A stretch of DNA of 64,000 nt from the NCBI RefSeq assembly GCF_001581005.1, contig NZ_LHZV01000063.1, positions 1 through 64,000 of the forward strand. The letters run 5' to 3'. Every line of letters begins with the position of its first letter. The stretch's first letter is position 1. The translations under genes were made by a program, and so were the position numbers. The notes below the pieces were generated by a model that made no database searches, had not been told where the DNA came from, and saw only the letters and a program-made list of their open reading frames with translations. Positions 1 through 64,000 of the stretch are shown piece after piece. The DNA is from Acetobacter orleanensis. Lineage in GTDB: Bacteria > Pseudomonadota > Alphaproteobacteria > Acetobacterales > Acetobacteraceae.

Positions 1-2
1 GC

Positions 3-1310
3 CCCCGTAACCCCAAACGCAGCCCCGCACGCCGGAACAACGCCCCCCAGCCTGCCGACCCCACGCGGGACGTTGCGTTTGATATTCTGTGCGGCGTGGT
101 GGAACACCGGCGCATGCTGGAAACCAGCCTGTCCCGCTCCGCCAATGAGCATGAGGCCCCAGCACGGGACCGTGCAGCGGCACATCGTCTGGCCGCCGCC
201 ACCCTGCGCCACATGGGCACCCTGCGCACCCTGCTGGAACCATTCCTGCGTAAGGAACCGCCTGAGCCGGTGCGCATCGCGCTGATGATGGGCTGCGCGC
301 AACTGCTGTTTCTGGAAACACCGCCGCATGCCGCCGTCGGCACCACGGTTTCCCTGCTGCGCCGCCGCAAGCTGGCACCTTTTGCCGGGCTGGCCAACGC
401 CGTGTTGCGCAAGGTGGCGGATCAGGGTGAAAGCCTGCTGGAAGGGCTGGACCAGCCCCGCCTGAACATCCCCTCATGGCTATGGAGTTCATGGAATACG
501 CTGGGTAAAGGCGCCGCGCGCGCCATTGCTCAGGGTATCAGCCATGAAGCACCGCTGGACATTACCCTCCGCCCCGGCGCAACCGCGCCGGAAGGTGGGG
601 TGGACCTGCCTAACGGCTCCATCCGTCTGCCTGCTGGCACCCGCGTGACGGAGTTGCCGGGCTATGCGGAAGGTGCTTTCTGGGTGCAGGACGCCGCGGC
701 CACTCTCCCGGCCCGGCTTCTGGCAGCAAAACCGGGCGAGCGTGTGGCTGACCTGTGCGCTGCCCCCGGCGGGAAAACCGCACAGCTTGCCGCCGCTGGC
801 GCGGAGGTGACCGCAGTCGAGCAAAACCCCACCCGTCTGCTACGTCTTCAGGAAAACATGGAACGGCTGGCCTACCCTGTGCGGATTGTGCAGGACGATG
901 CCACCACATGGAAACCGGATACGCTGTTTGACGCCATTCTACTGGACGCCCCCTGCTCCGCTACCGGCACGGCCCGCCGCCATCCGGATGTGTTGTGGGT
1001 CAAACGCCCGCGAGACCTGATCGCGCTGACAGAAGGACAGGACCGCCTTCTGGCCGCTGCCAAATCCATGCTCCGCCCCGGCGGGCGGCTGATTTACGCT
1101 GTGTGCTCTCTTCAGGATGAGGAAGGCCCGGCCCGTGCCCGCGCCGCACAAGAGATGGGCCTCATCCCCTCCCCCTTTACGGCGGAGGAACTCGCCTTTC
1201 TGCCAGAGGCGCTCACACCGGAAGGCTGGTTGCGCACACACCCCGGCCTCTGGCTAGACAAAGGGAGCATGGACGGGTTTTTCGCGGCCCGCTTCATGGT
1301 GCCAGCGTAA
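3..1310 (+). CDS. rsmB: 16S rRNA (cytosine-5)-methyltransferase RsmB, 5'-truncated by window edge
   Basis: SAM-dependent RNA m5C methyltransferase of the RsmB/Sun family, expected to modify 16S rRNA C967. The reading frame is open back to base 3 with no ATG, GTG or TTG before the GTG at 96. The residues before that GTG (DVAFDILCGVVEHRRM) look like helix 1 of the N-terminal NusB-like domain, so the true start lies left of the window. After the NusB-like half come the SAM-binding loop CAAPGGKTAQL (about residue 220 counted from 96), the motif IV segment LDAPCSATGTARRHPD with the PC cysteine, and the second cysteine in IYAVCSLQDEE. Both family cysteines are therefore present. It is followed 63 bp later by rpe on the same strand. 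Confidence 0.93.
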   Translation, partial: PRNPKRSPARRNNAPQPADPTRDVAFDILCGVVEHRRMLETSLSRSANEHEAPARDRAAAHRLAAATLRHMGTLRTLLEPFLRKEPPEPVRIALMMGCAQLLFLETPPHAAVGTTVSLLRRRKLAPFAGLANAVLRKVADQGESLLEGLDQPRLNIPSWLWSSWNTLGKGAARAIAQGISHEAPLDITLRPGATAPEGGVDLPNGSIRLPAGTRVTELPGYAEGAFWVQDAAATLPARLLAAKPGERVADLCAAPGGKTAQLAAAGAEVTAVEQNPTRLLRLQENMERLAYPVRIVQDDATTWKPDTLFDAILLDAPCSATGTARRHPDVLWVKRPRDLIALTEGQDRLLAAAKSMLRPGGRLIYAVCSLQDEEGPARARAAQEMGLIPSPFTAEELAFLPEALTPEGWLRTHPGLWLDKGSMDGFFAARFMVPA

Positions 1311-1373
1311 CAATCTTGTAAAGCAGATTTAACAACAGTTGCGTCAGACGGCGGGATTGCGGATAACAAAATC

Positions 1374-2045
1374 ATGCACGCTGTATCCCGCCCCCTGATT
1401 GCCCCCAGTGTTCTCGCCGCCGACTTCGCCCGTCTGGGCGAGGAAGTTCAGGCTGTCGCCAGTGCGGGGGCCGACTGGATTCATCTGGACGTGATGGACG
1501 GGCATTTTGTGCCCAACATCTCGTTTGGCCCGCAGGTGGTTAAAGCCCTGCGGCCCTACAGCACGCTACCGTTTGACGTGCATCTGATGATCGAACCAGC
1601 CGACCCGTATCTGGAAGCCTTTGCTAAAGCGGGAGCGGATCATATCCTGATCCATATCGAGGCCGGACCGCACGCGCACCGCTCGCTCCAGCATATTCGC
1701 GCGCTTGGTGCCAAGCCGGGCATTGTTCTCTGCCCCGCCACACCACCTGAAGCCGTGAGTGAAATTCTGGATCTGGTGGACGTCATCCTTGTTATGAGTG
1801 TCAATCCGGGTTTTGGCGGCCAGAAATTTCTGACCAGCCAACTCCCCAAAATCCGCCGCCTGCGGGAGATGATTACGGCCACAAGCCGCGATATCCGTCT
1901 GGCTGTGGATGGCGGGATTGATGCAAACACTGCCCCTCTGGCAACGCAAGCCGGAGCGGACGTGCTGATTGCCGGAAGCGCTATTTATGCGCAGCCGGAC
2001 TATGCTGCCGCTATTGAAGCCCTGCGCGCTCCGACCAAGGTGTGA
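1374..2045 (+). CDS. rpe: Ribulose-phosphate 3-epimerase
   Basis: Interconverts ribulose-5-phosphate and xylulose-5-phosphate in the cytosolic pentose phosphate pathway, the main sugar route in acetic acid bacteria. At 223 aa it has normal family length and a complete TIM-barrel set of signatures: [15 protein letters not shown] at the N-terminus, [16 protein letters not shown] with the catalytic/metal Asp and His, [23 protein letters not shown], and [11 protein letters not shown] near the end with the second catalytic Asp. The ATG at 1374 has no strong Shine-Dalgarno sequence, but it fits the family start. It lies between rsmB and a heparinase-like gene on the same strand. Confidence 0.97.
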
Positions 2046-2138
2046 TGCAGATCATTTCGCGTTCTTCCACCGGACTTTATCACGCCTGACAGACCTGCCG
2101 CTTTCTCCGCCCTCTCACTTCGGAGCACTCCCTGCCTG

Positions 2139-4277
2139 ATGCCCCTGCGCCGCTGGACCCGTGATGCCCGTCTGACCTTCGCCATGCGGAACCCGCTGGG
2201 TGGTTTTAGCCGTGTGCCCGCAGCACCCGCCTTGACATTACGTGACCTCTGGCCGGGAGACCCTCTAGTGGGGGAACGTCTGGTGCGCAACCAAAGCCTG
2301 TTTGAAGGCGTTGTGCGCAACCTCCAGCATTTACAGTGGGATAGCCCGAGTTGGCCCGAAGCCTATCGCCGCTGGCTACAGGGCTTTACATGGCTGCGAG
2401 ACCTGCGGGAACTTGGCGCGGAATCAGCCCGCGTCAAAGCCCGCAGCATGGTGGCTATCTGGATTGGCCAGCCCGTGTCCGAACGCCCGATTGCGGACCC
2501 CTCCATTACCGGCGCGCGCCTTGCGGCATGGCTGTCCTATTACGAATTTTTTGCCGCCGCCGCGGATGACCACTTCCGGCAGAACCTGATGGCCGCGCTG
2601 ATTATGGAAGCCCGCTCCATCATGGCTCTCATGCCGGAGGAAGCCCGAGGTTGGCGCGCGCTCACGGCCCTGAAAGGCCTGCTGGCCGTCGCCGTTGCTA
2701 TTCCAGACCATCCGGAGTTTCTGTCACGCTATCTCCGGCTGATTGATCAGGAAATTGACCAGCAGTTTCTGGCAGACGGCAGCCACATCACCCGCTGCCC
2801 GGAAGACCAGTTTCAGGCCGTGCGAGAACTGGCGGAAATGCTCAGCATCCTCCAGACCGCACGCCTGCCAGTGCCCACCCGCCTGATGGAAGCGGCAGAC
2901 CGTGCGGCCCCGGCCCTGCGCGCCATGCGACATGGCGATGGCGGGTTGATGTTGTTTAACGGCAGCCGGGAGCGAGACCCGCAGCTTATTGAGCAGGTGC
3001 TCAACCGCGCCTCCCGCGGGCGCGTGGTTGCTGCCAGCCAGCCGGAAAGCGGCTATATCCGCCTGACCAGTGGCCGCGCCATGCTGTTTGCCGATGCCGC
3101 AGGCCCGGCACCCGATGGGTATGACAGCACGGCCCACGCCGGCATGCTGTCCTTTGAGTTTTCCTCTGGTCGGCAGCGGATTATTGTTAATTGCGGTGCC
3201 AGCACGCAACGCGGCTGGGCCGAGGCTCTCCGCTTTCCCGCCGCCCATTCCGTGCTGGACATACCCAGCCTTTCTCCTTTCCAGCGGGACCAGAGCGGGC
3301 GCATGGCGCGCAGGCCCACCGTTACCCGTGCGCAGGCCTCGCAGGACGGCGCGCACTGGCTACACATGACGCATGACGGATATAAACCGCAGGGTGGCGG
3401 GGTTTATTCCCGCCAGCTTTATCTGGGGAAAGACGGCCAGACCCTGCGCGGCGCGGAAGCTCTGGAAGGCACGGAAAGCCGGGATTTCTGCGTGCGTTTC
3501 CACCTGCACCCGGAAATTACCGTAGAAGAAGTTGAACACGGCTTCCTGCTTTATACACACGAAGAATGCTGGCTGTTTCAAGCCAACGTGCCTGCTTATC
3601 TGGAAGACAGCGTCTATCTGGGTAGCGGCGAGCGGGTGGACACGCTGCAAATTGTCCTCTGCCCGCCCGAAGCACCGGAGCCGCCTGAAGAGCACGCTGC
3701 CGCAGAAGACGAAGCAACACCGTACGCCGAGCCACACTTGATGGAGTACGGTCACACCGCAGAAGACGCAACAGACCATGCCGCTCCATCCGATAACGCT
3801 GCCTATCTGGATGAACAAACTGCTACTGCCTCGGAACAGGGCAGCGTTTACCCGGCACGAACATCCGGCCACGAGGACACACAGCACAGCGAGGAGGCAT
3901 TTTTCAGCCCCCTGCTGCGTGACGCGCCCCCGGTTGATAGCGCACACGACCAGTCTGACAGCACCGCCCCTGACAGCACCGCCCCTGACAGCCCCACTCC
4001 CGACAACACTCCCCCCGAAAGCACCCTCGCGGCGGATCAGAAAGCGGATCAGCAGGCCAGCAGCGGACAAGCCTTACCGGACAAATTGCCGAGCATGGCT
4101 GAGACCCTGTTTGCAACACCAGAGGAAGCTTCGGGCGAGGCGCACCCTGTTGGATCTACCGCGAAGACCGATGCTCCCGCGCAAACCGCGGACCCCGGCA
4201 CGACCGCCAAAGCGGAACCGCCAGCCAAACCTCCCATGCGCCCGGTTCGCTGGGCCCTTACGCTGATGACTGAGTAA
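2139..4277 (+). CDS. Heparinase II/III family protein with long acidic C-terminal tail
   Basis: 712 aa. The first ~500 residues match the heparinase II/III-like architecture: a helical N-terminal half (GFTWLRDLRELG, DGSHITRCPEDQFQAVRE) and a beta-rich C-terminal half containing HAGMLSFEFSSGRQRIIVNCG. That segment holds the His/Asn-Cys-Gly pattern usual in alphaproteobacterial members beside rsmB. The substrate is unknown; the family is assumed to act on uronic-acid polysaccharides by beta-elimination. From about residue 510 the protein becomes a Pro/Ala/Glu/Asp-rich low-complexity tail of ~200 residues, including tandem APDS-type repeats. It probably belongs with the glycosyltransferase that starts 8 bp after its stop. 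No clear signal peptide is seen. Confidence 0.85.
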   Translation: MPLRRWTRDARLTFAMRNPLGGFSRVPAAPALTLRDLWPGDPLVGERLVRNQSLFEGVVRNLQHLQWDSPSWPEAYRRWLQGFTWLRDLRELGAESARVKARSMVAIWIGQPVSERPIADPSITGARLAAWLSYYEFFAAAADDHFRQNLMAALIMEARSIMALMPEEARGWRALTALKGLLAVAVAIPDHPEFLSRYLRLIDQEIDQQFLADGSHITRCPEDQFQAVRELAEMLSILQTARLPVPTRLMEAADRAAPALRAMRHGDGGLMLFNGSRERDPQLIEQVLNRASRGRVVAASQPESGYIRLTSGRAMLFADAAGPAPDGYDSTAHAGMLSFEFSSGRQRIIVNCGASTQRGWAEALRFPAAHSVLDIPSLSPFQRDQSGRMARRPTVTRAQASQDGAHWLHMTHDGYKPQGGGVYSRQLYLGKDGQTLRGAEALEGTESRDFCVRFHLHPEITVEEVEHGFLLYTHEECWLFQANVPAYLEDSVYLGSGERVDTLQIVLCPPEAPEPPEEHAAAEDEATPYAEPHLMEYGHTAEDATDHAAPSDNAAYLDEQTATASEQGSVYPARTSGHEDTQHSEEAFFSPLLRDAPPVDSAHDQSDSTAPDSTAPDSPTPDNTPPESTLAADQKADQQASSGQALPDKLPSMAETLFATPEEASGEAHPVGSTAKTDAPAQTADPGTTAKAEPPAKPPMRPVRWALTLMTE
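3961..4020 (+). repeat. 15-bp tandem repeat inside the heparinase-like gene tail
   Basis: Two identical 15-bp units (GCACCGCCCCTGACA at 3961-3975 and 3976-3990) are followed by two diverged copies (3991-4005 and 4006-4020). The repeat is in frame and encodes the S/T-A-P-D pentapeptide pattern of the low-complexity tail. It could vary in copy number between strains. Confidence 0.8.
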
Positions 4278-4285
4278 CGCCGCGC

Positions 4286-5398
4286 GTGAAAATTCTCGAA
4301 ATCACGAATGTCGATTTTTCATTAAACCACTTTCTTCTCCCCCTCATGCGCGCTCTGCGTGAAGAGGGACATGAGGTGATCGGCGTGTGCGCGGATGGGC
4401 CGCTGACGGCCCTCCCCCGGCAGGAGGGGTTCAGGGTGGAAACACTCCCCTTTGCGCGGTCATTTTCCCCCACAGCGCAGGCCCGGGCCTTCTGGGCGTT
4501 GGTAAGCCTCATCCGGCGTGAAAAGCCGGATATGGTGCATGCCCATATGCCCATCAGCGGTATTCTGGCGCGTATTGCCGCCAGAATGTGTGGTGTGCCG
4601 CGCATTGCCTATACCTGCCACGGCTTTCTGTTCAATCAGCCCGGCTCTGTTTTACGGCGCGGGCTGGCGCTGGCGCTGGAGTTTTTCTGCGGCCGCATGA
4701 CGGATGTGTATCTCACCGTCTCGCAGGAGGAAGCGGAGGATGCCCGGCGGCTCCACATTACCCGCAATCCTGTCGCTATTGGCAATGGGCGGGACAGTGC
4801 GCGCTTCCGGCCAGACCCGGCAGCCCGCGCCCGCATCCGGCAGGAACTGGGCACGTTAGAGACCACGCCTGTTATTGTCGTCGTCTCCCGTCTGGTGCGC
4901 CATAAGGGCTACCCTGAACTGCTAGAGGCCATGCGCAGCATGCCGGAAGCTGAACTCTGGGTGGTAGGGGAACGCCTGACCTCCGACCACGGGGCGGCGC
5001 TGGACACCTGCTTTGCAGAAGCACAGGCCACGCTTGGTCCACGTCTGAAATGTCTGGGCTACCGGGCGGATACCCCAGCCATTCTGGCGGCGGCGGATAT
5101 CTTCACGCTACCCAGCCATTTTGAAGGGCTGCCCATGTCAATTATCGAGGCGATGATGACCGGCCTGCCCGTGGTCAGCACGGATATCAGCGGACCGCGC
5201 GAACAGGTTGTGGCGGGAAAAACCGGGCTGCTGGTGCCGCCAGCCCGCGTTGCACCGCTGGCCGCTGCCTTACGGCAGTTGGTGGAAGATGAGCCCCTAC
5301 GCAAGCGCATGGGGCAGGCAGGGCGACAGCGCGCCCTAGCCCTATTTGAAGAAAAGCAGATTATTCAGAAAACAGTGCGGCTGCTCACCAGCCACTAA
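4286..5398 (+). CDS. Glycosyltransferase family 4 protein
   Basis: 370-aa GT-B fold glycosyltransferase. The N-terminal acceptor domain starts MKILEITNVDFSLNHFLLP. The C-terminal nucleotide-sugar domain carries VIVVVSRLVRHKGYPELLEA and the E-x7-E region FEGLPMSIIEAMMTGLPV (around residue 278), followed by GLLVPPARV. It most likely transfers a sugar to a surface polysaccharide or lipid; donor and acceptor cannot be read from the sequence. The start is a GTG 8 bp after the heparinase-like stop, so the two are probably co-transcribed. Confidence 0.9.
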   Translation: MKILEITNVDFSLNHFLLPLMRALREEGHEVIGVCADGPLTALPRQEGFRVETLPFARSFSPTAQARAFWALVSLIRREKPDMVHAHMPISGILARIAARMCGVPRIAYTCHGFLFNQPGSVLRRGLALALEFFCGRMTDVYLTVSQEEAEDARRLHITRNPVAIGNGRDSARFRPDPAARARIRQELGTLETTPVIVVVSRLVRHKGYPELLEAMRSMPEAELWVVGERLTSDHGAALDTCFAEAQATLGPRLKCLGYRADTPAILAAADIFTLPSHFEGLPMSIIEAMMTGLPVVSTDISGPREQVVAGKTGLLVPPARVAPLAAALRQLVEDEPLRKRMGQAGRQRALALFEEKQIIQKTVRLLTSH

Positions 5399-5448
5399 AC
5401 TGCTTAATGGCTGCTAAACCCCGCCCTCTAAACCCTGCGTAAAAAGCC

Positions 5449-5955
5449 TTATCGGGCGGCAGAACTGGCTTTTACGTTGTCCGTATGGTCAGCGGGAGGC
5501 TGCGTTGGTGTTTTCAGCATTCGGATGGTCAGGCGTGACGGAGAAGCGGCAATCCGCGCACCATCCCGCGTGTAATCAAGACGAATCCGCACACCGTTGT
5601 CATTTTCCATCAGTTCGCCGCTTACGCCACGGCCCACAGTCGCCTCACCAGACAGTGCCCAGAACGTACCGGGGAAATCTTCAATGCGCTGAAGGTTGTA
5701 GACCTTGCCAACGCTATCCCCAGAGGAATAGCCAACAGCCGCGGCGGATGCACCACTGACGGAGAACGGGTAAGTCCGGCCGCCATAAGTCAGAACACCA
5801 TGCCCCCACGTATAGCCGACGCCCAGATCGGCCGAGCTGGTGTGAAACGAGACTTCACCCGTTACAGGCCCAAGCGGTGACTGAGCGCAGGCCGTCAGGG
5901 ACCACGTGCTGCACAAGGCCAGGGCAGTCGCAATGTGAAGGGATGCAGAGCGCAT
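5449..5955 (-). CDS. Putative small lipoprotein, unknown function
   Basis: 168 aa when started at the ATG whose complement is at 5953-5955; that codon is preceded on the minus strand by AAGGAG at a spacing of about 8. The frame stays open further upstream, but those residues are not signal-like. The N-terminus MRSASLHIATALALC is a signal peptide ending in a lipobox-like LTAC. The mature part is beta-rich and Gly/Ser-rich (GYTWGHGVLTYGGRTYPF, VGKVYNLQRIEDFPGTFW). I do not recognise a named family with certainty. It is convergent with the GT4 gene and lies downstream of dnaQ. Confidence 0.75.
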   Translation of the reverse strand: MRSASLHIATALALCSTWSLTACAQSPLGPVTGEVSFHTSSADLGVGYTWGHGVLTYGGRTYPFSVSGASAAAVGYSSGDSVGKVYNLQRIEDFPGTFWALSGEATVGRGVSGELMENDNGVRIRLDYTRDGARIAASPSRLTIRMLKTPTQPPADHTDNVKASSAAR

Positions 5956-6100
5956 CAACAGGCTCCTTGCTTCAGGATGACGGCCGCCAAAATCTGGAGA
6001 ACCCAGATGCACCGCCTTTTCGTATTGGCATGTTTTACAGAAAGAAGAAACACGGCAAGACCATAAAGGCTGCAACCTGCTTAAAAAGTTTTTCCAGTCT

Positions 6101-6778
6101 TTATTGTGCAGTCCACACCGCTTCCTTGAGGTCTTCCACAAAAGCCCGGTGTGCCTCCAGTTCTGCTTGAGTAGGCACGACCCGTACAATCCGGCGGTTA
6201 ACAGGGGCTTCATACATCACCGCATGGCCGTGACTGCCATCCGCTACCAGACCCAGCCCGTGCTGGCGGCCGCCCATGAGTTCCACATACACATCGGCCA
6301 GCAGCTTACAGTCGAGCAACGCGTTGTGGGTGGTTCGGGCGGACAGATCAATCCCAAAGCGCCGGCACAGCGCGTCCAGACTGTTGGGCATGCCGGGAAA
6401 GCGCTCACGCGCCATGTCCAGCGTGTCCACCATGCGGCCCATATCCAGTGGCTTACGCCCGGCCCGCTTGAGTTCCGCATTCAGAAAGCCAAAGTCAAAG
6501 CGGGCATTGTGGGCAATCAGCGGGTCATCCCCGATAAAGCTGAGGAAGGCATCCGCAATGTCGGCAAATTTCGGCTGTCCTTCAAGGTCCGCTTCCGTAA
6601 AGCCATGCACGCGGGAGGCTTCCTCCGGCACGTCCCGCTCCGGGTCAATCAGGGTCCGGTAGCTGCGGCCTGTGGGCAGGTCTCCCACCAGTTCCAAGGC
6701 CGCAATTTCAATCACCCTGTCCCCGGTGGCCGGGTCCAGTCCTGTGGTTTCCGTATCAAACAGGATGGAGCGTTTCAT
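6101..6778 (-). CDS. dnaQ: DNA polymerase III subunit epsilon (3'-5' proofreading exonuclease)
   Basis: 225-aa DEDDh exonuclease, the proofreading subunit of the replicative polymerase. Exo I is LFDTETTGLDPATGDRVIEI (metal-binding Asp and Glu), Exo II is LIAHNARFDFGFLNAEL, and Exo III is HNALLDCKLLADVYVEL with the catalytic His and Asp. The C-terminal tail, which binds the alpha subunit, is short but present. The ATG overlaps the coaE stop by 4 bp (ATGA), a translational coupling arrangement common in Alphaproteobacteria. Confidence 0.96.
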   Translation of the reverse strand: MKRSILFDTETTGLDPATGDRVIEIAALELVGDLPTGRSYRTLIDPERDVPEEASRVHGFTEADLEGQPKFADIADAFLSFIGDDPLIAHNARFDFGFLNAELKRAGRKPLDMGRMVDTLDMARERFPGMPNSLDALCRRFGIDLSARTTHNALLDCKLLADVYVELMGGRQHGLGLVADGSHGHAVMYEAPVNRRIVRVVPTQAELEAHRAFVEDLKEAVWTAQ

Positions 6779-7362
6779 GCGTTCAAACCCTTAATCAATG
6801 CGCGAACCTGCCGCCGCGTGGCGCTCAAGGCCACCCCTGTTTCTATCACCGTATCTGCCAGACGTCTCTTTCTGGCATCCGGCATCTGGCGGGCTATCAG
6901 TTTTCGAGCCTCGGCTTTTGGCAGACTGCGCCTGCGGGCCACACGGTCCGCCTGCAAGCGCGGAGGCGCTGAAACCAGCAAAACATGGTCACACAACCGC
7001 TGGCCGCCGGTTTCAAACAGCAAGGGGATATCCAGTAGCACACAGCGCGCGCCCTGCCGCCGGTGCTGGGTCAGAAAATCCTGACGCGCCGCCCGCACCA
7101 TGGGGTGCAGGATTACCTCCAACTGGCGGAGTAGACCGGGCCGCTCTACAACAGCCCGCCGAAGCACGGCTCTATCCAGATGCCCGTTGGTCACGGCTTC
7201 CGGCACTAGTACGGCAATCGGGCCAAGGGCCGCGCCATGGTCGGCCTGAAGCTGGCGCACTGTGGCGTCCGCATCAAAAACCGGGATACCGGCCTGCTGA
7301 AACAGGGCCGCCACGGTGCTTTTGCCCATGCCCATGCCACCTGTCAGTCCGATCACTTTCAT
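6775..7362 (-). CDS. coaE: Dephospho-CoA kinase
   Basis: 195 aa. Phosphorylates dephospho-CoA with ATP, the last step of coenzyme A synthesis. The P-loop GLTGGMGMGKSTVAAL is at the N-terminus, followed by DADATVRQLQ (substrate Asp) and DIPLLFETGG, the usual DxPLLFE motif. Length is normal. Its stop overlaps the start of dnaQ. panB, an earlier enzyme for the CoA precursor pantothenate, lies elsewhere in the window at about 20 kb and is not linked to it. Confidence 0.95.
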   Translation of the reverse strand: MKVIGLTGGMGMGKSTVAALFQQAGIPVFDADATVRQLQADHGAALGPIAVLVPEAVTNGHLDRAVLRRAVVERPGLLRQLEVILHPMVRAARQDFLTQHRRQGARCVLLDIPLLFETGGQRLCDHVLLVSAPPRLQADRVARRRSLPKAEARKLIARQMPDARKRRLADTVIETGVALSATRRQVRALIKGLNA

Positions 7363-7506
7363 TGCGGAAGTCGGCCCCTGCTTACTCTTACTGCGCTTTA
7401 GCTACTGACTGTGCCTTACGCCACGCACGCTCTCTGGCAACCAAATTTCCAGCAGCCTTGCTTTTTCCCCCGCTTTTTTAGGGGGCTGATCGCGCATGGT
7501 GCGCCG

Positions 7507-8418
7507 TCACAAACTGGCGGTAAGGGCTGCTTCGGTTTGCGCATCCACCACCGGGTCCTGCCCGAACCATTCCCGAAACCCCAGACGCGCCTGATGCAGG
7601 AGCATCCCCAGCCCACCAAGCGTTTTCAAGCCCTGCTGCGCGGCTTCGGCCAGCAAAGGTGTCTGGCGCGGCACATAGACAATATCCGCCACAACTAGCG
7701 CCTGAGAGGCGGCTTTCAGGGACGGGCAAAACAGCGGGTCCGGCCCCCCTTCCATCCCGAGAGAGGTTGTATTCACCAGCAGATCATACCCGCCAAGTCC
7801 GGCTTCCCACTCGGCCCACGGCACAACCTCCAGCCCCGGCAGAAGTCTCGCCAGCGTGTCCGCCCGTTCCTGCGTGCGGTTGGTAACAGCTACCTGCACA
7901 CCCCCGTCCTGCAACGCCGCCGCGACAGACCGCGCAGCCCCTCCCGCCCCCAGTAGCAAAGCCCGACCAGAGGCCGGAAGGCGCAAGCCGCTGGCTTCAA
8001 GACTGGCAACAAAACCGCTGCCATCTGTCGAGAGGCCGCGAATCCGCCCATCGGCCTCAAACACCAGTGTATTGACTGCTCCGGCCCGCTGCGCAGACGG
8101 GTCCAGTTCATCCGCCAGCGCGCAGGCGGCTTCCTTGTGCGGAATGGTGACATTCGCGCCCCGGAAACCCGCAGCCTGCAAACCCCGCACAGCAGCCTCA
8201 AACTGGTCCGGCCTGACAGGCAGCGGCACATAGGCACCATCAATGCCATAACGCCGCAGCCAGTAATTATGCAGCGCGGGAGAGCGGGAGTGTGAAACCG
8301 GCCAACCCAGCACCCCGGCCAGCCGCGCCTTACCTGTAATGATCTGTAACGGAGCAGAATCGGAATCAGGCGTTTTGGTCATGCGGTTCTCGGAACTCTC
8401 AGGACGTGGGACCAGCAC
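7507..8418 (-). CDS. aroE: Shikimate dehydrogenase (NADP+)
   Basis: Reduces 3-dehydroshikimate to shikimate in aromatic amino acid synthesis. GVLGWPVSHSRSPALHN forms the shikimate site, NVTIPHKEAACALAD has the catalytic Lys, STDGSGFVASL the catalytic Asp, and LLLGAGGAARSVAAAL the nucleotide-binding loop. With the GTG at 8418 the protein is 303 aa; the internal ATG at 8382 (MTKTPDSD) is an equally plausible start. Other pathway enzymes in the window (aroKB) are 37 kb away. A gap of about 144 bp separates it from coaE. Confidence 0.95.
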   Translation of the reverse strand: MLVPRPESSENRMTKTPDSDSAPLQIITGKARLAGVLGWPVSHSRSPALHNYWLRRYGIDGAYVPLPVRPDQFEAAVRGLQAAGFRGANVTIPHKEAACALADELDPSAQRAGAVNTLVFEADGRIRGLSTDGSGFVASLEASGLRLPASGRALLLGAGGAARSVAAALQDGGVQVAVTNRTQERADTLARLLPGLEVVPWAEWEAGLGGYDLLVNTTSLGMEGGPDPLFCPSLKAASQALVVADIVYVPRQTPLLAEAAQQGLKTLGGLGMLLHQARLGFREWFGQDPVVDAQTEAALTASL

Positions 8419-8557
8419 ACCCCCGCGATGAGCAGAGACCCACTAAAGTTGAACGGTAAACGATACAAGACAGTAAGCGCAAAGCTCACAGGTGCAAGAG
8501 GCCGAGACACAACCGAACAAACGAGAACACAGCCCCTCGCCGCACCCCGGACGCCCG

Positions 8558-9415
8558 TTACAACCGCACCTGAATCTGCATCTGATCTCGGGAAAGATCG
8601 GCTTTCTGCTTGTTATCCTGCATGGCAGGCGCATCTGTCACACCGGCTGTGCCATAGGTTTTGCAGAACTGCGCCCAAGCCTGCGGCAGGAGGCGCGCCA
8701 GCCGGTCCGCCCATTCTTTCTGCCCCTTTTCATCCGCAATCAGATCCTGCCGGATTTCGATTTCCACATGCGGGAGCTGCCGTTTTTCACCATGCAGCGG
8801 GATGGTGTAATCGGACGTATCAGTTAGGGCGTAGGGTTCATTATCCCCCACGGTCAGCCCTTCCTGCCGCAGAAGGTCCAACATGATGTGCGCCAGACGC
8901 GTATCATGATTATGCAAAATCCCTGCATGCCACGGGCGTTTAAAGCCCCGCATTTCCGGGGTGAAGCTATGCAATGCAACAACCACTGTCGGCCTGCCAG
9001 CCTGCACACGAGCATCCAGTTCCTGCGTAATCCGGGCGTGATAGGGGTGCAGAATAGTAGTGTGCCGAAAGGCAATCTGCTCCGGCGTTAGTCCTTCGTT
9101 CGCGGGCACAGGCGTGCCGTCACTCACTGTCACAATAGAGGTCGGGTGGCCGGGGGCGCGGTTACAGTCAATAACCAGCCGGGAATAAACCTGCTCAATC
9201 AGCACGGCAGGTAATAAAGCGGCCAGATGCCGCCCGACACCGTCAATCCCGATATCCCAGCCAATGTGACGCGCGCGGTCTTCCGCACTCACGCCCAAGT
9301 CCTCCAGAGCAGGCGGCACAGCGCGGCCTGCATGGTCGCTCACCAGCACAAACGGGCCGCCCTGATCCGTTCCGTAAACGGCAAAACCTGCTGCTTCTGT
9401 GTTGCTGCCAGTCAT
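8558..9415 (-). CDS. N-formylglutamate amidohydrolase family protein
   Basis: 285 aa when started at the ATG complementary to 9413-9415, which has AAGGAACG just upstream. The family hydrolyses N-formyl-amino acids, classically N-formylglutamate at the end of one histidine degradation route. The sequence shows VSDHAGRAVPPAL, DIGIDGVGRHLAALL, SRLVIDCNR and VALHSFTPEM, the usual family blocks with putative metal-binding Asp/His residues. No hut gene is nearby, so the physiological substrate is open. Confidence 0.85.
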   Translation of the reverse strand: MTGSNTEAAGFAVYGTDQGGPFVLVSDHAGRAVPPALEDLGVSAEDRARHIGWDIGIDGVGRHLAALLPAVLIEQVYSRLVIDCNRAPGHPTSIVTVSDGTPVPANEGLTPEQIAFRHTTILHPYHARITQELDARVQAGRPTVVVALHSFTPEMRGFKRPWHAGILHNHDTRLAHIMLDLLRQEGLTVGDNEPYALTDTSDYTIPLHGEKRQLPHVEIEIRQDLIADEKGQKEWADRLARLLPQAWAQFCKTYGTAGVTDAPAMQDNKQKADLSRDQMQIQVRL

Positions 9416-9577
9416 TCTGCGTTCCTTTAAATCCTGTTGTGCCCACTCGTTTTTATCATGCACAGGCAAACCGCACCCAACGCCTGCATCAGCATCAGAA
9501 ACGCAAAAAGGCCACCACGGACATACCGGGCGGCCTTCTGCTCAGCATTCCGGCTCCGTGCCGAAAATGCGCCCGGC

Positions 9578-9895
9578 TCAGCCTTTGGCGGAAGAGACCA
9601 CCACACCGGCTTCATCAGCCTGCGCGCGGACCAGACCGGCATCTTCACCCGTCAGACCTTCATCATCCAGTTCCGCGTCCGTCAGGTCATACACCAGATA
9701 GACCGGGTCTGCCCCGTTCAGCGAGTCTTCGCCGCCCAGATCATAGGAGCGGGCTGCCACATACCCGGCGCCGCGCATTTTCTCTTCAATTTTCTTCACG
9801 GCATCAATCGGGCTGGCAGCTTTGGTCACTTCCAGCAGCACATTCGGGCCGGGATCAATCACGCCGTAGGTCGTAAGCTTGTTCGTTGCATTCAT
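9578..9895 (-). CDS. Small acidic protein of unknown function
   Basis: 105 aa from the ATG complementary to 9893-9895, which has a strong AAGGAG 8-9 bases upstream; the open frame further upstream lacks such a site. The sequence (MNATNKLTTYGVIDPGPNVL, DAVKKIEEKMRGAGYVAA, PVYLVYDLTDAELDDEGL) is soluble, acidic in its second half, and has no signal peptide or membrane segment. I do not recognise a domain. It sits 162 bp upstream of the N-formylglutamate amidohydrolase gene and is divergent from argH. Confidence 0.7.
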   Translation of the reverse strand: MNATNKLTTYGVIDPGPNVLLEVTKAASPIDAVKKIEEKMRGAGYVAARSYDLGGEDSLNGADPVYLVYDLTDAELDDEGLTGEDAGLVRAQADEAGVVVSSAKG

Positions 9896-10163
9896 AGTCT
9901 TGAACTCCTTGGAATCCTGTTCCCCTTGCCTACGCAAGATAGGGATGATCCAGCCTTGCGAAAACCCATGCCGCGTAGCAGGGCTGCCCCGCCCCCACAA
10001 CAGGCGATAAGGGGAGCATGGCGTATCCTCCCGGTTTGCGCCACAGCGCGTGCATCAGTAGGGTGCTGCCTTTGCAGGCTGCATCCACAGGGCCAACCGC
10101 CACAGGCCAGACCCACCGGATGCAGAACACAGTCAGTTTTAAGGATACGGGTTGGGGCATGAC

Positions 10164-11645
10164 ATGTCTCTGAGCAGCCAGAACAGCACGGACACCACCA
10201 GCGGGGCCACCGCAGCCAAAGCCGGGGCCAAAGCAGATGCCAACATGCAGTGGGGCGGCCGCTTTGCCGGTGGCCCCTCCCAGATCATGCAGGCCATCAA
10301 TGCCTCCATCGGGTTTGATAAAGCCATGTGGAAGCAGGATATTGCAGGGTCTCTGGCCCATGCGGCCATGCTGGCCCACACCGGCATTATCTCTGCTGAA
10401 GATGAAGTCGCCATCCGCGAGGGTCTGACGGCCATCGGCAAGGATATTGAAGCCGGACGTTTTGAATTTTCGGAAGCGCTGGAAGATATTCACATGAATA
10501 TCGAAGCACGTCTGTCCGAACGCATCGGGGAACCGGGCAAACGCCTGCACACCGCCCGCTCCCGGAATGATCAGGTGGCCACCGACTTCCGGCTATGGAC
10601 GCGCGATGCACTGGACGGGCTGGACCAGCAGGTGGCCTCCCTGATGCGCGCCCTCGCCCGCCGGGCGGAAGAGCATGCGTCTGACCCCATGCCCGGCTTT
10701 ACCCATCTGCAAACGGCCCAGCCCGTGACCTTTGGCCACCATCTGATGGCTTATGTGGAAATGCTGGCGCGTGACCGGGGCCGTCTGGCGGATACCCGCA
10801 AACGCCTGAATGAATGTCCGCTGGGCTCCGCCGCTCTTGCAGGTACCTCCTTCCCCATCGACCGGAAGATGACAGCCCGCACGCTGGGCTTTGACCGCCC
10901 GACCGCAAACTCCCTCGATTCCGTCTCGGATCGGGACTTCGCGCTGGAATATCTCTCGGCTTTGTCCATCATGGCTATGCATCTCTCCCGTCTGGCGGAA
11001 GAGATTGTCATCTGGTGTTCCTCGCCCTTCTCCTTCATCCGGCTGTCCGATGCCTTCACCACCGGCTCTTCCATCATGCCGCAGAAGCGCAACCCGGATG
11101 CGGCGGAACTGGTGCGCGCCAAGACAGGCCGTATTACCGGCAGTCTGGTCAGCCTGCTGACGGTGATGAAAGGCCTGCCGCTGGCCTACGCCAAGGACAT
11201 GCAGGAAGATAAAGAACCCGTCTTTACCGCGACTGATGCCGCAGCCCTCTCCCTTGCCGCGTGTGATGGCATGGTGCGGGACATGACGGCCAATACGGCC
11301 CAGATGCGCGCTCTGGCTGGCTCCGGCTTTTCCACCGCGACCGACATTGCTGACTGGTTGGTCCGGGTGCTGAAGGTGCCGTTCCGCACCGCGCATCACG
11401 TCACAGGCCGTCTCGTCGCCAAAGCAGAAGAAAAAGGAATTGGTCTGGCCGATCTTTCTCTGGCGGACATGCAGGCGGAAGAACCCGGCATTACGAACGA
11501 TATTTATTCCGTGCTGACGGTCGATGCCTCCATTGCCTCCCGCACCAGCGAGGGCGGCACAGCAGGCAGCAATGTGCAGCGTGAAGCCCGCAGATGGCTG
11601 GCGGCACTGGACGCCGAGCCTGCGGCCACAAGCGAAGGAGCCTGA
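10164..11645 (+). CDS. argH: Argininosuccinate lyase
   Basis: Splits argininosuccinate to arginine and fumarate, the last step of arginine synthesis. The fumarase-superfamily signature [15 protein letters not shown] is present, with [17 protein letters not shown] at the N-terminus and [19 protein letters not shown] (substrate binding) in the middle. The ATG at 10164 follows a GGGG run; a TTG at 10152 with AAGGAT upstream is an alternative start adding four residues. The first ~25 residues are Ala/Thr-rich and precede the family core. Length 493 aa is slightly above the usual ~460. Confidence 0.96.
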
Positions 11646-11647
11646 GC

Positions 11648-11791
11648 ATGAACATCCGGATGGTTGTCAGTTTTCTGGCACTCGTGATGCTGGCCCTGCC
11701 GCTAAGCGGCTGCGGCAAGAAAGGCTCTCCTCATGCTCCCGGCCCGCAGGATAAAATCACCTATCCGCAGACCTACCCCCCAGCAGACTGA
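11648..11791 (+). CDS. lptM: LptM (YifL)-like small lipoprotein
   Basis: 47 aa. MNIRMVVSFLALVMLALPLS is a signal peptide and LSGCGKKGSP a lipobox immediately followed by the GKKG motif of the YifL/LptM family. That family is encoded directly before lysA in many Proteobacteria, as here. In E. coli LptM assists assembly of the LptD lipopolysaccharide translocon at the outer membrane; the same role here is inferred from the motif and position. The ATG starts 3 bp after the argH stop. Confidence 0.85.
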   Translation: MNIRMVVSFLALVMLALPLSGCGKKGSPHAPGPQDKITYPQTYPPAD

Positions 11792-11940
11792 TCTGACCCA
11801 ACCATCCTGCTCATGCTGGCAGGATGGCTGGCAATCTGTCAGGCTGGCGGTATAACGGACCAGATGCGCTCCGCGCCGGGCAGAGCCGCCCTGCCCACCG
11901 GCTGCCGGAGCAGTTCTCCTTATCAAGGCTCAAACGCCCC

Positions 11941-13284
11941 ATGGCCGATGACGTGACGTTTCATGACCCAGACCCCTCTGTTGCGGAGCTGCTCGCCAGC
12001 CGTCCGTATCTGGACATGGACCCGCTTTGCGGCCTGATGCTGGACGGCGTTGCCCTTAACGACATTGCGGATAAGGTCGGCACCCCCTGCTGGGTTCTGA
12101 GCGGTGACACGCTGCGCGCCCGTATGCACCGCATGCGGCAGGCGATGCAGGATGCGGGGCTGAACGCCTCCATCTATTACGCGGTGAAAGCCAATGACCA
12201 TCTCGCTGTCCTCTCCCTGCTGCGGGAAGAGGGATTCGGCGCGGATATTGTCAGTGGTGGCGAACTGGCCCGTGCGCTTAAGGCAGGCATTCCCGCCCAC
12301 CACATCGTGTTTTCCGGGGTTGGTAAAAGCGATGCGGAACTGGAACAGGCCATTGGTCTGGGCATCGGGCAGATCAATGTGGAAAGTGCTGAGGAACTGG
12401 AAATTATTTCCAGCATTACCAGCAAACTTGGCAAACAGGCTACCATCACCCTACGCGTAAACCCGGATGTGGACGCCAGAACGCACGCCAAGATCACCAC
12501 CGGGCTGGCCGCCAACAAGTTTGGCATTCCGTATGATGACGCTGCGGCGCTCTACGCCCACGCCGCCAGCCTGCCGGGCATCCGTGCGGCGGGCTTCTCC
12601 ACCCATATCGGCAGCCAGATTCTCTCTGTCGCCCCCTATCGCGCCGCGTATGCCCGTATTGCTGACCTCGTGCGCACGGTGCGGGCCGCTGGCCAGACTG
12701 TGGACGTGGTGGATTGCGGGGGCGGCCTTGGCATTTCCTACCGGAACGAGCCGGAAGGCCAGCCGGAAGCATTGGCCGGGGCAATCCGCGCAGAGCTGGG
12801 TGGGCTTGATGTCCGTCTGGCGATTGAACCGGGGCGTTGGCCCGTCGGTCCTTCCGGGCTCTTGCTCAGCACCGTTATTCTGAACAAGTCTCGGGGTGAT
12901 GAAGCCCCCTTCCTTGTGCTGGACGCCGCGATGAATGACCTGCTGCGCCCCAGCATGTATGATGCGTGGCATGGTCTTGTTCCCCTCAGCCCGCATGATG
13001 CGACTCTGGCCGCCATCCCGACCCATGTGGTTGGCCCGGTGTGCGAAAGTGGTGATACCTTCGCGCGGGACCGTCAGCTTCCACCCATGCAGCGCGGAGC
13101 GCGCCTCGCCATTCTGGACACCGGAGCCTATGGGGCTGTGATGAGTTCCACCTACAATAGCCGCCCTCTGGCAGCAGAGGTGCTGGTGGACAAAGGCACA
13201 TGGCACGTCATCCGCCCCCGCCAGCCGCAGGACGCCTTGTGGCAGGATGAGCGCGTGCCCTCCCACCTTGCCGGAACCGCATGA
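11941..13284 (+). CDS. lysA: Diaminopimelate decarboxylase
   Basis: PLP enzyme (alanine-racemase fold) that makes L-lysine from meso-diaminopimelate. The PLP lysine is in YYAVKANDHLAVL, the glycine-rich phosphate site is around DVVDCGGGLGISY, and the active-site cysteine block is VCESGDTFARDR, followed by GAYGAVMSSTYNSRP. I start it at the ATG at 11941, giving 447 aa. The frame is open to a further ATG at 11824, but those 39 residues do not resemble the family. Its stop overlaps the start of the next gene by 4 bp. Confidence 0.95.
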   Translation: MADDVTFHDPDPSVAELLASRPYLDMDPLCGLMLDGVALNDIADKVGTPCWVLSGDTLRARMHRMRQAMQDAGLNASIYYAVKANDHLAVLSLLREEGFGADIVSGGELARALKAGIPAHHIVFSGVGKSDAELEQAIGLGIGQINVESAEELEIISSITSKLGKQATITLRVNPDVDARTHAKITTGLAANKFGIPYDDAAALYAHAASLPGIRAAGFSTHIGSQILSVAPYRAAYARIADLVRTVRAAGQTVDVVDCGGGLGISYRNEPEGQPEALAGAIRAELGGLDVRLAIEPGRWPVGPSGLLLSTVILNKSRGDEAPFLVLDAAMNDLLRPSMYDAWHGLVPLSPHDATLAAIPTHVVGPVCESGDTFARDRQLPPMQRGARLAILDTGAYGAVMSSTYNSRPLAAEVLVDKGTWHVIRPRQPQDALWQDERVPSHLAGTA

Positions 13285-16112
13285 ACCCGGCCGACCTGAA
13301 ACAGGATCTGGCCTCCTCCACAGCGCAAGGGGGAGCTTTGGCGGCCCGGCTGGCTACCGCCCGCCAGCACGCCGGCTTTGTGCTGCGCACGGAACAGCTT
13401 TGGCCCGCCCTGCAACCGACTCTGGCTCTCTTGGGGGTGTATGGGGTTGCGGGGCTTCTCCGCCTGCCGCAACATCTGCCGGATGGATTACGTCTTGTCG
13501 TCGTTGCGGGTTGGCTCAGCCTGTGTGGCTGGCGGCTGCATCATGACCTGTCCACCCTGAAGACACCAACGGCGGATGCTATTGACCGCCGTATTGAACA
13601 CGCCTCCGCCCTTCATAATCGCCCACTTGCAACGCTGACAGACCAGCCCGCTGGTGCCAGAAAAGGCCAACCTCAGCCATTGTGGCAGGCGCATCAGCAA
13701 CGGGTGCTGGCCTCGCTGGGCACGCTACGCGCCGGGTGGCCACGTCTGCTGCCTGCCAGTGCGGCGCGGCGCTGGGCCGGAGTGGCGCTGCTGGCCGCGC
13801 TGGCGGGCACCGGAGTTATGGCTGGCCCCTCCGCTCCCGGCCGGATTCTGGCGGCTTTCATTCCCGGCCGGGATGACCCGGACGTGCCGCTTGCGCATGT
13901 GGAAGCATGGATTACCCCCCCGGCTTACGCTCCAGAAGCCCCGGTTTTTCTAAGCCCCAATGCCCCAGCCCCCTCCGTGCCTGAAGGCGCGCGGCTGACG
14001 GTGATTGTCACCGGTCTGTCCTCCCACCCCGTCCTGCGCAGCGGGGGCGGGTTGATCATGCAGGATGAAGCCCGCCAGACGCTAGACCGGCAAAGCTGGA
14101 AAATGGAAGTCACCCTGCGCCACAGTGGCCTTCTGCGCGTAGCAGGGCGCGGGCGCACTCTGGCCCGCTGGCCCATAACGGTTCTGCCGGACGCAGCCCC
14201 CACCGCCGCATGGGGCCCCAACCCCGGCGCTGGCAAAGCAGACTGGCGCACCCGCCTGCCTTACGAAGCGGCGCATGCCTACGGGCTGGCATCACTCTCG
14301 GTTGACCTGCATCTGGTGCATCCGGGGCGCGGGCCAGCGCGCACGCTGACTGTGCCGCTGCCCCTCAGCGGCCACCCCAAATCCGCAAAAGGCGTGATAA
14401 CCCCCGATCTGTCAGACGACCCGTGGGCGGGGGAAGAGGTTACAGGCAACGTGGTTGCCACCGCCGTTAGCGGACATAAGGGACAGAGCAAACCCGCCAC
14501 GTTCCGGCTGGGCGCGCGCGTCTTCCACTCGCCCGTGGCCCGCGCCGTGCTGGACCTGCGTAAACGTTTTGCTTTGGGGCGTGAAAGCCGGAGTGAGACA
14601 GCAACGGACCTCGCCGCTCTTGGGGAAACGCCCGGCCCGATTAATGACCACACCGGCATGTTCCTCACCCTGACCAGTCTTGTCGCCATGCTGGACAACA
14701 AAGAGGTGGACACGGAAACAGCCCGCACCAGCACGACAAACCTGCTGTGGGATCTGGCGCTGGATATTGAAGACCGCCGCAAGGGGGATGATGCCAGTGC
14801 TCAGGCGTCCCTTGACGTGCGGGCCGCACAGGCCGCCGTGGCCCAACAGTTACAGCATATGCGGGAGAACGGCCAGCAATCCCCGCAAGCGCGGGAGGAG
14901 CTGGAAGCCCGGCTGAAAACACTGAAAGACGCCATTGCCCGCAAAATGCAGGCGCTTGCGGCACAGGCCATGCGGGACCACACCGCCATTCCAGACCTGC
15001 CCGGTTTCTCCAAAGCGGGCGACAAGGCCTTTTCCCGCCTGATGCAGCAGTTGCAGCGTGATGCCGCCAACGGCCATTCCGCCGATGCCCTGCAACGCCT
15101 GCAACAGATGGAAGACGCCACGGAGCGCATGCGCAACGCCACCCCGCAAGATATGGCGGCTATGGCGCAGCAGATGGTGGCCCAGCAGAAAGCGCGGGAA
15201 CAGGCCGCCGCCCTGCGCGACCTGACGGGCAAGGAAGCCTCCCTGCTTGACCACGCCCAGTCCCGTCTGGATGAAACCCTCCGCGCCCAGTCCCGCAAAC
15301 AGAACGGTATGGATGCGGATGAAGAGGGTGATGCAGATTACGGTGCCATGTCTACAGCCGAACTGTTGCGCAGACTCGGCCTCCCCGTGCCCCCCGGCAC
15401 CGACCAGAATGTCCCTGCCCCACAGGCTGGCCCACATCACCCCGAGAGTGGAGGGGATACGCCAGCACCCCCGCTGGACCCGGCCAGAGCGGAAGCGCAG
15501 GCCGCGGCCCGCCGTACAGATCGCGCCACCCAACATGCGCTCGACCGTGCATTGGATGAGTTGAAAGATGAGTTCAAGGACCTGACCGGCAAAGCCCCTC
15601 CGGCTTTTTCAGACGCCCAGAAAAGCATGCACGACGCCCGCAAGGCGCTTGCCGACGGGGATGACGCCGCAGCCGCCACGGCAGAAGAAAAAGTGCTGGA
15701 TGCCCTGCGGAAAAGCCGCCAGCAGATGCAGGACAGCATGAAGGATAACGGCAAGAATACCATGCCCAGCTTCCTGCCCGCATTTGGCGGCAATAGCGGT
15801 GGCCAGTCCGGCGGTCCGGGCGAAGAATCGCAAGGCCAAGGCAGCGCGGATGAAGGGGATGACGGGACTACTCCCTCGGATGATGCCGAGGAAAACGGTG
15901 GTGAAGAGAACGGCAAGAACAAGCGTGACCCGCTGGGTCGCCGCATGGGTGAAGGCGGGGATCAGGCACCGGATGACGGCACGCATATCCCCGATAATGT
16001 TGCCCGCCAGCGCGCGCGGGAAATTGAGCAGGAACTCCGCCGCCGTGATTCCGACCGCACCCGCCCACAACAGGAACTGGATTATCTGGACCGCCTGCTC
16101 AAGCCGTTCTGA
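13281..16112 (+). CDS. TIGR02302 / DUF4175 family membrane protein
   Basis: 943 aa. Two or three membrane segments near the N-terminus (about residues 45-85 and 160-185) precede a periplasmic beta-domain (PDVPLAHVEAWITPPAYAP). A long alpha-helical, Gln/Ala/Arg-rich region follows (about residues 480-690), and an acidic Gly-rich stretch leads to a charged helical C-terminus (RAREIEQELRRRDSD, DYLDRLLKPF). This is the layout of the TIGR02302 family of Alphaproteobacteria, whose function is not established. It directly follows lysA with a 4-bp overlap, which is also its usual place. Confidence 0.88.
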   Translation: MNPADLKQDLASSTAQGGALAARLATARQHAGFVLRTEQLWPALQPTLALLGVYGVAGLLRLPQHLPDGLRLVVVAGWLSLCGWRLHHDLSTLKTPTADAIDRRIEHASALHNRPLATLTDQPAGARKGQPQPLWQAHQQRVLASLGTLRAGWPRLLPASAARRWAGVALLAALAGTGVMAGPSAPGRILAAFIPGRDDPDVPLAHVEAWITPPAYAPEAPVFLSPNAPAPSVPEGARLTVIVTGLSSHPVLRSGGGLIMQDEARQTLDRQSWKMEVTLRHSGLLRVAGRGRTLARWPITVLPDAAPTAAWGPNPGAGKADWRTRLPYEAAHAYGLASLSVDLHLVHPGRGPARTLTVPLPLSGHPKSAKGVITPDLSDDPWAGEEVTGNVVATAVSGHKGQSKPATFRLGARVFHSPVARAVLDLRKRFALGRESRSETATDLAALGETPGPINDHTGMFLTLTSLVAMLDNKEVDTETARTSTTNLLWDLALDIEDRRKGDDASAQASLDVRAAQAAVAQQLQHMRENGQQSPQAREELEARLKTLKDAIARKMQALAAQAMRDHTAIPDLPGFSKAGDKAFSRLMQQLQRDAANGHSADALQRLQQMEDATERMRNATPQDMAAMAQQMVAQQKAREQAAALRDLTGKEASLLDHAQSRLDETLRAQSRKQNGMDADEEGDADYGAMSTAELLRRLGLPVPPGTDQNVPAPQAGPHHPESGGDTPAPPLDPARAEAQAAARRTDRATQHALDRALDELKDEFKDLTGKAPPAFSDAQKSMHDARKALADGDDAAAATAEEKVLDALRKSRQQMQDSMKDNGKNTMPSFLPAFGGNSGGQSGGPGEESQGQGSADEGDDGTTPSDDAEENGGEENGKNKRDPLGRRMGEGGDQAPDDGTHIPDNVARQRAREIEQELRRRDSDRTRPQQELDYLDRLLKPF

Positions 16113-16198
16113 GACCATAAAAAGTTTGAAAGCCCTCTGAAAAAACAGCCTTCACCTTGCCTCTTTGGTGACAAACACCTTAGAGTTTCTCCATCTTT

Positions 16199-16204
16199 TA
16201 TAAT
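16199..16204 (+). promoter_or_regulatory. Possible -10 element before galE
   Basis: A perfect TATAAT lies in an AT-rich stretch 20 bases before the galE ATG, in a 111-bp gap after the TIGR02302 gene. No convincing -35 hexamer is seen at normal spacing, so this is a weak call. Confidence 0.3.
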
Positions 16205-16223
16205 GATATGAGTATAGGCTTTC

Positions 16224-17210
16224 ATGGCTCGTTTTCTTGTTACTGGTGGCGCCGGATATGTAGGTAGCCACGTTGTTCTTGCTCTGCTGGATGATGGGCA
16301 TGACGTTGTGGTGTTTGACAGCCTGCGCACGGGCCACCGCTCTGCCGTGCCGGAAGCCGCCACGTTTGTTCATGGGGATTTGGCAGATCTGGACTGCCTG
16401 AACCGTGTTCTGGCTGATGGCCCGTGGGATGGCGTGCTGCATTTTGCGGCTCTTTCACTGGTGGGTGAGAGCATGCAGGACCCGATGCTCTATATGTCCG
16501 CTAACGCTGGTATTGGCTTCGGGCTGATTGATGCGTGCGTGCGCCATGGTATCAAGCGGTTCGTGTTCTCCTCCACCGCGGCCCTGTTCGGCTCCGCCGG
16601 GGACGAACCGATTAGTGAAGACACACCTGTTGACCCCGGCTCCCCATATGGTGAGAGCAAATATATGGTGGAGCGCGCCCTGTACTGGGCTGACCGGATT
16701 CACGGGTTGAAAAGCGCCTGCCTGCGCTACTTCAATGCTGCTGGGGCTGACGCCGCAGGCCGCGCGGGTGAAGACCATCGCCCTGAAACGCACCTGATTC
16801 CGCTGGTGATTGACGCCGCCCTTGGCCGTCGCCCTGCTCTGACTCTATTCGGGCAGGATTACCCCACGCCGGATGGCACTTGCATCCGTGACTATGTGCA
16901 TGTGACAGACCTCGCCCGCGCGCATCTGGCCGTTCTGCCACTGTTGAACGAGAAAAGTGTTACGTTCAATGTCGGCACAGGCCGCGGTAATTCCAACCGG
17001 GAAGTTATTGAAAGCGTCGCCCGTGTGACCGGGCTGGAGGTGCCATGGCAGGCAGGGGATCGTCGCCCCGGTGACCCGCCCTGTCTGGTCGCCAGCCCCA
17101 AACGCCTAATGGCCGCCACCGGCTGGGCTCCTGAATTCACGGATATTGACCGCATTGTGGAAACCGCCTTTGCATGGCGCAAAGACCACCCGCAAGGTTA
17201 TGCAGACTAA
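16224..17210 (+). CDS. galE: UDP-glucose 4-epimerase
   Basis: Extended short-chain dehydrogenase that interconverts UDP-glucose and UDP-galactose for surface polysaccharides. GGAGYVGSHVVLALL is the NAD-binding GxxGxxG, FSSTAALFG carries the catalytic Ser/Thr region, and YGESKYMVE is the catalytic YxxxK. 328 aa is the usual length. The protease gene after it begins inside its last codons. Confidence 0.94.
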   Translation: MARFLVTGGAGYVGSHVVLALLDDGHDVVVFDSLRTGHRSAVPEAATFVHGDLADLDCLNRVLADGPWDGVLHFAALSLVGESMQDPMLYMSANAGIGFGLIDACVRHGIKRFVFSSTAALFGSAGDEPISEDTPVDPGSPYGESKYMVERALYWADRIHGLKSACLRYFNAAGADAAGRAGEDHRPETHLIPLVIDAALGRRPALTLFGQDYPTPDGTCIRDYVHVTDLARAHLAVLPLLNEKSVTFNVGTGRGNSNREVIESVARVTGLEVPWQAGDRRPGDPPCLVASPKRLMAATGWAPEFTDIDRIVETAFAWRKDHPQGYAD

Positions 17211-18081
17211 GCGGCACCCTCTTCAGCCTTCTTTGCGGACAGGCACTTTCCTGCCTGCAAAGACACTGGCTGAGCGGCTTGGCGTGACCGCTCCGGTTAC
17301 GCGACGTGCTGCGCGGCTTATCGCGGCATCCTCGCTTATGATGCTGGCTCTGGCCCTTGCTTTACCAGCGAAGGCGTCCGGGCCGGACTACCGGACACAT
17401 CTGGCCGGGGTTACACCCTTTGCGGACCCCAGACAGCGCGTCTCCAGCGTGCAGGCTCCGTGGTCCGCCATTGGCCGTGTGCAGACAGAACTGGGCTCAC
17501 GCTGCACTGGCTTCCTCATCAGCCCCGTGCTGGTGGAAACAGCGGCCCATTGCCTCTGGCTCACACAACCCAGACACTTCATTCAGCCTAGCAGCGTGCA
17601 TTTTCTGCGCGCTTATAGTGGCGACCATTTTACAGCCCATGCTCGCGTTATCCGTTTTATTGTGCCCCCCGGCTACACCCCTGAACAGGAAGGCCAGAGT
17701 GCTGGGCTGGACCATGCAACGCTGGTGCTAGACCACCCGGTTGCCCGCCCGGATGAGGTTTTTCACGTCAGCACAAAACCCGAAGATATCAAACCCGACA
17801 TGCCCGTTGTGCTGGGCGGCTACGAGCAGAATATGCCCGATGTCATCACGGCTGACCTGCATTGCCATATGACCGGCCTGACATATGACAAAAGCGGCAA
17901 TCTGCTGTTCACACATGACTGCGCTGGCACACACGGTAGTAGTGGCGCGCCTCTGCTCTATCAGAACGCTTCCGGCTGGCATGTTTTGGGGGTGCAGGTT
18001 TTGGCAAGCAGCGCCCACGCGGGCGGGCAGGCTGTCCCTCTTCTCAACAGCGCGAGCGGGACATCAGAAGATCAGCCTTAA
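17200..18081 (+). CDS. Trypsin-like serine protease, exported
   Basis: Chymotrypsin-fold (S1-like) protease with a readable triad: His in VETAAHCLW (residue 117 counted from the ATG at 17200), Asp in GLDHATLVL (171) and Ser in THGSSGAPLLY (248). The last is a GSSGAP variant of the usual GDSGGP. A basic stretch followed by LIAASSLMMLALALALPAKA is a signal peptide. The ATG at 17200 overlaps the galE stop; an in-frame GTG near 17284 (VTAPVTRRAARL) would give a more ordinary signal length, so the start is uncertain. The substrate is unknown. Confidence 0.8.
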   Translation: MQTKRHPLQPSLRTGTFLPAKTLAERLGVTAPVTRRAARLIAASSLMMLALALALPAKASGPDYRTHLAGVTPFADPRQRVSSVQAPWSAIGRVQTELGSRCTGFLISPVLVETAAHCLWLTQPRHFIQPSSVHFLRAYSGDHFTAHARVIRFIVPPGYTPEQEGQSAGLDHATLVLDHPVARPDEVFHVSTKPEDIKPDMPVVLGGYEQNMPDVITADLHCHMTGLTYDKSGNLLFTHDCAGTHGSSGAPLLYQNASGWHVLGVQVLASSAHAGGQAVPLLNSASGTSEDQP

Positions 18082-18245
18082 TCTTCACGGTCTTTGCGCC
18101 ATATAAGCATAGAGGCGCATACCGACGGAAGCAGACACTCACAGCACCTCTACCGCGCTACCTGCTCAAAACGCCAATCCACCTTGCCCACCCCGCCAAT
18201 GTGAGCAGCAATTCCATCAGGCCACAGGGTTGTCAGAACGTCGCG

Positions 18246-18575
18246 TCAGCTTTTAGCGGGCTGGGCTGCCTCACGCGCAGCGGCAGCGAGAATGGTGGTT
18301 AGCAAACCGGGAAAACGCGCCTCAAGCTCCGCATCGCGCAGGCTGTTCATATGGGTGACACCCACCACCACCGTGCGTACCAGTCCTGCTTTACGCAGCA
18401 CGGTAAAGTGATGCGACACCGAAGATTTCGGCCTGTCTCCCTGCAGCGGCGCACAGGGCTGCGGCTGCAAAACCGAGAGTTTCTGCACAATGGACAACCG
18501 ATAAGGGTCAGACAAGGCGTGCAGGATTGTCGTCAGGTCAAACGCGTCTGCCGGAGGATGCTCATACTGCTTCAT
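18246..18575 (-). CDS. ArsR-family winged-helix transcriptional regulator
   Basis: 109 aa. DLTTILHALSDPYRLSIVQK opens the winged helix, and KSSVSHHFTVLRKAGLVRT is the recognition helix region. The metal-binding ELCVCDL motif of ArsR/SmtB is absent; only a single cysteine (Cys41, in QPQPCAPLQ) stands at about that place, so metal sensing is unlikely. A thiol-based or ligand-based signal is more plausible (inference). It is divergent from an Old Yellow Enzyme gene, and the gap holds a perfect 9-bp inverted repeat, its likely operator. Confidence 0.88.
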   Translation of the reverse strand: MKQYEHPPADAFDLTTILHALSDPYRLSIVQKLSVLQPQPCAPLQGDRPKSSVSHHFTVLRKAGLVRTVVVGVTHMNSLRDAELEARFPGLLTTILAAAAREAAQPAKS

Positions 18576-18609
18576 ACGTTTTCCCTGCCATACCCTCTTG
18601 CACGATCTT

Positions 18610-18633
18610 ATAGTTCGACTAATATCGAACTAT
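18610..18633. promoter_or_regulatory. Operator-like palindrome between arsR-type gene and OYE gene
   Basis: Arms ATAGTTCGA (18610-18618) and TCGAACTAT (18625-18633) are exact reverse complements separated by 6 bases. The site lies 34 bp upstream of the regulator start and 38 bp upstream of the OYE start. Size and symmetry fit an ArsR-dimer binding site that could repress both genes. Confidence 0.7.
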
Positions 18634-18671
18634 TCATTCACCTGACCTCGTCTGAAAAAAGGTTTTGATCG

Positions 18672-19763
18672 ATGCCAACACTCTTTGACCCGTATAGCCT
18701 AAAAGATGTCACTCTGCGCAACCGTATTACCGTAGCCCCCATGTGCCAGTATATGGCGCAGGACGGACTGCCGAATGACTGGCACCATGTGCATTACGCG
18801 GGCCTTGCCCGAGGTGGTTCTGGTCTGGTGGTGGTGGAAGCAACGGGTGTTTCTCCTGAAGGACGGATTACCCCCAACTGCCTTGGCTTATGGAATGATG
18901 AACAGGCCGCCGCCTTTGCGCCGATTGTCGAGTCCATTCGCAAAGCTGGCGCTGTGCCGGGGATTCAACTTGCCCATGCGGGCCGCAAAGCCAGCGCGAA
19001 CGTGCCGTGGGAAGGCGATGACCATCTGCCCGAAAGCGACCCGCGCAGTTGGCAACCCATTGGACCATCCGCCATTCCGTTTGGTGCCAACCTCCCGCGC
19101 ACGCCCACGGAAATGACGCTGGAAGATATTGCCCGTGTCAAAACGGATTTTGTCAAAGCCGCGGAACGCGCGCGGGATGCTGGCTTCCAGTGGTTGATGC
19201 TCCATTTTGCGCACGGGTATCTGGCGCAAAGCTTTTTCTCACCAGACGCCAACAAACGCTCGGACCAGTATGGTGGCTCTGTTGAAAATCGCGGACGTTT
19301 TCTGGTGGAAACACTGGCTGCCGTGCGGGAAGTCTGGCCGGAAAATCTGCCTCTTACCATCCGCTTTGGCGTGATTGAGTTCAATGGTCATGACGAAGAA
19401 AACCTGCGCGATTCCGTCAGCCTCCTTAAAAAACTCAAAGACAGCGGGCTTGATTTTCTGGATGTGAGTATCGGCTTTTGCACACCGGAAGCAAAAATTC
19501 CATGGGGCCCCGCCTTCATCGCGCCTTATGCACACCAGATAAAGCAGGAAACCGGGCTCCCCGTCTCTACCTCATGGTATATCAGTGAAGGTCGGCAGGC
19601 TGATGCTCTGATCCGCACCGGCACGCTGGATACGGTGTCACTCGGCCGTCCGCTTCTGGCCGATCCGCACTGGCCTTACACCGCCGCCCGCGCCGTGCAT
19701 AAAAAGCAGCCTGCTGATGTTCTGCCTCCGCCGTACGGCTGGTGGCTGAACCGTTACCAATAA
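18672..19763 (+). CDS. NADH:flavin oxidoreductase, Old Yellow Enzyme (YqjM-like)
   Basis: 363-aa FMN-dependent ene-reductase of the YqjM/xenobiotic reductase class. The redox-tuning cysteine is in APMCQYMAQDG, the substrate-binding His pair region is HFAHGYLAQSFFSPDANKR, followed by SDQYGGSVENRGRFLVE. LGRPLLADPHWPY near the end binds FMN phosphate. It reduces activated C=C bonds of quinones, enals or similar electrophiles with NAD(P)H in the cytosol. It is probably controlled by the divergent ArsR-type protein. Confidence 0.93.
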   Translation: MPTLFDPYSLKDVTLRNRITVAPMCQYMAQDGLPNDWHHVHYAGLARGGSGLVVVEATGVSPEGRITPNCLGLWNDEQAAAFAPIVESIRKAGAVPGIQLAHAGRKASANVPWEGDDHLPESDPRSWQPIGPSAIPFGANLPRTPTEMTLEDIARVKTDFVKAAERARDAGFQWLMLHFAHGYLAQSFFSPDANKRSDQYGGSVENRGRFLVETLAAVREVWPENLPLTIRFGVIEFNGHDEENLRDSVSLLKKLKDSGLDFLDVSIGFCTPEAKIPWGPAFIAPYAHQIKQETGLPVSTSWYISEGRQADALIRTGTLDTVSLGRPLLADPHWPYTAARAVHKKQPADVLPPPYGWWLNRYQ

Positions 19764-19850
19764 CCCGGCCTATCCTGTCTTCGCTTGCCTCATACACAGC
19801 AAACGAAGGCAGGAAATCTTCTTTTCTATACTCTTTGTTTCGTCATTTTG

Positions 19851-19877
19851 GGGGAGAGAAAAAATCTTTCTCTCCCC
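19851..19877. other. Strong stem-loop between convergent OYE and panB genes
   Basis: GGGGAGAGAAA (19851-19861) pairs exactly with TTTCTCTCCCC (19867-19877) around a 5-base loop. No T-tract follows on either strand, so it is not a textbook intrinsic terminator. It lies in the 172-bp gap between two convergent genes. Confidence 0.6.
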
Positions 19878-19935
19878 AAAGCACAACGGATGATTTCAAA
19901 ACCATCCGCAAACAGACTTATTCCTGAACGGGTTT

Positions 19936-20757
19936 TCAGGAGTCTTTTTTCGGCATCCCGACACACTGTTCCGGCCCCGGAAAACTCCGATCCCGCACGG
20001 CGGCGGCATAGTCCGCCACCGCTCTGTCAATCTGCTCACCAATCGCGGCAAAGCGTTTGACAAAACGGGGGGTGAAATCAGAGAAAAGTCCGAGCATATC
20101 TTCCCCAACCAAAATCTGGCCGCCACAGGCCGGGGACGCACCGATCCCGATTGTCGGCACGGAAAGATTTTCTGAAATCTCACGCGCCAGTGGCTCCATG
20201 GTGCTTTCAATCACTATGGAAAAAGCCCCAGCAGCCTCAATCGCTTTTGCATCCTGCATAATCTGCTCGGCTTCATCCCCACGCCCGACAGTGCGGAAAC
20301 CGCCATGCGTATGCACCGCCTGCGGCTTCAGGCCGATATGGCCAATAACGGGAATGCCACGCTGCGTCAGGAAGTGAACGGTTTCAGCCATTTCCACGCC
20401 GCCTTCCAGCTTAACGCAGCCAGCGCCGGTCTTGGCCATGATTTCAGCAGAGACCGCAAAGGCCTGCTGCGGGCTTTGCTGGTAGCTGCCAAAAGGCAGA
20501 TCCACCGCCACGCAGGCGTTCTGGCTACCGCGCACCACAGCCTGCCCGTGGGCAATCATCATCTCAGGCGTAACAGCCAGCGTTGAGTCCATGCCATACA
20601 CCACCATACCCAGAGAATCTCCCACCAGCAGGAGGTCACAATGCGGGTCCATCAGGCGGGCCATGGGGGTGGTGTAGGCTGTCAGCGCGACAATGGGGGC
20701 GTCCAGCGCCGCCAGAGAACGCGGGGTGTGCCGTCTGGCTGTCACATGCTTGCTCAA
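19936..20757 (-). CDS. panB: 3-methyl-2-oxobutanoate hydroxymethyltransferase
   Basis: Makes ketopantoate from alpha-ketoisovalerate and methylene-THF, the first step of pantothenate and CoA synthesis. Motifs: [29 protein letters not shown] (metal-binding Asp), [24 protein letters not shown] and [16 protein letters not shown] chose the TTG at 20757, which has GGAGAG six to seven bases upstream and gives 273 aa; a farther ATG would add 42 residues unlike the family. No panC is adjacent. Confidence 0.95.
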
Positions 20758-20920
20758 CTGTCTCTCCTGCTCAAAAAGCTGCTGAATGGCACCTTTCACG
20801 CCTGAGAAGGATGCTGTCCAGCCATCGGTTGCAAAGTTTTTTGTCCCAAGAGGGCAAAGAGAATGAAAACAGAGTGTTGACAACAGGCTGCCTGACCTCT
20901 AAGTCCTCCCTCAACAACCC

Positions 20921-21006
20921 GGAGGGATGCCCGAGTGGCTAAAGGGGGCGGACTGTAAATCCGCTGGCGTACGCCTACGTTGGTTCGAATCCAACTCCCT
21001 CCACCA
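20921..21006 (+). tRNA. tRNA-Tyr (GTA)
   Basis: Class II tRNA with a 7-bp acceptor (GGAGGGA at 20921-20927 with TCCCTCC at 20996-21002), discriminator A at 21003 and encoded CCA at 21004-21006. The anticodon loop CTGTAAA (20953-20959) has anticodon GTA at 20955-20957, closed by GCGGA/TCCGC. A long variable arm and GGTTCGAATCC in the T arm are visible. Confidence 0.97.
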
Positions 21007-21352
21007 TTGTTGTTTTCCTAAAAGTCTAGTCAAACGCTGATTTTTTCAGACGCGTATGTCACAATTTTTATTGTGCGTGTACCACTGATGCGTCTTTTTT
21101 AAAGCACTCTCTCAGCACAGCATGAGCGTTGCCGCAGCTTGACCTCTCCTTGCGACAAGCTGCACACGCTGCACAAAAAAATGCAGCCTTGTCTGGTCCG
21201 TGAATGCGTAATCACGCCCCCTCCGCCACGCTGCCCGCACACCAAAGCGACACAGTGGGGGTTTTCGTTTCTCAGCCTGTTAAACTCAATTCTTTACAAA
21301 ACCGGGACATAAAAAACGTCCTGATTGATCAGGAAGAAAGCGGCTTAACCCC
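21007..21352. other. Intergenic region after tRNA-Tyr
   Basis: 346 bp between tRNA-Tyr and the convergent SDR gene. I see no credible gene. A short inverted repeat (TCCTGA 21319-21324, TCAGGA 21329-21334) is present without a T-run. The stretch just after the tRNA is AT-rich (about 21015-21100). Confidence 0.6.
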
Positions 21353-22168
21353 TTACCGCCCCACCTGCCCGTCCAGATATTTCTTTAACCCCTTACGGCC
21401 CTTTTTCAGCAGGATTGGCAGGATCAGCCGCCAGACGCGCGGCATCATCAGCATAAGCTGAGCCAGAATACCGTCTGAACTGGGGCAGAACACCTCCGCG
21501 CGGGGGCGGCACAGCAAACCCATGACAATCGCGGCAATACCATCCGCCGTGGCGGGAGCGGTCACAAAATTCAATGGTGAGCCACCATTATCAATCTCGC
21601 GCTTGAGCATGGGCGTATCGACCGCGCCCGGAAACACAGAAGAGACATGGATGCCGCATTTCCGCACATCCTGCGCCAGAGAAAGCGCAAAGCCCCGCAG
21701 CCCGAACTTGCTGGCGGTGTAGATACTGCTGCCCTCCAACGGCACAAGCGCCGCCATGGAGTTGATGAAGACCACATGCCCGCCCGAGGGAATATGGGGC
21801 AGCAGTTTCATGGTCAGCAGAATGGGGGCTTCAAGATTAACGGCAAGCTGGCTGGCCACAGCGGAGGTATCTGTGCCCCCCATACGCTGCGGCACAATCA
21901 GCCCGGCGCAATGCACCAGCGCTTGCACCGGGCGAGCAAGGGCCGCAATCTGGCCGACAATCTGCTCAATCTGCTCCGGCTTTGTCAGATCACACGCCAT
22001 CGGCGTGACAAATGGCTGCGCGCCCTCCCCTCCATTCCGGCTGAGGGCCAGAACATGGTATCCAGCCGCCACCAGACGACTGACAAGCGGGATACCAATG
22101 CCACCCGCAGCCCCGGTTACAAGGGCCAACGGGCGGGTTGAAGAGCGAAGATGTTCAGAAATCGTCAC
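21353..22168 (-). CDS. SDR family NAD(P)-dependent oxidoreductase
   Basis: 271-aa classical short-chain dehydrogenase. TGAAGGIGIPLVSRL is the cofactor-binding glycine motif, the catalytic Ser is in FINSMAALVP, and YTASKFGLRG is YxxxK. The C-terminal ~40 residues are basic and hydrophobic (LMMPRVWRLILPILLKKG), suggesting membrane association. The substrate is unknown. It lies 81 bp downstream of mtnP on the same strand and may be the last gene of the petB-petC-mtnP transcription unit. Confidence 0.85.
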   Translation of the reverse strand: MTISEHLRSSTRPLALVTGAAGGIGIPLVSRLVAAGYHVLALSRNGGEGAQPFVTPMACDLTKPEQIEQIVGQIAALARPVQALVHCAGLIVPQRMGGTDTSAVASQLAVNLEAPILLTMKLLPHIPSGGHVVFINSMAALVPLEGSSIYTASKFGLRGFALSLAQDVRKCGIHVSSVFPGAVDTPMLKREIDNGGSPLNFVTAPATADGIAAIVMGLLCRPRAEVFCPSSDGILAQLMLMMPRVWRLILPILLKKGRKGLKKYLDGQVGR

Positions 22169-22249
22169 GTGCGAAAAGCCATTCCATTCTTTCGGTTAGC
22201 ATTCGCCCGTTTTGGTGAGACGTGCAAGAGAGCCTACCGGATATCCGCT

Positions 22250-23134
22250 TTACAGCACGCGGGCAGCAACCGCTTTCAGCTTGGTGAGCAGCGCAGGATC
22301 CCGCGCATCCGGGGCGGTAATCAGGGCGTATTCCAACGCTCTGTCACACCCTGCGGAGCAGAGGCCGCGTGGCTGGCCCAGAGCGGGAATCACAGCCTTC
22401 ACCAATGCTTTGGCTTTGGCCGAGTTGCCCTGCATGGTTTTGACAACGCTTTCTACCGTCACGTTATCATGGTCTTCATGCCAGCAATCATAGTCCGTCA
22501 CCATAGCGACGGTCGCGTAGCAAATTTCTGCTTCCCGCGCCAAGGAGGCTTCCGGCATGTTGGTCATACCAATAACGGAGCAGCCCCATGACCGATACAG
22601 GTTGCTTTCCGCACGGGTGGAAAATTGCGGGCCTTCCATAACCAGATAGGTCCCGCCCCGTGTCACATCAAGCCCGAGCCCGCGGCCCTGCTCTTCCAGC
22701 ACATCCCCAATGCGGGCGCAGAGTGGGTCCGCCATGGAAATATGGGCCACGCAGCCGGTGTCAAAAAAGCTTTTTTCCCGCCAGATCGTGCGGTCAATAA
22801 ACTGGTCAACAATCACAAAATGGCCGGGCGGCAACTCTTCTTTCAAAGACCCGACAGCAGAGAGTGAGACAATGTCCGTCACGCCAGACATCTTCAGGGC
22901 CGCAATATTGGCGCGGTAATTCAGACGGCTGGGCGGAATGGGGTGGCCCCGGCCATGACGCGGCAGGAACACGCAGCGCACACCGTCCAGTCTGCCAAAC
23001 AGAAGCTGATCAGACGGTAGCCCCCACGGGGTTTCAACCGTCCGCCATTCTTTTTCTTCCAGCCCGTCAATATCATACAGGCCGGACCCGCCAATAAGAC
23101 CGATGATGGGTTCCACAACTTCATTTTGTGACAT
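22250..23134 (-). CDS. mtnP: S-methyl-5'-thioadenosine phosphorylase
   Basis: 294-aa purine nucleoside phosphorylase-family enzyme that cleaves methylthioadenosine to adenine and methylthioribose-1-phosphate. Features: IGLIGGSGLYDIDGLE (phosphate loop), LPRHGRGHPIPPSRLNYRAN, VSLSAVGSLKEELPPGHFV, and the substrate block MEGPQFSTRAESNLYRSWG ending in GMTNMPEA. Its start lies inside the end of the cytochrome c1 gene (14-bp overlap), so translation may be coupled. No other methionine-salvage genes are in the window. Confidence 0.94.
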   Translation of the reverse strand: MSQNEVVEPIIGLIGGSGLYDIDGLEEKEWRTVETPWGLPSDQLLFGRLDGVRCVFLPRHGRGHPIPPSRLNYRANIAALKMSGVTDIVSLSAVGSLKEELPPGHFVIVDQFIDRTIWREKSFFDTGCVAHISMADPLCARIGDVLEEQGRGLGLDVTRGGTYLVMEGPQFSTRAESNLYRSWGCSVIGMTNMPEASLAREAEICYATVAMVTDYDCWHEDHDNVTVESVVKTMQGNSAKAKALVKAVIPALGQPRGLCSAGCDRALEYALITAPDARDPALLTKLKAVAARVL

Positions 23135-23981
23135 GAGACCAGATTCTCCGTTTCAGGATAACAAGCAGACAGGCGAGAAAACACAGATACAGCCCAACCC
23201 CAACCCCCAGCCTGCGCTTATCATCCGCATGGGGTATGGAAACCCATGCCAGAAAAGTTGTGACATCCCGCGCTTCCTGTTGCGCGGTCGGCTGGGTACC
23301 ATCCGCATAGGGCACAGCATTGTCCCGCAAGGGCGGCGGCATGGCCGTGATATGGCCGATAGCATAGGGGTTGACGAAGCCGGTTTCTGGTCGTGCGGGA
23401 ACACGACGCACCGCGGCATCCGGCCCCGTTGCAAGGGGTAATGTCTGCGCAGGCTTGTAGCCCGTCAGCAACGCATACACACGGTCAGCCCCACCGGGAT
23501 AGACCTGCGTAATACGGGAGAGGTCCGGCGGCACCGCGCCGCGATTGGCCGCACGCGCCGCGTCGGCATCCGCATAGGGGCGGGGCAGCATATCATCCGG
23601 CGTGGCTTTGCGGTGGCGGAGGTGCCCTTCCGCATCCCTGCCCGCCGCAACCTGCCAAGAGGCTGCAAGGGCTGCCACCTGATCTGACGTGAGCCCCATT
23701 GCGCCGAGATCAGAAAACTGCACCTGCGTCAGACTGTGGCAGGAGGCGCAAACACCGGCGAACACCGCATAGCCACGCTGCACCGCCGCCAAATCAAAAT
23801 GCCCCAGAGGCCCCTTGAAAGACCAGTTCTGCGCGGGCGCATGAGCAGGCGTTCCGGGGGGCGGAGCAGCCTGCGCAACCGAGGCAAACACACCAGCCCC
23901 GGCCAGCACAGGCAGCATCAATGCTGCAAGAGACCGTATCCGCGTAAACGGCCGCGCTATGGGCGACATCCGCGTTGCCAT
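23121..23981 (-). CDS. petC: Cytochrome c1 of the bc1 complex
   Basis: 286 aa from an ATG that overlaps the cytochrome b stop (TGATG). A signal peptide (SLAALMLPVLAGAGVFASVAQA) is followed by the haem-binding CASCH and, near the C-terminus, AMPPPL, which supplies the axial Met. VGLYLCFLACLLVILKRRIW is the single C-terminal membrane anchor. As the periplasmic haem subunit it would pass electrons from the Rieske protein to a c-type cytochrome. A Rieske gene is not present in this cluster. Confidence 0.94.
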   Translation of the reverse strand: MATRMSPIARPFTRIRSLAALMLPVLAGAGVFASVAQAAPPPGTPAHAPAQNWSFKGPLGHFDLAAVQRGYAVFAGVCASCHSLTQVQFSDLGAMGLTSDQVAALAASWQVAAGRDAEGHLRHRKATPDDMLPRPYADADAARAANRGAVPPDLSRITQVYPGGADRVYALLTGYKPAQTLPLATGPDAAVRRVPARPETGFVNPYAIGHITAMPPPLRDNAVPYADGTQPTAQQEARDVTTFLAWVSIPHADDKRRLGVGVGLYLCFLACLLVILKRRIWSHVTK

Positions 23982-25222
23982 CAAGACCGCGCCTCCCGCC
24001 CCACCAGCCGACTGTAGAACGGCAGAAAGCCGAGGAAATACAGATAATACCCTACCGTTGCCAAACGCCCGAGCAGCAGCCAGACACCCTGCACATGGTG
24101 CCGCCCGGCAAGCCCGGCCAACACGCAGGAACAAACCAGCACCCCAAGCGCCACACGCGGCAGCCAGCGCAACCCACCCCAACGACCCGCCGCAAAAGTC
24201 GCTGCCGTGCCACGATCCAGCCAAGGCACCACCAGCAGGATAGCCACAGCACCTCCAGACACCAGCAGCCCGAAAAACTTGGACGGCACAGCCTGCAACA
24301 TTCCGTAAAACGGCAGAAAATACCATTCCGGCTCAATATCCGCGGGCGTATGCAGGGGGTTGGCAGGGCGGTAATTGGCCGCCTCTGTCACCAGACCGGG
24401 CCAGAAACACATAACCAGCGTGAACAGAATGGCCAGCACCACAACACCCAGACCATCCTTGACCGTAAAATAGGGATGAAACGGCAGCATCCGCGCCCTG
24501 TCCTGCCCCGCAGCGCCAGAGGGGCTGGTGCTGCCCCGCCTATGCAGAATGGCCACATGCAGCAGCACCAGCCCGACAATAGTAAAAGCAAGCGTGAAGT
24601 GCAGCACAAACATCCGGTGCAGGGTGGCCGTGCCGGGTGACTCCCCGCCCAGAAACACACCTTCCAGCGTATTGCCAACCAGCGGGATTGCGCCAACAGC
24701 CTTACCCGCCACATCCGCGCCCCAATAGGACATCTGCCCCCACGGCAGGACATATCCGGCAAAAGCCGTCACCATCACCAGAATCAGCAACACTGTGCCA
24801 ACGCTCCACAGACCCTGACGCGGCGCACGGTATGACCCGTACCACAGCCCCCGGAACACATGCAGATACAGGGCCGCCATAAAAAACGTGGCTCCCGTCA
24901 TGTGCAGGCTGCGCAGGAGCCAGCCGAAGGGCACGCGCCGCTCCAGCGTTTCAACAGAGGAAAAAGCCAGTGAGGCATCGGGCGTATAGGTGAGCGCCAG
25001 CGTCAATCCGCTCAGCAGCATAAGCACCAGAACAGCCATCAGCATGGCCCCGATGGTCCAGAGACTATTCAGGTCTCGCGGCAGCAGAAACGCCATATAG
25101 TCACGCACAAAAGCCCGAGCCGTCTGCGCTGTGCGGCCTGATGCGGACCCGTCTGCGGTATCGGGCTCTTCATGCGCCTGATCCTGACAAGTGCTCTCCA
25201 GACAAGATGGTGTGCCTGCCAT
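23981..25222 (-). CDS. petB: Cytochrome b of the bc1 complex
   Basis: 413 aa from the ATG complementary to 25220-25222, with GGGGAG just before it; earlier codons in the frame are not family-like. Two bis-His pairs each spaced by 13 residues are seen: HMTGATFFMAALYLH and HFTLAFTIVGLVLLH. The quinol-site motif is PEWY (EPEWYFLPFYG) and PWGQMSYWGADV is intact. The N-terminal ~45 residues are polar and Asp/Glu-rich, longer than usual. The gene is divergent from hemF, and the upstream 176 bp contain no petA (Rieske). Confidence 0.95.
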   Translation of the reverse strand: MAGTPSCLESTCQDQAHEEPDTADGSASGRTAQTARAFVRDYMAFLLPRDLNSLWTIGAMLMAVLVLMLLSGLTLALTYTPDASLAFSSVETLERRVPFGWLLRSLHMTGATFFMAALYLHVFRGLWYGSYRAPRQGLWSVGTVLLILVMVTAFAGYVLPWGQMSYWGADVAGKAVGAIPLVGNTLEGVFLGGESPGTATLHRMFVLHFTLAFTIVGLVLLHVAILHRRGSTSPSGAAGQDRARMLPFHPYFTVKDGLGVVVLAILFTLVMCFWPGLVTEAANYRPANPLHTPADIEPEWYFLPFYGMLQAVPSKFFGLLVSGGAVAILLVVPWLDRGTAATFAAGRWGGLRWLPRVALGVLVCSCVLAGLAGRHHVQGVWLLLGRLATVGYYLYFLGFLPFYSRLVGREARS

Positions 25223-25398
25223 CCGCTCCCCCTTACCTCCGCCAGATACGGCATCCAGAACGCCGCACAGAACAGTGTTGTCGTGTTTAACGATGAACAG
25301 CATGATCTTGCAATGATCGTCAGGATGGCGCACCTCTAGACCCCTGAGCAGGCGCGGGTGAGCCTCCACCCGTGCGTGAGAGGAAAAAAGACCCGGCT

Positions 25399-26313
25399 AT
25401 GACCCCCACCAAAGCGTATTCTCTGCCCGCCCATACCGCCCTGAAAACAGACGCAAAAGAGTGGTTTGAAACACTGCGCGATAAAATCTGCGCGGCGTTT
25501 GAACACATTGAGCAGGACGCCGTGCAGCAGAACACGCCCATTCTGCCCGGCCACGAGGCCGCAGGACGGTTTGAGCGCAAAAGCTGGGACCGACAAAATC
25601 AGGATGGCACTCCCGGCGGCGGCGGCATTATGAGCGTCATGCGCGGCCGCGTTTTTGAAAAAGTGGGCGTGAACGTCTCCACCGTGGAAGGCACATTCTC
25701 TCCCGAATTCGCAGCCACCATTCCCGGTGCGTCGGAAGACCCGCGCTTTTTTGCAACCGGCATCAGTCTTGTGGCGCACATGTGCAGCCCGCTGGTGCCT
25801 GCCGCGCATTTTAACACCCGTATGATCATCACCACACAGGGCTGGTTTGGCGGTGGCGGGGATATTACCCCCATGTTCCCGGAAAGTGCTGCGGCAATTG
25901 ATGACGCAGCCCGCTTCCACGCAGGGTTTGAGCAGGCCTGCGCCCGCCACAACCCGGAATATTACCCGCGCTTTAAAGCCTGGTGTGATAAATATTTCTA
26001 TCTCCCGCACCGCGATGAACCGCGCGGTCTGGGCGGCATTTTCTATGATCGGCTGGACAGCGGAGACACCGCGCAGGACTTCGCCTTTACCAAGGATGTT
26101 GGCCTTGCCTTTCTGGAAACCTACCCGGAAATCATCCGAAACAGGATGAGGGAAGCATGGACACCGGAGCAGCGGGATGCGCAGTTGATCCGCCGTGGTC
26201 GCTATGTAGAATTCAACCTGCTGCATGATCGCGGCACGCTGTTTGGCCTGAAAACCGGCGGCCATACGGAAGCAATTCTGATGAGCATGCCGCCGGAAGT
26301 AAAATGGCCCTGA
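25399..26313 (+). CDS. hemF: Oxygen-dependent coproporphyrinogen III oxidase
   Basis: 304 aa. Converts coproporphyrinogen III to protoporphyrinogen IX with O2. Family blocks: [53 protein letters not shown], and the C-terminal signature [20 protein letters not shown] ending in MPPEVKWP. The ATG at 25399 is chosen because family members begin about here; an in-frame GTG at 25372 would add nine residues. It is divergent from petB, so haem synthesis and cytochrome b share one promoter region. Confidence 0.96.
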
Positions 26314-26446
26314 GAGACCGACCGTAATTTTGCCGCAGATCACTGGTGCGGTCTGGCTGGGCGGCTGGGACTCTACTCCCTGAGTCCCTCGCTCTGCTCC
26401 TTAACGGACTCTCAGACAGATACGATGACAGGGAGGTTTTTCACAC

Positions 26447-27604
26447 GTGCCGCGCACTGATCAGCCAGATCAATCCTCTTCCGCCCGCCCCTTCTCGCGC
26501 CGTCAAATACTGGCCGGGTTATCGGGTATCACCGTCTCGTGCCTTCTGCCCCTCCGCGCTGCACGCTCCGTCACGTCGGGGAACAAGGTGCCATCCCCCC
26601 TGATCGTTGGTGGTACGGCTGAGAGCATCTGTGGCCAGTGGGCTACTTTACTGGCCCCGGTGCTGGCGGATGACCTTCGATACGCCACCCCATTCCCCTT
26701 ACGCCTCACCACCGGGTGGGACGGTGTAACCGGCGGTAATCTGTTTGATATTCAGCAAGAGCAGGCGTCTCCCCCTGCCGGGCTGATCATACCCGGCTCC
26801 GGCCTGATTGCCGCCCTGCGGGGCGACTCCCGCGTGCATTATGACGCTCAACGCTGGCTGCCGGTGTTTATGAGCTGTCAGCCAACCGTCGCCATCGGCA
26901 AAGTCAGCCTGCATCGCACCTTTACCAGCTTTCTACAGGGGCGCCCGGTGCGTGTTGCAGTCTCCACCCTTTCCGGGCCGGAACTCCCAACCCTTGTGGC
27001 GCTGGACCTTCTGGGGATGCACCCCCTGCCTGTCTCTGGTTACGCCACGCCCGATGCTGCCATTGCTGCGCTGAAGGTCGGGGCTGTTGATGTTATCCAG
27101 CTTCCGTTTGATGAAACCTATGAAGAACGGATGGCTGCCCTTCAGGATGAAGAACCGGGCAACCAACCTCTGTTCTCCAACGTGCTCCCGACATCTACTG
27201 GACCACGCCTGCGGCTCCCCCCTGATTTCACGACCATTTTCAAACAGGAACGGCGACGTCTCCCCCCTGCGCGGCTCTATGATGTCTGGAAAACAGCGGC
27301 AGCTGCGGCCAGCCTGAAGGCCGGGCTGATGCTGCCCAATTTATCCCAGCCGGACCTCGTGGCCCGTTTCCGCCATGCGGCGCAGGTTGCGGCAGCCGAC
27401 CCTACTCTGCACGCTCATGCCAGAGAGCAGAATCAGACCCTTGTTGCGGGCCTTCCCTGCGCGGCTCTTTATGCGGACATGATGCCGGATCTGGACCGTA
27501 TTCTGGCCCTCCGGCGCTGGCTCTCTACAAACAGCCTCCACTGGCGTGACGCCCCAGCCAACAAACCCCTACCGCTTCCGGCGGCGCAGCAGAATACGAA
27601 CTGA
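26447..27604 (+). CDS. Tat-exported periplasmic binding-protein-like protein
   Basis: 385 aa, GTG start with GGGAGG ten bases upstream. RPFSRRQILAGLSGITVSC is a twin-arginine signal (SRRQIL) leading into a hydrophobic stretch, so a folded or cofactor-bearing periplasmic protein is suggested. The mature part (PLIVGGTAESICGQWATLLA, VAVSTLSGPELPTLVALDLL, AIAALKVGAVDVIQLP) resembles solute-binding receptors of tripartite carboxylate transporters, but I cannot place it in a named family with confidence. No transporter membrane subunits are adjacent. Its 3' end overlaps the convergent Smr gene by 36 bp. Confidence 0.65.
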   Translation: MPRTDQPDQSSSARPFSRRQILAGLSGITVSCLLPLRAARSVTSGNKVPSPLIVGGTAESICGQWATLLAPVLADDLRYATPFPLRLTTGWDGVTGGNLFDIQQEQASPPAGLIIPGSGLIAALRGDSRVHYDAQRWLPVFMSCQPTVAIGKVSLHRTFTSFLQGRPVRVAVSTLSGPELPTLVALDLLGMHPLPVSGYATPDAAIAALKVGAVDVIQLPFDETYEERMAALQDEEPGNQPLFSNVLPTSTGPRLRLPPDFTTIFKQERRRLPPARLYDVWKTAAAAASLKAGLMLPNLSQPDLVARFRHAAQVAAADPTLHAHAREQNQTLVAGLPCAALYADMMPDLDRILALRRWLSTNSLHWRDAPANKPLPLPAAQQNTN

Positions 27605-28189
27605 GCCTTTATTTCCGGCATGAGGATACGCAACACCCAGAATCCGGTGGCGCATATCCGCGCGCCCCAGCCAGTGCGGTAATTCGCGCCGCAGAATGCC
27701 GCCCTCATGTCCGGTGCCAAGGCCTGTCACCACCTCCACGCAACGCAGGCCGCAGCGATAGGCAACATCCATAAATTCCATCAGTCGGCGAAAAGCATCC
27801 TCTGCAACCATACCGTGCAAGTCCAGCCTCTTTTCAACCTTCATTCTCCCATCGGTAAATGTGCGCCAACTATAGGTATCCACACCGGGAGAGCGTCGTC
27901 CGATGTCTTCCACAGGCTGGATAGCGTGCTGTACCCTGACGGGCGGGACGGCAGGCGGGACGAAGAGTGGGCTTGCGACGGTCGTCAGTTGCCGTTTATG
28001 CCGAGGCTGCTTTTTCTGTGCCGCAAGTGCCAGCCGTTTGCCTTTGGCATCCTCTTCGGATGCTTCATCCGTTTCCGATGCATTATTTGATGGCACGTCG
28101 AGACGCGGCACATGCAGCGGCGCGACGTCCCGCATCACCATGGACCACAGCGCCTTTTCGTCTTCCCGGAGATCGCGGCACCTGACCAC
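27569..28189 (-). CDS. Smr domain-containing protein
   Basis: 206 aa from a GTG at 28189 preceded by AAGGG. A farther start at 28237 would lie inside the terminator stem of the gene upstream. The N-terminal segment RCRDLREDEKALWSMVMRDV is the usual start of alphaproteobacterial Smr proteins. A basic linker follows, then the Smr domain with LDLHGMVAEDAFRRL (the LDxHG motif), VEVVTGLGTGHEGGILRREL and a terminal LLRRRKR. Smr domains are nucleic-acid nicking or binding modules; the role here is unknown. In Alphaproteobacteria smr normally lies near timA and secB, as here. Confidence 0.87.
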   Translation of the reverse strand: MVRCRDLREDEKALWSMVMRDVAPLHVPRLDVPSNNASETDEASEEDAKGKRLALAAQKKQPRHKRQLTTVASPLFVPPAVPPVRVQHAIQPVEDIGRRSPGVDTYSWRTFTDGRMKVEKRLDLHGMVAEDAFRRLMEFMDVAYRCGLRCVEVVTGLGTGHEGGILRRELPHWLGRADMRHRILGVAYPHAGNKGSVRILLRRRKR

Positions 28190-28207
28190 TGAGTGTCCCT
28201 TCCAAAT

Positions 28208-28251
28208 AAAAAAACGGCCCTCTGGCAAGCTTATCACCTGCCGGAGGGCCG
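28208..28251 (-). terminator. Rho-independent terminator of the cytochrome c peroxidase gene
   Basis: Read on the minus strand, CGGCCCTC (complement at 28244-28251) pairs with GAGGGCCG (28215-28222); the stem extends inward by a further four to five pairs, and a run of seven T follows. It sits 54 bp after the peroxidase stop. Confidence 0.88.
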
Positions 28252-28304
28252 CCTTTCAAGGGACCAGCGCATTTATCTGGCTGGACCCTCTCTTTTTCTG
28301 CACT

Positions 28305-29744
28305 TTACTGCGCGTTGGCCGGCTGGCCCATGTCGGCCAGAGAGCGGCCTTCATATTTCCCGGTCAGGGTTTTGAGGAACACAACAATGTCACTCACATC
28401 CTGATCAGAGATCGCGGCATCCGGCGTCTGATATTTCGCCATTTTCCGCACGGCTTCATCCAGCGTCTTCACGCTGCCGTCATGGAAATACGGAGCAGTC
28501 TGGTCAATGTTCCGCAGGGTCGGGACGACAAAGCGGGACATATCCTCATCCTTATGTGTCACGTCATAGCGGCCTTCATCAGCCGCAGTCAGCTTGCCGC
28601 CACGGTCCTTGAAGTAATCGCCTTCCAGACCCATCGCCTCATACGCGCCGCCGCCCACAGCAATCCCGCTATGGCAGCCGGAGCAGCCAATGCTCTTGAA
28701 CTTGTCATAGCCACGTTTGGCCTGCTCACTGATGGCACTGGCATTACCCTTCAGATACTCATCAAACGGGCTGTCCGGTGTCACCAGCGTTTTTTCAAAC
28801 TCGGCAATCGCGGTGGTAATGGTGTTCTGATCCATCGCCGCATCCTGCCCGAAAGCGGAGTGGAACAGCGGCGCGTAATCTGGGTTGGCGGCCAGTTTCT
28901 GCGCAACGACTGACCAGTCATGCGAGCCCATTTCAACCGGGTTCATCACCGGGCCAGCGGCCTGCGCCGCCAGATCAGCCGCACGACCGTTCCAGAACTG
29001 CGCAATCTTGAAATACGCATCATACACTGTCGGCACATTGATGGGGCCTTTCTGGCCGCCAATGCCCGTGGCCGTTACCAGATGGTCCACACCGCCATGG
29101 TTCAGGTCATGGCAGCTTGCGCAACTCTGCGTGCCGTCACCAGACAGGGTTTTGTCAAAGAACAGCTTGCGGCCCAGCGCGACCTTGGCGGCATCCACCG
29201 GCACACTGGCAGGCACAGGGCGTACTGGCTCACCCGTAAACTGGGATGCAGCCCCCGTGTCGCCGTAATATTTGCGGCGGGTATCTTCCACCCATTTCAG
29301 CAGGGCCTGACGTTCCCCATCAGACAGGTGCGCATGCCAGTGCATGAGCAGATAGAGGGTGGGCGGCATACGGTTTTGCGTAATCACTTCCTCAATGCGA
29401 GAAAGCTGCTCTTCCGTTGGCGCTGTACCGTTCTTGAATGCTTCCAGAACCGGCTCAATACGGAAATGGCGCAGACCTTCATGCAGGTCCTTTTCCATTA
29501 ACTGGTTAGCCAGCGGCAGCTTGAAGTAAAAAGGCAGATCTCGGCCTGTGGCGTGACAGTAATCACAGCGGGATTCCCGCAAAGCATTAAAAGCGGCAAG
29601 AGCCACCGGATCTTTGAGCGTAGGAGAAGCCGCAGGTAATTCGGGGGCCGTCACATGGTCAAAATGGGTGAGGAAGGCAATTGTTCCGCCATAAGCCAGA
29701 ACACCCACTCCTACTAACGAGGCAATTAATCTGCGCAACACCAC
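28305..29744 (-). CDS. Tri-haem cytochrome c peroxidase (YhjA/Ccp-like)
   Basis: 479 aa. Residues 4-26 form an uncleaved membrane anchor. Three haem c motifs are seen: CDYCH at 60-64, CASCH at 208-212 and CSGCH at 354-358. The last two belong to the classical di-haem peroxidase; the extra N-terminal haem with an anchor is the arrangement of E. coli YhjA, a quinol peroxidase. It would reduce periplasmic H2O2 with electrons from the quinol pool or a cytochrome. An FNR-type box lies 58-73 bp upstream of the start and a terminator follows the gene, so it is probably a single-gene unit. Confidence 0.9.
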   Translation of the reverse strand: MVLRRLIASLVGVGVLAYGGTIAFLTHFDHVTAPELPAASPTLKDPVALAAFNALRESRCDYCHATGRDLPFYFKLPLANQLMEKDLHEGLRHFRIEPVLEAFKNGTAPTEEQLSRIEEVITQNRMPPTLYLLMHWHAHLSDGERQALLKWVEDTRRKYYGDTGAASQFTGEPVRPVPASVPVDAAKVALGRKLFFDKTLSGDGTQSCASCHDLNHGGVDHLVTATGIGGQKGPINVPTVYDAYFKIAQFWNGRAADLAAQAAGPVMNPVEMGSHDWSVVAQKLAANPDYAPLFHSAFGQDAAMDQNTITTAIAEFEKTLVTPDSPFDEYLKGNASAISEQAKRGYDKFKSIGCSGCHSGIAVGGGAYEAMGLEGDYFKDRGGKLTAADEGRYDVTHKDEDMSRFVVPTLRNIDQTAPYFHDGSVKTLDEAVRKMAKYQTPDAAISDQDVSDIVVFLKTLTGKYEGRSLADMGQPANAQ

Positions 29745-29801
29745 AACTCCTGAGTTTTTAGAAACACTGCATAGCTTTTATTCGCTGTTGTCAGGGTTGT
29801 G

Positions 29802-29817
29802 TTTGATACATATCAAA
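29802..29817 (-). promoter_or_regulatory. FNR/CRP-type binding site upstream of the peroxidase gene
   Basis: TTTGAT and ATCAAA are separated by four bases, giving an exact TTGAT-N4-ATCAA, the consensus for FNR-class regulators. It lies 58 bp before the peroxidase ATG, a position suited to activation. Confidence 0.7.
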
Positions 29818-29863
29818 ATGTCAAAACGATTATTTTCATAAAAATCATTTAAACAGTCGATGA

Positions 29864-30709
29864 TCACGCTTTTGCAGCGTCAAGATCATCCCGCAGGCGC
29901 TGCCGCGCTATAGCGACGTATTCGGCGTCAATTTCAATCCCCACCCCGTAACAGCCGAGGCGCTGCGCGGCTAACAGCGTGGTGCCCGTGCCCATAAACG
30001 GGTCCAGAACCTGTGCCTCGTCCTGCCCGTGCAACAGCAGGCATTGCTCCGGCAAGGCCACCGGAAAGGTGCCGGGATGGTCGAATTTCTGCTTCCGGTC
30101 CCGCACCGTTTCATAGGGAATAAACCATGCATCGCCCCGGCATCGCCGGTCCTGCACATGGCCGCGGCGCGCGATGTTGGATTTATCCTTATACGGCACA
30201 CCCGCACTCAGCCGGTCCAGCGTCACATCTCCATTCAAGGTGAAGTGGAACAGATGCTCATGCCCACGGTGCAGGAAACGCTGGCTGTTCATGGGTTTGA
30301 AATGGCCGAAGCTATCCTCGCCCACGGAAATGGATTTCACCCACGAGATATGATTTTGCAGCGCAAACAGGTTCCGCAGCCGGACGGCGAGTTCAAACGG
30401 TAGCCACGGTTGAGCGGAGGAGCCTGAAATATTCAGGAAGAAGGAACCATCAGGCCGCAGCACCCGGCGCAAGCCGTGCGCAACCTCAAGCATCCAGTCC
30501 AGATACTCGTCCTCTTCCTTCCTATCCGGATAACTCCGGTAGGACAGGCCGATATTATAGGGCGGTGATGTGATGATAACATCGACGGACTCCGCCTCCA
30601 TGCGCCGCAGCGCACGCAGGCAGTCCCCCCGGATAATCTGTTGCTGGCCAACCTTATACCGCTGCGCGCGTGCAGGGGATGCTGGTTTAGCCCTCTCCCG
30701 TGCTGTCAC
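29864..30709 (-). CDS. Orphan DNA methyltransferase, beta-class (N4-C or N6-A)
   Basis: 281 aa. The catalytic TSPPYNIGLSY lies near residue 50 and the SAM-binding DPFMGTGTTLLAAQRL near the C-terminus, so motif IV precedes motif I: the beta-class order. SPPY occurs in N4-cytosine and some N6-adenine enzymes; the cell-cycle enzyme CcrM has DPPY, so this is not an obvious CcrM. No restriction endonuclease is nearby. Its start overlaps the stop of timA by 4 bp, so it is co-expressed with a membrane-biogenesis gene. Target sequence unknown. Confidence 0.9.
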   Translation of the reverse strand: MTARERAKPASPARAQRYKVGQQQIIRGDCLRALRRMEAESVDVIITSPPYNIGLSYRSYPDRKEEDEYLDWMLEVAHGLRRVLRPDGSFFLNISGSSAQPWLPFELAVRLRNLFALQNHISWVKSISVGEDSFGHFKPMNSQRFLHRGHEHLFHFTLNGDVTLDRLSAGVPYKDKSNIARRGHVQDRRCRGDAWFIPYETVRDRKQKFDHPGTFPVALPEQCLLLHGQDEAQVLDPFMGTGTTLLAAQRLGCYGVGIEIDAEYVAIARQRLRDDLDAAKA

Positions 30710-31383
30710 GCACTCCGCGCCGAAGCGAGACGCCAGACACTGCCGTTAACACCCAGAAGGCGTTCAAACGTCCATAGGTCAGAAAATTCGGTCACGGCAT
30801 CCGTCCCGGTCACAGGCTGGCCCTGCGCGTCTGTCAGCAGGCTAATCTGGTCAGAAACAATACGCACATCAATGGAAGCCCCTGTGCCGACATCCAGCCG
30901 GACCAGACGCACATCCTCAATGGCGAGAGAGCGAATCGCCTTAATCTCGCTTCGCTGCTTTTCTCCCGCAGCGTCGCGCGCCGCCATGGCGGCCTCAAAA
31001 GACTCACACACAGCCGGGGTCAGCCGGGTTTTCAGTGTTGCGTGGTCCCCTTCCGCAAAAGCTTTGACCACCTGCGGAAAGGCTGTCTGCACACCGGAAA
31101 GAAACTGCTGGGGAGTAAACGTATTATCCAGCCCCCGCACATCCTGCAAAAGCTGCCCGACGCGCGTGCCTTGTGCTGGAATATCATACGCGGCGGGCTC
31201 AATCTGTTCAGCCTTGCCGTCTATCACCTTTCCAGCCGCCTGTGGGCGCGGCGGCACGGGCATGGGGCTCGGCTGAAAGCCAACCCGCTTGCCCAGCACG
31301 CTGCGCAGCCGCAGAGCCAGAAATGCCGCTACAAGAGCGAAAAGAATCAGATCGACCGGAAAATGGCCGAAAGAAAAATCCAT
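30706..31383 (-). CDS. timA: Tim44-like domain protein (TimA)
   Basis: 225 aa. MDFSFGHFPVDLILFALVAA is an N-terminal membrane anchor followed by a short basic, Pro-rich linker. The Tim44/MRPL45-like domain then covers roughly residues 75-220 (FLSGVQTAFPQVVKAFAEGD, CESFEAAMAARDAAGEK, VTEFSDLWTFERLLG). The bacterial homologues are inner-membrane proteins of uncertain function, related to mitochondrial import motor parts. Position near secB, as in other Alphaproteobacteria, supports the call. Confidence 0.88.
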   Translation of the reverse strand: MDFSFGHFPVDLILFALVAAFLALRLRSVLGKRVGFQPSPMPVPPRPQAAGKVIDGKAEQIEPAAYDIPAQGTRVGQLLQDVRGLDNTFTPQQFLSGVQTAFPQVVKAFAEGDHATLKTRLTPAVCESFEAAMAARDAAGEKQRSEIKAIRSLAIEDVRLVRLDVGTGASIDVRIVSDQISLLTDAQGQPVTGTDAVTEFSDLWTFERLLGVNGSVWRLASARSA

Positions 31384-31560
31384 CTGTCACACGTCCATGT
31401 TCGACCAGCCCGGACTTCAGGCACGGCCTTATCGTTCAGGAGACCGTCTTTCTCTAACATAGAGAAGCCCCCCGCCCGATACAATGCATAGCCACAGCGC
31501 ATCGCCACAACTGCTCTTCCTCTTGCGGAAATCTGGCGGCTGCCTCTAACTGTTAAAATC

Positions 31561-32079
31561 ATGATTATCCTGCGGCACTGCGAAAGCGAATTCAACCGGC
31601 TGTATACCGCCACAGGGCGTGACCCCGGCTTATCTGACCCCCCTCTTTCCCCGCAGGGCCGCGTGCATGCGCAGCGTCTTGTGCAGGATCTGGCGGGAGC
31701 GGGTATTACCCGCATTCTCGCCTCTCCCTTCACCCGTGCGCTGGAGACCGCAACCCCCATTGCCCGCGCGCTGAACATCACGCCGGAAATCACGCCGCTT
31801 GTGCGCGAGCGGCATATCTATTCATGCGATGAAGGCTCAACAGCCTCCACACTCTGTGAAAACTGGCCACATCTGAATTTTGATGCGCTGGACGATATCT
31901 GGTGGTCTCCGCCCCCGGAGAGTGATGCCGTCATGCAGGACCGCGTGCAGCGTTTCCGCCAGTTTATGGCGCAGCAGCCTGATGCTGGCACAACGCTTGT
32001 TGTCTCGCACTGGTGGTTTCTGCTGGGGCTGTGTGGTGACAGTCTGGAAAATGGGGACTGGCAACATCTGCATCTGTGA
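31561..32079 (+). CDS. Histidine phosphatase (phosphoglycerate mutase-like) family protein
   Basis: 172 aa. LRHCESEFNRLYTATGRDP is the phosphohistidine motif, with Cys in the RHG glycine place. LSPQGRVHAQRL, ASPFTRALETATPI and the second histidine in LVVSHWWFLLG complete the active site. The substrate is not predictable; the length is at the short end of the family. It is divergent from timA and lies 139 bp before secB. Confidence 0.85.
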   Translation: MIILRHCESEFNRLYTATGRDPGLSDPPLSPQGRVHAQRLVQDLAGAGITRILASPFTRALETATPIARALNITPEITPLVRERHIYSCDEGSTASTLCENWPHLNFDALDDIWWSPPPESDAVMQDRVQRFRQFMAQQPDAGTTLVVSHWWFLLGLCGDSLENGDWQHLHL

Positions 32080-32218
32080 TGTCAGCAGGTCCGATTTTGT
32101 GCGATCCCTTGAAAAAGCTTTTAATTTTTTCTGTCTTAATCTGATGGTTGGCGAAGCCGGAACACCATGCTACCGCTAAAAGCCTCAGTGTGACCTGATC
32201 AAGAAAGCTTATTTTTCC

Positions 32219-32716
32219 ATGTCTGACTCTGAACAGTCTGCCCCGCCTGCCCTTCCGCTGGCCGTTAACCTGCAATACACGCGGGATCTGTCCTTTGAAG
32301 TTCCCGGTGGCGCAGAAATTTTTGCCACACTGCGCTCCCAGCCGAATATTGCCGTGAACATTGATGTTCAGGCCTCCAAACTTCAGGACGACCAGTCTGT
32401 TTATGAAGTGACACTGGCTATCAAGACCGAAGCCAAGGAAGCACCGGAAACCGACGGTGGCGCTCCGGGCCGTACGGTCTTTATTGCCGAGCTGGCCTAT
32501 GCTGCCGTTGTCACCCTGACCAACCCGCCGCAGGAGCTGATCGAGCCGATGCTGCTGGTTGAAGTGCCACGCCTTATCTTCCCCTACGCCCGCAACATCA
32601 TCAGCGATGTAACGCGTGACGGCGGCTTCCCGCCGATCGTGCTCCAGCCGATCGACTTTGTGGCGCTGTGGCAGGCCAAACGTGCGGAATTCCCGCAGAC
32701 CGCTGGTAATGCCTGA
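32219..32716 (+). CDS. secB: Protein-export chaperone SecB
   Basis: 165 aa. Tetrameric cytosolic chaperone that keeps preproteins unfolded and hands them to SecA. LAVNLQYTRDLSFEVPGGAE matches the first strand, EVTLAIKTEAKEAPE the second, and IFPYARNIISDVTRDGGFPP, with PLxLQPIDF-like VLQPIDFVALWQ, the C-terminal half. A strong terminator follows the gene. Confidence 0.96.
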   Translation: MSDSEQSAPPALPLAVNLQYTRDLSFEVPGGAEIFATLRSQPNIAVNIDVQASKLQDDQSVYEVTLAIKTEAKEAPETDGGAPGRTVFIAELAYAAVVTLTNPPQELIEPMLLVEVPRLIFPYARNIISDVTRDGGFPPIVLQPIDFVALWQAKRAEFPQTAGNA

Positions 32717-32787
32717 AACTGTGGGCCTGCAAACTGAGGGCCTGCGCCGGTAAAACGCTGCGGGCTTCAGTTTGAAACGGTTTTCAG

Positions 32788-32827
32788 AAAACCGGCTTTC
32801 GGGACACCCCGATGGCCGGTTTTTTTG
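32788..32827 (+). terminator. Rho-independent terminator after secB
   Basis: AAAACCGGC (32788 region) pairs with GCCGGTTTT (32815-32823), followed by more T residues. It lies about 70 bp past the secB stop, with hemD converging from the other side. Confidence 0.88.
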
Positions 32828-32910
32828 TGCCTTATCTGAACGATCTGCATCTGATGCTCTGCACGTCTAACGATTTCTGCCGCTATCGCGCGTCAGACAA
32901 GCCTCAAGCC

Positions 32911-33639
32911 TCAGCGCAATAACGGATGCCCAAGAGCGTCCATCATGGCCTGCGCATTAGGATGCCGCGCTACAACGATATGCGTCCACCCGGCCCCGCT
33001 CAGCACATCCGCCGTCTTGCGCGAGATAACAATGGCCGTTGTACGACTCGCCTTCTGCCGAACAGCCTCAGGAAGTGCCGATAGCCAACCAGCAGCACTT
33101 TCCGACGAGAAGAAGAGACAATGGGTAATCCGGCCTGCCTGCAAGGCTGACAATACCTCCTGCGTCACCTGCCTTACCGGGCGGGCCGTATAGGCAACAC
33201 GCCGCATCACCTTGAACCCTGCCTTCCGCAAATGGGCCGCTAACTCCAACCCCTGCCGTGCGCCGGACAGCAGCAGAAGAGGTCCGTCAGCGGGTGTGCA
33301 GGTGCGGACCAACAACGCCGCCAGAGCCTCAGCATCGCCCTGTGCGCTCTGCACACGACCAAACCCGGCAGCGCGAGCGCGGTCTGCCGTGCGGTCACCT
33401 ACAGCGTAAACGGGGCATGTGAGGGGGAGTGCTGCCTGTGCAGCCTGCACCCCCTGTCCGCTTGTCAGCACGCAGGCTGCGAAACGGGGAGGCAAAGCGC
33501 GCAGGTTGGTCGGCGTAATACATAAGGCCGGGGAGGCATAAGCCCGCCATCCAGCCGCAGAAACGGCAGCCAGCGTTTCGGACAGTCCCGGCTCCGGCCG
33601 CGTTACCAGCACGCCGGGAGGTATCCCGGTGGCTGGCAT
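32911..33639 (-). CDS. hemD: Uroporphyrinogen-III synthase
   Basis: 242 aa. Cyclises hydroxymethylbilane to uroporphyrinogen III. Sequence conservation in this family is low; the call rests on GVLVTRPEPGLSETLAAVSA at the N-terminus, FAACVLTSGQGVQAA, PVYAVGDRTADRARAAGF and LFFSSESAAGWLSAL. It starts 9 bp after hemC, whose product it uses. Confidence 0.92.
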   Translation of the reverse strand: MPATGIPPGVLVTRPEPGLSETLAAVSAAGWRAYASPALCITPTNLRALPPRFAACVLTSGQGVQAAQAALPLTCPVYAVGDRTADRARAAGFGRVQSAQGDAEALAALLVRTCTPADGPLLLLSGARQGLELAAHLRKAGFKVMRRVAYTARPVRQVTQEVLSALQAGRITHCLFFSSESAAGWLSALPEAVRQKASRTTAIVISRKTADVLSGAGWTHIVVARHPNAQAMMDALGHPLLR

Positions 33640-33648
33640 CAGGCGGCC

Positions 33649-34722
33649 TTACTTGTCTTCAAAAATATCGGAAGGGCTGTCTGTGCGCAGACTTTCACCC
33701 AGTTCCTTACCCAGCCGCGCCGCATCTTCCGGCGCACCGCTCATGGCGCGTTTGAGCAGGAAGGAGCCATCCTCCCGCGCCACAAGGCCGGTCAGATGCA
33801 GTTTCGGCTCTTCCCCCGCCACAACCGGAATGAGCTGCGCGTAGCCGCCAATTGGCGTGCGGCAGGAGCCATCCAGCTCGGCCAGCAGCGCGCGCTCCGC
33901 CGTGGCCACGGCGCGGGCTTCATAATCTTCAATGGCGGCAAGCAATTCGCGCAGTTCAATATCGTCTTCACGCACCGTCACGCCCACAATGCCCTGCCCG
34001 GCGGCAGGCACCATGATAGTGGGAGAGAGGACGAGAGAAGCCCGCTCCGCCATACCCAGACGCCGCAGGCCAGCCAGCGCCAGCAGTGTCGCGTCACACT
34101 GGCGGGCGGCCAGTTTATCGAGTCGGGTCTGAACATTGCCGCGCAGCAGGCCGAATTTCAGGTCAGGCCGCGCATGCAGCATCTGGGCCTGACGGCGCAC
34201 AGAGGCACACCCCACCAACGCGCCTTCCGGCAGGGCGGAATACGGATCATCCGGGTCAGTCGGGGCAAGGTTGGGGCCGAGGATCAACGCATCCCGTGCA
34301 TCTTCACGCCGCAGGGTGCAGGCCAGCACAAGACCGGGCGGGAGTGTGGTTTCAAGGTCCTTGAGGCTATGGACCGCAAAATCAATGCGCCCGTCAGACA
34401 GAGCCTCGTGAATTTCTTTGGAAAACAGCCCCTTACCGCCAATTTCGGCCAGTCGACGGTTCTGCACCTGATCACCCGTGGTGTTGATCTGATGCTCCTG
34501 GAACGCCCCCATATCCCGCAGCACGGGACAGAAGCGCGTGAGCATGGTCAGAAACGCACGGGTCTGGACCAGTGCAAGGGGCGAACCCCGCGTTCCAACA
34601 CGGAGGGGCAGAAGACGACGGGACGCATGCCCGGAGGTCTTTTTCTGGCGGGCTGCCGCTTCCGCCGCAACTTTCTGCAGCGCGGGCGAAGGGGCGGGCG
34701 AGGAAGGGTAGGCTGAGTCCAT
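33649..34722 (-). CDS. hemC: Hydroxymethylbilane synthase (porphobilinogen deaminase)
   Basis: 357 aa from the ATG complementary to 34720-34722. LRVGTRGSPLALVQTRAFL opens the enzyme, LFSKEIHEALSDGRIDFAVH and HSLKDLETTLPPGLVL form the active site, and LDGSCRTPIGGYAQL holds the dipyrromethane-cofactor cysteine. The first ~40 residues are Ala/Ser/Lys-rich and absent from most family members. The frame remains open upstream of this ATG, but that part overlaps the promoter region of divergent tsaD. It is in an operon with hemD. Confidence 0.95.
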   Translation of the reverse strand: MDSAYPSSPAPSPALQKVAAEAAARQKKTSGHASRRLLPLRVGTRGSPLALVQTRAFLTMLTRFCPVLRDMGAFQEHQINTTGDQVQNRRLAEIGGKGLFSKEIHEALSDGRIDFAVHSLKDLETTLPPGLVLACTLRREDARDALILGPNLAPTDPDDPYSALPEGALVGCASVRRQAQMLHARPDLKFGLLRGNVQTRLDKLAARQCDATLLALAGLRRLGMAERASLVLSPTIMVPAAGQGIVGVTVREDDIELRELLAAIEDYEARAVATAERALLAELDGSCRTPIGGYAQLIPVVAGEEPKLHLTGLVAREDGSFLLKRAMSGAPEDAARLGKELGESLRTDSPSDIFEDK

Positions 34723-34888
34723 AAGAGTGTCTATTACCGGGAATGGAGAGAGGACAAGAAGCCATGATACCTGAAAGGTCTGAAAAACATGCGCCCCAGA
34801 GACGCATGCCACGCGTAGCAGACCGTTTCGCCCCCGGATTACACAAGGAATATCAGCACTTGTTTCCTGCCACAGCCCACGGAGCCAC

Positions 34889-36007
34889 ATGGCAATGACC
34901 CACCAGAAGCTGCCAGAAAACAGCCTTATTGCCGGACCTGTGCTGGCTATCGAATCGTCTTGCGATGAAACCGCCTGCGCCATTCTCTCCGCGGAGGGTG
35001 TGTGCCTCGCTCAAAGGATTGTCTCGCAGGACGGCCATGCGGATTTTGGGGGCGTGGTGCCGGAAATTGCCGCCCGTGCCCATCTGGCCCTGCTGCCCGG
35101 ACTCGTGCAGGCCACGCTGAAGGACGCCGGGCTCACCCCGCAGGAAATCGGCTTTGTGGCCGCCAGCACCGGGCCGGGGCTGATTGGCGGCCTGATTGTG
35201 GGGGCCAGCTTTGCCAAAGGGCTGGCGCTTTCACTCGGCAAGCCGTTTGTTGCCGTCAACCATGTGGAAGCCCATGCGCTGACAGCCCGCCTACCCGGCC
35301 TTGTGCCCGGTGGCGCGGCCTTCCCTTACCTGCTGTTGCTGGTTTCTGGCGGGCACTGCCAATGCATTGCCGTGGAAGGCGTGGGCCACTACCGCAAACT
35401 GGGCGGCACGATTGATGATGCGGCAGGAGAAGCGTTTGATAAGGTCGCCAAAATGCTTGGCCTCGGCTGGCCCGGTGGCCCGGCACTGGAAAAACTGGCG
35501 CAGTCCGGCAACTCGCAGGCCATTCCCCTGCCCCGCCCGTTGATGGGCCGCCCGGGGTGTGACTTCTCCTTCTCCGGCCTGAAAACCGCGCTTTCCCAAA
35601 AGCTGGCCCCGTATGGGCTGGAGCCCCTGCCGCACCAGTTTGCCGCAGACCTCGCTGCTTCCTTCCAGCAGGCTGTGGCCGATGTGGTGGCGGACCGTGT
35701 GAGTAATGCCCTGAAAATGATGCCAGAAGCCGGATTACTGGTCGCCGCAGGCGGTGTAGCGGCCAACAGCGTGCTCCGCGCCCGGCTGGAAGAGGTTGCC
35801 GCCAGCGCGGGACTGCGGTTTGCCGCCCCGCCTCTGCGCCTATGCACGGATAACGCCGTCATGGTCGGCTGGGCTGCTCTGGAAACCTGTCATGAAGCCG
35901 CCGAACGCGGCCTGCCCCAACCGGATGACGCCACTGTCCGCCCCCGCCCCCGCTGGCCACTGGAAGACATGGCCGCCCGCTTCGCCCCGCAAGAGAGTAT
36001 TGTATGA
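34889..36007 (+). CDS. tsaD: tRNA threonylcarbamoyladenosine biosynthesis protein TsaD
   Basis: 372 aa. Transfers the threonylcarbamoyl group to A37 of ANN-decoding tRNAs together with TsaB and TsaE. VLAIESSCDETACAILS is the ASKHA ATP-site start, NHVEAHALTARL gives the two metal-binding histidines, LLLVSGGHCQCIAVEGVG and YRKLGGTIDDAAGEAFDKV follow, and CTDNAVMVGWAALE closes the domain. It is divergent from hemC, a conserved arrangement, and its stop overlaps rlmJ by 4 bp. Confidence 0.96.
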   Translation: MAMTHQKLPENSLIAGPVLAIESSCDETACAILSAEGVCLAQRIVSQDGHADFGGVVPEIAARAHLALLPGLVQATLKDAGLTPQEIGFVAASTGPGLIGGLIVGASFAKGLALSLGKPFVAVNHVEAHALTARLPGLVPGGAAFPYLLLLVSGGHCQCIAVEGVGHYRKLGGTIDDAAGEAFDKVAKMLGLGWPGGPALEKLAQSGNSQAIPLPRPLMGRPGCDFSFSGLKTALSQKLAPYGLEPLPHQFAADLAASFQQAVADVVADRVSNALKMMPEAGLLVAAGGVAANSVLRARLEEVAASAGLRFAAPPLRLCTDNAVMVGWAALETCHEAAERGLPQPDDATVRPRPRWPLEDMAARFAPQESIV

Positions 36008-36825
36008 ACTACCGCCACGCCTTCCACGCCGGGAACTTTGCAGATTGCATGAAGCACGCGCTTCTGGTCTCGCTGCTCGGCCATTTTCTGCGCAAGCCCA
36101 GTCCCTTTATGGTGCTGGATACGCACGCAGGCCTTGGTCGATATGATCTGACATGCGAGGAAGCCGAAAAAACGCAGGAATGGAAAGACGGTATCGGCCT
36201 GCTGAATGAGGAAGGGCCAGACAGCCCCCTCGCACCGTGGCTGGAACTGGTCAAAAAAGCTGGTGGCCCCCGCTACTACCCCGGCTCCCCCCTGCTGACA
36301 TCCTTGATGCTACGCCCGCAGGACGAACTGATTTGTTGCGAGAAGCACCCGGACGACAAACGCAAACTCTATGGCCAGTTTACCCGCACCCCGAACGTAT
36401 TTGTGCATGAGCGCGATGGGTATGAGGCGCTGCGTGCACTACTGCCGCCCAAAACCGCTAAACGCGGTTTGGTGTTGATAGACCCACCGTTTGAAGAACC
36501 CGGCGAGTTCAGCCGCCTGCTTGAGGCTGTCCACACCATCCGGGCACGCTTCCCTACCGGGATGATTGCCATCTGGTATCCCATCAAACACCGCACACCT
36601 GTCAGAGCCTTCCATATGGCCTTGCAGGATGCAGCTATTCCGGACGTGCTGGTTGCTGAATTGCTGATCCGCAAACCCGTGGACCCGGACCGGCTGAACG
36701 GTGCGGGGCTAGTTGTTATCAAACCGCCTTATGGTTTTGCGGAACAGGCCTCCGCCCAGCTTAACCGGCTCAAAACCCTGCTGCATGCGGAAGAGGCCAC
36801 CGTTACGCAAATTACGGCGGAATAA
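36004..36825 (+). CDS. rlmJ: 23S rRNA (adenine-2030-N6)-methyltransferase RlmJ
   Basis: 273 aa. NYRHAFHAGNFADCMKHALL is the family hallmark N-terminus, DTHAGLGRYDL the SAM-binding region, and LIDPPFEEPGEFSRLLE the catalytic DPPF. Methylates A2030 in 23S rRNA. Coupled to tsaD by an ATGA overlap and closed by a bidirectional terminator shared with marC. Confidence 0.94.
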   Translation: MNYRHAFHAGNFADCMKHALLVSLLGHFLRKPSPFMVLDTHAGLGRYDLTCEEAEKTQEWKDGIGLLNEEGPDSPLAPWLELVKKAGGPRYYPGSPLLTSLMLRPQDELICCEKHPDDKRKLYGQFTRTPNVFVHERDGYEALRALLPPKTAKRGLVLIDPPFEEPGEFSRLLEAVHTIRARFPTGMIAIWYPIKHRTPVRAFHMALQDAAIPDVLVAELLIRKPVDPDRLNGAGLVVIKPPYGFAEQASAQLNRLKTLLHAEEATVTQITAE

Positions 36826-36837
36826 ACATTCGGCCAC

Positions 36838-36877
36838 AAAAAAAAGCAGCGTCACAGGGCCCGTGACGCTGCCTTTT
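36838..36877. terminator. Bidirectional terminator between rlmJ and marC
   Basis: GCAGCGTCAC (36846-36855) and GTGACGCTGC (36863-36872) form a perfect 10-bp stem with a 7-base loop. A run of eight A lies on one side and CTTTT on the other, so it can stop transcription from both convergent genes. Confidence 0.92.
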
Positions 36878-36899
36878 AAGAAAGGCTTGAAAACCCGTC

Positions 36900-37628
36900 T
36901 CAGCCCGCCGCTTTGATGTGCTGCCACATCTCTACGGCAAAGCCCTCCACACCAGCCGCCAGAATCTGCACGCCAATGCAGAGCAGCACCAGCGCGGCCA
37001 TCCGGCTGACAATACGGGTGCCGGTCACCCCCAGCATGGACACCAGCTTTTCCGAGCCGGAATAGGCAAGCCATACAATCAAAACAACGCATACGGCGGC
37101 GATGGTAACACCACCCTCATAGGCCAGAACGGACTTCCCCGGCGGGCAGCCTGAACCAAGAGCAATGGCCACGGCAATTGTCCCCGGCCCCACGGTAAAG
37201 GGCATAGCCAGCGGGAAAAAAGCGGCATCAGACCAATTGGGGGACATTACGGTCTTACCGCCCTGCAAGGCCTGCTTTTCCTTTTGCGCTTCCATGCTTT
37301 CCGGGCTTTGCAGCAGGTTCCATGCGCGCACGGCAACCACCGTGCCGCCCGCCACGCGCAGAGCGTCCACGGTCACGCCGAAAAACACCAACACCTTGCC
37401 GCCGCACCAGATGGAAACGAGCATCAGGATAAAGGAATAAAACGCGACCAGCCGTGCGAGCGCGAAGATTTCCTTCCGCGACCGGCCTGCCGTTGCCTGC
37501 GCAAAAATCAGCGCGGCCCCCAACGGATTGACGATGGAAAAAAGGGCTGGAAATGCCAGTAGAAAAGAGGTGGTCGCTACGCGAGCAGCCCCTCCGCTAA
37601 ACAGTGAGCTAGTAAAATGAGCCGACAT
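36900..37628 (-). CDS. MarC family integral membrane protein
   Basis: 242 aa from the ATG at 37628 (MSAHFTSSLFSG); an upstream start at 37643 would add five residues. About six membrane segments are visible, including SFLLAFPALFSIVNPLGAAL with the NPxG-type motif early in the protein, FFPLAMPFTVGPGTIAVAIA in the middle and ALVLLCIGVQILAAGVEG at the end. The family has no proven transport function despite its name. It starts 45 bp after the mprF stop and may be part of the lysS-mprF unit. Confidence 0.88.
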   Translation of the reverse strand: MSAHFTSSLFSGGAARVATTSFLLAFPALFSIVNPLGAALIFAQATAGRSRKEIFALARLVAFYSFILMLVSIWCGGKVLVFFGVTVDALRVAGGTVVAVRAWNLLQSPESMEAQKEKQALQGGKTVMSPNWSDAAFFPLAMPFTVGPGTIAVAIALGSGCPPGKSVLAYEGGVTIAAVCVVLIVWLAYSGSEKLVSMLGVTGTRIVSRMAALVLLCIGVQILAAGVEGFAVEMWQHIKAAG

Positions 37629-37673
37629 GCACGTATCCAGCAAAACCGGCCTCTTCCGAAGTCCGGCAAAAAC

Positions 37674-39734
37674 TTATTGCCCGGCAGATGCCGGAGACTC
37701 CACTGTCTTGCTTTTATAGGTAGCAACAAATTTAGAGGCGAGAGCAATATCGTCCGCCGGATAGCAGAAATGCAGCCCTGTGCCATCCTCCAAAGGCCAG
37801 ACACTCAGGCCAATATCATCATAAATGCGCAAAAACGGACTGCCGACCTGCCAGAACACAGGTTTCAGTCCGTCCTGCAACGCCAGATCCCGCATGCGCC
37901 AGATGGCGGATACACAATCCGCCTGCGCTCCAGCCGGGTCCCCTAACCCGACAAGAAACGCGCCACTCTGACGGACCGGAATAACGGCTTCACCGGCCTC
38001 ACCCGCCACAAAGCCTTTCGGATTCAGGTCCTGTATGGTTGGCAAAGCGTGGTCCAGCGTCATGTAACGGGTGAGCGCTTTCTCATTCCATGCACGGACC
38101 GTAATACGGCCCGGCCACATCAGGCGGCCAATCACCAGCAGCGCCAGCAACACAGCCAGCGCAATGGTCCATCGGGCGGCACCGGAGGCCGGGAAGATAA
38201 ACACCATCTGCCACCAGCTTGCCGCACCATGCCGACCGGCCAGCGCAATGACGGAGCCGAACAACAAAAGCAGGCAAAGCAGGGTTGAGGCCGAGAGCGG
38301 CTCACTCAACAGCCGTGCGTGACGGTAATAACAGGCGCGGAACGGGGCGACCAGAAAGGCCGAAAGCCCGAGCATAATGGGCACCAGAACCGTGTTCCCA
38401 CGCAGGAAGGTCAGTATCGCAGCCGTTACCAGCAGCACCAGCGTGCCACGCCATGCCAGCGTGACGCGCTGAGAAAGCCCGATGCCCAGACCAATCAGCG
38501 CAACACCCATGAGAGACAGAAGATAATTGCTGACAGACCCAGCGGCTGAGAAAAAGCCTTCCTGCACCACCCCAAACTTCGGCACAGGGTCCAGCAGCAC
38601 AAGGCAGATAAGCATCAGGCCACAGAGCGAGACCGTGCCCGTGGCTACCGCCACGGAGAAATCAGCCTCACTCTCCCGCACCACCTGACTGGGGCGGATA
38701 CGCACAGCGGCAGGAGTTTTCTGCTTCCTGAGCTTCTTCTTCGCGAGAGCATCATCCCCCCGCAGGAACAGCTCATGCCCTGCAAACATGATCCCGGCCA
38801 TAAAGAGCGGGATAATGTAGTAGAACAGGCGGAAAATCAGCACGACGCCAAGAATTTGCGGCGCGGGCATATATGGCCCGAGCGCGAGCAGCATTGCGCC
38901 ATCAAACACGCCCAATCCCCCGGGGACGCTGGCAACCAACCCGGCTGTGTAGGACGCAATGTAAATAGCCAGAAAAGTCCCGTAATCCACCCCGACATTG
39001 GGCGGCAACAGCACATAGGCAATGGCCGCTGTCGCTGCAACATCCGCCGCGGCAACAACAGTCTGCGCAACCGCCATCCGGGGAGAGGGCAGATCGACCG
39101 TCCATTTCCGGAACGTAAAGGTGCGAACGCGGAAAGCCATGCCGATATAGCCCAGCACACAGAGCCACAGCAGCACACCCACAACCGCCAGAACCCCACT
39201 GGGCACACGGCTGCCCGCCATAGGAATAACCTGCGGCTCCCACACCAGCACGCCGCCAATCAGCACAGCGGCCCCCAGCAGATAGGTGGCGGAACAGAAC
39301 GCGATAATCTGGGCTATGGCAAAGGAACTGACACCCCAGTTGCGATACAGCCGATAGCGCACAGCCGCCCCGGATACCGCGGAAAAGCCGAGATTGTGGG
39401 AGAGCACGTAGGAGCAGAACGCAGCAAAGGCCGTGCGACGGAAAGAAAGCTGCTTATAGCCAACCTGTGTAACGGCCAGCCGATCATAAAACGACAGGAT
39501 GAAGTAGGACAGAAACGTGCAGCCCACAGCCAGCCACAGTTGGTGGCCCGGAATGGACAGCATCGCCTGTTTGATGTCCGCCAGACGCAGGTGGCGCAAC
39601 TCATGCTGCACCACGCCAATAGCGGCTACCATCAGCAGCAGGCCGATCAGATGCGGCAGATGCTTCAGCCATTTCCGCCATCCCTGACAGTTCGGCTGCT
39701 GGCCCGGCATCTGTCCTTGTGGTGATGACGACAT
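37674..39734 (-). CDS. mprF: MprF-like lysyl-phosphatidylglycerol flippase with shortened transferase domain
   Basis: 686 aa from the ATG at 39734; a GTG three codons earlier is also possible. About 13-14 membrane helices make up the flippase part (VLSHNLGFSAVSGAAVRYRL, SVPGGLGVFDGAMLLALGPY). The soluble part begins near residue 545 with LTRYMTLDHALPTIQD and includes FLVGLGDPAGAQADC and LKPVFWQVGSPFLRIYDDIG. It stops soon after, where full-length MprF (about 840-880 aa) continues into its second GNAT subdomain. Lysine transfer to lipid is therefore doubtful. The gene lies 30 bp after lysS (class I LysRS), which makes the lysyl-tRNA such enzymes use. Confidence 0.85.
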   Translation of the reverse strand: MSSSPQGQMPGQQPNCQGWRKWLKHLPHLIGLLLMVAAIGVVQHELRHLRLADIKQAMLSIPGHQLWLAVGCTFLSYFILSFYDRLAVTQVGYKQLSFRRTAFAAFCSYVLSHNLGFSAVSGAAVRYRLYRNWGVSSFAIAQIIAFCSATYLLGAAVLIGGVLVWEPQVIPMAGSRVPSGVLAVVGVLLWLCVLGYIGMAFRVRTFTFRKWTVDLPSPRMAVAQTVVAAADVAATAAIAYVLLPPNVGVDYGTFLAIYIASYTAGLVASVPGGLGVFDGAMLLALGPYMPAPQILGVVLIFRLFYYIIPLFMAGIMFAGHELFLRGDDALAKKKLRKQKTPAAVRIRPSQVVRESEADFSVAVATGTVSLCGLMLICLVLLDPVPKFGVVQEGFFSAAGSVSNYLLSLMGVALIGLGIGLSQRVTLAWRGTLVLLVTAAILTFLRGNTVLVPIMLGLSAFLVAPFRACYYRHARLLSEPLSASTLLCLLLLFGSVIALAGRHGAASWWQMVFIFPASGAARWTIALAVLLALLVIGRLMWPGRITVRAWNEKALTRYMTLDHALPTIQDLNPKGFVAGEAGEAVIPVRQSGAFLVGLGDPAGAQADCVSAIWRMRDLALQDGLKPVFWQVGSPFLRIYDDIGLSVWPLEDGTGLHFCYPADDIALASKFVATYKSKTVESPASAGQ

Positions 39735-39764
39735 GTTCTTCACCCTGACGACAAGAGTGCGCGT

Positions 39765-41387
39765 TTACGCCTGCGGCGCGCGCAGGAGCGCCGCGTCAAT
39801 CAACGCAACCGTTTCCGCCACGCCATACAGGGCGATAAAGCCCCCAAAACGCGGGCCTTCCTTCTGCCCAAGAAGCACCTCATACAGGCAGCCAAACCAG
39901 TTCCGCAGCGGTTCAAACGCATGGCGCTTACCAATTTCAAACACCAGATTTTGCAGAGTGGCCGCGTCTGAGGCTTCGCCCTCATATCCACGCAGGGACT
40001 CCGCCAGATCGACCAGTGCTGCACGTTCCATGTCCGTCGGAGCACGGAAGGTTTTGGCTGGGCGCACAAAATCCGCGTAGTACGCGATAGCGTGGCTGAC
40101 GAGGTTAGCCAGCATCGGGTGGCTTTCCGGCGAGACGGTAGGATCATACCGCCGGATAAAGCCCCACAGCACTTCCGGCGTTTCCGCATTGGCTACGCTC
40201 GCCAGATTCAGCAACATGCCGAACGGCACCGGGCTGCCTGCATCCGTCGGGATATGGCCTTTATGGATGAACCAAGCCGGATTGGCCTTCAGGTCCACGC
40301 TGTCACTGTCCTCGGCCTGAAGCGCCTTGGCTTTTTCAACATGCGTCAGATAGTCATCCGCCGTTTTAGGAATCACATCAAAAAACAGCCGTTTGGCGCG
40401 CTGTGGCTGGTTGAACATGAACTGGCCGAGGCTTTCCTGCGGCGCATAACGCAACCATTCCTCAACCGAGAGGCCATTGCCCTTGGATTTGGAAATCTTC
40501 TGGCCGTTTTCATCCAGAAACAGCTCATAGGTCAGGCCAGCCGGAGCCGTCCCGCCCAGAATACGGCAGATGCGGCCTGACAGACGCACGCTGTCAATCA
40601 GGTCCTTGCCGGACATTTCATAATCCACACCCAGAGCATACCAGCGCATGGCCCAGTCGGCCTTCCACTGCATCTTGGCGTGGCCGCCCGTCACCGGAGT
40701 TTCAAAGGTCTCACCATCCGCATCGGTCCAGCGGACAGTGCCCGCTGCGGCGTCTATGGCGTCCATTTTCACCTGCATCACCTCACCCGTGCGCGGGTGC
40801 AGCGGCAGAACGGGAGAATAAGTCGCCCGACGGTCCGGTCCGAGCGTGGGCAGAATAACCGCCAGAATTTCATCATGCACTTCCAGCACCCGCTTCAGCG
40901 CGGCGTCAAACCGGCCTGATGTGTAGTACGTGGTGGAAGACGCAAATTCATATTCGAAGCCGAAACTGTCCAGAAAGCTGCACAGACGGGCATTGTTGTG
41001 TGCGGCAAACGACTCGTGCGTGCCAAACGGGTCCGGCACGCGGGAGAGCGGCTGGCCGATATAGTTTTCCAGCAGATCACGGTTCGGCACATTGTCCGGC
41101 ACCTTGCGCAGGGCATCCATATCATCCGAAAATGCCAGCAGGCGCGTCGGGCGGCCTGTCAGCGCCGTATAGGCCTGACGCACCCAAGAGGTCCGCGCCA
41201 CTTCCCCAAACGTGCCAATATGCGGCAGACCGGACGGGCCATAGCCGGTTTCCAGCAACGCGGGGCCTGCGGCCTCGTCTGGCTTGGTGGCGGCGCGGGC
41301 ATCCACATGCTCGGCAAGTTTTCGCGCTTCCTCAAAAGGCCATGCGCGGGGAAGAACGGGTTCGGAGGTTGAATGGTTTTCGGACAT
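39765..41387 (-). CDS. lysS: Lysyl-tRNA synthetase, class I
   Basis: 540 aa from the ATG complementary to 41385-41387 ([10 protein letters not shown]); the frame extends upstream without family resemblance. The class I signatures are [16 protein letters not shown] (HIGH-type) and [11 protein letters not shown] (KMSKS-type), and the cytosolic fold matches the archaeal/alphaproteobacterial LysRS rather than the class II enzyme. It charges tRNA-Lys for translation and also provides the donor for lysyl-phospholipid synthesis. It is divergent from the cinA-like gene and heads the mprF unit. Confidence 0.95.
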
Positions 41388-41552
41388 GGTGCGGAAGCTA
41401 TGAACTGCACCGCTCCCGGTCAATCCAAAAACACGCACGGCTTTGCGCGCCTGCATCGTTATGAGGCCATTGACCACAAGCAAGCACCGGCTCATTTTTC
41501 CTTAAGCCGCCTGCTCCCACCCACGGGACCACGCTGAAAGGACTGGTTTTTC

Positions 41553-42308
41553 ATGCGTCGCACCGCAGCCCTCATTCTGATCGGCAACGAGATTCTCTCC
41601 GGCCGCACCCGAGACGACAATATTCAGTTTCTGGCCACCCGGCTTGGGGAACTCGGCATTCCCCTGCGAGAAATCCGCGTTATTCCTGATATTCGTGAAA
41701 CAATTGTTGAAACGGTGACGGAACTCCGCGCCCGGTTTGATGAAATTTTCACCACTGGCGGCATTGGCCCCACGCATGATGACATTACTGCCGCCTGCGT
41801 GGCCGAGGCGTTTGGTGTGCCATGGGAAATCCACCCGCCGACCTTCACGCTTCTGGAACAGCATTTTGGCGCGGAAAATTTCAATGCTGCCCGTCAGCGC
41901 ATGGCGAAATTGCCGCGTGGCGCAACACCCATCCCCAACTCCGTCTCCATTGCGCCCGGTTTTACCATTGGCAATGTGCATGTGATGGCCGGTGTGCCGC
42001 GTATCATGCGCGCCATGTTTGAAGCCGTTGCCCCAACCCTTAAACAGGGAGCACCGGTCTTTTCCCGCACATGGCACACCACTTCCCTGTTTGAAGGCAC
42101 GCTGGCGGAAGGGCTGGAGGCAATTCAGAACAGCTTTCCAGACCTTGATCTCGGCTCCTACCCTTTCCACCGGGAAGATGGTCGGCGGGGTGTGGCGCTG
42201 GTCGCCAAAGGGCAGGACAAGGCAGACGTGGAAAAAGCCGCGCAGGCTATTCATGATCTGCTCAAAGAAAAAGGCGGCGCTCCCGTGGAAGGGGAACTGC
42301 CGCCCTGA
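41553..42308 (+). CDS. CinA-like molybdopterin-binding domain protein
   Basis: 251 aa. AALILIGNEILSGRTRDDN and FTTGGIGPTHDDITAACVAE are the MoCF/CinA N-terminal domain signatures, with VMAGVPRIMRAMFE further on. The C-terminal nicotinamide-nucleotide amidase domain of full CinA is absent, so this is the short single-domain form. Its function is not established; related proteins act on ADP-ribose or nicotinamide compounds, or resemble molybdopterin enzymes. It is followed by a terminator. Confidence 0.85.
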   Translation: MRRTAALILIGNEILSGRTRDDNIQFLATRLGELGIPLREIRVIPDIRETIVETVTELRARFDEIFTTGGIGPTHDDITAACVAEAFGVPWEIHPPTFTLLEQHFGAENFNAARQRMAKLPRGATPIPNSVSIAPGFTIGNVHVMAGVPRIMRAMFEAVAPTLKQGAPVFSRTWHTTSLFEGTLAEGLEAIQNSFPDLDLGSYPFHREDGRRGVALVAKGQDKADVEKAAQAIHDLLKEKGGAPVEGELPP

Positions 42309-42333
42309 AATCTTAAAGCATAAAGCGTTAAGG

Positions 42334-42356
42334 CCTGTCCGTTCAGGACAGGTTTT
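42334..42356 (+). terminator. Terminator between cinA-like gene and accA
   Basis: CCTGTCC (42334-42340) pairs with GGACAGG (42346-42352), followed by TTTTC. The stem overlaps the accA stop codon on the opposite strand. Confidence 0.65.
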
Positions 42357-43299
42357 CACGCCCCATGGCGAGGAACTTCTCGCGCCGCAGTTCCTTCAGC
42401 CGAGCCGGAGCCAGCGGAGTGAGCGCCTTAAGTTCTTCTGCCAGCGCATCATGCACGGAGGCCAGAGCGGCCTGCGGGTCACGCTGCGCACCGCCTACAG
42501 GTTCGGGAATAATGCGGTCAATCAGCCCGAGGCGGGACAGATCTTGGGCTGTCAGCCGCAGTGTTTCCGCCGCCGTGCTGGCCTGTTTCGGGTCACGCCA
42601 CAGAATGGAGGCACACGCTTCGGGCGAGATAACGGAGTAGATGGCGTTTTCCAACATCATCACCCGATCCCCCGCACCAAGGGCCACAGCACCTCCTGAA
42701 CCGCCTTCACCAATCACGGTAGCAATCAGTGGCACCGGGGCCTCCAGACAGACCGCAATGGAGGTGGCGATGGCTTCCGCCTGACCGCGCTGCTCGGCAT
42801 CAATGCCGGGCCATGCGCCTGCGGTGTCAATGAAGGTGAGAATCGGCAGGTTAAAGCGTCCAGCCAGCTTCATCAGGCGCTGGGCTTTCCGGTAGCCTTC
42901 CGGGCGGGCCATGCCAAAATTATGGGCCAGACGGGTTTCAAGGTCGGAACCACGTTCCGTGCCAATCACCACCACAGGCTGGCCATCAAAGCGGCCCATG
43001 CCACCGACAATGGCTTTATCATCCCCATACAGCCGATCCCCCGCCAGCGGCGTGAAGTCGGTCAGCAGGGTGTTGATATAGTCCTGAGCGTGCGGGCGCT
43101 GCGCATGGCGCGCCACCTGCACTTTCTGCCAAGGGGTGAGCTTGGCATAAATGGCACGAAGATGCTTCTCCGCCTTTTCTGAAAGGCGAGCCGTTTCTTC
43201 GGCGATATTGACCCCGTCGGGGTCGGTCATTTGCCGCAGCTCGTCGATCTTGTTTTCAAGTTCGGCGACGGGCTTCTCGAAATCCAGGAACTGACGCAT
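42343..43299 (-). CDS. accA: Acetyl-CoA carboxylase carboxyltransferase subunit alpha
   Basis: 318 aa from the ATG at 43299 (MRQFLDFEKPVAELENKIDE, the standard AccA start). Transfers the carboxyl group from carboxybiotin to acetyl-CoA, with AccD, to start fatty acid synthesis. Family blocks: QRPHAQDYINTLLTDFTPLA, FGMARPEGYRKAQRLMKLA, FIDTAGAWPGIDAEQRGQAE and IGEGGSGGAVALGAGDRVMM. The accD gene is not in the window. It lies 59 bp downstream of xerD. Confidence 0.96.
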   Translation of the reverse strand: MRQFLDFEKPVAELENKIDELRQMTDPDGVNIAEETARLSEKAEKHLRAIYAKLTPWQKVQVARHAQRPHAQDYINTLLTDFTPLAGDRLYGDDKAIVGGMGRFDGQPVVVIGTERGSDLETRLAHNFGMARPEGYRKAQRLMKLAGRFNLPILTFIDTAGAWPGIDAEQRGQAEAIATSIAVCLEAPVPLIATVIGEGGSGGAVALGAGDRVMMLENAIYSVISPEACASILWRDPKQASTAAETLRLTAQDLSRLGLIDRIIPEPVGGAQRDPQAALASVHDALAEELKALTPLAPARLKELRREKFLAMGRENLS

Positions 43300-43358
43300 G
43301 GCCAAGCGGATAGCACAGCCACACGTAAAACCAAGCCACTTCGTGCATGGTGTGTCGT

Positions 43359-44297
43359 TTATGCCGTTTTTTCGCCCTGTCTGACGTTCTCAGATGACAA
43401 CGGATGGAAAGACTCCACCGCCTGCTTCAGCCGCTCTGTCTGCACATGCGTATAGATTTGCGTGGTGGCGATATCGGCGTGCCCCAGCAGTATTTGCAAA
43501 GCCCGCAGGTCCGCTCCATGAGCTAGCAGATGCGTGGCAAAGGAGTGGCGCAGGACGTGGGGTGAAAGCCGGGCCGGGTCCAACCCAGCCTGTAAGCCCA
43601 CTTCATAAAGAATTTTATCAAAAGCCTGCCGGGTCAGTGCTCTTTTCGGGTCACGCCCCGGAAACAGATACGGGCTGGCTTTTTGTGCATCCAGCGCCAG
43701 CAGAGCCTGTGCGACCTCACGCGCGCTGTCAGACAGCGGCACCAGCCGCTCCCGACCGCCCTTCCCGCGCACCACCAACATCTGCCGTTCACCGGCAAGG
43801 GCTTCTCGCGGGAGGGAGAGGAGTTCTGAAATCCGCAAGCCGGACGCATAGAGCAGTTCCAGCGCCGCCCGTGCGACCAGACCGCGCCGCCGCTTGGCCT
43901 CCGATGCCTCTGGCGAGACCGCGCAGGCCTCAATGAGGGCTACAACCTCCGATTCGGAAAGGAAATGCGGCAGCGAAGCTTCAGGCCGAGGCGCATCGAG
44001 ATGCGCTGCCGGATTATCGGCCCGTAGTCCTTCCCGCAGCAGAAACAGATAGAATTGTTTAATGCAGGACAATCTGCGGGCCACCGTGCGGCGGGCCTGC
44101 CCGCTTCGGCCCATATCCGCCATCCAGTCCGCCAGCCCTGTGGCGCTGGCATGCAGAAGAGACTCGCCCCGGCTAGCCAGAGACTCCTCACAGCTTGTTA
44201 GGTCCGCCGTGTACGCGGCCAGAGTGTTGGGTGCGGCGGCCCGTTCAGCCGCCAGCATTTCCAGAAACAGATCTGTGCCGCGGGCGTCCGTGCTCAC
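43359..44297 (-). CDS. xerD: Tyrosine recombinase XerD/XerC
   Basis: 312 aa, GTG start. The N-terminal SAM-like core-binding domain (FLEMLAAERAAAPNTLAAYT) is followed by the catalytic domain. The Arg is in YASGLRISELLSL, Lys in VVRGKGGRERLVPL, HxLR in SPHVLRHSFATHLL, His in LLGHADIATTQIYTHV, and the Tyr nucleophile in that last block. Resolves chromosome dimers at dif with its partner. The start overlaps the stop of the Pro/Ala-rich gene by 4 bp. Assignment to XerD rather than XerC is by overall likeness and is not certain. Confidence 0.9.
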   Translation of the reverse strand: MSTDARGTDLFLEMLAAERAAAPNTLAAYTADLTSCEESLASRGESLLHASATGLADWMADMGRSGQARRTVARRLSCIKQFYLFLLREGLRADNPAAHLDAPRPEASLPHFLSESEVVALIEACAVSPEASEAKRRRGLVARAALELLYASGLRISELLSLPREALAGERQMLVVRGKGGRERLVPLSDSAREVAQALLALDAQKASPYLFPGRDPKRALTRQAFDKILYEVGLQAGLDPARLSPHVLRHSFATHLLAHGADLRALQILLGHADIATTQIYTHVQTERLKQAVESFHPLSSENVRQGEKTA

Positions 44298-44716
44298 GGA
44301 TGCGCGGGAGACGCCGGAACAGGCACGGGAGCCGCTGCCGGAGCAGTTTTCCCAGCAGACGGTGCGGGGGCCGGCGCAGCAGCAGGCGCGGAAGCAGGCA
44401 CCTGAGCCGACACTGCGGGTGTCGCGGTAACAACCGGGCCAGCCGGACCAGCAGGAACCAGAGCAGCGGCAGACGGAGCCGAAGTGGCAGGCTGTGCGCC
44501 CGCGGCGGGAGCCGTCCCGGCCGGGGTTACGGAAGGCCCGGCAGGCGGCACGGGCACAAGTGCTGCAGCAGGCGAGGCAACAGGCGCAGCGGCTAGCGGA
44601 ATGTCCCTATGCACAGCCTGCGGCACTGGCGGATGGCCGGACAAACCAAGGGCTGTCAGCCCTCCAACAAAAGCAACGCAGATAACGGCAGCAACCAGAA
44701 GAACCACGCGGTTCAT
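44294..44716 (-). CDS. Pro/Ala-rich membrane-anchored protein of unknown function
   Basis: 140 aa from the ATG complementary to 44714-44716, which has GGAG 8-9 bases upstream; an ATG at 44731 has none. [20 protein letters not shown] is a single membrane segment. The remainder is almost wholly Ala, Pro and Val with scattered Ser/Thr, so it probably forms an extended periplasmic stalk. No domain is recognised. It overlaps xerD by 4 bp (GTGA) and is divergent from aroKB, whose start is 63 bp away. Confidence 0.65.
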
Positions 44717-44779
44717 ATGTTTTGGCTCCATAACAACTCAATAGGTACGTTCTTCCTGCTCTATGGTAAGCTGCGTTTC

Positions 44780-46513
44780 ATGTCATCACGTATCTCGTAC
44801 CCACCCCCCGACGCTGCGGAAAGCCCACCGATTCCCCTTGATCTGGAAAGAGTGGGGCGCTGGCCTGCAACCAGCCTCATTCCTTCCGGCCGCAGCATTG
44901 TTCTTGTTGGTCTGATGGGCGCCGGCAAAACCACCATTGGCCGCCGTCTGGCCACACGGCTCGGCCTGCCGTTTGTGGATGCGGACGTAGAAATAGAACG
45001 CGCCGCCGGTTGCTCCATTGCCGATGTGTTCCGCCTGTATGGTGAGGCCGCGTTCCGCGATGGTGAACGACGGGTCATTCGTCGTCTACTAGAAGGCCCG
45101 CCCATGGTACTGGCCACCGGTGGCGGCGCGTTTATGAACGCCAGCACCCGTGCGCTGGTCCGTGCCCGCGCCATGTCCGTCTGGCTACGCTGCCCGCTAC
45201 CGGTGCTGCTGCGCCGTGTGCAGGGCCGTACGCATCGCCCTTTATTAAATGAAGCCTCGCCGCGTGATGTGCTGGCCCGCCTGATGACGGTGCGCCACCC
45301 CATCTATGCCGAAGCCGATGTGATTGTTGATTGCGGAGACCACAACGTGGACCACAGCACGACCCGAGTCATTGAAAGCCTTGCTCTTTCCCGCAGGCCC
45401 GTGCGCCTGCCCGTCACACTTGAACATGCGGCTTATGATGTGGTGATCGGCACCAATCTGATCAGCCGGGCCGGAGCGCTTCTGGCCCCGGTGCTGCCGC
45501 AGAAGAAAGCCATTATCATCACAGATGAAAATGTCGCGGCCCTCTATCTCCCCGCCTTGCAGGAGTCCTTGCGGGAAACCGGCATAGAGTCTCGCGCATT
45601 GACAGTCGCCCCCGGTGAGCAGTCCAAATGCCTGAGCACGTATGAGACCCTGACCGATGCCATTCTGAAAGAGGGTGTCGAGCGCCGCACTACCATCATC
45701 GCCCTTGGCGGCGGCGTGGTGGGGGACCTTGCCGGTTTTGTGGCCGCAACCACGCTGCGTGGTCTGCCGTTTGTGCAAATCCCCACCACCCTGCTGTCTC
45801 AGGTGGACTCATCGGTAGGAGGCAAAACCGGCATCAACACGCGCTGGGGTAAAAACCTGCTGGGGGCGTTCCATCAACCGCTCTGCGTGCTGGCCGATGT
45901 GTCCGCCCTCAGCACACTCCCCCATCGGGAACTGGTGGCAGGCTATGCAGAGATCGTGAAATCCGGCCTGATTGGTGATGCAGCGCTGTTTGGATGGTGC
46001 GAGAAAAACGGAGACTCCGTCCTTTCTGCCGACCCTGACACGCTGACGGAAGCGGTCCGGCAGGCCTGCGCCTTCAAGGCCCGCGTTGTGGCGGCCGATG
46101 AGCGGGAGTCTCAGGCCAGCAATGGTCGTGCCCTGCTCAACCTTGGCCACACCTTTGGCCACGCGCTGGAAGCGGAACTAGGGTATGACGGCCGCCTGCT
46201 GCATGGAGAAGGCGTCTCTATCGGGCTACGGTTGGCTTTCGCACTCTCTGTCCGGCTTGGCCTGTGCCCACCGGAAGATTTGGCCCGCGTCGAAGCCCAT
46301 CTGCGCGCCATGAAGATGCCTGCAAGTATTACTGACCTGCCATACAGCTTTCGCGTGGCAGATTTGATAGCTCACATGCAGCGAGACAAGAAAATGCAGG
46401 ATGGGCGCCTCTCTTTTATTCTTGTGAACGGAATCGGAAGGGCCTTCACCAGCCGGGATGTCCCGGCTGAAACGGTGCATGATTTGCTCGTGGAAGATGG
46501 CTGCAAAGCCTAG
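44780..46513 (+). CDS. aroKB: Bifunctional shikimate kinase / 3-dehydroquinate synthase
   Basis: 577-aa fusion of two shikimate-pathway enzymes. Residues about 38-200 are shikimate kinase: Walker [15 protein letters not shown] (44-57), FVDADVEIE, and ATGGGAFMN (substrate GGG, 114-116). Residues about 208-577 are dehydroquinate synthase: [19 protein letters not shown] (310 on), [33 protein letters not shown] with a zinc-ligand Glu, and [12 protein letters not shown] with a zinc-ligand His. No stop or frameshift separates the two halves. I start it at the ATG at 44780, since upstream residues are unlike the family. Confidence 0.94.
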
Positions 46514-46851
46514 AAAACCGCCGCTTTGAGCGGCGCGCTGCCCCATTTGGACAAACGCGCCGCAATTCCGCCTTATTCAGACACGAGACAGGCCCGGCAT
46601 TTGCAAACAGGCAATGTTGAATGCAAGCAGTCTTGAGCTGAATAGTTAAACATGCAGCAGAAGCATCTTGGGATACCGAAATGAACTGTTGCAAATAAAA
46701 CACGGTTATGGCTTCTAATCACTAAGAGCACGAAGCTGCGGGTTTCTATTTGGGAACCGATCGTTTTATACGGCTTTAGGCATCTTGCTGGGCCTGCCCG
46801 CTGAATGGTTGGCGGCAGGGTCGAACAGATGAAATAATTGAGGACGAAAAA
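46514..46851 (+). other. Long upstream region of the OmpA-like porin gene
   Basis: 338 bp with no credible gene. Bases 46600-46790 are AT-richer than the surroundings and probably hold the promoter. A short inverted repeat (CCTGCC 46793-46798, GGCAGG 46814-46819) lies 33-59 bp before the ATG, within the presumed leader. GAGGACG just before the ATG is the ribosome-binding site. Confidence 0.5.
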
Positions 46852-47994
46852 ATGCGTCTCCGCACGGCGTTACTCGCAACGACACTGATGGCAGCGGCTC
46901 CGGCGGCCGCATTCGCCACCACGATCACAGGCCCTTATGTTGATCTGGGCGGTGGTTACAATCTGGTGCAGAACCAGCACGCTCACACTTCTGGCTTTGC
47001 TGGCGGTGCTGACAGTGCTCAGAACACTTCTGCATCTCAGTTCCGTCACCATGACGGCTTCACCGGCTTCGGTGCATTCGGCTGGGGCTTCGGCAACGGT
47101 CTGCGCGCTGAAATCGAAGGCGTCTACAACTACTCCCAGATTAACCATCAGGGCGGCACGAAAGTTCCGGGCAGCACACGCGGCAGCGACCAGTCTTACG
47201 GTGGCTTCGTCAACGTGCTGTATGACATCGACCTGAAGCAGTTCGGGATCGACGCTCCGGTCACCCCGTTTGTTGGTGTTGGTGCAGGTTACCTGTGGCA
47301 GCATTACAACCCGACGACCACCAACTTCGCTAACGGCAACACCAGCCGTCTTGGCGGCACGAACGGTGGCTTCGCCTATCAGGGCATCGTCGGTGCAGCT
47401 TACGACACGGGCATCCCGGGCTTCCAGGTGACCACGGAATACCGCATGATCGGTCAGCCGGGCTCCTTCTCTGACGGTGCTTTCACGTCTACCGCTAACT
47501 ATGCAAACGGTCGTCATGGTCGTGGCAACACGAACTTCGATCACCGCTTCAACCACCAGTTCATCCTGGGCCTGCGTTATGCGTTCGATACGGCTCCGCC
47601 GCCGCCGCCGCCGGCTCCGGTTGTAGCAGCTCCGGCTCCGCTGCCGGCTCGCTCCTACCTGGTGTTCTTCGATTGGGATAAGTCTGCTCTGACTGCCCGC
47701 GCTCGCCAGATCGTGGCAGAAGCTGCTCAGGCTTCCACCCACGTTCAGACGACCCGCATCGAAGTTAACGGCTACACCGATAGCTCTGCTGCTCACCCCG
47801 GTCCCCGCGGTGAAAAGTACAACATGGGTCTGTCCATGCGTCGCGCTAACAGCGTGAAGGCAGAACTGATCCGTGACGGCGTGCCGGCTAGCGCGATCGA
47901 CATCCACGGTTATGGCGAAGCCCATCCGCTGGTGCCGACCGGCCCGAACACCCGTGAGCCTCAGAACCGTCGCGTGGAAATCATCCTCCACTAA
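46852..47994 (+). CDS. OmpA-family outer membrane protein
   Basis: 380 aa. Residues 1-22 are a signal peptide (MRLRTALLATTLMAAAPAAA). An eight-strand beta-barrel of about 220 residues follows (GPYVDLGGGYNLVQ, FIGLGLRYAF-like FILGLRYAFDTA). A Pro-rich hinge (PPPPPPAPVVAAPAPLPA) leads to a C-terminal OmpA-like peptidoglycan-binding domain (LVFFDWDKSALTARARQI, EVNGYTDSSA, HGYGEAHPLV). Codon use is strongly restricted (many CGT, GCT, AAC, GGT), unlike its neighbours, which points to very high expression. A strong terminator follows. Confidence 0.93.
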   Translation: MRLRTALLATTLMAAAPAAAFATTITGPYVDLGGGYNLVQNQHAHTSGFAGGADSAQNTSASQFRHHDGFTGFGAFGWGFGNGLRAEIEGVYNYSQINHQGGTKVPGSTRGSDQSYGGFVNVLYDIDLKQFGIDAPVTPFVGVGAGYLWQHYNPTTTNFANGNTSRLGGTNGGFAYQGIVGAAYDTGIPGFQVTTEYRMIGQPGSFSDGAFTSTANYANGRHGRGNTNFDHRFNHQFILGLRYAFDTAPPPPPPAPVVAAPAPLPARSYLVFFDWDKSALTARARQIVAEAAQASTHVQTTRIEVNGYTDSSAAHPGPRGEKYNMGLSMRRANSVKAELIRDGVPASAIDIHGYGEAHPLVPTGPNTREPQNRRVEIILH

Positions 47995-48016
47995 TCGACC
48001 GGTTCCTTGTGATCGG

Positions 48017-48049
48017 AAAAAGGGGTACCTTCGGGTGCCCCTTTTTTTT
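48017..48049 (+). terminator. Strong Rho-independent terminator after the OmpA-like gene
   Basis: AAAAGGGGTACC (48018-48029) and GGTGCCCCTTTT (48034-48045) form a 12-bp stem closed by a TTCG tetraloop, followed by more T residues. Confidence 0.93.
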
Positions 48050-48086
48050 GCTTTACTCCCCCGTCCAGCCTGAGGGATTTTGTTGC

Positions 48087-48623
48087 GTGACATCCTCCAC
48101 TCCATCATCCCCTCTGCCGGGCAACCCGGCCTCACCCTCCGATTCAGACACGCGGGCAAAACTGATTCGCCTGCTGAAATTCGGCACAGTGGGCGGGCTG
48201 GGGTTTTTGTGGGATTCGGGAACGGTGTACGCACTCCGCACCGTTATCGGGCTGACAGCTGCAACACTGGTGGCCTATTTTGTGGCCGCAACCCTCAACT
48301 GGATGCTCAACCGCCTATGGACCTTCAAGGGGGCGGGCCAGCATGACCATCCAGTGCTGCAATGGCTAAGGTTCCTGCTAGCCAACAGTTTTGGCTTTCT
48401 GCTTAACCGTGGCACGGTTTACACCCTGTTTTACACTGTGCCGCTCTGTGTGACGTATCCTGTGCTGGCACTGGCCGCAGGCTCTCTGGCGGGAATGTTC
48501 GCCAATTTCAACCTCAGCCAGAAAATGGTTTTTCGGGAAAAGCCCCCAGCTTCCGTGCAAGAACTGGCGGAAAGCGCCATTGCCTTTCCAGAGTCACCCC
48601 AAAACACCAGTGCGGAGCCATAA
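48087..48623 (+). CDS. GtrA family membrane protein
   Basis: 178 aa from the GTG at 48087, which has GAGGG ten bases upstream. LLKFGTVGGLGFLWDSGTVY is the first of four membrane helices; FVAATLNWMLNRLWTFKG carries the NxxWTF motif typical of GtrA, and AGMFANFNLSQKMVF matches the last helix. GtrA proteins are thought to flip polyprenyl-phosphate sugars used in surface glycan decoration. No partner glycosyltransferase is adjacent. Confidence 0.88.
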   Translation: MTSSTPSSPLPGNPASPSDSDTRAKLIRLLKFGTVGGLGFLWDSGTVYALRTVIGLTAATLVAYFVAATLNWMLNRLWTFKGAGQHDHPVLQWLRFLLANSFGFLLNRGTVYTLFYTVPLCVTYPVLALAAGSLAGMFANFNLSQKMVFREKPPASVQELAESAIAFPESPQNTSAEP

Positions 48624-48831
48624 CACCCACATCTCCCCGCCCCGCGCGCTAACCCCTTTCAGAGCCGCGCCGTGTGCGCTACATCTGGCAGCGGGTTAAG
48701 GAAGCTTTGTTGCTTTTTGCCTGGCCGTGAGGACTTTTCCTGCGTCATCCCCCTTCCGGACTACTCCGTAGAAGGCTGCTGACAAGGGAGATCACGCGCC
48801 CAACCAGTTTCAGGACCGTCTGCCTCACGCC

Positions 48832-51477
48832 ATGCTCACAACAAACGATATCCGCACCACCTTTTTGGAGTATTTTGCCGGACAAGGGCATCAGATCGTG
48901 CCCTCGTCGTCACTGGTGCCGCGCAATGATCCCACTCTGCTGTTCACCAATGCAGGCATGGTGCAGTTCAAAAACGTCTTTACCGGGCAGGAAACGCGCC
49001 CCTACTCCCGCGCGACAACCGCGCAGAAGGTTGTTCGGGCTGGCGGCAAGCATAACGATCTGGACAATGTGGGCTACACGGCCCGCCATCACACCTTTTT
49101 TGAGATGATGGGCAACTTCTCCTTCGGTGATTATTTCAAACCCGAAGCGATTGAACTGGCTTGGACTCTCATTACCCGCAATTTCGGCCTATCCAAGGAC
49201 AAGCTCCTCGTCACCGTCTATGCGGACGATGAAGAAGCCGCTGGGCTCTGGCGCTCCATTGCCGGACTGGATGACAGCCGGATTATCCGCATCCCCACGT
49301 CAGACAATTTCTGGCGGATGGGAGATACCGGCCCCTGCGGTCCCTGTTCTGAAATTTTCTATGATCATGGTCCGGATGTTCCCGGTGGCCCGCCCGGCTC
49401 CCCGGATGAAGATGGTGATCGGTTTGTGGAGATCTGGAATCTGGTCTTCATGCAGTTTTTTGAAGACCCGCCGGGTGTACGCTCCCCGTTGCCCCGCCCA
49501 TCCATTGATACCGGCATGGGGCTGGAACGCTTTGCCGCCATCATGCAGGGCAAGCGCGACAATTATGACACCGATACCTTCCTCTCCCTGATTCAAGCCT
49601 CCGCTGAGGTCACGCATCAGGCTGCGGATGGTCCGTTTAAATCCAGCCACCGCGTTGTGGCCGACCATCTGCGCTCCACGGCGTTCCTGATTGCGGATGG
49701 CGTTCTGCCCTCCAAAGATGGCCGTGGCTATGTGCTGCGCCGCATCATGCGCCGCGCTATGCGCCACCTGCATATGATGGGCACCACGGAGCCGGTTTTC
49801 TACAAGCTGCTCCCGGCCCTGATCCAGCAGATGGGCGGTGCCTATCCGGAACTGGTGCAGGGTGAAGCGCTGATCCGTGAAACCATGCGCAATGAGGAAG
49901 AACGCTTCAAAGCCATGCTGGACCGTGGCCTTGGCCTGCTGGAGGAAGAAACCTCCAGACTGTCCAGCGGAGCCGCTCTGCCGGGTGATGTTGCTTTCCG
50001 CCTGTATGATACGTTCGGTTTCCCGCTGGACCTCACGCAGGATGCGCTGCGCAGCAGCGGCCACACGGTAGATGTGGCCGGATTTGACGCGGCCATGAAC
50101 GAGCAGCGCCAGCGCGCCCGCGCCGCATGGGTCGGCTCTGGTGATACCGCACTGGAAACCATCTGGTTTGAAGCACGGGATAAATTCAGCGCGTCCGAAT
50201 TCCTTGGCTACACCACGGAACAGGCGGATGGTGAAGTTCAGGCTGTTATTGCCAAGAACAGCTTCCTGAAAGAAGCCCCCGTTGGCACGGAAGTCGCTGT
50301 GCTGCTCAACCAGACACCATTTTATGGGGAAAGTGGCGGTCAGGCCGGAGATACCGGCTTTCTGACAGCCTCCGGCCTGCGCGTTGCCATTACGGACACC
50401 CAGAAAAAAGCGGGCGACCTGATTGTCCACTACGGCACCGTGACCGAGGGCACCCTGCGCCCCGGTCAAGCCGTGACCGCTACGGTGGACCATGACCGCC
50501 GTTCCGCTATTCGCGCGCACCATTCCGCAACGCACTTGCTGCATGAAGCCCTGCGCCGCCGGTTGGGCGACCATGTTGCCCAGAAAGGCAGCCTGAACAG
50601 CCCGGACCGTCTGCGCTTTGACGTCAGCCAGCCGCGCCCGATTACACCGGAAGAACTGGCAGAGATCGAAGCGGAAGTGAACCGCCGGGTGCGTGAAAAC
50701 TCAAAAGTGGTGACCCGCTCCATGACGCCGGAACAGGCGGTGGAAGAAGGCGCCATGGCCCTGTTTGGCGAAAAATACGGGGATGAAGTCCGTGTTGTTT
50801 CTATGGGTGGCCCGGATGAGAACAAGGCCGCATGGTCTCTGGAACTCTGCGGCGGCACGCATGTGGACCGTACCGGAGATATTGGCCATTTCCGCATTAC
50901 GTCTGAAAGTGGCGTGTCCGCTGGTGTGCGGCGTATTGAAGCCGTGGCGGGCACCGCAGCAGAAGCGCTCTCCCTTGCTAATGAACAGCGCCTGACGCAG
51001 ATGGCCGCCATGATGAAAGTTGGCGTAACCGAAGCGCCGGAACGCCTGTCCCTGCTGCTGGAAGAACGCCGCGCTATGGAGCGGCAGATTTCCGCGCTTC
51101 AGCGCAAGCTGGCCGCTGGCTCTGTTGAAGCTGCTGGCGTGGAACAGGTAGGGGCAGCCCGTCTATCCACCCGCAATGTGGGAGAAACCGCCCCGCGTGA
51201 ACTCAAGGGGCTGGCGGAAACCATCCTCAAACAGGGGAATGCGGATGTTGTGGTGCTGATTTCCACGGCTGATGACAAAGGCAGCGTTGTCGCTGCTGTG
51301 GCCCCGGCACTGACGGACAAGGTCGATGCCGTGGCGCTTGTCCGCGCAGCCAGTGTCGCCATGGGTGGCAAGGGTGGCGGAGGCCGCCGTGATATGGCGC
51401 AGGCTGGCGGCCCGGATGCCAGCGCTGCCGATGCCGCTTTTGCTGCCGTGCGGGAAACTCTGGCCGGTCTGGTCTGA
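48832..51477 (+). CDS. alaS: Alanyl-tRNA synthetase
   Basis: 881 aa, full length. Class II catalytic core at the N-terminus ([35 protein letters not shown]), then the tRNA-recognition region. The editing domain carries the zinc/editing motif [13 protein letters not shown], with a second block [15 protein letters not shown]. The C-terminal DHHA1/C-Ala region includes [17 protein letters not shown] terminator follows. Confidence 0.97.
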
Positions 51478-51490
51478 TCCATCCCCGGCG

Positions 51491-51522
51491 CAGGGGAACG
51501 TCTGGCACGTTCCCCTGTTTTC
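51491..51522 (+). terminator. Rho-independent terminator after alaS
   Basis: CAGGGGAACGT (51491-51501) and ACGTTCCCCTG (51507-51517) form a perfect 11-bp stem with a 5-base loop, followed by TTTTC. Confidence 0.9.
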
Positions 51523-51558
51523 TTCCCACACCCCGGCTTTTTGTATGAGGACCCCACC

Positions 51559-52248
51559 ATGTCCCTGATCGACTCTTTCAAACTCGTTCTGGCCCCTCCC
51601 CATCCGGAAGCAAGACCCTTCCTGCTGGCCTCTGGCGCGACCACACTGGTTACCCGCTTTCTAGGCAAAAAGCTGTCCTGCCCGCTGCTGCGCCATGCCG
51701 GCACCGCCAGCGGCCTGTTCTTTGGCTTCTGCCTCTATTTCTTCCGGGATCCGGAACGCACAACCCCGGCCCGGAGTGACGTTGCCGTTGCCCCCGCGGA
51801 TGGCCGCGTTGTGTCTGTAGAAAAAATTGCTCCCCCGGCTGAACTGGGTATGGGCACCGCCCCGGTGTGGCGCATTGCCACCTTCCTGTCCGTGCTGGAT
51901 GTGCATATCAACCGGATGCCTGCCGCTGGCACTGTCACGCGCATTGCCTACCATCCCGGCCAGTTCCTGAACGCAAGCCTTGATAAGGCATCTGAACTGA
52001 ATGAGCGCAACGCACTTAGCCTGACCCTGCCAGACGGTCGGATGATGGCGGTTGTGCAGATTGCTGGCCTGATTGCCCGCCGCATTGTGTGCAGTGTGTC
52101 TGAAGGCGCAAAAATGGAAGCTGGCGAACGCTTCGGGCTGATCCGCTTTGGCTCCCGCACCGACCTGTATCTGCCGCCGGGTGTTGAACCTCTGGTGTCC
52201 GTCGGCCAGACCATGGTGGGTGGTGAAACCGTTATGGCGCGCCTCTGA
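51559..52248 (+). CDS. psd: Phosphatidylserine decarboxylase proenzyme
   Basis: 229 aa from the ATG at 51559 (GAGG eight bases upstream). Makes phosphatidylethanolamine. A membrane-associated N-terminus is followed by FFRDPERTTPARSDVAVAPADGR-type sequence, LSVLDVHINRMPAAG with the catalytic Asp-His, and FGLIRFGSRTDLYLP. In the last, cleavage between Gly and Ser would give the pyruvoyl prosthetic group. It is the short, non-mitochondrial form. pssA starts 4 bp after its stop, so substrate-making and substrate-using enzymes are in one operon. Confidence 0.95.
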   Translation: MSLIDSFKLVLAPPHPEARPFLLASGATTLVTRFLGKKLSCPLLRHAGTASGLFFGFCLYFFRDPERTTPARSDVAVAPADGRVVSVEKIAPPAELGMGTAPVWRIATFLSVLDVHINRMPAAGTVTRIAYHPGQFLNASLDKASELNERNALSLTLPDGRMMAVVQIAGLIARRIVCSVSEGAKMEAGERFGLIRFGSRTDLYLPPGVEPLVSVGQTMVGGETVMARL

Positions 52249-52252
52249 TCCC

Positions 52253-53155
52253 GTGACAGATCCGCAGACCCCAGCGCAACTCCCCGCTGCGCCCCCTTCT
52301 CAGGCTCCGCTTTCGCCCCGTGGGCTCCGCCGCAAACGGCTGCGTAAACGTGTGCGGACCAAAATTCGCGGGCCGTCCTTCAACCGGCTCATCCCCAACA
52401 TTCTGACCATGCTGGGGCTGTGTTCCGGCCTGACCGGCATGCGTTTTGCTGTGGAAGGGCGCTTTCAGGCAGCCGGACTAGCTCTGCTGCTCTCAGCGTT
52501 TATTGACGGTCTGGACGGGCGCATTGCGCGCCTGCTGCGCGGGTCCACACGGTTTGGCGCGGAGTTTGACAGTCTTTCAGACTTTGTCTGTTTTGGCGTG
52601 GCCCCCTCCTTCCTGCTGTTTTTCTGGGCGTTGCAGGATGGGGGCCGTTACGCGTTTCTGCCGTGTCTGATGTTTACAGTCTGTATGGCGCTACGTCTGG
52701 CTCGCTTTAATACGACGCTGGACGGTGAGGAAGACAAACCGAAATACGCCAGCAACTTCTTTACTGGCGTTCCGGCTCCCGCTGGCGCGGGTCTGGCGCT
52801 GTTCCCGATGTTTCTGGGGCTGGAAGCTGAAAAACTGGGCATAGACTGGCTTTATCGGCTGACACGCTTGCCGTGGCTCCCTACCCTGACCCTTATCAGC
52901 ACGGCGTTTCTGCTGGTGTCCACGCTGCGGGTCTGGTCCTTCAAAAACTTTAAGGTCCCGGCGCAGTATGTGTTGCCCGTTATGCTGGGCACCGGAGCCT
53001 ATACCGCCGTTCTGGTGGCTGATCCGTGGGCCGCTCTGGCTGCCGCTGGCGTGATTTATATGGTTTTGCTCCCGCTGAGCCATTTCAGCTTTCTCAAGCT
53101 GAAAAAAGCTGCCGAGGACCTTCAGGAAGACGTTGAGGACGAGCCCTCAGCCTGA
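52253..53155 (+). CDS. pssA: CDP-diacylglycerol--serine O-phosphatidyltransferase
   Basis: 300 aa from a GTG at 52253. Makes phosphatidylserine from CDP-diacylglycerol and serine at the inner membrane. The CDP-alcohol phosphotransferase motif is complete: DGLDGRIARLLRGSTRFGAE continuing to FDSLSD, with the metal-binding aspartates. Around eight membrane helices are predicted by eye. The N-terminus is Pro-rich, then very basic (RRKRLRKRVRTKIRG). The 3' end overlaps the convergent hydrogenase-like small subunit gene by 34 bp. Confidence 0.95.
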   Translation: MTDPQTPAQLPAAPPSQAPLSPRGLRRKRLRKRVRTKIRGPSFNRLIPNILTMLGLCSGLTGMRFAVEGRFQAAGLALLLSAFIDGLDGRIARLLRGSTRFGAEFDSLSDFVCFGVAPSFLLFFWALQDGGRYAFLPCLMFTVCMALRLARFNTTLDGEEDKPKYASNFFTGVPAPAGAGLALFPMFLGLEAEKLGIDWLYRLTRLPWLPTLTLISTAFLLVSTLRVWSFKNFKVPAQYVLPVMLGTGAYTAVLVADPWAALAAAGVIYMVLLPLSHFSFLKLKKAAEDLQEDVEDEPSA

Positions 53156-53634
53156 GGGCCTCCCGCACCGCGCACCCGCTGCCTGAACAGGGAACAAAGT
53201 CCGTCCAGCACCTGCTGGGGGGACGGCGGGCAGCCGGGAATTTGTAGGTCTATCGCCGCCTTGCGGTCCAGACCGCCCAGCACGGAATAATTTTCCGGGA
53301 AATAGCCGCCATCCACGGCGCAGCCCCCCACACAAATCACCCCCTTGGGTTTCGGCATGGCCTGCCATGCGGCGTCCACTACCGGAGCCATTGTCCGGGT
53401 AAGCGCACCCGTAACCAGCAGCACATCCGCTGTGCGGGGGGATTGCACAAAGCCAAAGCCTGCGCCTTCCATGTCATACGGCCCAGATGCCAGAGCTTCC
53501 AATTCCATCCCGCAGCCACCGCAGCCGCCTGTATCAATGTGGAACAGAAGCAGCGGCCAGCGCGGCCCGACAGGTTTCAGGCGTGTGCCACCCTGCCGGA
53601 ACGCGGCATCAAATACTGCGCGGATCAGTCCCAT
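53122..53634 (-). CDS. Hydrogenase-4-like small subunit (HyfI/NuoB-type iron-sulfur protein)
   Basis: 170 aa. Belongs to the [NiFe]-hydrogenase small subunit/NuoB family. Four cysteine ligands for the proximal [4Fe-4S] cluster are seen: Cys38 and Cys41 in DTGGCGGCGMELEALA (the CxxC spacing of hydrogenase-type proteins, rather than the CC of complex I), Cys105 in ICVGGCAVDGG, and Cys135 in IPGCPPSPQ. It is the last gene of a six-gene minus-strand cluster; its 3' end overlaps pssA. Because the partner large subunit has lost the Ni-Fe ligands, the cluster probably passes electrons to some other centre or quinone (inference). Confidence 0.88.
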   Translation of the reverse strand: MGLIRAVFDAAFRQGGTRLKPVGPRWPLLLFHIDTGGCGGCGMELEALASGPYDMEGAGFGFVQSPRTADVLLVTGALTRTMAPVVDAAWQAMPKPKGVICVGGCAVDGGYFPENYSVLGGLDRKAAIDLQIPGCPPSPQQVLDGLCSLFRQRVRGAGGPQAEGSSSTSS

Positions 53635-53661
53635 GACTGCACACCCTTCCTGTCCTGTTCT

Positions 53662-55161
53662 CTAGCCATCCAGAGCCGCCGCATTGACGCCGAGGGACTG
53701 CCGTAAAAGTCCCAAATCTGCCAAATCCTGCCCCGGTAGCGCGGCTTCAAACACCATCAGGGCTGCTGGGGCGGGATCATGCACAAAAACCTGCGCCACG
53801 CGGCCTGCGTGCAGGCGCACCCAATACAGCACGGTGCCCCATGGGCCTTCCGCCATTCCCAGCCCCTCGCCTGCGTCTGGTGAGAGGTCCACACGGCCGC
53901 CAGCGGTCAGCCCCAACCGGGGGCCAGCCTCACCCAGCATCCGCAGGCTTTCCCCAATTTCATCCAGCAGAATAAGCGCGCGGTCTTCCGCTGTGCCGCC
54001 CTGCCGCCCGGCTGTGAGCCGCCAGAGGCTCTGATAAACGCGCTGTGTTCGCCGTCCGTCACAGTCCCGCCCGGCTGCGCGTGCCACGGGGCCATCCAGC
54101 CCCACACGGTCCAACAAAGCGGCATCCACTGGCCCTACGCCACTCAACCGCACGGACAGCGCCGGGTAGGTCTGCCAGAGTGTGGCGAGGCCGGGATAAA
54201 TCTCATCCCCCAGCTTGGCCAGACTGGTGCATAAATCCCCCAGCCCCGTTGCTTCACGCAGTCTGGTGCCGCCGGGCACACAATGGTCCATCAACAGGCG
54301 GGAGCCGATAACGGGTGCGGAAAGCGCCAAAAGCTTTTCCCTGAACCATGCGCAGCGGGACGCCACCAGCAGCGCTCCGGCACCCCGCGCCAGTCCTGCC
54401 AGTGTGTGCAGATGCAGCAGAATACGCTCAAGTTCCATCAGCACCACGCGGATAAGCGCGGTTTCCGGCCCGACCTTACTTCCGCAGGCGGCCTCAACAG
54501 CCTGCGAGAACGCAGCCTGATGCGCCACAGAGCAGCCCGCCACCACGCGCCCGCTGAGTCGGCAGGCATCCTCCAGCCGACTATTCCGCCAACGGGCCGC
54601 AAGCCCGCGATGCGCGTAGCCGGATACCGTTTCCGCCGCCACAATAGTCTCACCAGAAACAGCCATCGCAACATGCAAGGACGTTTCCGTTCCCCCTGTT
54701 GCCGGGCCAACGCCGCCAGTCACACCGCCTGCGGCTAACAGAGTTTCCGAGGGTTGAAAGCTGATCTGCCCCTTGCGCCCTCCGGCAAGACCGGGCGAAG
54801 CGTCAAGTGGCGCTGTGGCGGACCAGACCTCATGGTCCACCAACGGGCGCACATCAACCGCCCACATGGCTTCCACGCCATACAAGTCATAAGCCATGCG
54901 TTCATACAGGCTGGAGACGGCGCGCGCGGGGGAAAGTGCTGGATAGCGTCCATTTTCCAGCGCCAGCGTGGCGGCCAGTGGCTGGGTGGGAGAAGGCATG
55001 AACAGGGCATGCACATCGGCTCCATCACACCACAACCCGGCAAAGGGCAGCGTGTCCTGCCCGAGGGCTGTCACCATATCTCGCCAGCCCAGCTCATCCA
55101 GCCGGAAGCGCCATGGGGTTTCCGTCTCCTGCCCGGAACGAATCAGGCTTACGGCATCCAT
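53662..55161 (-). CDS. Hydrogenase-4-like large subunit (HyfG-type) lacking Ni-Fe ligands
   Basis: 499 aa. Residues about 15-115 are a NuoC-like domain (SSLYERMAYDLYGVEAMWAV); from about 130 on it resembles the HycE/HyfG/NuoD large subunit (VSGYAHRGLAARWRNSRLED, MELERILLHLHTLAGLARGA). In true hydrogenases the first ligand pair is RVCGIC; here the place reads RVVAGC (residues 205-210). The second pair DPCxxC reads DPAPAA (462-467). Three of four Ni-Fe cysteines are thus missing. The start ATG overlaps the stop of the HyfF-like gene by one base (TGATG). Not a hydrogenase; perhaps a redox or quinone-binding subunit. Confidence 0.85.
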   Translation of the reverse strand: MDAVSLIRSGQETETPWRFRLDELGWRDMVTALGQDTLPFAGLWCDGADVHALFMPSPTQPLAATLALENGRYPALSPARAVSSLYERMAYDLYGVEAMWAVDVRPLVDHEVWSATAPLDASPGLAGGRKGQISFQPSETLLAAGGVTGGVGPATGGTETSLHVAMAVSGETIVAAETVSGYAHRGLAARWRNSRLEDACRLSGRVVAGCSVAHQAAFSQAVEAACGSKVGPETALIRVVLMELERILLHLHTLAGLARGAGALLVASRCAWFREKLLALSAPVIGSRLLMDHCVPGGTRLREATGLGDLCTSLAKLGDEIYPGLATLWQTYPALSVRLSGVGPVDAALLDRVGLDGPVARAAGRDCDGRRTQRVYQSLWRLTAGRQGGTAEDRALILLDEIGESLRMLGEAGPRLGLTAGGRVDLSPDAGEGLGMAEGPWGTVLYWVRLHAGRVAQVFVHDPAPAALMVFEAALPGQDLADLGLLRQSLGVNAAALDG

Positions 55162-56282
55162 CAGAACGCTCCCAGCATCATGGCCAGCGGCACCAGAAAT
55201 CCAGTCAGCACCAGCACGGAACAGGCCACCCGGCCCGCTGCATCCTCCGGCCACAAATCCTGCGTAAAGCCTTCCACGGGGACAGACCGCACCACCGCGC
55301 AGAGAATGCCTGCCACCGTCAGCACCGTGATACTCCATGACCAGTCGCTCAGCATGGATAGCAGCAGCAGGCACCCCACAAACGGCGCACCCGGCGGGAA
55401 GCAGGCCAGCGCCCGCGCCGCCCAAGACCGCCCAAAGCGATTACCGCCAGCCAGACACCAGCCGCACAGAAACAGCAGGGCCGCCACATCCGCCCCGGCA
55501 CCGACTGCAATCAGCGCCAGCGCAGAAGGAAAGGTGCGGAACAACCGTTGCCCGCCGTCAGACCGCCCGGCACAGGCCGTCAGCCAGACAGAGGCGAGGC
55601 CTGCGGCAACCAGAGCCGTCTCGAACGCTTCCCCGCCATGCGTGCGCATCCGCATGGACAGCAGCAGCGCCGCCCCGGCAAACGGCAGAAACAGATAGGT
55701 GTCATTTTCCTCACGCCATGACTGCCCGAACGGGGTGAGACCCGCGAGCATGACCAGCCCACATGCCATCATCAGCCCCGCAGGCGCGGAGCCAGACGGC
55801 AACAGCAGCCCGGACAGAACAAGGAAAATACCAACAGACCCGGTGCGCACCAGCGCCCACCCGGCCCGCGCCTGACCGGCGGGGCGGCTGAACACAAACA
55901 CCCCGTAGGCCAGTGCGGCTTCCAGAATCCCCAACCCGATAATCGGGTCCGGCGCAACGCAGGCCAGCCCGGTCAGCGCCGTGGAAATATGCGGTAGTCC
56001 GCGCAGCAGGCGGTCTTGCAGGGTGCCATTTTCCATCACCGTCAACAGCAAGCCAAACGCTAGCATAACGCGGCCCGCACGTTGGACAGGGTCATCATCC
56101 CACCCCTCGGCAGCAGCACTTGTGGCGGGGAACAAAAACACCGCGACCGCCAGCACACAGCCAGCCCCCACCATCCAGATGGCAAGTTCACGACTACGGG
56201 GCGTGGGTGCCGCCATAACAAGTGCCGCGCCCAGCAAAGGCCACGCAAACGCCAGAGCCGCCAGAAAAACAGGAAAGGTCAT
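55161..56282 (-). CDS. HyfF-like antiporter-type membrane subunit, short
   Basis: 373 aa, about 10-12 hydrophobic segments (FLAALAFAWPLLGAALVMAA, RVMLAFGLLLTVMENGTLQD, AALLFLCGWCLAGGNRFGRS). The position between HyfE-like and HyfG-like genes and the overall layout suggest the HyfF/NuoN-like antiporter-type subunit, but it is shorter than HyfF (about 520 aa) and the sequence is strongly diverged. The typical membrane-embedded Lys residues of proton-pumping homologues are not obvious. Its start overlaps the HyfE-like stop by 4 bp. Confidence 0.7.
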   Translation of the reverse strand: MTFPVFLAALAFAWPLLGAALVMAAPTPRSRELAIWMVGAGCVLAVAVFLFPATSAAAEGWDDDPVQRAGRVMLAFGLLLTVMENGTLQDRLLRGLPHISTALTGLACVAPDPIIGLGILEAALAYGVFVFSRPAGQARAGWALVRTGSVGIFLVLSGLLLPSGSAPAGLMMACGLVMLAGLTPFGQSWREENDTYLFLPFAGAALLLSMRMRTHGGEAFETALVAAGLASVWLTACAGRSDGGQRLFRTFPSALALIAVGAGADVAALLFLCGWCLAGGNRFGRSWAARALACFPPGAPFVGCLLLLSMLSDWSWSITVLTVAGILCAVVRSVPVEGFTQDLWPEDAAGRVACSVLVLTGFLVPLAMMLGAF

Positions 56283-57487
56283 ACGTCTCTCCCGCGTTCG
56301 GTCAGGTAACCTCTTAGCCAGACATCACGCGCAATCATTTCCGGTGTAAGGGGCTCGGGTGCAGGCTCTTCTGCCTCCGCCTGATCGGTGTCGGGCTCCA
56401 CGTCCTGCCGAACATCCCTCTTTTCTGGGGGATGTTCCTTAATGGCACTGGGGGACGCTCTTTCCGTATCCTCAGGATCAGCGTCATCATCGGCGTCATC
56501 GTCAGAATGGACTGTTCCCCGCGGGTCTGCGTCTGCGCTGGTCTTTTCTGACGATTCAGTATGCGGAGCGAGTGTATCCATCTCGGCTTCTGCTTTCGGC
56601 AAGCCAGCCTCTTCGTCACGTTCATCGCCGGAGAAGGCCGCCTCGGCATCAAGAAGCCTCTTCCGCCGCAGCGCGCCCTCAGAGGCTTCTGCCTGTTCTA
56701 TGCTCGGCTCTGGTTTTACAGTAGAGGATGCCGTTTTCTGGTCTGTCTTCTCAGGGCGGGGCAGCGGTTCTTCATCGTCCGCCGCAGCTTCCGCTTCCGT
56801 CCAGATACGCGGTGCCACAACGGATTCCGGCCCTAAGCTACGCGGCTCGGGTCCGGCCGGGTCAATATCCCCCAGCTCAAACCCACCGGGACGGGCTGAT
56901 GGGTGCTCAACCCCGGCCTTCCCCTGCGCCGGGGCTACGGTAACCCGCAGCATGACGCGATGCACACACATGCCGCCCAGCAGAGCCACCACACAACCGG
57001 CCAGCGCGGTAACACCCACCACCATAATCTGGTTTTCAATAACGCCGGATAGCATGACGCCATCCACGCACACCAGCAGCCCTGCCCATTGCCAGACCAT
57101 AGCCTGACGGCACGTAACCGCCACCAGCCCAGCCAGCGCCACACACAAGCCTGCGGGCAGATAGGCCGCACCACCGTGACCCGATGCATTCCCCATGGCG
57201 GCGGGCGTGCCGGTGGCGAGTTGCAGAATAATCATCAGCCCCAACGCCAGAAACGGTACAGCCGGGCCGCTGCGCTCCCGCGCACCATCATCCTGATAGC
57301 GGCTGACAAACCAGACAGGCAGCACCGAGAACAGCACGACACACGCCGCGCCAAACTCCTGCAAGGGCTCTTGCCGGTCCAACAGCATGGCCGCCGCTGT
57401 CACTGCACCCAGAACAGGCAGAAAACCCATACCACGCGCCACAACGCACAAAGCCAGCAACGGTGCCAGAATAACAGCAAGCGTCAT
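56279..57487 (-). CDS. HyfE-like membrane subunit with long acidic C-terminal tail
   Basis: 402 aa. The first ~183 residues hold about six membrane helices, with CRQAMVWQWAGLLVCVDGVM matching the RQ..L..W.GLL...NG region of HyfE (NuoK-like). From about residue 185 to the end the protein is hydrophilic and very rich in Asp, Glu, Pro and Ser (for example HSDDDADDDADPEDTERASP), ending LTPEMIARDVWLRGYLTERG. HyfE is normally about 216 aa, so the tail of ~215 residues is an added region. Both ends overlap neighbouring genes by 4 bp. Confidence 0.75.
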   Translation of the reverse strand: MTLAVILAPLLALCVVARGMGFLPVLGAVTAAAMLLDRQEPLQEFGAACVVLFSVLPVWFVSRYQDDGARERSGPAVPFLALGLMIILQLATGTPAAMGNASGHGGAAYLPAGLCVALAGLVAVTCRQAMVWQWAGLLVCVDGVMLSGVIENQIMVVGVTALAGCVVALLGGMCVHRVMLRVTVAPAQGKAGVEHPSARPGGFELGDIDPAGPEPRSLGPESVVAPRIWTEAEAAADDEEPLPRPEKTDQKTASSTVKPEPSIEQAEASEGALRRKRLLDAEAAFSGDERDEEAGLPKAEAEMDTLAPHTESSEKTSADADPRGTVHSDDDADDDADPEDTERASPSAIKEHPPEKRDVRQDVEPDTDQAEAEEPAPEPLTPEMIARDVWLRGYLTERGRDV

Positions 57488-58491
57488 GGTGTTGCCCCGT
57501 CATCCCGCCACGCGGACTCCTGCTCATCCTGCATGGAGGCGGTTTTATTGCCTGTCTGCGGGCCGGACTGGCCAGCGTACGCCACCTGCCACGCCAGCAA
57601 CCCCAGCAGAAATACCGCTGCCAGACGCACCCGCGCGCGGCGCTGGTAGGTCAGCACCATCAGGTGTGTACCGGCCAGCAGAAGAGCCGCCACACTCAGC
57701 TTCGCCACCCAAAATGCTCCCCCCGCAAGACATTGCGCCAGCCAAGGTTCCGCCCCGCCATCTCCCGGCAGCGCAAGGCTGCCTGCCCACGCGACATCAC
57801 CCGCCAGCGTGATCCACACCAGTTGAACGCAATCCGCAGCGAGCATCCATAACGCACGGTCTGCGCCCGAAAGCTGGCCTTGCAGGTCTTCCCCCGCCAG
57901 CCGTCCTTTCCATGCCGTCACCAGAAACAGCGCAACGCCCATCAACACAAACGGCGCACCCTCTCCTGCCGGAGAAAGCAGGCGTAAATGAGCAAGAAAA
58001 ACGGAAAAATCCTGCCCGCCTGCCATAACCAGCACGGGCACAAGTGCGGGCAGCAGCAAGGCATCCGCCAGCAATGCCGTATAGCCCGCAAGAGTAGCCG
58101 TTCCACCCTGCACAACCAGAGGTAGGCCCAGCAGAAGAGAAGCCCCCACCAGAGCCGCGCATAATAGGAAAAACCCCGGAGCCGGAAAGCCAGCCGGAAC
58201 CAGCGTGAAAACGGGGGTCATACAGGCCGCGAACACCGCCAGAATAAGCGCACCGCGACAGGCCAGACCACTCAGCCCATCCCCCCGCAGACGCAACCCC
58301 TGCCTGCGAAACTGATGGTGACTATCCTGCCAGCGCCCACCCGCGGGAAAACGTCGCTCACCTGTCAGGCGGCCAGTCAGCCGGTTTACCCAACCACTAA
58401 ACCATGGTGCAGCCAGTACGAGGACACCCGTTTGCAGGGCCAGAGCCAGCAGACAGGCAAAAAACCAGCCCCATGTGAGATCATGCGTCAT
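57484..58491 (-). CDS. HyfC-like (NuoH-type) membrane subunit
   Basis: 335 aa, about eight membrane helices. GWVNRLTGRLTGERRFPAGG, with the following QDSHHQFRRQGLRLRGD, aligns with the first cytoplasmic loop of HyfC/NuoH (GxxNRxxAR...QPWRDLxRLLRKE). Later the loop ALFLVTAWKGRLAGEDLQGQ and YQRRARVRLAAVFLLGLLAW near the C-terminus also fit. In related complexes this subunit anchors the hydrophilic part to the membrane and lines the quinone or proton-entry chamber. It overlaps hyfB-like and hyfE-like genes by 4 bp each. Confidence 0.8.
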   Translation of the reverse strand: MTHDLTWGWFFACLLALALQTGVLVLAAPWFSGWVNRLTGRLTGERRFPAGGRWQDSHHQFRRQGLRLRGDGLSGLACRGALILAVFAACMTPVFTLVPAGFPAPGFFLLCAALVGASLLLGLPLVVQGGTATLAGYTALLADALLLPALVPVLVMAGGQDFSVFLAHLRLLSPAGEGAPFVLMGVALFLVTAWKGRLAGEDLQGQLSGADRALWMLAADCVQLVWITLAGDVAWAGSLALPGDGGAEPWLAQCLAGGAFWVAKLSVAALLLAGTHLMVLTYQRRARVRLAAVFLLGLLAWQVAYAGQSGPQTGNKTASMQDEQESAWRDDGATP

Positions 58492-60266
58492 TTTGCAGCA
58501 AACAGCCCCAGCAGCAGCCCCGCCCCGAGAAAAAGCAGGATCAGAACCATGCCCTGAGCCTCACACCATGCCACGGTTCTGAACAGCACAGCCTGAAGAT
58601 ATCGCGCACCGGCCCCGGTTTTTTCTACCACAGGCCAGTCTTTTGCTTTCTGCCCGTCCGCGCCCAGCAGCACACCGAACGCACGCCAGACAACCGGCAT
58701 GGCCGTATCGGACACGGACACAGGCACAGGCACGGCTTCATCCCTTTGCACAACCGGCGCGCCCTCTCGCCATGCCACGGCACCCAAGACGGGCTGACGC
58801 AACGGAAACACGCCAAACGCCCGCCCAAGAGCTCCTGCCCCCACAACACAGACTGCCAGCGCGAGCAATGAGAAAGCGGGGGTCAGCGTCATGTCGGCCC
58901 CGGAAAACTGCACCCGTGCCAGTGTGTTCCACGCAAAATCGCGCGGCGCGTTTCCGGCAAACAGATGGTCTACCAGCGCAAGCCAGCCTCCGGGCAACAC
59001 AGTAATCAGCGTGGCACCCCCTGCGCAGATCCATGCGGGCAGCAAAAGCACACTACTCAGAGACGGCGCATGCTCACCTTGAGAGGCCGCAGGCGAGACA
59101 AACGCGGCAAACCCCACACGCATCAGACCGACCACGCTCAGCGCCATGACACACGCTGCCGCGACAAGGACCAGAAGCAGGGAAAGAGCCTGCGCGGGGT
59201 GGGTATTCGTGGCAGCGACCTCACCCGCGCTCAGCAGGCACCAGAAGACGGAAAAGCCCCCCAGCGGCGGCACCGCAGAGAGCAGAAGCAGGCTGCCCCC
59301 CAGAGCAATCCGGCTCCCCCGCGCCTGTGCCACGGCACTGTTGGGCGCAAACAGCCCGCCATCCTGACGAGACAACCACAGAGCCGCCAGCAGGGCCAGA
59401 AACGGCGCGCCCGTTGCCAGAAGCGTTGCGGTGCGAAACAGCTCCTCCCCTTTGACGGGCGCGGCCAGAGCCAGCGTCAACATCACCACCAGCCCGCCAT
59501 ACCCTGCGCTCGCAACACCAGAGAGAATACCGCAGGCCGTCGGATTTCTTACGGCCTGCACAGCCCCCCACAAGGCGACAGCGCCGCCGCTGATAATCAG
59601 CAACCCTTGCTGCACAGGAGGCAGAACACCCACTTCCGCCAGCAAACGACCGAGCAGAAACAGGCCGATACCAGCAGGCAGAACAGCCTCGGACCCTCTC
59701 TGGGAGGAAACCGCCCAGCCCAGCAACAGAACCATCAGGCATAAAGCGGGGGGGGAGAGCGGGCTATCCGCAGGAATACAGGCCGGAATAACCGCAAAAG
59801 GCAGGCACACACCCTGCCGCCCCCTGTCCGCCAGTAAAACCAGTGCAGTGCCAGCCAGCAGACCAAAAACCAGCGGGGAAAGAGCTAAAAAAGCCAGCCC
59901 GGTCAGTGCGCAGGCCAGACCGCGCAGGCCCGTGCCCATCAGCCCGCCGGTAAACGCCAGAAGCAGCAGCATGGGGAGTGCTGGGCCATCTAGTCCAAAC
60001 ACCGGAAACCAGTTGACCCCGCCTTCCAGCCTGCACACCGCGCCCACCAGCGCCAGCAGGCCAAGACAGCCCCAGACCCCGGCCAGAATTTCGGAACGCC
60101 ATGGAGCGCACTGCCGCAACAGACGCTCCGGCAACACCGCCAAAACGCCCGCCACTACAAACAGCACGAACAAACTGCACAGAACAAAAGAGGTGAAAAT
60201 GGAACTCTGGCTCCAGACGTTATGGAAAGACCGGCGGATAACACCATGAGCGCGGTTGTGTGGCAA
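58488..60266 (-). CDS. HyfB-like (NuoL/MrpA-type) antiporter-like subunit
   Basis: 592 aa from a TTG at 60266; no in-frame ATG or GTG lies near the N-terminus, so the start is uncertain. About 14 membrane helices. The region KGEELFRTATLLATGAPF aligns with the HALFKALLFLGAG block of antiporter-like subunits, with Arg in place of the key Lys. SAVPPLGGFSVFWCLLSAGE matches the LPPLSGFxSE motif. It is the first gene of the cluster and starts 42 bp after a methyltransferase gene on the same strand. The function in proton or ion movement is inferred and may be impaired. Confidence 0.75.
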   Translation of the reverse strand: MPHNRAHGVIRRSFHNVWSQSSIFTSFVLCSLFVLFVVAGVLAVLPERLLRQCAPWRSEILAGVWGCLGLLALVGAVCRLEGGVNWFPVFGLDGPALPMLLLLAFTGGLMGTGLRGLACALTGLAFLALSPLVFGLLAGTALVLLADRGRQGVCLPFAVIPACIPADSPLSPPALCLMVLLLGWAVSSQRGSEAVLPAGIGLFLLGRLLAEVGVLPPVQQGLLIISGGAVALWGAVQAVRNPTACGILSGVASAGYGGLVVMLTLALAAPVKGEELFRTATLLATGAPFLALLAALWLSRQDGGLFAPNSAVAQARGSRIALGGSLLLLSAVPPLGGFSVFWCLLSAGEVAATNTHPAQALSLLLVLVAAACVMALSVVGLMRVGFAAFVSPAASQGEHAPSLSSVLLLPAWICAGGATLITVLPGGWLALVDHLFAGNAPRDFAWNTLARVQFSGADMTLTPAFSLLALAVCVVGAGALGRAFGVFPLRQPVLGAVAWREGAPVVQRDEAVPVPVSVSDTAMPVVWRAFGVLLGADGQKAKDWPVVEKTGAGARYLQAVLFRTVAWCEAQGMVLILLFLGAGLLLGLFAAK

Positions 60267-60308
60267 CGCTCGCGCCGGAAGGCAAGGCCACGCGCTGGGG
60301 AATCGCCG

Positions 60309-61130
60309 TTACGTCTCCGGCATACGCGCCGCACCTTCCGGCGGCACACCGCTCTTTTGGCTCGCGGCTTCCGGCACCGGGTAGATTATTTTTTTAAACC
60401 ATGTTGTGGGCGAGCGCGCAGGCAGCAGGGTGCCGGAGAAAACATTTTTCACCGCTTCCACCAGCATCACGCTCCCCAACCCCGGTGAGAGCACCTTGCC
60501 GGCAATGTCAGACCGGCGACCCCGGCGCACACTGGCGCAACCCTGCCGGGTGGGTAGAAACAGCGCCTCATCCCGCCGTTCCGCCAGCAGCATGGCGTGG
60601 CCAAGCACGGTGCGCAAACCCGAGCGGGAAAAAGCGACATCCCGCGCAAAGGGCGTATGTCTCTGCCGTATCCGGCCTGCCAGCCGGCTAGGCACAATCA
60701 TCAGGACACGGCCATCATCTTTTAAAACGCGTCCTGCCGACCGCAGCAAGGGCACCATCTGGTCCGGTTCCGTGCAGGCATGGACCAGCACAATGCGGTC
60801 AAATGTTTCCTCATCAAAGGGCAGAGCGTAAGGGTCCACCACACAGTCCCGCTCGAAGGACGCGGCGCGTGTCCGATCCAGCCCACGCTCCATGTCTGGC
60901 CAGTGGTCGGGCGTCCGCGCGGAAATGCAGAGCGCACCTCGGCCCCGCCACGCGCCCAGATACGGCGCGGCATAACCCAGCCCCAGCACACGCTGGCCGC
61001 GCAGGTCCGGCCAGAACCATTGCAGCCGTTCCCGCAGCAATGCCGCGCATATCTGGCCTTCATGGGTCTGATAAAACGCGTCCGCCGGATAGGGAATGGC
61101 CATATGCATGGCTGATGTGTACCATGACAC
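60309..61130 (-). CDS. Class I SAM-dependent methyltransferase
   Basis: 273 aa from a GTG at 61130; an ATG seven codons later (61109) is an alternative. LRGQRVLGLGYAAPYLGAWR is the SAM-binding GxGxG-like region, followed by DPYALPFDEETFDRIVLVHA (acidic motif and motif IV) and GRVLKDDGRVLMIVPSRLAG. Genes of this kind lie divergent from gloB in many Alphaproteobacteria. The substrate is unknown. Its stop is only 42 bp before the hyfB-like start, so it may be co-transcribed with that cluster. Confidence 0.82.
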   Translation of the reverse strand: MSWYTSAMHMAIPYPADAFYQTHEGQICAALLRERLQWFWPDLRGQRVLGLGYAAPYLGAWRGRGALCISARTPDHWPDMERGLDRTRAASFERDCVVDPYALPFDEETFDRIVLVHACTEPDQMVPLLRSAGRVLKDDGRVLMIVPSRLAGRIRQRHTPFARDVAFSRSGLRTVLGHAMLLAERRDEALFLPTRQGCASVRRGRRSDIAGKVLSPGLGSVMLVEAVKNVFSGTLLPARSPTTWFKKIIYPVPEAASQKSGVPPEGAARMPET

Positions 61131-61214
61131 AGACCCTCCGCGCTATCACCACGCGCGCATCCTGTAAAAGTTTGCACAGTTCAGCCGCACACGCTCTTCA
61201 GGGAGAATGCCATT

Positions 61215-61940
61215 ATGTCTCTTCAGACCCGCGCCATTCCGGTTTTATCAGACAATTACAGTTGGCTTCTGCAAGACACCGCCACGGGCTGCACCGCCAT
61301 TGTAGACCCCGGTGAAGCCGCCCCCATTCAGGCTGTTCTGGATGCAGCAGGTGGCCGACTGGACCTGATTTTGCTGACGCACCACCATGCTGACCACGTA
61401 GGCGGCACGGACGCCCTACGCGCCCGATACAAGGCGCGTGTTGCTGGCCCTGCCGCGGAACAGGCCCGGATGCCAGCACTGGATATCGCCCTGAAGGATA
61501 AGGAGACGATAGCGGTCGGCCACTCTCAGGGGCATGTTCTTGCCGTGCCCGGCCATACACTCGGCCATATCAGCTACTATTTTGCGGACCCACCGACCCT
61601 GTTCTGTGGTGATACCCTGTTCAGCCTTGGCTGTGGCCGCCTGTTTGAAGGCACGGCGGAACAGCTTTTTGAGAGCCTGAAACGCTTTGCCAGCCTGCCG
61701 GACGAAACGCTTGTCTGCTGTGGGCATGAATATACACAAAGCAATTGCGCCTTCGCCCTGCATGCTGAACCCGACAACGCAGCCCTGAAAGCCCGGGCGG
61801 CAGAGGTCAAACGCCTGCGTGCAGAAGGCCGAGCAACTGTACCCTCCACTCTTGGCCAAGAACGCGCAACCAACCCGTTCCTGCGCGCTGCTGACGTGCT
61901 GACCCTCGCCAGATTACGGCGAGAGAAAGATACCTTCTGA
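61215..61940 (+). CDS. gloB: Hydroxyacylglutathione hydrolase (glyoxalase II)
   Basis: 241 aa metallo-beta-lactamase-fold enzyme. TLLTHHHADHVGG-type motif LLTHHHADHVGGTDALRA binds the two metal ions, with further ligands in VPGHTLGHISYYF, FCGDTLFSLGCGRLFEG and CCGHEYTQSNCAFAL. It hydrolyses S-lactoylglutathione to lactate in methylglyoxal detoxification. Divergent from the methyltransferase gene. Confidence 0.94.
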   Translation: MSLQTRAIPVLSDNYSWLLQDTATGCTAIVDPGEAAPIQAVLDAAGGRLDLILLTHHHADHVGGTDALRARYKARVAGPAAEQARMPALDIALKDKETIAVGHSQGHVLAVPGHTLGHISYYFADPPTLFCGDTLFSLGCGRLFEGTAEQLFESLKRFASLPDETLVCCGHEYTQSNCAFALHAEPDNAALKARAAEVKRLRAEGRATVPSTLGQERATNPFLRAADVLTLARLRREKDTF

Positions 61941-61965
61941 AGGAAAAGCGTATCCAGACTGGGCA

Positions 61966-61991
61966 GGCCAGACAGGATTGGCCAGACAGGA
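61966..61991 (+). repeat. 12-bp direct repeat after gloB
   Basis: GGCCAGACAGGA occurs at 61966-61977 and again at 61980-61991, separated by TT, in the 65-bp gap between the convergent gloB and DUF2125 genes. Confidence 0.8.
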
Positions 61992-62005
61992 CCGGAAAAA
62001 GAACC

Positions 62006-63250
62006 TCACGGATCCCCGCGATCCACTTTGAGAGGCTCTGCCCCGGACACTGAAACCCCACGCAGCGTTGCCAGCACGGACAGCAACGGAACACCCGCAA
62101 GCTGCACTGCCCCGTCCCTGACCTGCAAAGGCACACTCAGCGGCCCTTCAATACCGCCGGTGCGCTGCTCAAGCTGGTCCGTCAGTCTGGACAAAAGAAC
62201 GGTCTGCTCCGGGCGCAGCGTTTTATCCTGCTGTAAATGCGCCAGAAACGGCCGCCAGTCGCTCAGGGTCAGCCATGTCTCACCCAACGGCGCACCGCCC
62301 GGTGCCATCACCAGCCGCCCGGACCATGAAAACCCCAGACCACGCCAACGCCCGGCCAGATGCTGCACCAGAATTTCCGCATAGCCCGATGCCCCATTCG
62401 CCACAGACGATTGCAATGACGGCAAACCCTGCGCGGAAGGCGTAGCGGACCCATCCGCAGAGGCCAAAAGTCCGGCACCTTCCGGTGCCCACAAAGCCGA
62501 AAGCCGCACCGCCGGGCCGGGCATGGAAACAGCACCCCTCACATCATCCACACGGTCCGCCCATGGCGCCACCACTGCACTTTGCGCGGTAAAGGAGAGA
62601 CCAACGGCGCTGGCCTGTGTATTTGCCTGACTGTTCCACACCAGCTTCCCGCGCACACCACGCGCCGTCACGGGATGCGCTTCCGCCGTGCCTCTTTGCG
62701 GAAGCAGATGGATAAAATCTGTGCTGAACTGCACAGCACCCACCGGCCCAACGCGCAAGGGGAGAGCAATCCGCACCGGCGCACCCTCTACCCGGAGCAA
62801 AACACCCCCCTGCGCTCCATGACCAGCACTGTCCTGCTGCATGACAGCAAACGCCTGCCCGCCCTCCAGCGTACCCTGCACGGTCAGCGGATGCCATGGG
62901 ACCAGTTCCAGCACGGCATGACGCACAGCATAGGACAGCCCCGCCCTATCGGCTGTCCCGCCACAGCTTATCTGCACACCGTCCAGCATCACCCGCGCCC
63001 GGAAAGGCCAGCCCCCGCGCACCCGGTTCTGAAATACGAGCGAGCATCGGGTAGACTGCGCCGCATCTGGCCCACCGCCTGTATGCACATCAAGACCGGC
63101 AGGGGTCATGGCCTGAGCACTGGCATGGGTATCTATATTGGCATTGGCCAGTCTGTGCTCCAGAAACAGGACACCGCCCCACCACACCACAGTCTGCAAC
63201 GCCAACACCGAAACCGCACCACACGTCAGCAGGAATGCAGCCTTGCGCAC
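62006..63250 (-). CDS. DUF2125 domain-containing protein
   Basis: 414 aa, GTG start placed directly after the stop of the upstream methyltransferase gene. MRKAAFLLTCGAVSVLALQT is a signal or membrane anchor. The rest is a periplasmic beta-rich domain with VFQNRVRGGWPFRARVMLDG, the typical N-terminal block of DUF2125, repeated beta-strands, and VPLQVRDGAVQLAGVPLLSV near the end. The family is common in Alphaproteobacteria and has no known function. Confidence 0.85.
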   Translation of the reverse strand: MRKAAFLLTCGAVSVLALQTVVWWGGVLFLEHRLANANIDTHASAQAMTPAGLDVHTGGGPDAAQSTRCSLVFQNRVRGGWPFRARVMLDGVQISCGGTADRAGLSYAVRHAVLELVPWHPLTVQGTLEGGQAFAVMQQDSAGHGAQGGVLLRVEGAPVRIALPLRVGPVGAVQFSTDFIHLLPQRGTAEAHPVTARGVRGKLVWNSQANTQASAVGLSFTAQSAVVAPWADRVDDVRGAVSMPGPAVRLSALWAPEGAGLLASADGSATPSAQGLPSLQSSVANGASGYAEILVQHLAGRWRGLGFSWSGRLVMAPGGAPLGETWLTLSDWRPFLAHLQQDKTLRPEQTVLLSRLTDQLEQRTGGIEGPLSVPLQVRDGAVQLAGVPLLSVLATLRGVSVSGAEPLKVDRGDP

Positions 63251-63940
63251 TCAGAAGCGCCCCAGTCCGGTATATCCCAGCTTCTGCACCAGTCTTTGCA
63301 GAATACGGCGCGGACGGGTGGCGGGATGTTTACGCAGAACAACATCGCAATACATGTAGTCCTGAAGGGCAAAAACGGCCATTTCCCAGCCATAGCGCAG
63401 CATGAATTCATGCGCGGCCTGTATCACGCCATACGGGCCACCGCCGTCTGCCATAATGTAATCATTCAGGATCAGCAGGCCAGTATGGGGTTTCAGCTTG
63501 CGTTCACACACCTCCATATCCCGGACCACCGCCTGATAATTATGGTCGGCATCCAGATAAATCACATCCACGCCATGGTCCGGCAATTGCTCCAGCATCA
63601 CGCCGCTATCCCCTGCCAGAACCAGCACCTGCCCGCGGGCGATCTCCTCCTCAAAGCGGGATTCATAAAATGCCTGCTGGGTTTTGTTGGCGAACATTTC
63701 AGCAGACGGACGCCCCCAGACTTCCGGCAGTTCATGCACATTAAAAATATCCAGCGCGTAAAACAGACGTGGCTGGCAGGTATCGAGAATTTTCCGGGAA
63801 AAATCCCCGGTCATCACCCCAACTTCCGCAATCACCGCCTGTTTGGGCAGAAGAGGTAAAATATCATCCCGGTTGGGCAGTAGTCGGGCATTGCGCAGCA
63901 AAAAGGGAGGAAGCTGTGCGGCGGGCGTCATCTGAGGCAT
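63251..63940 (-). CDS. Class I SAM-dependent methyltransferase (Methyltransf_24-like)
   Basis: 229 aa. AVIAEVGVMTGDFSRKILDT is the SAM-binding motif I, IYLDADHNYQAVVRDMEVCE the acidic motif of the Methyltransf_24 group, and LLILNDYIMADGGGPYGVIQ follows. The substrate is not predictable; such genes often modify sugars or small molecules. Its stop abuts the start of the DUF2125 gene. The last ~60 bp of the window upstream of it hold no further gene. Confidence 0.82.
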   Translation of the reverse strand: MPQMTPAAQLPPFLLRNARLLPNRDDILPLLPKQAVIAEVGVMTGDFSRKILDTCQPRLFYALDIFNVHELPEVWGRPSAEMFANKTQQAFYESRFEEEIARGQVLVLAGDSGVMLEQLPDHGVDVIYLDADHNYQAVVRDMEVCERKLKPHTGLLILNDYIMADGGGPYGVIQAAHEFMLRYGWEMAVFALQDYMYCDVVLRKHPATRPRRILQRLVQKLGYTGLGRF

Positions 63941-64000
63941 GGAAAACTCTGGCTGAGCGAAAAACAGAGCAAGCTTACCAGATTTTCATATAGGCTGAAA

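Follow-up and report, generated by a model that had tools for sequence, protein, structure and literature searches.

The ccp gene of Acetobacter orleanensis probably encodes a quinol peroxidase that is activated by FNR at low oxygen and co-activated by OxyR when H2O2 is present. We infer regulator binding, activation, the electron donor and H2O2 respiration; the underlying features are listed below by their positions in the window, the whole 64-kb stretch of DNA that was analysed. Because a second conserved element of OxyR type accompanies the FNR box, control of ccp is probably exerted by low oxygen and peroxide jointly, as in E. coli.

Table 1. Features of the ccp locus, in window coordinates
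Feature	Position	Strand	Basis or detail
ccp, tri-haem quinol-peroxidase-type cytochrome c peroxidase (YhjA/QPO/PerC type)	28305..29744	minus	479 aa
Haem motifs of the ccp product			NT haem C60-H64; P haem C208-H212; E haem C354-H358
Intrinsic terminator 3' of ccp, GC-rich hairpin and T run	28212..28253	minus	RNA fold -37 kcal/mol, z -6.6
TAAAAG, candidate -10 of FNR class II promoter P2	29775..29780	minus	22 nt past the FNR box
CACAAC, candidate weak -10 of P1	29796..29801	minus	predicted; 17 nt past TTGACA
FNR box TTGATATGTATCAA (plus strand TTGATACATATCAA)	29803..29816	minus	exact TTGAT-N4-ATCAA palindrome
TTGACA, candidate -35 of OxyR-linked promoter P1	29819..29824	minus	predicted
Candidate OxyR-type operator, four elements at 11-nt steps (ATCG/AAAT/ATGA/CGTT)	29825..29861	minus	conserved block, motif, register
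DNA adenine methyltransferase (N6_N4_Mtase), upstream neighbour of ccp	29864..30709	minus	Pfam

The exact TTGAT-N4-ATCAA that the initial annotation placed before ccp lies 59-72 nt ahead of the annotated GTG and keeps a fixed place across Acetobacter. It is present in 24 of 32 distinct Acetobacter sensu stricto rows, always at the identical position, and conservation of its half-sites is 0.99, compared with an average of 0.76 over the region, with flanks that diverge among these species. On the protein tree of the same rows its distribution needs three changes, which fits a single gain followed by a few losses, gain and loss being indistinguishable by count. No other exact match occurs within the window, where shuffling gives an expectation of 0.04 and 4 of 100 shuffled sequences contain one. 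The whole 3.0-Mb genome has six exact sites, compared with none for a reversed-pattern control. Three of them fall within long reading frames; of the others, one lies 5' of ccp, one lies 5' of fnr, and one has its nearest start codon about 310 nt away. The only clear targets are therefore fnr and ccp, and the six sites cannot be read as one regulon. Five more distantly related Acetobacter genomes carry TTGATCTCGATCAT, a box-like sequence that lies near -109, farther upstream than the OxyR operator.

The regulator presupposed by the initial annotation exists as the one full-length protein in the CRP/FNR set of this genome. It has a CRP-family helix-turn-helix domain, four cysteines in iron-sulfur spacing and an E-x-x-SR recognition helix (ETVSR), and both the cysteines and ETVSR are invariant across 35 orthologues. 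Its best NCBIfam match is FnrL at 152 bits, under the equivalog cut-off of 300. An exact FNR box also precedes fnr itself (C35:18172-18948; L007, L126), and many species have a second. The presence of one or two conserved boxes 5' of fnr in most Acetobacter genomes examined suggests autoregulation. In the draft genome G035 an FNR homologue was not found, though the ccp box is present there.

The initial reading of this promoter holds for the FNR-type box, but it overlooked an equally conserved element directly upstream. This element, a 37-nt block followed by TTGACA immediately 5' of the box, is conserved in Acetobacter with and without the box, as well as in three other genera. We classify the block as a candidate OxyR-type operator on the basis of its motif. 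Of 25 registers, that of its four elements gives the best fit to the OxyR pattern ATAG-N7-CTAT-N7-ATAG-N7-CTAT, with 9.75 of 16 matches compared with 8.04 for the next, even though the elements depart from the E. coli OxyR consensus and the fourth fits poorly. Constraint on methyltransferase coding does not account for the block, which begins past the stop codon of that gene and persists in species for which no upstream methyltransferase was found.

Between oxyR and ahpC of this genome, a position matrix trained solely on 28 ccp promoters scores 27.3, compared with 12.0 at the best unrelated place in the window; a matrix from which the Acetobacter sensu stricto promoters are omitted scores 29.9 there between the two genes. 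An IUPAC operator pattern has exactly two matches in 3.0 Mb, one at ccp and the other between oxyR and ahpC (L162 2419-2626). At the oxyR locus, the top score falls just 5' of oxyR in 26 of the 27 related genomes that have this type of OxyR, weakly so in a few. Elsewhere in the genome, AT-rich places reach a motif score of 23.5, compared with a simulated maximum of 18.2, so isolated scores in the low twenties do not establish a site and the argument for the operator rests on position and recurrence. The same motif search placed no site near catalase, which was thus rejected as an OxyR target.

The OxyR protein is LysR-type, is 38% identical to its E. coli counterpart, and is encoded divergently from ahpC. 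It keeps the redox cysteine pair (E. coli C199/C208) as EDGHC...C within EDGHCLREQTLAVC. Its best NCBIfam match is OxyR at 209 bits, which is under the cut-off of 329. Of the 28 genomes that have this type of OxyR, 24 carry the operator at ccp, compared with 1 of the 18 that lack the type (p = 5e-8, kinship ignored). One strain, ESL0709 (G121), has both FNR box and operator at ccp but only a distant type of OxyR. This second, distant type (35-38% identity) is likewise the only one in G085, G082, G139, G145, G251, G208, G097 and others, several of which have a TCGG...CCGAT block before TTTTGACA or TTAGACA at ccp. The block is perhaps the operator of the distant OxyR.

Two sets of candidate promoter elements lie around the box. 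A consensus promoter scan returned nothing at its thresholds, and the candidates in Table 1 are predictions from conservation and spacing. Of the 23 distinct promoters with the box, 22 have a TAnAAn hexamer exactly 22 nt past it, whereas none of the 25 without the box does; the transcription start of P2 is predicted near 29768. This spacing would center the box at about -41.5, as in a class II promoter, and it therefore points to activation by FNR. The other set consists of TTGACA, exact in 22 of the 25 promoters without the box and in 17 of the 23 with it, and a CACAAn that all 23 of the latter retain. Since these conserved elements flank the FNR box, FNR could also block a promoter, and P1 and P2 may overlap to form a switch instead of a pure two-input gate.

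If P1 is an older, OxyR-driven promoter with FNR bound in its spacer, then FNR would block P1 at low oxygen and either drive P2 or silence ccp. This possibility draws on the fact that the OxyR operator and TTGACA are commoner than the FNR box, and on the retention of CACAAn even though it lies outside the box. We consider it unlikely, because the class II -10 occurs only together with the box and argues for activation, the -10 of P1 is weak, and yhjA of E. coli is FNR-activated (PMC4207228). Activation by FNR, joined by OxyR, is the reading that we prefer.

The enzyme itself agrees with the initial description of a YhjA-like peroxidase with an extra N-terminal haem and a membrane anchor. Its three CxxCH motifs, at residues 60, 208 and 354, are accompanied by the Pfam domains Haem_bd (19-153) and CCP_MauG (186-335), and the motif at residue 60 belongs to an extra N-terminal domain as in the tri-haem quinol peroxidases. 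A hydrophobic helix at residues about 5-27 (hydropathy 1.94 over 6-25) would serve as the anchor, and a low-confidence AlphaFold model (14 close sequences, mean pLDDT 54) has a helix at residues 2-32. Among the YhjA residues named in PMC10301912, His64, Met126 and His135 of the NT haem domain are retained, M126 being the NT haem ligand (E. coli M125), as are Gln261 and Glu271 of the P haem pocket (E. coli Q260, E270) and Tyr18 and Asp29 of the helix. The haem cysteines and histidines, three methionines, the glutamine and the glutamate are invariant across 73 distinct orthologues. In a sequence search of the PDB, the top match is 9qdt, deposited under the title 'Probable cytochrome c peroxidase' (E = 9.9e-118, residues 54-464), which ranks above every di-haem enzyme. 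By domains, ligands and anchor helix, the ccp product is a YhjA/QPO/PerC-type tri-haem peroxidase. Its use of ubiquinol to reduce H2O2 is proposed by analogy with E. coli YhjA, Zymomonas mobilis PerC and Aggregatibacter actinomycetemcomitans QPO.

The gene could instead specify a detoxifying peroxidase that receives electrons from the bc1 complex via cytochrome c and takes no part in a quinol-driven respiratory step. Many di-haem relatives use cytochrome c, and cytochrome bc1 is encoded in this window at a distance of about 3 kb from ccp. This donor seems distinctly improbable, given that the NT haem domain, the anchor and the helix residues of the quinol-using type are present. In addition, the membrane NADH peroxidase activity of Z. 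mobilis was lowered by loss of perC and not by loss of bc1 (PMC4148688). Finally, a chance palindrome before ccp, which would agree with the intragenic position of half of the exact sites in the genome, is hardly credible and is rejected in view of the fixed position and half-site conservation of the box, its linked -10 and the box that fnr has of its own.

In the preferred reading, the N-terminal helix would hold the enzyme in the inner membrane with its haem domains facing the periplasm, and electrons from ubiquinol would pass through the N-terminal and E haems to reduce H2O2 at the P haem. The FNR-type (GoxR-type) regulator would turn on ccp from its class II site while low oxygen spares the iron-sulfur cluster, and OxyR, centered about 33 nt further upstream, would act as second activator with H2O2 present. 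Cells short of oxygen but supplied with peroxide would then make the enzyme, which could serve as both a respiratory end step and a peroxide sink.

The surroundings of ccp add some detail. The annotated start is the GTG at 29744, but AGGAG at 29747-29751 suits GTG 29741 or TTG 29738 equally well or better. Co-reading of anything downstream is unlikely because of the strong terminator hairpin that follows the gene. The methyltransferase gene is found 5' of ccp at 63 of 72 loci, and its stop codon immediately precedes the operator. Elsewhere in the window, the bc1 subunits cytochrome c1 and b are encoded beside hemF (23121-26313), and a 385-residue frame with the look of a solute-binding protein but no Pfam match occupies 26447-27604.

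The ccp orthologues at 85-92% identity all belong to Acetobacter (malorum, cerevisiae, persici, farinalis and others), and the gene is present in all 36 other Acetobacter genomes sampled (split in two). Near full-length ccp at no less than 58% identity occurs in about 33 of 200 sampled Acetobacteraceae genomes. It seems to be in two pieces or frames in A. okinawensis JCM 25146 (L037/G005), G006 and G185, which may be assembly errors. The OxyR operator is commoner than the FNR box in acetic acid bacteria, so the simplest history has the box arriving later and the likeness to E. coli arising by convergence. Less simply, the two arrangements may go back to an older shared ancestor, with the box lost repeatedly since.

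Three related species, A. peroxydans (L023/G002), L026/G031 and L030/G029, have kept the ccp operator and lost the FNR box. A. peroxydans L023 retains fnr with its own box, as well as oxyR, and G002 has identical features upstream of ccp. No PF00199-type catalase or PF00141 peroxidase was seen in the A. peroxydans genome, and the catalase of G029 reads as broken pieces. Two reduced abomasum Acetobacter MAGs of 1.5-1.7 Mb (G012, G016) have lost the close type of OxyR, and both operator and FNR box are gone from their ccp promoters; a search for PF00199 catalase in them found none. According to old reports, Acetobacter peroxydans is able to use peroxide as a hydrogen acceptor, and ccp is a molecular candidate for this ability.

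A fuller scenario, whose parts we put forward jointly and only tentatively, is possible. In it, E. coli-like control by FNR and OxyR re-arose in Acetobacter when a box, at precisely the spacing seen in E. coli, and a new class II -10 appeared inside an older, surviving OxyR promoter. The overlapping promoters would take turns, one under peroxide stress in air and the other in low-oxygen peroxide respiration, and the catalase-less A. peroxydans would later have shed its FNR site and retained its OxyR site.

The enzyme and its two-sensor logic are already known from E. coli, where yhjA is under FNR and OxyR regulation (PMC10301912, PMC4207228) and is induced by OxyR in hypoxia, H2O2 becoming a usable terminal oxidant (PMC8115020, PMC12051229). 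What appears new, judged from sequence, is their occurrence in acetic acid bacteria, with an FNR box inside an OxyR promoter. The initial annotation correctly assumed an aerobic host: the acetic acid bacteria, including Acetobacter, are described as strictly aerobic (PMC9171043), unlike E. coli. The arrangement suggests that 'strictly aerobic' bacteria may keep a regulated electron route to H2O2 as oxygen runs low. It also predicts the sequence of the OxyR operator of acetic acid bacteria, of which no description was found in the searchable literature.

Z. mobilis PerC and A. actinomycetemcomitans QPO are, by their descriptions, tri-haem, membrane-anchored quinol peroxidases (PMC10301912, PMC4148688), and the precedent for a quinol donor comes from YhjA and QPO (PMC10301912). 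For the regulator, the closest description is that of GoxR of the acetic acid bacterium Gluconobacter oxydans, which is presented as an FNR-type iron-sulfur regulator of respiration genes (PMC9429829, citing Schweikert 2021). The classical di-haem cytochrome c peroxidases 1iqc, 3o5c and 6qkn share the E and P haem domain (E = 1e-60 to 1e-77) and are without the NT haem domain or anchor. The histidine of their IGH loop is a glycine (IGG) in the ccp product, as in YhjA, and together with the three haem motifs this rejects assignment to the classical di-haem class.

The closest parallel is E. coli YhjA/Ccp, which is 43% identical to the Acetobacter protein from end to end and has the same three haem motifs and ligands, although Trp118 and Tyr25 of E. 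coli are replaced by Glu and Phe in Acetobacter. Its promoter (L086) contains ATAG-N7-CTAT-N7-ATAG-N7-TCAT beginning 45 nt before an exact FNR box (TTGATTCCTATCAA), and the distance from operator start to FNR box is also 45 nt in all box-bearing Acetobacter ccp promoters. A -10 of TATGAT follows about 21-22 nt past the box in yhjA, compared with 22 nt in Acetobacter. The two promoters differ in that the operator elements of Acetobacter are ATCG-like, unlike those of E. coli, and that yhjA is without TTGACA where ccp has one. This matching geometry in an alpha- and a gamma-proteobacterium provides a natural test of the spacing that FNR and OxyR need for cooperation.
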